Source: Acidobacteriota bacterium (GTDB taxonomy: Bacteria > Acidobacteriota > Vicinamibacteria > Vicinamibacterales > UBA2999). Taken from it: 38,281 nt of DNA. Shown here one piece after another: positions 1 through 38,281 of this stretch (position 1 is the first letter of the stretch; each line of letters opens with the position of its first letter). Both the position numbers and the translations under genes were made by a program. A model generated the notes under the pieces. That model was not told the origin of the DNA. It saw nothing but the letters and a program-made list of their open reading frames with translations, and did not search any database. The stretch covers positions 1 through 38,281 of the forward strand of contig JAHFUO010000007.1 in NCBI GenBank assembly GCA_023265015.1, given 5' to 3'.

Positions 1-120
1 CGGCGAGAGTAGGTAGGCCGGGTGCCGCGAAGCGGACCCGGCGAGAGTAGGTAGGCCGGGTGCCGCGAAGCGGACCCGGCGAGAGTAGGTAGGCCGGGTG
101 CCGCGAAGCGGACCCGGCGA
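1..120. repeat. tandem array of a 38-bp hairpin repeat
   Basis: Three copies of a 38-bp unit start at 1, 39 and 77, with a partial fourth from 115 to 120. The copies are identical as read. Each holds an inverted repeat with CCGGGT and ACCCGG ends around a GCCGCGAAGCGG centre, so the RNA or single-stranded DNA could fold into a GC-rich hairpin. The array runs off the left edge, so its full length is unknown. It ends about 20 bases before the start of the TonB-dependent receptor and so lies in its promoter or leader region. The same family recurs at 3427-3544, 4757-4782, 12185-12206, about 12540-12562 and 30535-30616. Confidence 0.9.
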
Positions 121-141
121 AAACATTACAGGGAGGATGCG

Positions 142-3100
142 ATGCGCTTTCTCCGGGATTTGTCCATCGGCGCGCTGATTCTTCTTCTCACCAGCGCCTC
201 GTCTTCGGCGCAGGCGACCGCCCAGCTCGGCGGCCGCGTCACGGATGGAAGCGGGGCCGTGCTCCCGGGAGTCACGGTGACCGTCACGCAGACCGACACG
301 GGCTCTACGCGAACCGTGGTGACCGATGAGACCGGCACCTACGTGATGCCCAACCTGCCGACCGGTCCCTATCGGCTGGACGTGTCGCTGCAGGGATTCC
401 GCAGCTACGTCCAGAGCGGCGTCGTGCTGCAGGTCGCCGCCACGCCGACGATCAATGTCGTGCTGGAGCTTGGTAACGTCGCGGAGACGATCACCGTCGA
501 AGGCGCCGCGCCGCTCATCGACGTGAAGAGCGCCGGCATCAAGGATGTCGTCGAGAACGAGCGCATCCTCGAGCTCCCGCTCCAGGGACGCCAGGTCACC
601 GACCTGATCGTGCTGGCCGGTGCGGCCATCCAGACGGGCACCGCGGACAGCCGGAGCATGCAGGGCGGCGTGAGCATTTCTGTCGCCGGCGGGTTGTCGT
701 TCGGCGTCGCGTACCTCCTCGACGGGGCGATGCACAACAATCCGCAGAACAACGCCAACCTGCCGCTGCCGTTCCCCGACGCGCTGCAGGAGTTCAGCGT
801 CGCCACGAGCGGCCTGTCCGCGCAGAACGGCATGCACTCGGCTGCGTCGGTGAACGCGGTCACCAAATCGGGCACCAACAACTATCACGGCAACCTGTTC
901 GAGTTCGTCCGCGACCATCGGTTCAATGCGACCAATCCGTTTGCGGCGATCGGGCCCAACGGCAAACGCCTGGACGATGGCTTGAAGCGCAATCAGTTCG
1001 GCGGAACGCTGGGCGGGCCGATCGTCAGGGACAAGCTCTTTTTCTTCGGCGCCTACCAGGGCACCGCGACGACGCAACGCCCGGCCGCGAACAAAGCCTT
1101 TGTCCCGACGGCTGCGATGATGGCCGGCGACTTCACGGCGTTCGCCTCACCGGCGTGCAATGCCGGCCGGCAGATTGCGCTGCGGGCGCCGTTCGCGAAC
1201 AACGTCGTCAATCCCGCGCTCTTCAGTCCGGCAGCGGCGAATCTGGCGAAGAGGCTGCCGACCACGACCGATCCGTGCGGTGAAGTCACCTACGTCACGA
1301 CCAACGACAGCACCGACGGGCAGACGGTGGGCCGGATCGACTATCAGATGACAGCCAATCGCACGCTGTTCGGCCGATACATGGCGACCTTCCATAAGGA
1401 ACCGGCGCCGTACAGCAGGTCGAAGAACGTGCTGACGACGGGCACGCCCGGTTTGGATAACCTGGCGCAGTCGCTCGCGATCGGCGATACGTCGGTGTAT
1501 GGCAACAAGATGGTCAACGCGATTCGTTTCGCGTTCAACCGGACGGCGATCCACCGCGGCGGGCCGCCGTTTTTCGATGCGCACGATCTGGGCTCGAACG
1601 TTTACAGCTACAAGCCCGGTGAGATGGTCCTCAGTATCACGAGCGGGTTCAACATTTCGGCGGGGACCGCAACGACAGGCATCTTCATCACGAATGCGTC
1701 CCAGCTTGGCGACGATCTCACGGTGGTGCGCGGGAATCACCAGTTAGGCTTCGGCGCGAGCGCCGCCTACTGGAAGATGGACTTCCTTACCCACGCGCGG
1801 TCCGGCGGCAACTGGATCGTCAACGGCCAGGCGACCGGCCTGGGGCTGGCGGATTTTCTCGTGGGGCGGGTCGCGAGCCTGGAGCAAGGCGGGCCCGCCG
1901 CGCTGCCGATGGATATGTTGTACGTCGGGCTGTATGCGCAGGACACCTGGCGCATGACAAGCCGGGTGACCCTCAACTCAGGCCTGCGCTGGGAGCCCTA
2001 CTTCGGGCAGAACGTGGAGAACAACGCGATCTACAACTTCAACATGGACAACTTCAGAAAGAACGTGAAGAGCAAGGTCTTCGTGAACGCGCCCGCCGGC
2101 CTCCTCTACCCCGGCGACGAAGGCTTTCCCGGCGGCCAGACGGGACTGAAGAAGCAGTGGTTGAATTTCTCGCCGCGCGTCGGCATCGCCTGGGATGTGG
2201 CCGGCAACGGCCGCATGGCCGTGCGGTCCTCGTACGGGATCTCGTACGACTTCCCGACGGCAGAACGCCACAACATCAACGCATCAGCGCCGCCCTTTGG
2301 CAACCGCTCGCTGATCGTCGATCCCGCGGGTGGTTTCGACGATCCGTACGGTGGTAACAATCCACACCCAATCGTCACGAACCGGGACACCAGGTACATC
2401 CCGTTTGGCGCGTTTGGCGCCACTGACCCGAACATCAACTCGCCGCGGATCCAGTCGTGGAATTTCACCGTCGAGCGAGAGCTCGGCAAGGACTGGGGTG
2501 TGTCGGCAAGCTATCTGGGCAGCCACTCGGACCGGCTGTGGAACCAGCTGCAGTTGAATCCTGCTACGTTCCTGGGCACCGGCCCGTGCACGCTTGGCGG
2601 GGTGTCCTATGCGGTCTGCAGCACCGCCGGCAACGTGGATGCGCGGCGCGTGCTGACGCTCTCGGGAGAAAATCCGGCCGCGGCAGCGCTTCTCGGCAAC
2701 CTGGATCTTCACGTCAGCATCGGCAAGCAGGATTACAAGGGGCTGAGGCTGTCGTTCCGCCGTCGCTCCGCCAGCGGCGTGAGCCTGAACGGCAATTACA
2801 CCGTGTCTCGCTGCTACGGCGACAACACGACCGGCGGCTTCCCGCAACTCGCTCAGGGTTTCACCAACCCCGCGAACCCGGCTCTGGATCGCGGCCGCTG
2901 CGACCAGGATCGAACCCACCTTGGCAGCTTGACGGTGGGGTACAGGACGCCGGAGTTCACCAGTACCGCGTTGCGCGTTGTGGCATCGAACTGGAGAGCG
3001 TCGGGCATCGTCAGCGCCCGTGCGGGCAGCTGGCTTACGGTGACGACTGGCCGCGATGTCTCGCTCAACGGGCAGCGTTTCCAGGAACAGCGGGTCAATC

Positions 3101-3426
3101 AGGCGATCGATAACCCGTATGGCAGCAAGACCCTGACGAACTACCTGAACCCGGCCGCATTCGCGCAGCCGGTGTCGGGCACGTTCGGCAATCTCGTCCG
3201 GAACAGCGTGAAAGGCCCGGGATTCTGGGGCGCCGACATGGCGTTGTCGAGACTCGTTGCGCTTGGCACACAGAGCGTGGAGCTCCGGCTCGAGGCGTTC
3301 AACCTTACCAACCACATCAACTGGGCCAGTCCCAACACGACGTTGACCGCAGGCACGTTCGGCCAGATCAGAGCGATGGCCGGCGAGCCGCGCGTCATCC
3401 AGTTCGGGATAAAGTACGGGTTCTAG
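142..3426 (+). CDS. TonB-dependent receptor, Oar-like, with carboxypeptidase-regulatory N-domain
   Basis: This 1094-aa outer-membrane protein has a signal peptide (about residues 1-25, hydrophobic IGALILLLTSASSSAQA). A carboxypeptidase-regulatory-like beta-sandwich follows at about 28-110 (GRVTDGSGAVLPGVTVTV then TDETGTYVMPNLPTGPYRL). Next come a plug region (about 115-235) and a long beta-barrel ending in an aromatic residue (IKYGF), as outer-membrane barrels do. This architecture is typical of the Oar-like receptors expanded in Acidobacteria, thought to import large or unusual ligands using TonB-ExbBD energy; the ligand cannot be told from sequence. The ATG at 142 follows a GGGAGG ribosome site at about 131-136. 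Hairpin repeats flank the gene on both sides, and two exported-protein genes follow on the same strand. Confidence 0.93.
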   Translation: MRFLRDLSIGALILLLTSASSSAQATAQLGGRVTDGSGAVLPGVTVTVTQTDTGSTRTVVTDETGTYVMPNLPTGPYRLDVSLQGFRSYVQSGVVLQVAATPTINVVLELGNVAETITVEGAAPLIDVKSAGIKDVVENERILELPLQGRQVTDLIVLAGAAIQTGTADSRSMQGGVSISVAGGLSFGVAYLLDGAMHNNPQNNANLPLPFPDALQEFSVATSGLSAQNGMHSAASVNAVTKSGTNNYHGNLFEFVRDHRFNATNPFAAIGPNGKRLDDGLKRNQFGGTLGGPIVRDKLFFFGAYQGTATTQRPAANKAFVPTAAMMAGDFTAFASPACNAGRQIALRAPFANNVVNPALFSPAAANLAKRLPTTTDPCGEVTYVTTNDSTDGQTVGRIDYQMTANRTLFGRYMATFHKEPAPYSRSKNVLTTGTPGLDNLAQSLAIGDTSVYGNKMVNAIRFAFNRTAIHRGGPPFFDAHDLGSNVYSYKPGEMVLSITSGFNISAGTATTGIFITNASQLGDDLTVVRGNHQLGFGASAAYWKMDFLTHARSGGNWIVNGQATGLGLADFLVGRVASLEQGGPAALPMDMLYVGLYAQDTWRMTSRVTLNSGLRWEPYFGQNVENNAIYNFNMDNFRKNVKSKVFVNAPAGLLYPGDEGFPGGQTGLKKQWLNFSPRVGIAWDVAGNGRMAVRSSYGISYDFPTAERHNINASAPPFGNRSLIVDPAGGFDDPYGGNNPHPIVTNRDTRYIPFGAFGATDPNINSPRIQSWNFTVERELGKDWGVSASYLGSHSDRLWNQLQLNPATFLGTGPCTLGGVSYAVCSTAGNVDARRVLTLSGENPAAAALLGNLDLHVSIGKQDYKGLRLSFRRRSASGVSLNGNYTVSRCYGDNTTGGFPQLAQGFTNPANPALDRGRCDQDRTHLGSLTVGYRTPEFTSTALRVVASNWRASGIVSARAGSWLTVTTGRDVSLNGQRFQEQRVNQAIDNPYGSKTLTNYLNPAAFAQPVSGTFGNLVRNSVKGPGFWGADMALSRLVALGTQSVELRLEAFNLTNHINWASPNTTLTAGTFGQIRAMAGEPRVIQFGIKYGF

Positions 3427-3544
3427 TAGGCCGGGTGCCGCGCAGCGGACCCGGCGAGATTCCGGGTGCCGCGCAGCGGACCCGGCGAGTACGTAGGCCG
3501 GGTTCCGCGCCCTTCAGGGATGGTGAGGGCGCGGACCCGGCGAG
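3427..3544. repeat. three diverged copies of the GTAGGCCGGGT hairpin repeat
   Basis: Directly after the receptor stop codon lie three hairpin units: CCGGGTGCCGCGCAGCGGACCCGG, then the same core again, then a third with a longer loop (ccgggttccgcgcccttcag to gcgcggacccgg). They match the array at 1-120 apart from GCA in place of GAA in the loop. They fill the gap to the DUF6152 gene, so they may act as a terminator or attenuator, or stabilise the 3' end of the receptor mRNA; that role is inference. An ORF can be drawn through them from 3435, but those residues are repeat-encoded and are not taken as protein. Confidence 0.85.
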
Positions 3545-3560
3545 ACTTGGAGGTAACGTG

Positions 3561-3953
3561 ATGAGAAAGAAACTCGCGGTCTTGCTGGCCGGTCTCGGCC
3601 TTCTCTGCTCAGCGGCGCCCGTCGTCGCTCATCACTCGGTGGCAGGAGAATACGACCAGACCAAGCAGGTCACGGTGAAAGGCACGGTGTCGAAGGTCGA
3701 ATGGACGAATCCACATTCCCGTATCTACGTCGATGTTACCGAGCCGAACGGAAAGGTCACGACCTGGAACTTCGAATTGGCCGCGAGAAGCGCGCTGACC
3801 CGGCAGGGTTGGACGGGCAGGTCGTTGAAGATCGGTGACACGGTTACCGTCGCAGGGGATGCCGCCAGGTCCGGCGTGAGCGGTGCGCATGCAACATCGG
3901 TCATCCGGGCCGATGGCTCGAAGGTTTTCGTGGGCGCGAATGACAACAATTAG
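3561..3953 (+). CDS. exported DUF6152-family protein
   Basis: This 130-aa protein has a signal peptide (MRKKLAVLLAGLGLLCSAAP) followed by AHHSVAGEYD. It matches the pattern of the DUF6152 family: small exported proteins with an HH motif just after the signal and a compact beta-rich domain (VTVKGTVSKVEWTNPHSRI, then a W-N-F-E-L segment and GDTVTVAGD). The fold looks OB-like, and the biochemical function of the family is unknown. The ATG at 3561 is chosen because GGAGGT sits at 3549-3554; a GTG one codon upstream is the only near alternative. It is followed after 15 bases by another exported protein, a pairing that suggests they work together at the cell surface (inference). Confidence 0.8.
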   Translation: MRKKLAVLLAGLGLLCSAAPVVAHHSVAGEYDQTKQVTVKGTVSKVEWTNPHSRIYVDVTEPNGKVTTWNFELAARSALTRQGWTGRSLKIGDTVTVAGDAARSGVSGAHATSVIRADGSKVFVGANDNN

Positions 3954-3968
3954 ACGAGGAGAGTTACC

Positions 3969-4748
3969 GTGAGAAAGCTTTTTGTTGTCTCGGTGCTGCT
4001 CGCGACAGCTCTGCCCGTTCTTGCGCAGAACCCGAGGCGCGCTGCACCGCCGACCGGCCCGGTGCCGAGACTGCCCAACGGGCAAGTGGACCTGAACGGC
4101 GTCTGGGTCGGGGGTGGACCGATCAACGACCTCGAGAGGGATGGGGGATTGAAGCCGGGGGACATAGACAATCTGCTGTTGCCCTGGGCGAAAGAGCTCA
4201 TGTCGAAGCGGGACGTGACCCTGGAGCCGCACAACCAGTGCCTGCCCATGGGCGTGCCGCGCACGACCCCATTTCCGTACCGGTTCGTGCAGAACTATAC
4301 GGACAAGACGCCGACGCACCTCTTCATCCTGCACGAGGGCAACATCCACACCTACCGCCAGATCTTCATGGACGGCCGGAAGCACCCCGACGATCTCGAC
4401 TCGACCTGGTTGGGGCACTCGATCGGCCGGTGGGAAGGCGACACGCTCGTCATCGACACCGTCGGTTACAACGACAGGTGGTGGTTCGATCGTCGCGGGC
4501 ACCCGCACACGGAGCAGTTACACACCATCGAGCGATGGACGCGGAAGGACATGGGGCACCTCGAGAACATCGTCACCATCGACGACCCCGGTGCCTACAC
4601 CAGGCCCTTCACGGTGAGATTCATGGCCACCTGGACTCCTGGCGACGAGTTGCTGGAGTACATCTGCACGGAGAACAATCAATACGGAGTGCAGACCCTC
4701 CCAGGCGGGCTACCTGCCGCCGACACCACGAACAGCGGTCGCCGGTAA
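3969..4748 (+). CDS. exported protein of unknown function, next to DUF6152 gene
   Basis: This 259-aa protein has a signal peptide ending near VLAQ (residue about 19). A Pro-rich stretch then leads into RLPNGQVDLNGVW, the R-x-P-x-G-x-x-D-L-x-G-x-W signature seen at the mature N-terminus of many exported acidobacterial proteins. The body has motifs HEGNIHTYRQIFMDGRKHP and WEGDTLVIDTVGYND, and ends with EYICTENNQYG. No catalytic family is recognised. The GTG start at 3969 has a good GAGGAGAG ribosome site at 3955-3962. The gene is the last of the receptor-DUF6152-exported protein run and ends against a hairpin repeat shared with the convergent gene. The long opposite-strand reading frames here are shadows. 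Confidence 0.72.
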   Translation: MRKLFVVSVLLATALPVLAQNPRRAAPPTGPVPRLPNGQVDLNGVWVGGGPINDLERDGGLKPGDIDNLLLPWAKELMSKRDVTLEPHNQCLPMGVPRTTPFPYRFVQNYTDKTPTHLFILHEGNIHTYRQIFMDGRKHPDDLDSTWLGHSIGRWEGDTLVIDTVGYNDRWWFDRRGHPHTEQLHTIERWTRKDMGHLENIVTIDDPGAYTRPFTVRFMATWTPGDELLEYICTENNQYGVQTLPGGLPAADTTNSGRR

Positions 4749-4756
4749 TCGTACGC

Positions 4757-4782
4757 GGCGGGTCCGCTTCGCGGAACCCGCC
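4757..4782. repeat. hairpin repeat between convergent genes, likely bidirectional terminator
   Basis: GGCGGGT-CCGC-tt-GCGG-AACCCGCC is a nearly perfect inverted repeat of the same family as 1-120. It sits between the stop of the exported protein gene (4748) and the stop of the convergent 87-aa gene (4783-4785). On the minus strand the element reads GTAGGGCGGGTTCCGCG, and its leading TAG is the stop codon of the 87-aa gene. A terminator role is inferred from position only; there is no clear T-run. Confidence 0.7.
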
Positions 4783-5046
4783 CTACTTTGAAATCTTCTT
4801 CATGTACGCCTCGAGCTTGTCGTTCTCGTACCGCACGGTATTCAGGAAGAGGCTCTCGAGCAGGTAGGCGCGCCGCTCGGTGTCGTCCATCTGGTCGATG
4901 AGGTGCGTGATCTCGCTCATCATGTCCTCGAAGGAGCGATCGAGCTCCCGCCTGGCCGTGACTTCGCGGTAGAGCGCCTCCATGATCGCGAGCAGGTCGC
5001 CGTCGAGATCGACTGGTACGCCATTCGTCGTGCTGATCGTTCGCAT
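4783..5046 (-). CDS. 87-aa helical protein of unknown function, downstream of STAS gene
   Basis: This 87-aa acidic, mainly helical protein begins MRTISTTNGVPVDLDGDLLA and ends YENDKLEAYMKKISK. No domain is recognised. The charge pattern (TARRELDRSFEDMMSEITHL, then DQMDDTERRAYLLESLF) suggests an amphipathic helical bundle. It lies two bases after the STAS gene, which itself overlaps the sigma factor gene, so the three are probably cotranscribed and it may be a third part of that regulatory set (inference). The ATG at 5046 is used; a longer frame to 5652 runs antiparallel through the sigma and STAS genes in another frame and is rejected. The stop codon comes from a hairpin repeat. Confidence 0.7.
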   Translation of the reverse strand: MRTISTTNGVPVDLDGDLLAIMEALYREVTARRELDRSFEDMMSEITHLIDQMDDTERRAYLLESLFLNTVRYENDKLEAYMKKISK

Positions 5047-5048
5047 GG

Positions 5049-5390
5049 CTATGCTCCGAAGCTCTTGATGGCCGACGGCTCGTCGGTGTGAATCTCGAGA
5101 AAGTTCTGCGCTCCCGTCATCGTCAGCATCGTCTCGACGCGCTTCTGGACGCCGGCCAGCTTCAGCACGCCGCCGGACGCGGTCGCCTGCCGGTAGAGAT
5201 CCATGAGGCAGCCGATGGTGGCGCTGTCCACGTAGGTGACGCTCGACAGGTCGAGCAGCATCTTGCGCTCGCCGCCGGCGATGAGCGACGTGATCATGCC
5301 GGCGAACTCCGAGAGGAGCGGGTACATCAGCCTGCTCTCCTGGACGCGGACGACGGTCACGCCCTGCGTGCGATCGGTGGTCAGATTCAT
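5049..5390 (-). CDS. STAS-domain anti-anti-sigma factor (SpoIIAA/RsbV-like)
   Basis: A 113-aa protein made of a single STAS domain. The core strand-loop-helix LLDLSSVTYVDSATIG places the usual phosphorylatable serine at about residue 56 (D-S, where SpoIIAA has D-S-x-G). In the known pathway an unphosphorylated STAS protein binds an HPK-type kinase anti-sigma factor (RsbW/SpoIIAB) and frees the sigma factor. No such kinase is encoded beside it here. The ATG overlaps the TGA of the sigma gene (ATGA at 5387-5390), indicating translational coupling. It could also take part in a broader phosphatase/STAS network elsewhere in the genome. Confidence 0.88.
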   Translation of the reverse strand: MNLTTDRTQGVTVVRVQESRLMYPLLSEFAGMITSLIAGGERKMLLDLSSVTYVDSATIGCLMDLYRQATASGGVLKLAGVQKRVETMLTMTGAQNFLEIHTDEPSAIKSFGA

Positions 5391-6004
5391 CCTGAAACTC
5401 CCGTTCTGGAGATGGGCTCCTGGCGCTCGCGCAGCCGGACGATCTGTCGCGCGAGCTCGGTACGGCCTCGATTGATGCGGGATTTGACGGTGCCTTCGGG
5501 CACGCCGAGTCGATCGGCGATCTCGTGGTAGCTGAGCTCCTGGATGTCGCGCAGCACGATCGCGGTGCGCAGCGACGGCGCGAGCTCGTCGAGCGCGACG
5601 CGGAGCATCGCCACCCGGTCCCGGCGCTCCAGCATGTCCTGCGCGCTGTCACTGGCCGCCGGGCGCGCCAGCGTGACGACGTCCACGTCGCGGTTGATCG
5701 CCTCGCGCTCGCGGCGGACGCGGCGGTAGTGATCGATGCAGAGATTGCGGCTGACGCTGATCAGCCAGGTGGAGAAGTTCGCGCGGCGGTCGAAGGTCCG
5801 CAGCGACCTGAACACCTTGAGGAAGACATCCTGCGTGAGATCCTCGGCCTCGTCGTGCCGGCCGACGAACTTGTACGCGATGTTGAAGACCTTGCGCCGG
5901 TAGAGGCGCACGATCGTGTCCCACGCGGCCTGATCGCCGTTCAGACAGCGCTCGATGAGTGGATCGATCTCCTGCGGCGGCGGCGCCGCGACGTCAGAAG
6001 CCAT
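5387..6004 (-). CDS. RNA polymerase sigma factor, ECF type
   Basis: A sigma-70 family protein of 205 aa from the ATG at 6004. Region 2 is clear (YRRKVFNIAYKFVGRHDEAE, then DLTQDVFLKVFRSL and FSTWLISVSRNLCIDHYRR). Region 4 carries a helix-turn-helix (LSYHEIADRLGVPEGTVKSR). Regions 1 and 3 are missing, as in ECF sigma factors. An alternative ATG at 6043 would add 13 residues and overlap the lysA start, so 6004 is preferred. It heads a three-gene minus-strand operon with a STAS protein and an 87-aa protein, rather than the membrane anti-sigma factor usual for ECF sigma factors. Only about 37 bases separate it from the divergent lysA start. Confidence 0.9.
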   Translation of the reverse strand: MASDVAAPPPQEIDPLIERCLNGDQAAWDTIVRLYRRKVFNIAYKFVGRHDEAEDLTQDVFLKVFRSLRTFDRRANFSTWLISVSRNLCIDHYRRVRREREAINRDVDVVTLARPAASDSAQDMLERRDRVAMLRVALDELAPSLRTAIVLRDIQELSYHEIADRLGVPEGTVKSRINRGRTELARQIVRLRERQEPISRTGVSG

Positions 6005-6041
6005 CCGTGAGGTGCAAAGCGGAGATGGCTGGAATGCGCGC

Positions 6042-7307
6042 ATGATAACATGCGATTTGCTCGTGTACCAACCGTTTGAGCCTACAGGTCACGGTCTTGC
6101 CTGCGACGGCGCCAGCATTCAATCGATCGTCGATCACGCCGGGACGCCGACCTACGTCTACAGCGCGCGCGCGATCCGCGACGCGTACCGCGCGATCGAC
6201 GACGCGTTCGCCTCGTACCCGCACGTCATTCACTACGCGCTGAAGGCGAACTCGACGCTCGCGATCATGCGCCTGCTGCGATCGCTCGGCAGCCGCGCCG
6301 ACGCCAATTCCGGCGGCGAGATCCGCGTGGCCGAGCGCGCCGGCTTCGCGCCGAGCGACATCGTGTTCACCGGCGTAGGGAAGACGCGCGAGGAGCTCGA
6401 GTACGCCATTGCCACGGGCGTCGGCGCGATCAACGCCGAGTCGGCGGGCGAGCTCGATCGCATCGCGGCGCTGGCGTGCACGCAGGGGCGTGTCGCGCGC
6501 GTCGCCGTGCGCGTGAATCCGGACATCGACGCGCAGAGTCATCCGAATATCTCGACCGGCCTCAGGACCAACAAGTTCGGCGTGCCGCTGCAGGACGCCC
6601 GCGCCATCTACCGCGAACGGCGCGGCACGAAAGGGCTGCGGTTGGTCGGCGTCCACATCCACATCGGCTCGCAGATCACCACGCTCGATCCGCTCCGGCG
6701 AGCGGCGGCATCGCTCGTCTCGCTTGCGCTCGAGCTCGGTGACGACGGCGTCAGCCTGGAACATCTCGATCTGGGCGGCGGGCTTGGCATCGCGTACGAG
6801 GGCCGGCCGATCATCAACCCCGCCGACTACGCGGGCGCGGTGATTCCCGAGCTGCGGCGCAGCGGTGTGCCGGTCGTGCTCGAGCCGGGACGCGCGGTGG
6901 TCGGCCACTCGGGCGCGCTGGTCGCGCGCGTCGTCGACACGAAGCGCTTTCCCGACGGCCGGACGTTCGCGGTGCTCGATGCGGGGATGGGCGAGCTCAT
7001 TCGCCCGGCGCTCTATGGCTCTTTCCACCGCATCGTGCCGGTCGCGCCGCGGCCGGGCGCCGAGACGGCCTGGGACGTCGTCGGGCCGATCTGCGAAAGC
7101 AGCGACGTGTTTGCGCGCGATCGCATGCTGCCGCCGCTCGAAGTCGACGACCTGGTCGCGATTCTCGACGCGGGCGCGTATGGATCGGTGATGGGCTCGA
7201 ACTACAATCGCCACCTGCTGCCGGCGGAAGTGATGGTGGATGCCGGCGCGTGGACGGTCATTCGCCGCCGGCAGACACTGGAGGACGTGCTGTCCCTTGA
7301 AAGCTAG
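6042..7307 (+). CDS. lysA: diaminopimelate decarboxylase
   Basis: A 421-aa PLP enzyme that makes L-lysine from meso-diaminopimelate, the last step of lysine synthesis. Fold III features are present: HYALKAN with the PLP lysine at about residue 68, HIHIGSQI, the phosphate-binding GGGLGIAYEG, EPGRAVVG, and the second-domain CESSDVF with its catalytic cysteine, then GAYGSVMGSNYN. The length fits the family (about 415-430). ATG 6042 is chosen from the family length; TTG 6057 or GTG 6063 are possible because no strong ribosome site is seen. The tmk gene starts inside its 3' end, implying cotranscription. Confidence 0.95.
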   Translation: MITCDLLVYQPFEPTGHGLACDGASIQSIVDHAGTPTYVYSARAIRDAYRAIDDAFASYPHVIHYALKANSTLAIMRLLRSLGSRADANSGGEIRVAERAGFAPSDIVFTGVGKTREELEYAIATGVGAINAESAGELDRIAALACTQGRVARVAVRVNPDIDAQSHPNISTGLRTNKFGVPLQDARAIYRERRGTKGLRLVGVHIHIGSQITTLDPLRRAAASLVSLALELGDDGVSLEHLDLGGGLGIAYEGRPIINPADYAGAVIPELRRSGVPVVLEPGRAVVGHSGALVARVVDTKRFPDGRTFAVLDAGMGELIRPALYGSFHRIVPVAPRPGAETAWDVVGPICESSDVFARDRMLPPLEVDDLVAILDAGAYGSVMGSNYNRHLLPAEVMVDAGAWTVIRRRQTLEDVLSLES

Positions 7308-7887
7308 CCGGGGGTTACTGATCGCGCTCGAGGGCCTCGACCAGAGCGGCAAGCAGACGCAGGCGGAGCTGCTCCGCGATCGCCTGATGGCGGGCGGGCG
7401 ATCGGTGCGCCTGCTTTCGTTTCCCGACTATCACACGGCCATCGGCGCCGAGCTCGGGCGCGCGCTGCGCGGCGAGCGCGACTACGGCCCCGACGTGATG
7501 CAGCTCCTCTACGTGGCGAACCGCTACGAGTGGAAGGGCGACATCGTGCGCGAGAAGGACGCCGGCACGATCCTCGTCTGCGATCGATACCTCGCGTCGA
7601 GCGTGGCGTACGGCGAAGCCCAGGGACTGGACGTCGCGTGGCTGACGGAGATCCAGAAATACCTGCCGCAGCCGGACATCACGTTCCTGCTCGACATTCC
7701 GCCGGAGGTCTCGGCGCGGCGGAAGACGATCGATCGCGACAGGTTCGAGCGCGACCTCGAGATGCTCGCGCGCGTGCGCGAGAGCTACCTGCGGCAGGCG
7801 CAGGCCGGGTGGGTGCGGCTCGACGCGAACCGCGATCGCAACGCGGTCGCCGCCGACGTCTACGCCGCGGTGAGTCGTCTCCTTTAG
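7297..7887 (+). CDS. tmk: thymidylate kinase
   Basis: About 196 aa. It phosphorylates dTMP to dTDP for DNA synthesis. The P-loop is GLDQSGKQT, followed by FPDY (the dTMP-binding FP motif), the DRYLASSVAYGEAQG motif containing the conserved DRY and lid-adjacent residues, and PDITFLLDIPPE. The most likely start is the TTG at 7297, giving MKASRGLLIALEG like other family members, with GGAGG at 7280-7284. The start overlaps the lysA stop by 11 bases. The upstream frame from 7240 is inside lysA and is not used. The gene ends at a word-repeat element shared with the convergent comF gene. Confidence 0.92.
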   Translation: MKASRGLLIALEGLDQSGKQTQAELLRDRLMAGGRSVRLLSFPDYHTAIGAELGRALRGERDYGPDVMQLLYVANRYEWKGDIVREKDAGTILVCDRYLASSVAYGEAQGLDVAWLTEIQKYLPQPDITFLLDIPPEVSARRKTIDRDRFERDLEMLARVRESYLRQAQAGWVRLDANRDRNAVAADVYAAVSRLL

Positions 7888-7889
7888 CG

Positions 7890-7974
7890 CAGTTTTCAGT
7901 TCCCAGTAGCCAGTTCTCAGTTCGATCCCAAGCGGAACACGACTGGGAGCTGACTACGAGCAACTGACAACTGA
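7890..7974. repeat. word-repeat element (CAGTT/AACTG words) between convergent genes
   Basis: The left half repeats variants of CAGTT-N-CAGTT (cagttttcagttcccagtag, then ccagttctcagttc). The right half holds the complement words (actgggagctgactacgagc, then aactgacaactga). The element can thus fold as an imperfect long hairpin around an unrelated centre (atcccaagcggaacac). It fills the gap between the tmk stop (7887) and the comF stop (7976). A terminator or mRNA-end role is inferred from its place between convergent genes. Confidence 0.75.
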
Positions 7975-8667
7975 TCTAGACGACCGCCGCCGTCAACGCT
8001 CTGACCTCCCGCGCTCCCGCGCGCTTCAACACCCGTGCGCAGGCGTCCAGCGTCGCCCCCGTCGTCCGGACATCGTCAACCAGCACGAGGATGCGGCCGT
8101 CGATCGGCGGCCCGTCCCGCCTTCGCTCTCCGAGCTTCGTCGCGCAAGAAAGGGCCGCCCCACACTCGATGAAGGGCGAGAGGATGAAGGCGTCGCGCAC
8201 GTTGGAGCGGCGCACGCGGGCGGGCAGACCCATCTGCGGCGGCGTGACGCGCACGCGCCACAGCGCGTGGACGATCGGCTGATCGAGCTCCCTGGCGAGA
8301 TCGAGCGCCTGGTTGAAGCCGCGCCGCAGGCGGCGCCACGGATGCAGCGGCACCGCCACCACGCCATCCGCATCGCTCAGCAGCGGCGCGCCCGCGTCGC
8401 GCATCAACCTGCCGAGCGGCTGGGCCAGCGATCGTCGTCTCTCGTACTTGAACGCGTGAATGATGTCGCGGAGCGCGCCTTCATAGCGTCCCGCCGCGAT
8501 CCCGCCGTCGATCGCACCCTGGCTGGGACATCCCGGATGGGCGGCGCGACTCACGGCGCTCCAGCAGAGCGCGCAGACGCATCCCGTCGACGGGGCGTCG
8601 AGCGGATGGCCGCACGCCGCGCAGCCCGGCGCGAGCGTCGCCGCAATCAGCGCGTCGAGGGCGCGCG

Positions 8668-9600
<933 letters not shown>

Positions 9601-9651
9601 GACACCGGGTGTGATTTTCGAAGTCATCTCGTGAAAATCACACCCGGTGTC
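9601..9651. repeat. perfect 19-bp palindrome with 13-base loop (REPIN-like)
   Basis: GACACCGGGTGTGATTTTC at 9601-9619 is exactly complementary to 9633-9651, with a 13-base spacer. It fills the junction between the rsfS stop codon (TAA at 9652-9654) and the start region of the AAA+ regulator. Its inner edge (TTTTCGAA) resembles that of the palindrome in trmFO at 18543-18610, suggesting related mobile palindromes. Such elements are usually moved by REP-associated Y1 transposases (RAYTs); none is encoded in this window. Confidence 0.9.
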
Positions 9652-10030
9652 TTATTCCAAAAATTCGTGGCGCTCGGCGTTGCCCCACAGGCGCTCGAGC
9701 TCGTAGAACGCGCGGCACTCGCGGCTGAAGACGTGCACGACGAAGTTGAAGTAATCGAGCAGAATCCACTGTGATTTCTCCACGCCCTCTTTGAGGTGGG
9801 GGCGTTCCCCGAATTCCGTCCTCAGCGTGTCTTCTACCGCATCGGCGAGCGCGTTGATCTGGCGCGGGTTCGTGCCGGTGCAGATCACGAAGTAGTCCGT
9901 GAAGCCGACCGCCTTGCGCAGGTCGAGCACCACGACGTCGACCGCCTTCTTGTCGAGCGTCGCGCGGACCGCGCCCGCCACCGCCTTGGGCAGCCGCGCC
10001 GGTGGCTTCCTGCGCGGCGTGCCGCCGGAT

Positions 10031-10053
<23 letters not shown>
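9652..10053 (-). CDS. rsfS: ribosomal silencing factor RsfS
   Basis: A 133-aa protein of the RsfS/Iojap family. It binds L14 on the 50S subunit and blocks subunit joining when nutrients are short. Recognisable parts are VVVLDLRKAVGFTDYFVICTG, the TNPRQINALADAVE segment, GVEKSQWILLDYFNFVVHVF and the C-terminal FYELERLWG. An extra basic N-terminus of about 25 residues (SGGTPRRKPPARLP) precedes the domain. The ATG at 10053 overlaps the nadD 3' end by 23 bases. The nadD-rsfS pair is widely conserved. Confidence 0.95.
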
Positions 10054-11911
<1,858 letters not shown>

Positions 11912-11912
11912 A

Positions 11913-12170
11913 CTATTCGACGGGGATGATGGAGATCTTGCGGCCGTGCTGGCCGTGATCTTCGAAGCGGACCTTGCCGTCGACTTTCGCGAACAAGGTG
12001 TGGTCCTTCCCGAGCCCGACATTCAGTCCCGGCTCGAAGCGGCGTCCCTTCTGCCGCACGAGGATTGAGCCGCCGGTGACGAGGTTCCCGTCATGGCGCT
12101 TGACGCCAAGGCGCTGCGAGTTGCTGTCGCGGCCGTTGCGTGAGCTGCCCTGTCCTTTTTTATGTGCCAT
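11913..12170 (-). CDS. rpmA: 50S ribosomal protein L27
   Basis: An 85-aa L27 whose N-terminus ([20 protein letters not shown]) lies near the peptidyl transferase centre. The family run [20 protein letters not shown] is intact, as is the [13 protein letters not shown] segment. No Firmicute-type cleavable N-terminal extension is present. It is cotranscribed with rplU upstream; the 36-base gap between them contains a hairpin repeat and no obvious Shine-Dalgarno sequence. Confidence 0.97.
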
Positions 12171-12184
12171 AGCTAGTACCGTTC

Positions 12185-12206
12185 GGACGGGTCTAAAGAC
12201 CCGTCC
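12185..12206. repeat. short hairpin repeat between rplU and rpmA
   Basis: GGACGGGTCT and AGACCCGTCC form perfect 10-bp arms around two bases. On the minus strand the element directly follows the TAG stop of rplU, so the gene end reads TAGGGACGGGTCT. This is the same geometry as the repeats after the 87-aa gene (4783) and the lipoprotein gene (12657). It belongs to the GTAGG(G/C)CGGGT family. Confidence 0.75.
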
Positions 12207-12524
12207 CTACCCTGTCTGGATATCCGTAATCCTCACGCGCGTGAAGATGCTGCGGTGGCCGCGCGTCTTGCGGAACCCCTTGCGGCGCTTCGTCTTGAAC
12301 ACGCGCAGCTTCGGCCCGCGCGCCTCGCCGTCGACCACGCCGATGACCTTCGCGTTGGCGACAAACGGCGCGCCCGCGACGATGTCGCCCGCATCCTTCT
12401 CGACAAGCAGCACCTGTTCGAACGTGAACTCGGAGCCCAGTTCACCGGGCGTGCCGTCGACTTCGATGACGGCGCCGGGTGACACTTTGATCTGATGGCC
12501 ACGGGCCTGGATGATCGCGTACAC
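12207..12524 (-). CDS. rplU: 50S ribosomal protein L21
   Basis: A 105-aa L21 binding 23S rRNA. It shows MYAIIQARGHQIKVSPGAV, the DGTPGELGSEFTFEQVLLV region, and the basic loop FKTKRRKGFRKTRGHRSIFT. The start codon is GTG at 12524, which gives the conserved MYAII N-terminus. First gene of the rplU-rpmA-obgE-nadD-rsfS run; a candidate promoter and a hairpin repeat lie upstream. Confidence 0.96.
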   Translation of the reverse strand: MYAIIQARGHQIKVSPGAVIEVDGTPGELGSEFTFEQVLLVEKDAGDIVAGAPFVANAKVIGVVDGEARGPKLRVFKTKRRKGFRKTRGHRSIFTRVRITDIQTG

Positions 12525-12539
12525 GAGCAGTCCTCACTC

Positions 12540-12562
12540 GCCGGGTCCAAAAGGACCCGGCC
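12540..12562. repeat. hairpin repeat in the rplU leader
   Basis: CCGGGTCC-aaaa-GGACCCGG (about 12541-12560), followed by CCTAC, is another copy of the GTAGGCCGGGT family. On the minus strand it lies in the presumed rplU leader, about 17-40 bases before the GTG start. A regulatory leader role cannot be told from sequence alone. Confidence 0.7.
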
Positions 12563-12605
12563 TACGTCGTACGGCCGGCCCCAACCGGGCTTCGGCAAAG
12601 GATTT

Positions 12606-12635
12606 AGCTTAACAGGCGCACGGTCGCCATGACAA
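12606..12635 (-). promoter_or_regulatory. candidate promoter of the rplU operon
   Basis: Read on the minus strand: a -35 like TTGTCA (12630-12635), an 18-base spacer, then TAAGCT (12606-12611) with a TGt extension. This would start the rplU transcript with a leader of roughly 75 bases. The -35 is good and the -10 weak, so it is a candidate only. Confidence 0.35.
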
Positions 12636-12656
12636 GGCGGGCCGTAAGGGCGCGCC

Positions 12657-13529
12657 CTACTGGAGAAGGACGCGGGTTCCCTTGATCTTCTGGCTGCTGA
12701 GCGTGCTCAGGAAGCTCGGGATCAGCCGATCCATCAGCTCGAAATAGGATGACAGCGCCGGCGTGCTCTGGTTGGCGTTGTAGAGTACTTCCTCCCGGAA
12801 GTTCTCCGAATGCATCACGGTTCCGGTGCGGCCGTCGATGAAGATGAACTTCGGCTGCAGGATGTACCCCTTCCGCTCCATGTAAGTACGGACCGGGACC
12901 ACGCGGCGCCGCCCGAACGAGTCGTAGACCTCTTCTTCACGCTGCACGATGCCCGAGCGGGCGTGCGGCGTGAACATGATGGTGCCGGTGACGATCAGCG
13001 GGTTCTGATATTCCTCGCCGATCTTCTTCCAGTACTCGACGTCCGCGAAGATGTGCTCGTACGGCTCCAGGTCTTTCTGGTCTTTGATGGCGGCCGCACG
13101 ATCGACGCTCGCCTGCTGCGGCGCCTCGCCCTTCAGTTCGCTCTTGGCCTCGGTCTTCGCTGCCGTCTTGGATTCGGACTTCTCTTCGGTCTTGCCGGTA
13201 TCGGCCTTCGTTTCCACCGCGCCTGACTCTTCGACCGCGACGTCCATCAGCGGGAGGACATCGGTGTCGATCACGCGAAGCTCGGACTTGGTGCGCAGCT
13301 GACTGCGGAGGAGGCGAGTCGTTTCCAGGTTTCCGTCGACGTCGTCGGTGCCGCCCGCGATGAAGCCGGCGACGAGCACGCGCTGGAATGCCGACACGTC
13401 CAGCTTCGGCTTGATCGGCGTTTCGATCGGGATCTCGTAGTAGCTCGTGCAGCCGGCGATCAGCAGGGCTGCGGCGAGGCTACTGAGTATCCGGGTTGTC
13501 CTGGCTGTCCTTGCGAGTCGTGCGGTCAT
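12657..13529 (-). CDS. lipoprotein of unknown function with Lys/Glu-rich insert
   Basis: A 290-aa protein with a lipoprotein signal (SLAAALLIAGC, lipid-modified Cys at about 27). It then has two conserved-looking parts separated by a low-complexity charged segment (about 103-135, made of KTEEKSESKTA and TEAKSELKGE blocks). The first part (FQRVLVAGFIAGGTDDVDGN, then LRSQLRTKSELRVIDTDVLP) resembles periplasmic proteins that compute outer-membrane assembly factors such as the CsgG/GNA1162 group, but only loosely. The second part has NPLIVTGTIMFTPHARSG and IFIDGRTGTVMHSENF. Function unknown. The ATG at 13529 overlaps the upstream TPR gene by 50 bases. The TAG stop is supplied by a hairpin repeat. 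Confidence 0.75.
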   Translation of the reverse strand: MTARLARTARTTRILSSLAAALLIAGCTSYYEIPIETPIKPKLDVSAFQRVLVAGFIAGGTDDVDGNLETTRLLRSQLRTKSELRVIDTDVLPLMDVAVEESGAVETKADTGKTEEKSESKTAAKTEAKSELKGEAPQQASVDRAAAIKDQKDLEPYEHIFADVEYWKKIGEEYQNPLIVTGTIMFTPHARSGIVQREEEVYDSFGRRRVVPVRTYMERKGYILQPKFIFIDGRTGTVMHSENFREEVLYNANQSTPALSSYFELMDRLIPSFLSTLSSQKIKGTRVLLQ

Positions 13530-13854
13530 TGATTTCCTTGAACAGCTCGTAGTTCTGTTTGATCAGCGCGTTGTTCGGCGCGAGCTCCAGCGCCTTCGCA
13601 TACGCCACACGCGCCTTCTCCAGGTCGCCCTCGTGCTCGTACGCGATCGCAAGGTTGTTGAGCGCCTCGGCATATTTCGGGTCGATCTGGGTGGCGCGCT
13701 GCCACCGGTAGATCGCTTCACGCCAGAGTCCCCGCTGCGCGACCGTGATCCCGAACTCCACCTGCTTCTTGGCGTCCGCCCGGGCGTCGTCGGCCGCCAA
13801 CGGCGCCGCGGTGGCACCGACCAGAAGGAGGACCGTCAGAACGGGAATACGCAT
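13480..13854 (-). CDS. small exported TPR protein
   Basis: About 124 aa from the ATG at 13854: a signal peptide (MRIPVLTVLLLVGATAAPLA) and then TPR-like helices. One clear repeat is AEALNNLAIAYEHEGDLEKA, with partial ones before (VAQRGLWREAIYRWQRATQI) and after (ARVAYAKALELAPNN). TPRs mediate protein contacts, and here it is probably periplasmic. An ATG at 13890 would add 12 residues ahead of the signal peptide and is less likely. It overlaps the downstream lipoprotein gene, suggesting the two products act together at the outer membrane (inference). Confidence 0.82.
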   Translation of the reverse strand: MRIPVLTVLLLVGATAAPLAADDARADAKKQVEFGITVAQRGLWREAIYRWQRATQIDPKYAEALNNLAIAYEHEGDLEKARVAYAKALELAPNNALIKQNYELFKEINDRTTRKDSQDNPDTQ

Positions 13855-14056
13855 TACGGAGTGCCTCACTATAGTCACTCGCTCGCGCAAGGCGCAAGCG
13901 CTTTGAATCTCAACAGCTTAGTCCCGTTGAGCAAGCCACATGCCACGGCTGGGCCTGAATAAACGTGTGTTTCCAGCGATATTCCTCTTCACCCCCGTCC
14001 TCCGCGCCCCACTCTCTGTCCATCATTTCGAAAGACGTGTGGCGGTTGTGACGCGG

Positions 14057-14062
14057 TATAAT
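14057..14062 (+). promoter_or_regulatory. candidate -10 box upstream of dprA
   Basis: A perfect TATAAT lies 40 bases before the dprA ATG, in a locally more AT-rich stretch. No convincing -35 is seen 16-18 bases upstream (sequence around gacgtg). Candidate only. Confidence 0.3.
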
Positions 14063-14101
14063 CCGGTCGAGGTCGGGTGCACGGTGCGATTGAGGTCGCA
14101 C

Positions 14102-15130
14102 ATGACGCCTGACGCCGCCGTCGCTCTTTCCCTCCTGCCTGTTTTTGAACTTCCGCGCGTCGGTCTCAGCGACCGCCTGCGCGCCGACGATCCCCATCTC
14201 ATCGAGCTGGCCAGGTCGTTCGCCGAACGCGCGCACGCCGTTCGCGCGGCCGCCGTGATACGCGGTATCCACGTCATCGCGTGGAACGAGCCCGGGTTTC
14301 CCGCCGCGCTGCTCACGATGACCGACATGCCGCCCGCACTTTGGTACTGCGGTCAGCTTGATGCCCTTGATGGCGTGGCGGTGGCGATTGTGGGGTCGCG
14401 CGCGGCGTCGGCGGTGGCCATCGAAACGGCGTCGAGCATCGCGTCGGATCTCGCCTCGCGCGGGATCACGGTCGTCAGCGGCCTCGCGCGCGGCGTTGAT
14501 TCCGCCGCGCATCGCGGCGCGCTGCAGACGGGCCGCACCGCGGCGGTGCTTGGCTCGGGGTTGGATCGCCTGTATCCGCCCGAGCACGCGTCGCTCGCGG
14601 CGGAGATTGCGGTGAGGGGCGTTGTGATCAGCGAGTACCCGCCGGGAACGAGCCCGTTGCCGTTTCACTTTCCCCAGCGCAACCGATTGATCAGCGGGCT
14701 GTCGCGCGCGGTGGTCGTGATCGAGGCGAACGAGAAATCAGGATCGCTCATCACCGCGACCTGCGCGCTCGAACAGGGGCGCGAGGTGATGGCGGTACCC
14801 GGCAATGTGCTCAGCGGGCGAAGCCGGGGAGCGCACGCCCTGATCCGCGACGGCGCAAAGATTGTCGAGTGTGCGGACGATATCGTAGAAGAGCTCTGGC
14901 CTCAGGGCGCTCGCGCGAAGGCGGGGCAGCCCGAGGTAAGTGCCAAAGACTCAGTCGTTTCACCCGACCCCGTCCTTCGTCGAATGGAGGCGGGACAGGC
15001 CTACGACCTCGACGGGCTGGCGGCCTTGTCAGGTCTTGAAAGCGCGCGATTGCTATCCCGGCTGATCGATCTGGAACTGCAGGGGCAACTGCGCAGGGTC
15101 GGCGGCGGTCGTTTCATGCGCCAGATGTGA
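14102..15130 (+). CDS. dprA: DNA-processing protein DprA
   Basis: A 342-aa DprA/Smf protein that loads RecA onto incoming single-stranded DNA during transformation. The Rossmann-like core is clear: VAIVGSRAASAVAIETAS, VVSGLARGVDSAAHRGAL, AVLGSGLDRLYPPEH, then FHFPQRNRLISGLSRAVVV and GSLITATCALEQGREV. It ends in a small winged-helix-like domain (DLDGLAALSGLESARLLSRL). The ATG at 14102 is preceded by GAGG with suitable spacing; the GTG at 14084 is an alternative. It heads dprA-topA-trmFO-xerC. Confidence 0.94.
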   Translation: MTPDAAVALSLLPVFELPRVGLSDRLRADDPHLIELARSFAERAHAVRAAAVIRGIHVIAWNEPGFPAALLTMTDMPPALWYCGQLDALDGVAVAIVGSRAASAVAIETASSIASDLASRGITVVSGLARGVDSAAHRGALQTGRTAAVLGSGLDRLYPPEHASLAAEIAVRGVVISEYPPGTSPLPFHFPQRNRLISGLSRAVVVIEANEKSGSLITATCALEQGREVMAVPGNVLSGRSRGAHALIRDGAKIVECADDIVEELWPQGARAKAGQPEVSAKDSVVSPDPVLRRMEAGQAYDLDGLAALSGLESARLLSRLIDLELQGQLRRVGGGRFMRQM

Positions 15131-15153
15131 ACATGCTAGTGTGAGTTTGGTGA

Positions 15154-17898
15154 ATGGCTAAAATCCCGCTCGTGATCGTGGAGTCGCCTGCGAAGGCGAA
15201 GACGCTGGGCCGCTTCCTCGGCACGAAGTACCGGGTCGAGGCGAGCTACGGCCACATCCGCGATCTGCCCGAGTCGGCCGCCGAGGTTCCCAAGGAGATC
15301 AAAGAGAAGGAGTGGGGCCGCCTCGGCGTCGATGTCGAAAACGAGTTCACGCCCTACTACGTCGTCCCGAGCGACAAGAAGAAGCAGGTCGCGCACCTCA
15401 AGACCGCGATGAAGGATGCGTCCGAGCTGCTGCTCGCAACCGACCCCGACCGCGAAGGCGAGGCGATCAGCTGGCACCTCACCCAGGTGCTCAAGCCGAG
15501 GATTCCCGTTCGGCGCATCGTCTTCCACGAGATCACCGAGGAGGCCGTGAAGGAGGCGCTCGATCATCCGGGCACGGTCAACGAGGATCTCGTGCGGGCG
15601 CAGGAGAGCCGCCGCATCCTCGATCGGCTGTACGGCTACACGCTCTCGCCGGTGCTCTGGAAGAAAGTGCAGACCGGCCTCAGCGCCGGGCGCGTGCAGA
15701 GCGTGGCCGTTCGTCTGATTGTCGAGCGCGAGGAAGAGCGCGGCAAGTTCCGCGCCGCGGTCTACTGGGATCTCGAGGCGAGACTCAAAGGCGACGGGCG
15801 CGAGTTCATCGCCACGCTCGTCCGCCTCAACGATCAGCGCGTGGCGACCGGCAAGGACTTCGACGCGCGGACCGGGGCCCTGAAGAATCAGAACGTGCGG
15901 CTCCTGGATGAAGCCGAGGCCGGCCGGCTGGTCGATGCCGTGCGCGCCAACGTGCCGTGGACGATCACGAGCGTGGAGGAGAAGCCCGGTGTCGAGCGGC
16001 CGGCGCCGCCGTTCACGACGTCGACGCTGACGCAGGAAGCGAGCCGCAAGCTCGGATTCTCCACCGAACGGACGATGCAGGTGGCGCAGCGGCTGTTCCA
16101 GGGCGAGGACATCGGGAACGGCGAGATGGAAGGCCTCATCACGTATCACCGCACCGACTCGACGACGCTGTCGGACAAGGCGCTGCAGGAATCGGCGCGC
16201 GTGATCCGCGGAATGTTCGGCGCGGAGTACTACGACGCTCCCCGGCGGTACCAGACGCGCGTGAAGAACGCCCAGGAAGCGCACGAAGCGATCCGGCCCA
16301 GCGACTTCCGGCTTGCGCCGAGCCAGCTCGAGGGCATTCTCGAGCGGGACGACCTCAGGATCTACGAGCTGATCTGGAAGCGCACGATGGCGTCGCAAAT
16401 GGTGGACGCGCGTGTGCTCCGCACGACGGTCGAGATCTCCGCGAATGGGCCCTCGACCACACTCGGGCCCGGGCCCGGCGGGGACGTCGCCGTGTTCACG
16501 GCAAGCGGCAAGGCGATCGAGTTCGCCGGCTTCCGGCGCGCCTACGTCGAGGGCAGCGACGATCCGGCGGCGGAGCTCGAGGAGCAGGAAGCAATTCTGC
16601 CGCAATGCACGGTCGGCGACCGGATCCATCAGGACGGCAGCACTCCGATCGCACTGCTCGGCACCGATCCCAAGCGCCACGAGACGACGCCGCCGGCGCG
16701 CTTCACCGAGGCGTCGCTCATCAAGGAGCTCGAGCGGCTCGGCATCGGCCGGCCGTCCACCTACGCGCCGACCATTGCCACGATCGTCCGCCGCGGCTAC
16801 GTGTTCCGGCAGAGCAAGGCGCTGGTGCCCAGCTTCACCGCGTTTGCCGTGACCAAGCTGCTGCGCGAGCACTTCGGCGACTTCGTCGAGACCGACTTCA
16901 CCGCGGAGATGGAGGATGACCTCGATGAGATCTCGCGCGGCGAGCGCGAGTGGAGCGAGTTCCTCCGCGAGTTCTACTACGGCGACAAGAAGAAGAAACA
17001 TCGCGGTCTTCTCGGCGCGGTCGAGCACGGCGCGGAGAAGGCGGATTACCCCGTGCTCGACCTCGGCACGGATTCATCGAGCGGCGAGCCGGTGCGCATC
17101 CGGATCGGCCGCTTCGGTCCGTTCGTGCAGGTGGGCGAGGGCGGACCTGGCCGCACGGCATCGTTGCCCGACGACATCGCGCCCGGGGATCTGACGGTCG
17201 ACAAGGCGATGGAGCTGGTGCGCGTGAAGGCTGAGGGTCCGCGCACGGTTGGCGTCGATCCGGCGACCGGCATGAACGTCTACGTCATGAACGGCCGCTA
17301 CGGCGCATACGTGCAGCTGGGCGAAACGCCGGAAGCGAAGAAGGCCGAAAAGCCGAAGCGCGCCTCGCTGCAGTCGGGCATGACGGAGTCGACGATCGCG
17401 CTGGAGGAAGCGCTCAAGCTGCTCTCGCTGCCGCGGGTCGTCGGCCTTCATCCGGACGACAACGCGCCGGTCACCACGAACTTCGGCCGCTTCGGGCCGT
17501 ACGTGAAGCACGGCGACGAGTTCCGCTCGCTGGACTCGGAAGATGACGTGTTCAACATCTCGTTCGATGCGGCGCTGGCACTGATGCGGGCGCCGAAGCA
17601 GTCGCGGCGCCGCCAGGCGGTGCAGCGGAAGGTCATGCGCGAGCTGACGAGCAACGGCACGACCATCCGCCTGCTGGCGGGGCGCTACGGTCCGTACGTC
17701 ACCGACGGCACCACCAACGCGTCGATCCCAAGGGGCACCAGTCCCGAATCGCTGACGTTCGAGCAGGCGACCGAGCTGCTCGAGGCGCGCCGCAGCGCCG
17801 GGCCATCGCTTCGCCGTGGCGCGGGCGGCGGCCGCCGCCGTGCGGCTCCGGCCGCCGGCGCGCGCAAGGCCACCCGCCGCAAAGCCGCAGGGGCGTAA
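15154..17898 (+). CDS. topA: DNA topoisomerase I (type IA)
   Basis: A 914-aa enzyme that relaxes negative supercoils. The TOPRIM domain starts at the N-terminus (LVIVESPAKAKTLGRFLG), with the acidic D97-P-D-R-E-G-E motif. The active-site tyrosine is in TYHRTDS at about residue 331 (usually YMRTDS). After about residue 620 the C-terminus has repeated FGPYV/YGAYV modules (RFGPFVQVGEGG, RYGAYVQLGETP, RFGPYVKHGDEF, RYGPYVTDGT) and a Lys/Arg/Ala tail, in place of four-cysteine zinc fingers. This is the type found in many non-proteobacterial lineages. A short GC-only segment near 16445-16490 encodes NGPSTTLGPGPGG and may be extra. Confidence 0.96.
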   Translation: MAKIPLVIVESPAKAKTLGRFLGTKYRVEASYGHIRDLPESAAEVPKEIKEKEWGRLGVDVENEFTPYYVVPSDKKKQVAHLKTAMKDASELLLATDPDREGEAISWHLTQVLKPRIPVRRIVFHEITEEAVKEALDHPGTVNEDLVRAQESRRILDRLYGYTLSPVLWKKVQTGLSAGRVQSVAVRLIVEREEERGKFRAAVYWDLEARLKGDGREFIATLVRLNDQRVATGKDFDARTGALKNQNVRLLDEAEAGRLVDAVRANVPWTITSVEEKPGVERPAPPFTTSTLTQEASRKLGFSTERTMQVAQRLFQGEDIGNGEMEGLITYHRTDSTTLSDKALQESARVIRGMFGAEYYDAPRRYQTRVKNAQEAHEAIRPSDFRLAPSQLEGILERDDLRIYELIWKRTMASQMVDARVLRTTVEISANGPSTTLGPGPGGDVAVFTASGKAIEFAGFRRAYVEGSDDPAAELEEQEAILPQCTVGDRIHQDGSTPIALLGTDPKRHETTPPARFTEASLIKELERLGIGRPSTYAPTIATIVRRGYVFRQSKALVPSFTAFAVTKLLREHFGDFVETDFTAEMEDDLDEISRGEREWSEFLREFYYGDKKKKHRGLLGAVEHGAEKADYPVLDLGTDSSSGEPVRIRIGRFGPFVQVGEGGPGRTASLPDDIAPGDLTVDKAMELVRVKAEGPRTVGVDPATGMNVYVMNGRYGAYVQLGETPEAKKAEKPKRASLQSGMTESTIALEEALKLLSLPRVVGLHPDDNAPVTTNFGRFGPYVKHGDEFRSLDSEDDVFNISFDAALALMRAPKQSRRRQAVQRKVMRELTSNGTTIRLLAGRYGPYVTDGTTNASIPRGTSPESLTFEQATELLEARRSAGPSLRRGAGGGRRRAAPAAGARKATRRKAAGA

Positions 17899-17901
17899 GA
17901 T

Positions 17902-17982
17902 GGCTCAGGGCTCACGACTCAAGGCTCAGGGGGCTCAAGCCTCAGCCCCTTAAGCCATGAGCCGTGAGCCTTGAGCCTTTTT
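17902..17982. repeat. word-repeat hairpin (GGCTCA words) with T-run, possible terminator
   Basis: The left arm (ggctcagggctcacgactca onward) and right arm (complement words ending gtgagccttgagcc) pair over about 36 bases with a few mismatches and a tiny loop. A run of five T follows at 17978-17982. It is the same family as 11826-11911. It lies between topA and trmFO and touches the trmFO start codon (17984), so it also replaces the usual ribosome site. It could terminate or attenuate before trmFO, but is also simply a member of a dispersed repeat class. Confidence 0.75.
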
Positions 17983-17983
17983 C

Positions 17984-19396
17984 ATGATCCACATCATCGG
18001 CGGTGGTCTTGCCGGCTGCGAGGCCGCGTGGCAGGCCGCATCGCTTGGCGTTCGCGTGTCGCTGCACGAGATGCGCCCGGTGCGGCCGACCGCCGTGCAC
18101 AAGACCGATCAGCTCGCGGAGCTTGTCTGCTCCAACTCGCTGCGCGGCGACAAGCTCGATAACGCCGTGGGCCTTCTCAAGGAGGAGATGCGGCGCCTTG
18201 ACTCGGTGGTGATGCACGCGGCCGACGCGCATCGCGTGCCCGCGGGGGCCGCGCTTGCCGTCGATCGCGAGCGGTTCTCTCACGCGGTCACGGACGCGAT
18301 CCGCTCGCATCCGCTGATTACGGTGACGCGCGAGGAGATCACGCGCATCCCAGACGACCCGTCGATGTTTCCGCTGATCATCGCCACAGGGCCGCTCACC
18401 TCCGAGTCGCTCTCGGCGGACATCGCGGCGCTCGTGGGCGCCGATCACCTGTATTTCTATGACGCGATAAGCCCGATCGTGCTGGCCGAGACGATCGGCA
18501 TGGACAAGGTGTTTCGCGCATCGCGCTGGGGAAGAAGTATAAGGGGTCGGGAGTCATTACGTTTTTCGAAGGCAGAGGACGATTCGAAAAACGTAATGAC
18601 TCCCGACCCCGTTGAAGGCGATTACCTGAATTGCCCGATGACAAAGGATGAGTACGACCGCTTCTACGAGGCGCTCGCCGGCGCCGAGTCCGCGACGGTC
18701 CACGACTTCGACAAGGAAAAGTTCTTCGAAGGCTGCCTGCCGATCGAGGTGATGGCGCATCGCGGCCGCGACACGCTTCGGTTCGGCCCGATGAAGCCGG
18801 TCGGCCTTGTCGATCCGCGGACGGGGCGAGTCCCGTACGCCGCCGTTCAGCTCCGGCAGGACAACCTGGCCGGCGATCACTTCAGCCTCGTCGGATTCCA
18901 GACGCAGCTGAAATGGGGCGAGCAGGCGCGGGTGCTCGCGCTCGTGCCCGGGCTCGAGCACGCGGAGTTCGTGCGGTTCGGGATGGTCCATCGCAATACG
19001 TACATCAACGGACCGACCGTGCTCCGCGAGACGTGGCAGATGAAGTCTCGTGACGACCTGTTCTTCGCGGGACAGATCTCCGGCGTCGAAGGGTACGTGG
19101 AATCGGCCGCCTCCGGCCTGATGGCCGGCCGCAATGCCGCGGCGCTCGTGCGCGGCGATCAGCCGCGCGTGCCGCCGCGGACCACCGCCATCGGCGCGCT
19201 CGCGTACTACGTCTCGCACGCGGACCCGCGCAGCTATCAGCCGACGAACATTACCTTCGGGATCATGACGGCCCCGCCCGAACGGCAAGGCACGCGTCTG
19301 GGCCGCGCCGAGCGGAAGCTCGCGGTCTCCGAGCGCGCGTTGATCGACCTCGAACGATGGAACAGCTCCGCGACTTTCTCGACTACCTCCGCCTGA
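17984..19396 (+). CDS. trmFO: tRNA m5U54 methyltransferase TrmFO, carrying an in-frame palindrome insertion
   Basis: A 470-aa folate- and FAD-dependent enzyme methylating U54 of tRNA. The N-terminus has the FAD-binding GGGLAGCEAAWQAA. Then come VCSNSLRGDKLDNAVGLLKE with the catalytic-region cysteine, YFYDAISPIV, DYLNCPMTKDEYDRFY with the second conserved cysteine, PMKPVGLVDPRTG, and FFAGQISGVEGYVESAASG. Between SRWGR and GDYLNCPM there are about 22 extra residues encoded by a perfect 68-bp palindrome (18543-18610); relatives have a short loop here. The frame stays open, so the protein is probably still made. The gene overlaps xerC by 40 bases. No Shine-Dalgarno is visible before ATG 17984. 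Confidence 0.93.
   Translation: MIHIIGGGLAGCEAAWQAASLGVRVSLHEMRPVRPTAVHKTDQLAELVCSNSLRGDKLDNAVGLLKEEMRRLDSVVMHAADAHRVPAGAALAVDRERFSHAVTDAIRSHPLITVTREEITRIPDDPSMFPLIIATGPLTSESLSADIAALVGADHLYFYDAISPIVLAETIGMDKVFRASRWGRSIRGRESLRFSKAEDDSKNVMTPDPVEGDYLNCPMTKDEYDRFYEALAGAESATVHDFDKEKFFEGCLPIEVMAHRGRDTLRFGPMKPVGLVDPRTGRVPYAAVQLRQDNLAGDHFSLVGFQTQLKWGEQARVLALVPGLEHAEFVRFGMVHRNTYINGPTVLRETWQMKSRDDLFFAGQISGVEGYVESAASGLMAGRNAAALVRGDQPRVPPRTTAIGALAYYVSHADPRSYQPTNITFGIMTAPPERQGTRLGRAERKLAVSERALIDLERWNSSATFSTTSA
18543..18610. repeat. perfect 28-bp palindrome inserted inside trmFO (REPIN-like)
   Basis: Arms 18543-18570 and 18583-18610 are perfectly complementary over 28 bases, with a 12-base loop. The outer edge is GGGGTCGGGAGTC and the inner edge TTTTTCGAA. 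The insertion is in frame with trmFO. Because it is a palindrome it would encode nearly the same peptide (RESLRFS...SKNVMTPDP) in either orientation without a stop. Confidence 0.95.
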
Positions 19397-20253
19397 ATCG
19401 CAACGCGTCCGCCCACACGGTGGCGGCGTACGACAGCGATCTCTCGCAGTTCCTGGCGTTCGCGGCGCAGGACACCGGCAGGCGGGGCAGGCTCGAGCCG
19501 TCCCACATCGACCTGGGCGTCATTCGAGGCTTTCTCAGCGAGCTGTATCGGCAGGGGCAGGCGCGCGCGTCGGTCGCGCGCAAGGTGTCCGCGCTGCGCA
19601 CCTTCGTCCGCTATCTGCGGCGGGAAGGCTGGATCGACTCCGATCCCGCGGCGCTCGCGGTGTTGCCGAAGCGCGAACAGAAAGTGCCGGCGCATCTCAC
19701 CGTCGAGGAGATGTCGGATCTGCTCGAGACGCCGGACACCTCCGGCCCGCTCGGCCGCCGCGACCGCGCAATTCTCGAGCTGTTCTACGCGTCGGGACTG
19801 CGCCTCAGCGAGCTGGTCGGCCTCGATCTCGAGGACGTCGATCTGAACCAGCGGATCGTACGCGCGATGGGAAAGGGACGGAAGGAGCGGCTCGTGCCGT
19901 TCAACGGGTCGACGCGGAAGGCGCTCCACGCCTGGTTGACGGATCGGGGCGCAATCACGCGCGGAGATGCGCTGTTCGTGAACGCGCGCGGCGGCCGCCT
20001 GACCGGCCGGAGCGTGCAGCGTCTGGTCGCGCGCTACGTAAAGGGCTGCAGCACGCGCTTCGGGATCAGCCCTCACGCCCTGCGCCACTCATTCGCGACG
20101 CATCTGCTGCAGCGCGGCGCGGATCTCCGCGCCATCCAGGAGCTGCTCGGCCACGTGCGCCTGTCCACCACGCAGCGCTACACGCACGTGAACGTGGCGC
20201 AGCTGCTCGAGGTCTATCGGAAGGCGCATCCGCGAGCGCGCGCCCGAACCTGA
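19357..20253 (+). CDS. xerC: tyrosine recombinase XerC
   Basis: A 298-aa site-specific recombinase, likely acting at dif in chromosome dimer resolution. The N-terminal SAM-like DNA-binding domain (residues 1-90) precedes a full catalytic domain: R149 (SGLRLSELVGL), K173, H240 and R243 (HALRHSFATHLL), H266 (LLGHVRLSTTQRY) and nucleophile Y275. The position after trmFO matches the codV place in Bacillus, supporting a chromosomal Xer enzyme rather than a phage integrase. The start overlaps the trmFO end by 40 bases. No dif-like site was identified in the window. Confidence 0.93.
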   Translation: MEQLRDFLDYLRLNRNASAHTVAAYDSDLSQFLAFAAQDTGRRGRLEPSHIDLGVIRGFLSELYRQGQARASVARKVSALRTFVRYLRREGWIDSDPAALAVLPKREQKVPAHLTVEEMSDLLETPDTSGPLGRRDRAILELFYASGLRLSELVGLDLEDVDLNQRIVRAMGKGRKERLVPFNGSTRKALHAWLTDRGAITRGDALFVNARGGRLTGRSVQRLVARYVKGCSTRFGISPHALRHSFATHLLQRGADLRAIQELLGHVRLSTTQRYTHVNVAQLLEVYRKAHPRARART

Positions 20254-20346
20254 ACACGAACCGAGAAGAGAGAACCAAGAAGCGTGAACGACAAGGTTGG
20301 CTTTCGCTGCCGAAGTGGTAGTATCCGCCCGTTTAGGAGCCCTTCC

Positions 20347-21714
20347 ATGACATCACGTGGCGCATCGGCCTCCCGGCGTCTTGCTGTCGCGCTCATCGTG
20401 CTGACCGGCTTCACCACCGCGGCCGCGCAGCAGAAGAACAACAACTTATTTCCGTACGAATACACGATTGATGACCTGGACAACGGGCTGCGGCTGGTCA
20501 CGGTCCCCACCGATTACCCGAACATGGTCGCGCTGTACATCGTGGCCCAGACCGGATCGCGCAACGAGGTCGAGCCGGGGAAGAGCGGGTATGCGCATCT
20601 GTTCGAGCACATCATGTTTCGGGGCAGCGAGAACTACACGCCGGACGAGCGCGACGCCGTCCTGAAGCGCGCGGGCGCGGAAACCAACGCGTCAACAAGC
20701 GCGGATCGCACCACCTACTACGAAATATTCTCCAAGGAAGATCTCGAACCGGTTCTGAAGCTGGAGGCCGACCGCTTTCAGCGTCTGAGATATCCGGAGC
20801 CGGCGTACAAGACGGAGTCGCTTGCCGTGCTCGGCGAGTACAACAAGAACAGCGCCGACCCGACGGAAAAGCTCGATGAAGTGCTTCATGAAACCGCATT
20901 CACGAAGCACACCTACGCGCACACCACGATGGGCTACCTCAAGGACATCGAGGACATGCCGAATCAGTTCAACTACAGCTTGCAGTTCTACAACCGCTTC
21001 TATCGGCCCGAATACACGACGATGATCCTGGTTGGGGACCTGACGCGCGATCGCACGCTCGAACTGACGAAGAAATATTTCGGCGGCTGGGCCCGCGGCA
21101 GCTACGTGCCCGACATTCCGGCCGAGCCGCCGCAGGCAGTAGCGCGCTCGGCCACAATCGACTGGCCGGCCCCGACGCTGCCATGGATCGCGGTGGCGTT
21201 CAAAGGTCCCGCATATTCCGACGAGAAGAAAGACAAGGCCGCGCTCGATCTGCTCTCGCCGATCGCGTTTGGACAGAACTCCGACCTGTACCATCGTCTG
21301 GTACTCGACGAGCAGAAGGTGGACACGTTGATACCCGACTTCGGAAATCATCCGGACCCCGAACTGTTCACCGTGTATGCGCGCGTGAAGAACGCGAAGG
21401 ACATCGACGATGTTCGGGAGCGTATCCTCGCCACGTTCGCGCGATTCACCAACGAGACCGTCGATCAGGCGAAGCTCGATGCGACGCGATCCCGCATTCG
21501 CTACAGCTTTGCGCTGCGTCTCAGCAGCTCGGCGGCCATTGCCAACTCACTGGCGCCCTACATCGGGCTTCGTCGAACGCCGGACACCATCAACAAGCTC
21601 TTTGCGCTCTACCAGCAGGTCACTCCGCAGGACATGCGAACGATCGCGAGCCAGTATTTCAAGGACGGCAACAGGACGATTGTCACGCTGACGTCCAAGG
21701 CGGCGAGGAACTGA
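20347..21714 (+). CDS. M16 zinc peptidase, catalytic partner
   Basis: About 455 aa. A signal peptide (RRLAVALIVLTGFTTAAAQ) is followed by a pitrilysin/insulinase-type peptidase with the inverted zinc motif H-L-F-E-H (AHLFEHIMFRG) and the downstream zinc-ligand glutamate in ESLAVLGEYNKN. The second half holds the inactive M16 repeat. It would degrade or process peptides in the periplasm. ATG 20347 is chosen because AGGAG lies just before it and the signal peptide then starts the protein; the frame from GTG 20284 adds unlikely residues. Its stop overlaps the start of a second M16 gene. Confidence 0.92.
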   Translation: MTSRGASASRRLAVALIVLTGFTTAAAQQKNNNLFPYEYTIDDLDNGLRLVTVPTDYPNMVALYIVAQTGSRNEVEPGKSGYAHLFEHIMFRGSENYTPDERDAVLKRAGAETNASTSADRTTYYEIFSKEDLEPVLKLEADRFQRLRYPEPAYKTESLAVLGEYNKNSADPTEKLDEVLHETAFTKHTYAHTTMGYLKDIEDMPNQFNYSLQFYNRFYRPEYTTMILVGDLTRDRTLELTKKYFGGWARGSYVPDIPAEPPQAVARSATIDWPAPTLPWIAVAFKGPAYSDEKKDKAALDLLSPIAFGQNSDLYHRLVLDEQKVDTLIPDFGNHPDPELFTVYARVKNAKDIDDVRERILATFARFTNETVDQAKLDATRSRIRYSFALRLSSSAAIANSLAPYIGLRRTPDTINKLFALYQQVTPQDMRTIASQYFKDGNRTIVTLTSKAARN

Positions 21715-23198
21715 TGCTCAGAGAGCTCGCATGCGCTCTCCTGCTCGCGGCACTGTTGCACGCGGCAACGTCCGCGCAAGTCGCCAGCGTGCTCCAGCCC
21801 GGGACGTCGCCGCTGGTGGTGTTCCGCGTCGTGTTCACCACCGGCGCCGCGTTCGATCCTGCGGGAAAAGAAGGACTCGCGTCACTGACCGCGGCCATGA
21901 TTGGTCAAGGCGGCTCGCGCGCGATGAGCTACCAGCAGATCGTCGAGGCCATGTATCCCATGGCGTCTTCCGTCGATTGGCAGGTCGACAAGGAGATGAC
22001 GGTCTTCAGCGGCACCACGCACGTTGAAAACCTCGATCGGTTTTCCGCGCTCCTGAAAGACATGCTGCTCGATCCCGGTTTTCGTCCGGACGATTTCACG
22101 CGCCTGCGTGATGATGCCGTGAACTTCCTGAAGGTGTCGCTCCGTGAGGGAAACGACGAAGAGCTTGGGAAGGAATATCTCTACAACGTCATTTACGCCG
22201 GCCATCCTTACGCGCATCACAACCGCGGCACGATCGGCTCGCTCCAGAAGCTCACGCTCGATGACGTGCGAGATTTCCATCGCACGCACTACACCAGGGC
22301 CAACCTCGTGATTGGGCTCGCAGGCGGATATCCGAACGGCTTTTCACAGAAGGTTGAATCGGATTTTGAAAAACTGCCGGGAGGCACAGCCGACAAGAAG
22401 CGCTTCGATGCTCCCAGGCTGCCGGCGGGCGCTCGCATCCAAATCGTGACGCGCGATACCCGCTCCACCGCGATCTCAGTGGGGTTCCCCATCGACGTGA
22501 ACCGCGCATCGAAGGACTGGCCGGCGCTCGCGCTGGTCGCCTCCTATTTCGGCCAGCATCGCTCGTCGAACAGCTATCTCTATCAACGCCTGCGCGAGGT
22601 TCGAGGCCTCAACTACGGCGACTACGCCTATGTGGAGTACTTTCCGCGCGGGATGTTCCTGTTCACGCCGGATCCGAACCTTGCGCGTCAGCAGCAGATC
22701 TTTCAAATCTGGATTCGCCCGGTGGAATCGCAGAACGGCGTCTTTGCGCTGCGCGCCGCGCTCTACGAATACGACAGGCTCATTCGCGACGGCATGTCGC
22801 GTGAAGCGTTCGAGGCGACGCGCGAGTTCCTGGCGAAATACGCGAACATCCTGACCCAGACGCAAAGCGCCCGGCTTGGGTACGCGCTCGACAGCCGGTA
22901 CTACGGCATCGGGGACTACAACACGTACATCCGCGACGCGCTGTCGACCCTGACCCTCGACGACGTGAACCGCGCCATCCGGCAACATCTGCAAACGGAC
23001 ACAATGAGGATTGTCATCGTCACCAAGGATGGGCAGGCGTTCCGCGACGCGGTCGTCAAGAACCAGCCCTCTCCGATTGCGTACAACTCGCCCAAACCCC
23101 AGGCCCTCGTGGATGAGGACAAGGTTATTCAGGCGTACCGCATCAGTGTGAAGCCGGAAGACGTCGTGGTGGTACCGGTGGAGCGAGTCTTCGAATAA
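21714..23198 (+). CDS. M16 peptidase-like protein, non-catalytic partner
   Basis: About 494 aa with a signal peptide (LACALLLAALLHAATSA). It has the M16 fold but no HxxEH: the equivalent helix reads GLASLTAAMIGQGG. The C-terminal half keeps the substrate-side motif LREVRGLNYGDYAYVEY. Paired M16 genes, one with and one without the zinc site, form heterodimers such as mitochondrial MPP and some bacterial homologues, so a heterodimer is the natural reading here (inference). The ATG at 21714 overlaps the TGA of the first gene (TGATG), and the longer frame from 21183 is a shadow inside that gene. Confidence 0.88.
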   Translation: MLRELACALLLAALLHAATSAQVASVLQPGTSPLVVFRVVFTTGAAFDPAGKEGLASLTAAMIGQGGSRAMSYQQIVEAMYPMASSVDWQVDKEMTVFSGTTHVENLDRFSALLKDMLLDPGFRPDDFTRLRDDAVNFLKVSLREGNDEELGKEYLYNVIYAGHPYAHHNRGTIGSLQKLTLDDVRDFHRTHYTRANLVIGLAGGYPNGFSQKVESDFEKLPGGTADKKRFDAPRLPAGARIQIVTRDTRSTAISVGFPIDVNRASKDWPALALVASYFGQHRSSNSYLYQRLREVRGLNYGDYAYVEYFPRGMFLFTPDPNLARQQQIFQIWIRPVESQNGVFALRAALYEYDRLIRDGMSREAFEATREFLAKYANILTQTQSARLGYALDSRYYGIGDYNTYIRDALSTLTLDDVNRAIRQHLQTDTMRIVIVTKDGQAFRDAVVKNQPSPIAYNSPKPQALVDEDKVIQAYRISVKPEDVVVVPVERVFE

Positions 23199-23424
23199 GG
23201 TGCGATGCCGCTGCTGCGGTCTGTGAACAGAGTGAACGGAGTTTGTGGACGACCGGACGCGTCAATCTCGCATCCGATTCCCGTGCGTTGCGCACGCCTC
23301 AGTGTAGTGGAGGCGCTGCGCCAATCGCACAGACAAATATGAGAATTGCACCGAGAAGGATCGGCATCGCACCGACGTGAGCCGAGGATCGGACCGACAT
23401 CGTCAGAGCGATCGCACCGCCGGT
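23199..23424. other. non-coding gap between convergent genes
   Basis: 226 bases between the M16 pair and the response regulator stop. It contains imperfect recurring pieces (atcggcatcgcaccgac / atcggaccgacatcg, and cacgcctc...gaggcgctgcgcc), but no clean hairpin, RNA gene or ORF that I can support. Confidence 0.5.
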
Positions 23425-24846
<1,422 letters not shown>

Positions 24847-24855
24847 GTCTGAACC

Positions 24856-24947
24856 TCGAATTTACGAATCTACGAATTGACGAATTGCAATTTCTCTTCC
24901 CACTCACACTCAATTCGTCGATTCGTCAGTTACTCAATTCACTGACG
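24856..24947. repeat. word-repeat element (ACGAATT words) between kinase and regulator genes
   Basis: The left half repeats variants of ACGAATT (cgaatttacgaatctacgaa, then ttgacgaattg). The right half carries the complement (caattcgtcgattcgtcagt, then tactcaattcactgacg). The arms can pair imperfectly around a CTCTTCCCACTCACA centre. The stop codon of the histidine kinase (24934-24936) lies inside the right half, so its last residues (about SVN) are repeat-encoded. AT-rich compared with its neighbours. Confidence 0.78.
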
Positions 24948-26115
24948 CACTGACCGGCAACGTCACCCGGATCAGCGTGCCGCCACCGGGTGCGGTCCGC
25001 AGGTCGATCTGCCCGTCGTGCGCATCCACGATCTTCCTGACGATGGCGAGCCCCAGGCCCGATCCCTGGGGCTTGGTCGTAAAAAACGGATCGAACACCC
25101 GGTTGGCGACATCCTGCGGCACGCCCGGGCCGTCGTCGATCATCTCCACCCGCAGCGCCTCGCGCCCGTCCGCGCCGTCGTCCTGCCGGACCGAACCGGC
25201 AGTGATGACGACGCGTCCATGTCCCTCCATCGCCTCGTACGCGTTGATCAACAGGTTCGTGAACAACTGCGCCAGCTGGTGATGGTCGGCCTGGATCTGC
25301 GGCAGGCCCCGGGGCACGTCGACGACCACCGTGATCGAGCCGCGCGCCGCCTTCGTGTCCGCCAGCTGCACGGCCGCATCAAGCGCCTCGGTGATTCCCG
25401 TGCGCTCGACCCGCAGCCGGATCGGCCTGACGAATTCGAGCACCTCCTGCACGATGGCATTCGCCATCTTGGCTTCGGCGATGATGTCGGTCAGCACCAC
25501 CTGCGCGTCCGGGATGTCCGGGATCTTCCTGCGCAGCAGCCCCGCCATCACTTCGATCCCCGCCAGCGGGTTCTTCACCTCGTGGGCGATGGCCGCGGCC
25601 ATCTCACCGACTGCCGCGAGCCGATCGCGCAGCCGCTCGCGCTCCTCGATCTGCTCGACGCGCGTGAGATCCTTGAAGAACATCGCCACGCCCGCGACGC
25701 CGCCGACATCGTCGTGCACCTTCGCCAGCGTGTAGCCGATCACCTTGCCCGCCGGCCGCAGCCGCATCTCCGCGCGGTTCGGCAGCATGTGCAGCTCGAA
25801 CGACGACAGCAACTGGCGGACCACGTCGGGATGCGTGCGCAGCACATCCGCGAGCGGCTTCCCAAGGTCGTCGGGCCGCGGCGGCACGCCGAAGATCCGG
25901 TAGCCCTCCTCGTTCAGCAACGCCAGCGTCCCGGCGCGCGTGATCGCGAGCACGCCGTTCCGCATCCCCGACACGATGTGGCGGAAGAACGCGTCCCCCG
26001 TTCGAGACGTGCCGTCCTCCGGCTTCCTGCCGGCCCGTCGTCCGCCTGCAGAGACCGGGCGGCCCGTTCCGGCGGCGCGGTCGCGGCGGGGAAGAGGGCG
26101 ACGCGAGCTGGTCAT
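24934..26115 (-). CDS. PAS-domain sensor histidine kinase (NtrB-like)
   Basis: About 393 aa from the ATG at 26115. A basic, probably disordered N-terminus (1-38) leads to a PAS domain (about 40-155: GVLAITRAGTLALLNEEGYRIFG). Next is a HisKA helix with the phospho-histidine in AAAIAHEVKNPLAG (about H178), then the ATPase domain with NLLINAYEAM (N box), DDGPGVP, FFTTKPQGSGLGLAIV. No membrane segment is seen, so it should be cytosolic, like NtrB. It is the probable partner of the response regulator downstream. An upstream ATG at 26172 would add 19 residues of unlikely sequence. Confidence 0.92.
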   Translation of the reverse strand: MTSSRRPLPRRDRAAGTGRPVSAGGRRAGRKPEDGTSRTGDAFFRHIVSGMRNGVLAITRAGTLALLNEEGYRIFGVPPRPDDLGKPLADVLRTHPDVVRQLLSSFELHMLPNRAEMRLRPAGKVIGYTLAKVHDDVGGVAGVAMFFKDLTRVEQIEERERLRDRLAAVGEMAAAIAHEVKNPLAGIEVMAGLLRRKIPDIPDAQVVLTDIIAEAKMANAIVQEVLEFVRPIRLRVERTGITEALDAAVQLADTKAARGSITVVVDVPRGLPQIQADHHQLAQLFTNLLINAYEAMEGHGRVVITAGSVRQDDGADGREALRVEMIDDGPGVPQDVANRVFDPFFTTKPQGSGLGLAIVRKIVDAHDGQIDLRTAPGGGTLIRVTLPVSASVN

Positions 26116-26262
26116 CGGCGGCGGATGCTCCACGGAGCGGAACCCAACCGTCGGCCCGGAACCGCAAAGCACATGCCCGGGCTGGACAGCAGGGAACCCG
26201 CGAAAAGGGCAGCGAGTCGGCGGTTCGTGTCGCTGAATGGGGCTGCCCGCATTACGATTCTG

Positions 26263-26306
26263 TAAGCGTACCGCAGAAAGCGTGACCGAAAAAGACCTGC
26301 GCTTAC
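26263..26306. repeat. small inverted repeat downstream of the ABC-F gene
   Basis: GTAAGCG (26263-26269) pairs with CGCTTAC (26300-26306), with further partial pairing of CCGCAG and CTGCG inside. It lies between the ABC-F stop and the kinase gene and might be a weak terminator. It has no T-run on the relevant side. Confidence 0.35.
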
Positions 26307-26315
26307 GTTTCGGAG

Positions 26316-28370
26316 CTATGTTTCAGAGAATTGTTCGGCTGCGTGTTCCTGCAGCGCCTCCCACTGGGAGATCAGATCGCCGACCTCCCACATCAGGGCC
26401 TGGTGGCGGTCGGTGACCGGTTTGGCCGATTCGAGGTTGTCGTAGAACCCGGGGGCGGCCATCGCGGCCTCGAGCTCCTTCACCTGCGCTTCGCGCTCCG
26501 CGATCCGCGCCTCGAGCTCCGCGATGCGCTTCTGCAGGGCTTCCACCGCCCGCCCGCGCTTCCGGCGCTCCGCGTCGGCGCGTTTGCGCTCTTCCCGGGA
26601 TTCGGGATTCGGGATTCGGGATTCGGTCGGGGATTGGGGATCGGGGATCAAGGATCGGGGATCGGGGATCGGGGATCGGGGATCGGGCTTCTTGGGATTT
26701 GGAGCTTGGGATTTGGGTCTTGGGCTTTGAGCTTTGGGCTTTGGGATTTGGGGCCGAGGAGTCTCCCGGTGCTCTTTACTCCAGAGGAATTCCGCGTACG
26801 TCCCTGGATAGATGACCGCCTCGCCGTGACCGACCTCGATGATCTTCGTTGCCAGCTTCTCGACGAAGTAGCGATCGTGCGAGACGAAGATCAGCGTTCC
26901 GCCGTAATCCTCGAGGGCCTCGAGCAGCACATCCTTCGAATCGAGATCGAGATGGTTCGTCGGTTCATCGAGCAGCAGCGTGTTTGACGGCCGCAGCAGC
27001 ATCCGCGCGACCGCGAGCCGCGTCCGCTCCCCGCCCGACAGTACCGCCGCTTTCTTGTAGACATCATCGCCCGAGAAAAGGAAGCCGCCGAGGATGTTCC
27101 GGATTGCCGGCACCATGTCGGTCGGCGATCCCGCCGCGAGCGTTTCGTAGACAGTGAGCGCGGGGTCGAGCCGTGCCGCCTCGTCCTGCGCGAAATATTC
27201 GATGATGACCTGGTGCCCTTCCGTCCGCGAGCCGCTGTCGGGAGACTCCTCGCCCGAGAGCATGCGCATCAGCGTCGACTTGCCCGACCCGTTGGGCCCC
27301 ACGAGCGCGATGCGGTCGCCGCGCTCGATGTGCAGCGGCAGATCCTTGAAGACGACGAGCGGCCCGTAGGCCTTGCGTACGTGCTTCAGCTCGAACACCG
27401 TGCGCCCGCTCTTCGCGCAGGCCGGGAACGTGAAGTGAATCCGCTTCCGCTCGGGGGGCACTTCGATCGGCTCGACCTTCTCGAGCAGCTTGATGCGGCT
27501 CTGCACCTGCGCGGCCTTCGTCGCCTGGTACCGGAACCGATCGATGAACATCTTCACGCGCGCGACTTCTTCGTCCTGCTCCTTCTTCGCCTGGCGCAGC
27601 CGCTCGAGCATCGCGTCGCGCTGGGCGACGTACTTGCTGTAGGTGCCGACGTAATCAGTCAGCTTGCGCAGGTTGAGGTCGGTGATGCGCGTGACGACGG
27701 TGTCGAGAAAGTAGCGGTCGTGCGAGACGAGGATCACGGCGTACGGGTACGCGCCGAGGTACGCCTCGAGCCAGTTACGTGCCTCGAGATCGAGATGGTT
27801 GGTCGGCTCGTCGAGCAGCAGGAGGTTCGGGCGGCCGAGCAGCAGCTTGCCGAGCGCGATGCGCATCTGCCACCCGCCCGAGAATGTCTCCGCCGGACGA
27901 TCGAGATCGTCGGGGCTGAAGCCAAGCCCGCGGAGGACCGTCGCGATCCGCAGGTCCATGCTGTAGCCCTCCGCCAGCCGGAACCGATCCTGCAGCTCGC
28001 TGTAGCGCGCGAGCATCGCGTCGTGTTCGCCCTGCGGGATCGCTCGGTCGCCGAGGCGATGCTCGATGCCGTGCATGTCCTCCTTGATATCGAGCAGCGG
28101 TTGGAAGGCGGTGCCGGCTTCCTGGACGAGGGAGCGTCCCGCGTGCGTGAGGCCGTCCTGCGGCAGATAGCCGATCGTGAGATCCGACGGCCTGACAATC
28201 GCGCCCGAGTCGGCTTCCTCGAGCCCCGCGAGCATCTTCAGGAGCGTTGTCTTGCCGGCGCCGTTGGGACCGCACAATCCGACGCGCTCGCCATCCGAGA
28301 TCTGCCACGTCACGTGGTCGAGCAGGGTGCGGTCGCCGAACGATTTGGTGAGGTCGGAAAGCTGGATCAC
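26316..28370 (-). CDS. ABC-F ATPase with repeat-derived Pro-rich linker
   Basis: 684 aa: two ABC ATPase domains in one chain without membrane parts, as in ABC-F translation factors acting on the ribosome. Domain 1 (about 1-245) has GPNGAGKTT, SGGWQMRIALGKLLL and LLLLDEPTNHLDLEA. The interdomain linker (about 250-310) is Arg/Lys-rich. Domain 2 (about 320-535) has GPNGSGKST, SGGERTRLAVARMLL and LLLDEPTNHLDLDS. A C-terminal coiled coil (about 595-655) resembles Uup. Between domain 2 and the coiled coil, residues about 540-592 are Pro/Ser/Lys-rich (QIPKPKAQSPRPKS, then PDPRSPIPDPRSLIPDPQS) and are encoded by word-repeat DNA. The start overlaps the upstream regulator stop by four bases. Confidence 0.93.
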   Translation of the reverse strand: MIQLSDLTKSFGDRTLLDHVTWQISDGERVGLCGPNGAGKTTLLKMLAGLEEADSGAIVRPSDLTIGYLPQDGLTHAGRSLVQEAGTAFQPLLDIKEDMHGIEHRLGDRAIPQGEHDAMLARYSELQDRFRLAEGYSMDLRIATVLRGLGFSPDDLDRPAETFSGGWQMRIALGKLLLGRPNLLLLDEPTNHLDLEARNWLEAYLGAYPYAVILVSHDRYFLDTVVTRITDLNLRKLTDYVGTYSKYVAQRDAMLERLRQAKKEQDEEVARVKMFIDRFRYQATKAAQVQSRIKLLEKVEPIEVPPERKRIHFTFPACAKSGRTVFELKHVRKAYGPLVVFKDLPLHIERGDRIALVGPNGSGKSTLMRMLSGEESPDSGSRTEGHQVIIEYFAQDEAARLDPALTVYETLAAGSPTDMVPAIRNILGGFLFSGDDVYKKAAVLSGGERTRLAVARMLLRPSNTLLLDEPTNHLDLDSKDVLLEALEDYGGTLIFVSHDRYFVEKLATKIIEVGHGEAVIYPGTYAEFLWSKEHRETPRPQIPKPKAQSPRPKSQAPNPKKPDPRSPIPDPRSLIPDPQSPTESRIPNPESREERKRADAERRKRGRAVEALQKRIAELEARIAEREAQVKELEAAMAAPGFYDNLESAKPVTDRHQALMWEVGDLISQWEALQEHAAEQFSET
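26597..26752. repeat. word-repeat DNA (GGGATTC/GGGGATC/TTTGGG words) inside the ABC-F gene
   Basis: Four GGGATTC copies are followed by several GGGGATC copies, and then TTGGGATTTGG and GGGCTTTG variants, all in one orientation over about 156 bases. The order of words matches the right half of the intergenic element at 33331-33438. Read in frame on the minus strand it gives a PxP-type linker without stops. Confidence 0.9.
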
Positions 28371-28975
28371 GCCGCCGGTGCGCCGAGCGCTTTCGACGCG
28401 GCGGCCAGCACCTGCGGTACGCGGAACGGCTTGGTGAGGTACCCGGCCACGCCGAGATTCACCGCTTCGATCGCGCTCGACTCGGTGGAGAAGCCGGTGA
28501 TGATGATGACGGGGAGGTCGGCCTTGATCCGCCTGGCCTGCCGGATCAGCGCCAGGCCGTCCATGCCGGGCATCTTGAGATCGGCGATGAGGAGATCGTA
28601 CGAGAACGCGCGCATCCGATCGAGCGCGGTCGTCCCGTCCGGCGCGGTGTCGACGTCATACGGGGGATCCGCGAGCGCGAGCGTCTTCTCCAGCAGGTCG
28701 CGGATGCTTGCCTCGTCGTCGACGACCAGCACGCGCGGACGCGTGTTCCTGACCGGTGCTGCGGGCGCCGCCGCCGTCCGATCGCCCCGGGGCCGCTGGC
28801 TGTCCAGCCAGGCGTCGATATCGCGCTTCCGGAAGCGCCACTGCCGGCCGACACGGACTGCCGGAATCTTTCCCGCCTTAATCAGGCGGTAGACCGTCCG
28901 GAGGTTGACCTGCAGATACTCCAGGACCTCCTCTGTGGTCAGAAACACTTCGTCCGTTGGGAAATTCAAAGCCAA
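28367..28975 (-). CDS. excisionase-type HTH fused to a receiver domain
   Basis: 202 aa. The N-terminal domain (about 8-60) is a MerR/excisionase-like DNA-binding fold (FLTTEEVLEYLQVNLRTVYR, then AGKIPAVRVGRQWRFRKRDI). After a Pro/Ala linker (62-80) comes a complete receiver domain: DD86-87, phospho-acceptor D132 (LIADLKMPGMDG), T160 and K182 (LTKPF). DNA-binding response regulators normally carry the receiver first, so this order and the excisionase-type reader are unusual. The start is TTG 28975 with GGAG six bases upstream; TACAAT at 28985-28990 (minus strand) is a possible -10. The stop overlaps the ABC-F start, so the two are cotranscribed. Its kinase is not obvious. Confidence 0.88.
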   Translation of the reverse strand: MALNFPTDEVFLTTEEVLEYLQVNLRTVYRLIKAGKIPAVRVGRQWRFRKRDIDAWLDSQRPRGDRTAAAPAAPVRNTRPRVLVVDDEASIRDLLEKTLALADPPYDVDTAPDGTTALDRMRAFSYDLLIADLKMPGMDGLALIRQARRIKADLPVIIITGFSTESSAIEAVNLGVAGYLTKPFRVPQVLAAASKALGAPAA

Positions 28976-29167
28976 GACTCCAGTATTGTACCACTCTGTC
29001 CGCCTGTGGCAGGCCGTTCGCTTGGGCTGGCATCCGATAAGCTCAGGCGGATGGACGCCTCACCAGCGACCACGCAAGGTTTTGAGTCGTATCATGGACT
29101 TTACGGCCGTACGGCGGCAGTGGCCGTCTTATCCGACGACCGGACCGGCGGGCCCCCGGATCCAGAC

Positions 29168-29758
29168 ATGACGTTGACGGACGACGAGCTCGTCGCCAGA
29201 TCGATGGGTGGCGATGCGGAGAGCTTCAATCAGCTCATCCTCCGATGGGAAAGGCCGATCTACGCCCTGGCGTACCGGGTGATTGGCCGCGAGGAGGACG
29301 CGCGTGACGTGTGCCAGGAGACCTTCCTCCGCGCGTTCCGCGCCCTGCCCGGGTTCAAGGGCCAGGCGAAGTTCTCCTCCTGGCTCTATCGCATCGCGCT
29401 GAACCTCTGTCGCGACTGGATCCGCCGGCAGCGTCGCGCGCCCGTGATGCAGATACCGGAAGGTGTCGACCCCGGCGACCTGCTGGCGGAACGCGGTCCG
29501 GTTGAATCGATCGAGGAGTTCGTGTCGCGACGCGAGCTGAGCGCGGTCGTGGAAGAAGCCATGGCGCTGCTCCCCGAGGAGCAACGGACCGCGATCATCC
29601 TCAAGGAGTACCACGGGATGACGTTCCAGGAAATCGCGGACATGCAGGGATGTCCGCTCAGCACGGTGAAGACGCGGCTGTACCAGGGATTGAGCGTGCT
29701 GCGCCGGCGCCTGGAAAAGAACGGACAGATGACGCCGCAACTGGTGAAACGAACATGA
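29168..29758 (+). CDS. RNA polymerase sigma factor, ECF (SigE/RpoE-like)
   Basis: About 196 aa from the ATG at 29168. Region 2 is clear (NQLILRWERPIYALAYRVIG, then DVCQETFLRAFRALPGF and FSSWLYRIALNLCRDWIRR). Region 4 is also clear (ALLPEEQRTAIILKEYHGMT, then FQEIADMQGCPLSTVKTRLY). The next gene overlaps its stop and encodes a zinc anti-sigma factor, the standard control for this class. Longer frames from ATG 29051 or 29006 add residues not typical of the family, so 29168 is chosen, though its ribosome site is weak. Confidence 0.92.
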   Translation: MTLTDDELVARSMGGDAESFNQLILRWERPIYALAYRVIGREEDARDVCQETFLRAFRALPGFKGQAKFSSWLYRIALNLCRDWIRRQRRAPVMQIPEGVDPGDLLAERGPVESIEEFVSRRELSAVVEEAMALLPEEQRTAIILKEYHGMTFQEIADMQGCPLSTVKTRLYQGLSVLRRRLEKNGQMTPQLVKRT

Positions 29759-30522
29759 GTCAGACCTTGATCTGCGGAGATCCCGGCGCGCTCGTCGCGT
29801 ATCTCTACGACGAATGCGACGCGGACGAGCGCCGCGCGATTGGCGCGCACGTCTTGGTGTGCGACGGATGCGCGGAAGAACTGGCGTCGCTCGGCGCGAC
29901 GCGCACCCAGCTCGCCGCATGGAGACCTCCCGACGCGCAGCTTGGATTTCGGGTCGTGTCGGAAGCGCCCTTCAGGCGTTCGCGCTGGTGGAAGCAGCCA
30001 CTTCCCGCGTGGGCGCAGGCGGCTGCGGCAGCGCTGATCTTCGGCGCGGGCGTGACGCTCGGCGCGCTTCGTGGAACCGCGCCGCGCGCGGCGACGGAGT
30101 CGCAGGCCAGAAGCGCACAGGCGAGGACTGCGCAGACCAACACCGTGCAGGTCAACACGGCCGCGCCGGTTGCGGCGAGTGTCGCGGCCGTCTCCCAGAA
30201 GGACCTGTCAGCGCTCGAGCAGCGTCTCCGCGCGGACATGTCGCAGACGCGGAACACCAGCGGGCCGGTGGCCGCCGGCACGGGCGACGCGCAGCTTCTC
30301 GAGCGCGTGCGCGCGATGATCCAGGACAGCGAGCAGCGGCAGCAGCGCGAGCTCGCGCTGCGCACCGCGGAAGTCGTGCGCGACTTCGACGCGCAGCGCC
30401 GCGTCGACCTGGCCCGCATCGAGCGGACCCTGGGCCAGATGGACGGCACGACCGGCGTCGAGGTGGAACAGCAGCGCCAGATGCTCAATTACCTGATGCG
30501 CGTCTCGCAGCGGGGACAGTAA
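29755..30522 (+). CDS. zinc-binding membrane anti-sigma factor
   Basis: 255 aa. The N-terminal ZAS domain holds H32-x3-C36-x2-C39 (AHVLVCDGC), which would bind zinc and hold the cognate ECF sigma factor. One membrane helix lies at about 85-105 (AAAAALIFGAGVTLGAL). The outer part is Ala/Gln/Thr-rich and then a coiled coil (LLERVRAMIQDSEQRQQREL, then TAEVVRDFDAQRRVDLARIE). ATG 29755 overlaps the sigma stop (ATGA), implying coupled translation at fixed ratio. The extracytoplasmic coiled coil may sense envelope state or bind partners. A tandem hairpin array follows. Confidence 0.9.
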   Translation: MSQTLICGDPGALVAYLYDECDADERRAIGAHVLVCDGCAEELASLGATRTQLAAWRPPDAQLGFRVVSEAPFRRSRWWKQPLPAWAQAAAAALIFGAGVTLGALRGTAPRAATESQARSAQARTAQTNTVQVNTAAPVAASVAAVSQKDLSALEQRLRADMSQTRNTSGPVAAGTGDAQLLERVRAMIQDSEQRQQRELALRTAEVVRDFDAQRRVDLARIERTLGQMDGTTGVEVEQQRQMLNYLMRVSQRGQ

Positions 30523-30534
30523 CGTACGCAGTAC

Positions 30535-30616
30535 GTAGGGCGGGTTCCGCCCGAAGGGCGGACCCGCCGAAACCCGAAGGGCGGACCCGCCGAAACCCGA
30601 AGGGCGGACCCGCCGA
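30535..30616. repeat. tandem 23-bp hairpin repeat between anti-sigma gene and exported-protein gene
   Basis: GTAGGGCGGGTTCCGCC is followed by three CCCGAAGGGCGGACCCGCCGA copies starting at 30550, 30573 and 30596 (period 23). It is the same family as at 1-120 but with a shorter unit. It ends just before the ribosome site (GAGGAGAG, 30618-30625) of the next gene, a layout like that before the TonB-dependent receptor and DUF6152 genes. Confidence 0.88.
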
Positions 30617-30630
30617 AGAGGAGAGAAGTC

Positions 30631-31464
30631 TTGAAACCTTGTCTTGTTGGGATGGCCATCGTGATCGGCATCGCGCCGGGGGCGTTCGCGCAGGCGGCGC
30701 CGCAGCTGCAGGACGCCGATCAGCTCAAGGCGCGCCAGAAGATCTCGATGATGGAGAGCGTGCTCGAGAGCGCGGTCGCCAACGGCGCCGACAGCCTCAT
30801 GCGGCAGGTGCGCGCGGTGATGCCTCCCGACGCGCTGATGCTGACCGGCGCGCCAGGAGCTCGCGGCTTCCGCCTGGATGGCTACGGCGTCTTCTTCGAC
30901 GTCGAGGTGCCCGCGTTCCGCCGGACCATGGCGTATACGCTGCGGGCGATGGTCGACGAGAGCGGGCTCGGGGCAGGCACGGCCGTCGCGCAGCTGAAGA
31001 CGTACATCGCGACCGTGCAGGACCCGCGCACCCGCGCCTCGCTCGAGCGCGCGATGCGACGCCTCGAGCTGCAGGTCGGTCCGGTCGGGCCCGTGCCCGC
31101 TGATGCGACGGCGCGCACGCAGACGGTTGGGGCCGCGACGGTCACCGCGCAAACAACCGTCGTGCCCGCGCCGGTGATCGATCCCATCCTCGTCGAGGAT
31201 CCAAACGCCGTGTACACGCGCGAGGTGAGCTCGGCCATCGTCGATGCGATGATCGAAAACAGCGGTCCGCTCCCGGTTGCCGACAACGAGTGGCTGATGG
31301 TGGCGGCGCGCGACAATATCCGGCCCGACCGGCTTGTTCCCGGCGATACGTCGAATATCAGCAGCATCGTGTTCCGGATCAAGGGCAGCGATCTGGCCGC
31401 GTTCCGCGCCGGACGCATGACGCTGGAAGAGGCGCGTACACACGTCGAGGTCAAGCAGTTCTGA
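30631..31464 (+). CDS. exported protein of unknown function in an ECF sigma operon
   Basis: 277 aa with a signal peptide (MAIVIGIAPGAFAQ). The mature part begins with a helical stretch (LKARQKISMMESVLESAVAN), then GARGFRLDGYGVFFDVEVPA, a second helical part, a Thr/Val-rich linker (about 155-180) and a final domain with VSSAIVDAMIENSGPLPVAD and SNISSIVFRIKGSDLAAFRA. No family is recognised. The TTG at 30631 is chosen because GAGGAGAG stands five bases before it; ATG 30652 is the alternative. It follows the sigma/anti-sigma pair and is likely part of the same envelope-related operon. Confidence 0.75.
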   Translation: MKPCLVGMAIVIGIAPGAFAQAAPQLQDADQLKARQKISMMESVLESAVANGADSLMRQVRAVMPPDALMLTGAPGARGFRLDGYGVFFDVEVPAFRRTMAYTLRAMVDESGLGAGTAVAQLKTYIATVQDPRTRASLERAMRRLELQVGPVGPVPADATARTQTVGAATVTAQTTVVPAPVIDPILVEDPNAVYTREVSSAIVDAMIENSGPLPVADNEWLMVAARDNIRPDRLVPGDTSNISSIVFRIKGSDLAAFRAGRMTLEEARTHVEVKQF

Positions 31465-31501
31465 CCGTTCCGGCCGCGGCGTTGCGGTTTACAATTGCCG
31501 C

Positions 31502-31978
31502 ATGACACGCTTGGTTCTCGCGGTGGCAGCCGCGCTGCTGCTTGCCGGCTGCGGCCACAATTTCGACGTCGAGAAGGTCCTCACGGTTACCGACGTCCAT
31601 ACCGGCTGGTACGACGCCGGTATCGTCGAAGGCAAGAACAAGCTCGTTCCGAGCATCTCTCTCAAGCTGCAGAACATCTCCGGCGAGCCGGTCGAGAGCG
31701 TGCAGATCAACGCGATCTTCCGGCGCATGGGTGATCCCAAGGGGTGGGGCGAGCATTTCGTCCGCGCCATCGATGCCACCGGGCTTCCGCCCGGCCAGAC
31801 GGGCGGATCGCTCGTGCTGCGGTCGAACCTCGGATACACGGGCACGCAGTCGCGGCTCCAGTTGCTGCAGAACAAGGAGTTCGTCGATGCGAAGGTCGAG
31901 ATCTTCGGCAAGCACGGATCGCGCACCTGGCAGAAGCTCGCCGAGTACACGATCGATCGGCAGCTCCTGACGCAGTAG
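31502..31978 (+). CDS. small lipoprotein of unknown function
   Basis: 158 aa with a lipobox (AVAAALLLAGC, Cys about 17). The mature part looks like a single beta-sandwich: VLTVTDVHTGWYDAG, LVPSISLKLQNISGEPVESV, QINAIFRRMGD, then QTGGSLVLRSNLGYTG. The pattern of an N-I-S-G turn after a strand resembles small FxLYD/DUF2393-like exported domains, but I cannot assign it firmly. TACAAT at 31490-31495 is only six bases before the ATG, so a separate leaderless transcript is possible. Its TAG stop overlaps the GTG start of the permease gene. Confidence 0.72.
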   Translation: MTRLVLAVAAALLLAGCGHNFDVEKVLTVTDVHTGWYDAGIVEGKNKLVPSISLKLQNISGEPVESVQINAIFRRMGDPKGWGEHFVRAIDATGLPPGQTGGSLVLRSNLGYTGTQSRLQLLQNKEFVDAKVEIFGKHGSRTWQKLAEYTIDRQLLTQ

Positions 31979-33378
31979 TGGCGTCCTCCTTCGCGCTCGA
32001 GCGGCGCCTGGGTCCGCTCGACGCCGCGGCCATCATCGTGTCCAACGTCATCGGCGGCGGGATTCTCTTCACGCCGCCGCAGATCGCCGCGCTCGTGCCG
32101 GGCGCGGCGTTGTTTCTCTCGACCTGGATCGCCGGCGGCGCCCTGGCGTTCGCCGGCGCAATGGCGTACGCGGAGCTCGCCGCGCTGCGTCCGCGCGCCG
32201 GCGGCGAGTACGTGTACCTGCGCGAGGCGTTCGGCCCGGCGGCGGCGTTTCTGACCGGCTGGACGTCGTTCGTCGCGGGCTTCTCGGGAGCCATCGCGAC
32301 GAGCGCCGTCGTGATGGTGTTCTATCTCGGACGCTTCGTGCCCGCCGCCGCGGATCGCGCACCGTGGCTTGTCGCGCCGATCGTCCCGGGCGTGCTCGCG
32401 CTGACCGTGTCCCCGCAGACGGTCACCGCCGTGGCGATCATCGTCGCGATGGCGTGCATCCACGTGCGCGGCGTCGGCCCCGGGCGCATCGTGGGCAACC
32501 TGCTCGCGAGCCTCAAGGTGACCGCGCTCGTGCTCTTCATGGCGATCGGCTTCTCGTTCGGCGCGGGCTCCCTGTCGCACCTGCGCGAGTCGGCGCCCGT
32601 TGCGCCGGCCGGCTGGCTGCTCGCGTTGATCCCGGTGATGTTCACCTACTCCGGCTGGAATGCGGCCGCGTACGTCGCCGAAGAAGTGCGCGATCCCGGG
32701 CGCAATGTGCCGCGCGCGCTCGCCCTCGGAACCGGCGCCGTCATCGGGATCTACCTGCTGTTGAACGCGCTCTACCTCTACGTCATCCCGGCGAGCGAGC
32801 TGGCCGGGATCAACGGGAGCGTCCTCGACGTGATCGCCCAACGGCTCCTGGGCGGTGCGGCCGGCGCCATCATGGGCATCGTGTCGATCGTCAGCCTCGC
32901 GGCCAGCATCAGCGCGATGACGTTTGCAGGCCCGCGCGTATACTTCGCGATGGCGCGTGACAGGCTGTTCTTCGCGCGCGCGGGCGTGGTGCATTCGCGC
33001 TACCGCACACCAGCAGCCGCGATCGTCGCGCAGGCCACCTGGAGCTCGTTGCTGGTGCTGACGGCGACCGCCGACGCGCTCGTCAACTACACGGGATTCG
33101 CCATCATCCTGTTTTCAGGTGTCGCGGTGGTGGCGCTGTTCGTGTTGCGCAGGAAGGAACCGGATGCGGAGCGTCCGTTCCGCGCGTGGGGCTATCCGAT
33201 CGTCCCGGCCCTGTATGCGATCGCCAGCGTCGCGATCCTGGCGAACGGGCTGTATCGCGCACCCGGCCCGACCGGCACGGGCGCGCTCATCATGGCGGCG
33301 GGGTTGCCGATCTACGCGATCTTTCGCAGCAAAAACCCAAACCCCAAATCCCAAACCCCAAGTCCCAATATTTGTTGA
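31978..33378 (+). CDS. APC-family amino acid permease
   Basis: 466 aa with about 12 membrane helices. TM1 contains the APC substrate motif SNVIGGGILFTPP. Other family marks are ALAFAGAMAYAELAALRPRAGG, EYVYLREAFG, PVMFTYSGWNAAAYVAEEV, then MTFAGPRVYFAMARD, and a late VLRRKEPDAERPFRAWGYPI loop. It likely moves amino acids into the cytosol; the substrate is not clear. The GTG at 31978 overlaps the lipoprotein stop by one base. The final about 15 residues (KNPNPKSQTPSPNIC) are encoded by a word-repeat element rather than by family sequence. The earlier part of the frame (31744-31977) lies inside the lipoprotein gene and is not used. Confidence 0.9.
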   Translation: MASSFALERRLGPLDAAAIIVSNVIGGGILFTPPQIAALVPGAALFLSTWIAGGALAFAGAMAYAELAALRPRAGGEYVYLREAFGPAAAFLTGWTSFVAGFSGAIATSAVVMVFYLGRFVPAAADRAPWLVAPIVPGVLALTVSPQTVTAVAIIVAMACIHVRGVGPGRIVGNLLASLKVTALVLFMAIGFSFGAGSLSHLRESAPVAPAGWLLALIPVMFTYSGWNAAAYVAEEVRDPGRNVPRALALGTGAVIGIYLLLNALYLYVIPASELAGINGSVLDVIAQRLLGGAAGAIMGIVSIVSLAASISAMTFAGPRVYFAMARDRLFFARAGVVHSRYRTPAAAIVAQATWSSLLVLTATADALVNYTGFAIILFSGVAVVALFVLRRKEPDAERPFRAWGYPIVPALYAIASVAILANGLYRAPGPTGTGALIMAAGLPIYAIFRSKNPNPKSQTPSPNIC

Positions 33379-33438
33379 TTCGGGATTCGGGATTCGGGAT
33401 TCGGGATTCGGGATTCGGGCTTTGGGACTTGGGATTTG
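33331..33438. repeat. word-repeat element (CCCAAA / GGGATTC words) at convergent gene ends
   Basis: The left half is a run of CCCAAA/CCCCAAAT words. The right half is five GGGATTC words followed by GGGCTTTGGGACTTGGGATTT. The outer parts are complementary (caaatcccaa and ccaagtcccaa against ttgggacttgggatttg). It covers the 3' end of the permease gene, including its stop at 33378, and reaches the PEGA gene stop at 33439. It may act as a shared terminator (inference). Confidence 0.85.
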
Positions 33439-34275
33439 CTACGGCCGGGCGGGCCGCAGGTCGCCGCGATACGTGATCGTCTGTCCCGGATTGATCCGGA
33501 CATCGAAGTCGAGCGGCGTGTAGCCGGGCGCGACGATCTGAATGTGATACGCGCCTGATTCCAGCTTCAGCGCCTGGAACGTGCCGTCGTAGTCGTCCAC
33601 GCGTCCCGTATAGTACCCGTTCACATAGACGTCCGCGAATCGCGGCGTCACGCGAAGCCGTACCTCGCCGACGTCGTAGTACCCGCGATCGTAGCCGTAC
33701 CCGTAGCCGTAGGAGCTTGGTGGATACCACGTGTACGGGTCGTAGTAGAAGTAGCCGAGACCGAAGGCGCCGTAGCCGTACGGATAGTACTGGCGCGGGT
33801 AGTAGTAGTAGTTGTAAACCGGCGGCGCGATGTAGGCGTTGCGGCCGCCGCGCGGCGACGGGGGATACGCCGGCACGGGACGCGACTCCCGCGGCACGGC
33901 CTGGCCCGTCTGCGGGTTGCCGTCACGGGGTCGGCCCCCGCGCTCCACCGCGCCGCCAGTCTGCGGGTTGTTACCGCGTGCTCGACCGCCGTCGCCACTT
34001 TGCCGATCGTTGGCCGCTGCCGGCGCGGGCTGCGGCTGCGCGGCTCGCGCGGTCGCGGCGGGTGCGGGTGGATTCGCGGTGCGCGGACGCTCTTCGCGCG
34101 GCACGGCCTGCCGCTGGCCATCTTCGCTGCGTACGGTTGGGGCGGGTTTGTCGCCTTCGTCCGGACTCGGCCATCGCTGAACGACTTCCTGCGCCGCCGG
34201 GGCGTCGTTGGCGAGCGCCGTCGCCGGCGTCGCCGCGAGAAGCGAGGTTGCAAGGACCAAAGATACGCGCAGCAT
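33439..34275 (-). CDS. exported PEGA-domain protein with Tyr-rich region
   Basis: About 278 aa from the ATG at 34275, which has AAGGAG just upstream. A signal peptide ([19 protein letters not shown]) leads into a Pro/Ala/Arg low-complexity part. This includes two copies of an R-x-G-NPQTG-x-AV module ([17 protein letters not shown] and [17 protein letters not shown]). An extreme Tyr/Gly/Pro stretch follows ([16 protein letters not shown], then [14 protein letters not shown]). The C-terminal PEGA domain is clear ([20 protein letters not shown], then [20 protein letters not shown]). PEGA domains occur in surface and S-layer-like proteins. The upstream in-frame ATG at 34368 is unlikely. Confidence 0.87.
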
Positions 34276-34469
34276 ATTGCGTCTCCTTCGTGTGGCCGCC
34301 GGCGCGAAGGCCGACAGCCATTTCAAGCAGTGAGCAACGATGCTGCCATGCGTCATCCGCTGAGACATCGCGGAAAATAGGCCGATTCTGCGCGGTCATG
34401 GGCCCGCTGTCCCCGGTACCGGCCGCGCCGCCCGGCAGGCCTGCCCATTTTTTGAGGCATACTGGCCAC

Positions 34470-34997
34470 GTGATCCACGCGACGACCATCCTTGCCGTCA
34501 GGCACCAGGAGCGCACGGTGCTGGCCGGCGACGGGCAGGTGACGTTCGGCAGCACGGTGCTGAAGCAGAGCGCGAAGAAGATCCGCCGGCTCTACAACGA
34601 ATCGATCCTCGCCGGCTTTGCCGGCTCCGCCGCCGATTCGTTCGCGCTCTTCTCGCGGTTCGAATCGAAGCTCGAGCAGTATCGCGGCAATCTCGAACGC
34701 GCCGCTGTGGAGCTCGCGCGCGACTGGCGCACCGATCGCCTCCTTCGTCGTCTCGAGGCGATGCTGATCGTCGCTGACAAGAAATCGACGTTCCTGCTGT
34801 CCGGCACCGGTGATCTGATCGAGCCCGACGATGGGATCGTGGCCGTGGGATCCGGCGGGCCGTACGCCATGGCGGCGGCGCGCGCGCTCGCGCGGCACAG
34901 CCAGCTCGACGCGCGCCACATTGCCGTCGAGGCGATGGCGATCGCGGCCGACATCTGCATCTATACGAACCAGAGCCTCACGATCGAAGAGTTGTAA
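34470..34997 (+). CDS. hslV: ATP-dependent protease peptidase subunit HslV
   Basis: About 175 aa. Proteasome-beta-like threonine peptidase. The start chosen is GTG 34470, giving [11 protein letters not shown]. The catalytic threonine would be T5 after removal of a four-residue propeptide, similar to the short propeptide of Bacillus Clp[21 protein letters not shown] and the C-terminal [15 protein letters not shown] are typical. TTG 34452 is an alternative start. HslU follows after five bases, and together they form the HslVU protease. Confidence 0.94.
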
Positions 34998-35002
34998 GCG
35001 CG

Positions 35003-36397
<1,395 letters not shown>

Positions 36398-36646
36398 CTG
36401 GCCCGCCTCTTGCGATGACGTGTCGGGGTGTCGGGGTGTCGAACCTGCGGATCGGCGCCGCGATTTTTTGGCGTGATTTTCACGCGATCCTGTAGAATCG
36501 CTTCACGTGTCGGACAAAAATGTTGAAGAGTGATCCAGCTAAGACAGGAACGTACGGGCATTGGGCTGCGCCCGGCTTTTCGCACGGCCGGATCGCGACG
36601 CCTTTGTTTCTAAAGACCCTTTTCGGATCAGGAATGTAGGAGACCT
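36398..36646. other. intergenic leader before the NifA-like gene
   Basis: 249 bases between hslU and the NifA-like activator. It contains a short GTGTCGGG tandem (about 36419-36440), then a locally AT-rich area (ttttttggcgtgattttcacgcgatcctgtagaat). A candidate promoter is TTGGCG (36468-36473) and TAGAAT (36493-36498) with a 19-base spacer, longer than ideal. GTAGGAG (about 36637-36643) is a good ribosome site for the next gene. Short GTGATTTTCACGCG self-complementarity is also seen. Confidence 0.45.
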
Positions 36647-38275
<1,629 letters not shown>

Positions 38276-38281
38276 CCACGA

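Follow-up and report, generated by a model that had tools for sequence, protein, structure and literature searches.

The window, that is, the whole stretch of 38,281 nucleotides analysed here (Acidobacteriota bacterium, contig JAHFUO010000007.1), carries on its minus strand three consecutive genes, here named S, T and Q. The features of the locus, with positions in the window, are:

5387-6004, minus strand: S, an ECF sigma factor of 205 aa (Sigma70_r2 E 2.9e-22, Sigma70_r4_2 E 3.3e-16)
5049-5390, minus strand: T, a STAS protein of the RsbV/SpoIIAA type, 113 aa (PF01740 E 5.5e-15; matches SpoIIAA chains in the PDB)
5223-5225, minus strand: codon of T Ser56, the predicted phosphorylation site, aligned to the first Ser of the SpoIIAA MDSSGLG motif
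4783-5046, minus strand: Q, an 87-aa protein, candidate anti-sigma or adaptor (conserved in the class, with a confident AlphaFold2 model; no known family)
6042-7307, plus strand: lysA, divergent and upstream of S-T-Q, given for context and used as a tree marker; the order lysA-T-lpxC is also found in genomes with an orphan T (see below)

The stop codon of S and the start codon of T share the sequence ATGA, a 4-nt overlap, and the ATG of Q lies 2 nt past the stop of T. Among 156 unique trio loci, the S-T gap was -4 in 81 and the T-Q gap was 1 or 2 nt in 93. With the helical AlphaFold2 model of Q described below, this bears out the claim of an earlier note on this DNA that sigma and STAS genes overlap translationally and are followed by a third gene for a small helical protein. 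In S, Pfam places Sigma70_r2 at residues 32-98 and Sigma70_r4_2 at residues 133-184, and TIGR02937 matches at E 1.6e-34; as it has these two regions and no region 3, it qualifies as an ECF factor. T is a stand-alone STAS domain of the RsbV/SpoIIAA type, with PF01740 spanning residues 4-106 and a TIGR00377 score of 51.6 bits, slightly below the cut-off of 53.45. The search for a promoter upstream of S was negative, as an ECF-like GAAC...CGTC pattern was present in 3 of the 109 loci (out of 156) with enough upstream sequence, compared to 5.45 in shuffles. A Radical-SAM/SPASM-like gene downstream of Q, so labelled by eye, was rejected as a part of the module because only some loci have it. The window also holds a second, unrelated ECF sigma gene with regions 2 and 4 (29006-29758, plus strand), 33-34% identical to S.

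When 193 genomes of the class of the window were searched, Q was found in 168 at E<=0.001 (108 of the 119 good-quality genomes) and an S ortholog (E<=1e-36) also in 168; by-eye comparison of the two tables gave 166 genomes with both and 23 with neither. Q without S was found in two class genomes, one with a decaying locus (G108) and another in which the locus ends after 125 residues of S (G187, locus L196), and S without Q only in G172 and G175, both at contig ends. Thus, no uncut S-T pair lacking Q was present among the 193 genomes, and relatives with sigma and STAS but without Q, which would have refuted the reading of the earlier note, did not turn up in this set. The order S-T-Q on one strand was conserved in 147 of the 149 class genomes whose Q locus was examined, the exceptions being G046 (contig end) and the decaying G108. 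In a GTDB scan, the trio was present in 77 of 80 named loci, which are the best 80 of 135 relatives and overlap with the other class genomes, and the remaining three were cut. In a sample of the whole phylum, Q was found in 49 of 396 genomes, six of them outside the class, where three have the linked trio and three T-Q alone; no match to Q was obtained in viral contigs or plasmids. Over the 156 unique triplets, the mean pairwise identities were 0.60 (S), 0.59 (T) and 0.57 (Q). The S-T-Q module is therefore ancient, and almost the whole class has it.

Two loci deserve separate mention. In the decaying module of G108 (L203), the N-terminal part of T is fused into a remnant of Q and S is a fragment. 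The assembly of the window itself contains a second lysA-trio (L211, G000:C72:1-5272), at 4155-5271 and ended by the contig end, with identities of 65% for S, 64% for T and 75% for the partial Q; since tmk and lysA are doubled too, this copy may have come into the MAG as a contaminant and not be a genuine duplication.

Q is a real protein under purifying selection and not a chance ORF, as indicated by its presence in most genomes of the class and by dN/dS values of 0.06-0.26 (7 pairs). Four of its residues, Glu23, Glu45, Glu74 and Asn75, are invariant across the 141 rows of the alignment. AlphaFold2 run with these 141 rows gave a model with pLDDT 91.0 and pTM 0.74 (pLDDT 78.7 with 25 rows), in which a hairpin (strands 3-5 and 11-13) precedes three helices (18-33, 39-51 and 55-86). 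Against Pfam, nothing scored over the cut-off, the top line being the coiled-coil model PUMA_CC (E 2.4e-4, below its cut-off). Foldseek and VIA searches of the PDB with two models gave no significant match (best E 2.5, best Z 3.9), nor did a search of BFVD with the second model (best E 1.6); the predicted fold may be new, empty PDB and BFVD searches being no proof of this. No zf-HC2 match was obtained for Q in Pfam, nor among 25 members of the family, and the Q of the window has no Cys. A likeness to NepR, suspected at first because of a motif, was dropped for want of profile support in Pfam (E<=1 for Q, E<=0.1 for the 25 members); the fold searches were empty for NepR too, which excludes nothing. 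In these searches Q resembled no known anti-sigma by sequence or by fold, a point against reading it as one.

Q gave no match in 25 class genomes, and in 10 of these a close T (68-81% identical) was detected, one case (G175) being explained by the end of its contig. The remaining nine genomes, all of the same family, have an orphan T between lysA and lpxC without Q and without an intact S; in G131 an internally deleted remnant of the sigma gene is still present. No S ortholog was found elsewhere in these nine genomes, where the best ECF matches reached 33-40% identity and G131 gave no ECF match at the limit used. A LysA plus LpxC tree requires the orphan-T state to have arisen three times, and the AU test rejects a single clade (p 0.0003); taken alone, the STAS tree shows four origins, but does not force more than one. 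S and Q were lost jointly in three separate lineages while T was kept between them, and since S and Q flank T, a single deletion does not explain this pattern.

The relatives of S were then considered. An ECF factor matching S at E<=1e-36 was present in 237 of the 396 phylum genomes, and 20 such loci without an adjacent Q were sampled, namely the loci of G198, G213 and G225 and 17 others picked among the best rows. None of the 20 had a STAS match beside the sigma gene. In 13 of 16 sampled relatives, the open frame directly downstream carried a zf-HC2-type HxxxCxxC motif, the zf-HC2 label being confirmed for one such protein. The sigma of these Acidobacteriota ECF plus zf-HC2 (ZAS) loci is closely related to S (44-50% identity among the loci sampled), but they have a zinc-finger inhibitor, no STAS and no Q, and several of them continue into LiaF-like and DUF4097 genes (labels tested on one locus). 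At the 156 trio loci there is no zf-HC2 beside S, the only HxxxCxxC motif (L260) being in a frame unlike zf-HC2. The trio sigmas form one group with support of 85/89, which is not firm. As T-Q occupies the place that zf-HC2 has beside most sampled relatives of S, it probably replaced a zinc-finger anti-sigma there. However, zf-HC2 can be lost without Q being present, since in G432, G281 and G314 an S-like sigma adjoins neither.

One lineage, comprising G198, G213, G225 and G237, has its sigma gene in a LiaF/DUF4097-type operon without zf-HC2 (0/4), and in three of the four (G198, G213 and G225; G237 is 79% complete) T-Q is sited elsewhere in the genome. The assignment of these three unlinked sigmas as S orthologs was withdrawn, ECF matches at E<=1e-36 being so widespread in the phylum. 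Intact Q was not seen in any genome devoid of an S-like sigma. In G198 (L198:1448-3329), T-Q follows a gene for a GAF-GGDEF diguanylate cyclase, a possible link to c-di-GMP signalling. At L228 and L229 (G198 and G213), ECF sigma, LiaF-like and DUF4097 genes are followed by a further ECF gene, a zinc-finger-like gene and more DUF4097-like proteins, which by their sequence labels would make up a large envelope-type regulon cluster.

The joint loss of S and Q in three lineages, together with the position of T-Q in the place of the zinc-finger anti-sigma, favours Q as an unrecognised anti-sigma or adaptor. The T-Q pairs without S in G198, G213 and G225, with the nearest sigma in another operon, speak against such a model and would fit a true T-Q pair directed at a target other than S, where S would just share their transcript or activate their transcription; the GAF-GGDEF gene ahead of T-Q in G198 points the same way. 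This explanation is very improbable, given that nine genomes keep T and lose Q along with S and that all three T-Q-only genomes have an S-like sigma elsewhere. Alternatively, Q could be a positive partner, a cofactor that is controlled by T and either makes S more stable or assists its binding to RNA polymerase. Q is small and helical, and co-loss with S would be expected of any obligate partner, inhibitor or helper; nevertheless, STAS proteins are known to antagonise inhibitors, and T-Q fills the site that zf-HC2 anti-sigmas take up beside related sigmas, so that a cofactor role seems improbable.

Regarding control of T, its Ser56 aligns with the first Ser of the DSSG motif of SpoIIAA, a place occupied by Ala in the 1tid chain, which we take to be the S58A mutant. 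Ser56 is invariant in all 156 trio T and all 9 orphan T proteins (165/165), so that a phosphorylatable Ser is always available and T looks switchable, as judged from its sequence. Separately, Tyr66 and Phe97 of T are relaxed positions in the orphan proteins. The earlier note saw no kinase here, and indeed the S-T-Q locus contains no kinase gene; beyond the locus the statement does not stand, as a stand-alone RsbW-like kinase of 151 aa (PF13581 E 7.6e-25) is encoded on another contig of the same genome. Such a kinase is present in 168 of the 193 class genomes (113 of the 119 good-quality ones), and 7 of the 9 genomes with an orphan T have kept it. This enzyme is a candidate for the natural kinase of T, its near-universal presence being neither proof of this nor specific to the module.

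The widespread kinase, the phosphoserine site of T and the match of T to SpoIIAA would suit the main rival explanation, a classical switch of the RsbW/BtrW type in which the unlinked kinase itself is the anti-sigma of S, T is its antagonist and Q has an accessory role, such as stabilising S or T or serving either of them as a specificity adaptor. Both the kinase and T survive, however, in 7 of the 9 genomes lacking S and Q, which argues that this pair has another job, and the fact that Q, and not T, shares the loss of S is left unexplained. A kinase acting as the anti-sigma is therefore considered unlikely.

Coevolution was analysed by mean-field DCA on 156 unique triplets (effective number 66), obtained from 247 by dropping 7 that were truncated or contained stops and removing duplicates among the others. 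Inter-protein pairs scored like pairs within S, and thus no partner could be named by this method.

The preferred reading, with a probability of around 45%, is that S-T-Q constitutes an ECF partner switch in which Q is the anti-sigma of S or an essential adaptor, T counteracts Q, and T in turn is reset by the unlinked kinase. We infer each contact, the direction of control and the kinase and phosphatase actions as follows. Q, in place of zf-HC2, would inhibit S as a cytoplasmic anti-sigma or serve as the essential adaptor of that inhibition; unphosphorylated T would bind Q and release S; the unlinked RsbW-like kinase would phosphorylate T at Ser56 and so reset the switch, and an unlinked phosphatase would restart it. 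The compact partner switch of the earlier note, with Q as anti-sigma or adaptor, is supported in part, by the threefold co-loss and the position of T-Q, with the modification that the genome does encode a kinase, though an unlinked one.

The proposed module resembles RsbV-RsbW-sigma B and SpoIIAA-SpoIIAB-sigma F in having a STAS antagonist with a phosphoserine motif, translationally coupled to the sigma gene, but differs in the ECF type of the sigma, in the lack of a kinase in the locus and in the presence of the 87-aa Q instead. The btr locus of Bordetella (PMC7498569) comprises the ECF sigma BtrS, the anti-sigma BtrA/BspR, the STAS protein BtrV, the kinase BtrW and the phosphatase BtrU; as proposed for S-T-Q, a STAS protein is thus encoded together with an ECF sigma and an anti-sigma distinct from the kinase. 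The btr kinase and phosphatase genes are linked to the others, and BtrA is secreted, whereas S-T-Q has no linked kinase. In NepR-PhyR-EcfG (PMC8999054), as proposed for S-T-Q, a third protein relieves an ECF sigma of its small soluble anti-sigma, but that antagonist is a sigma-mimicking response regulator, whereas in S-T-Q it would be a STAS protein. NepR-PhyR is also what partner switching refers to in the accessible portion of a review of non-canonical ECF factors. Among titles and opening lines of abstracts, no publication describing an S-T-Q module was found; this ECF group may already be listed in the main re-classification of ECF factors.

A more far-reaching version, possible but less likely than not, is that Q represents the first member of an anti-sigma class with a hairpin-plus-three-helix fold, which would have replaced the zinc-finger anti-sigma early in this branch of the Acidobacteriota and brought S under direct STAS control, with the kinase as an unlinked reset enzyme. 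As Q is compact and has a confident model, the claim could be tested using three small proteins. If true, it would provide a partner switch whose kinase is no longer the inhibitor of the sigma, a case where evolution has swapped the anti-sigma but kept the sigma lineage, and this in a near-universal regulator of an abundant and poorly cultured group of soil Acidobacteriota.
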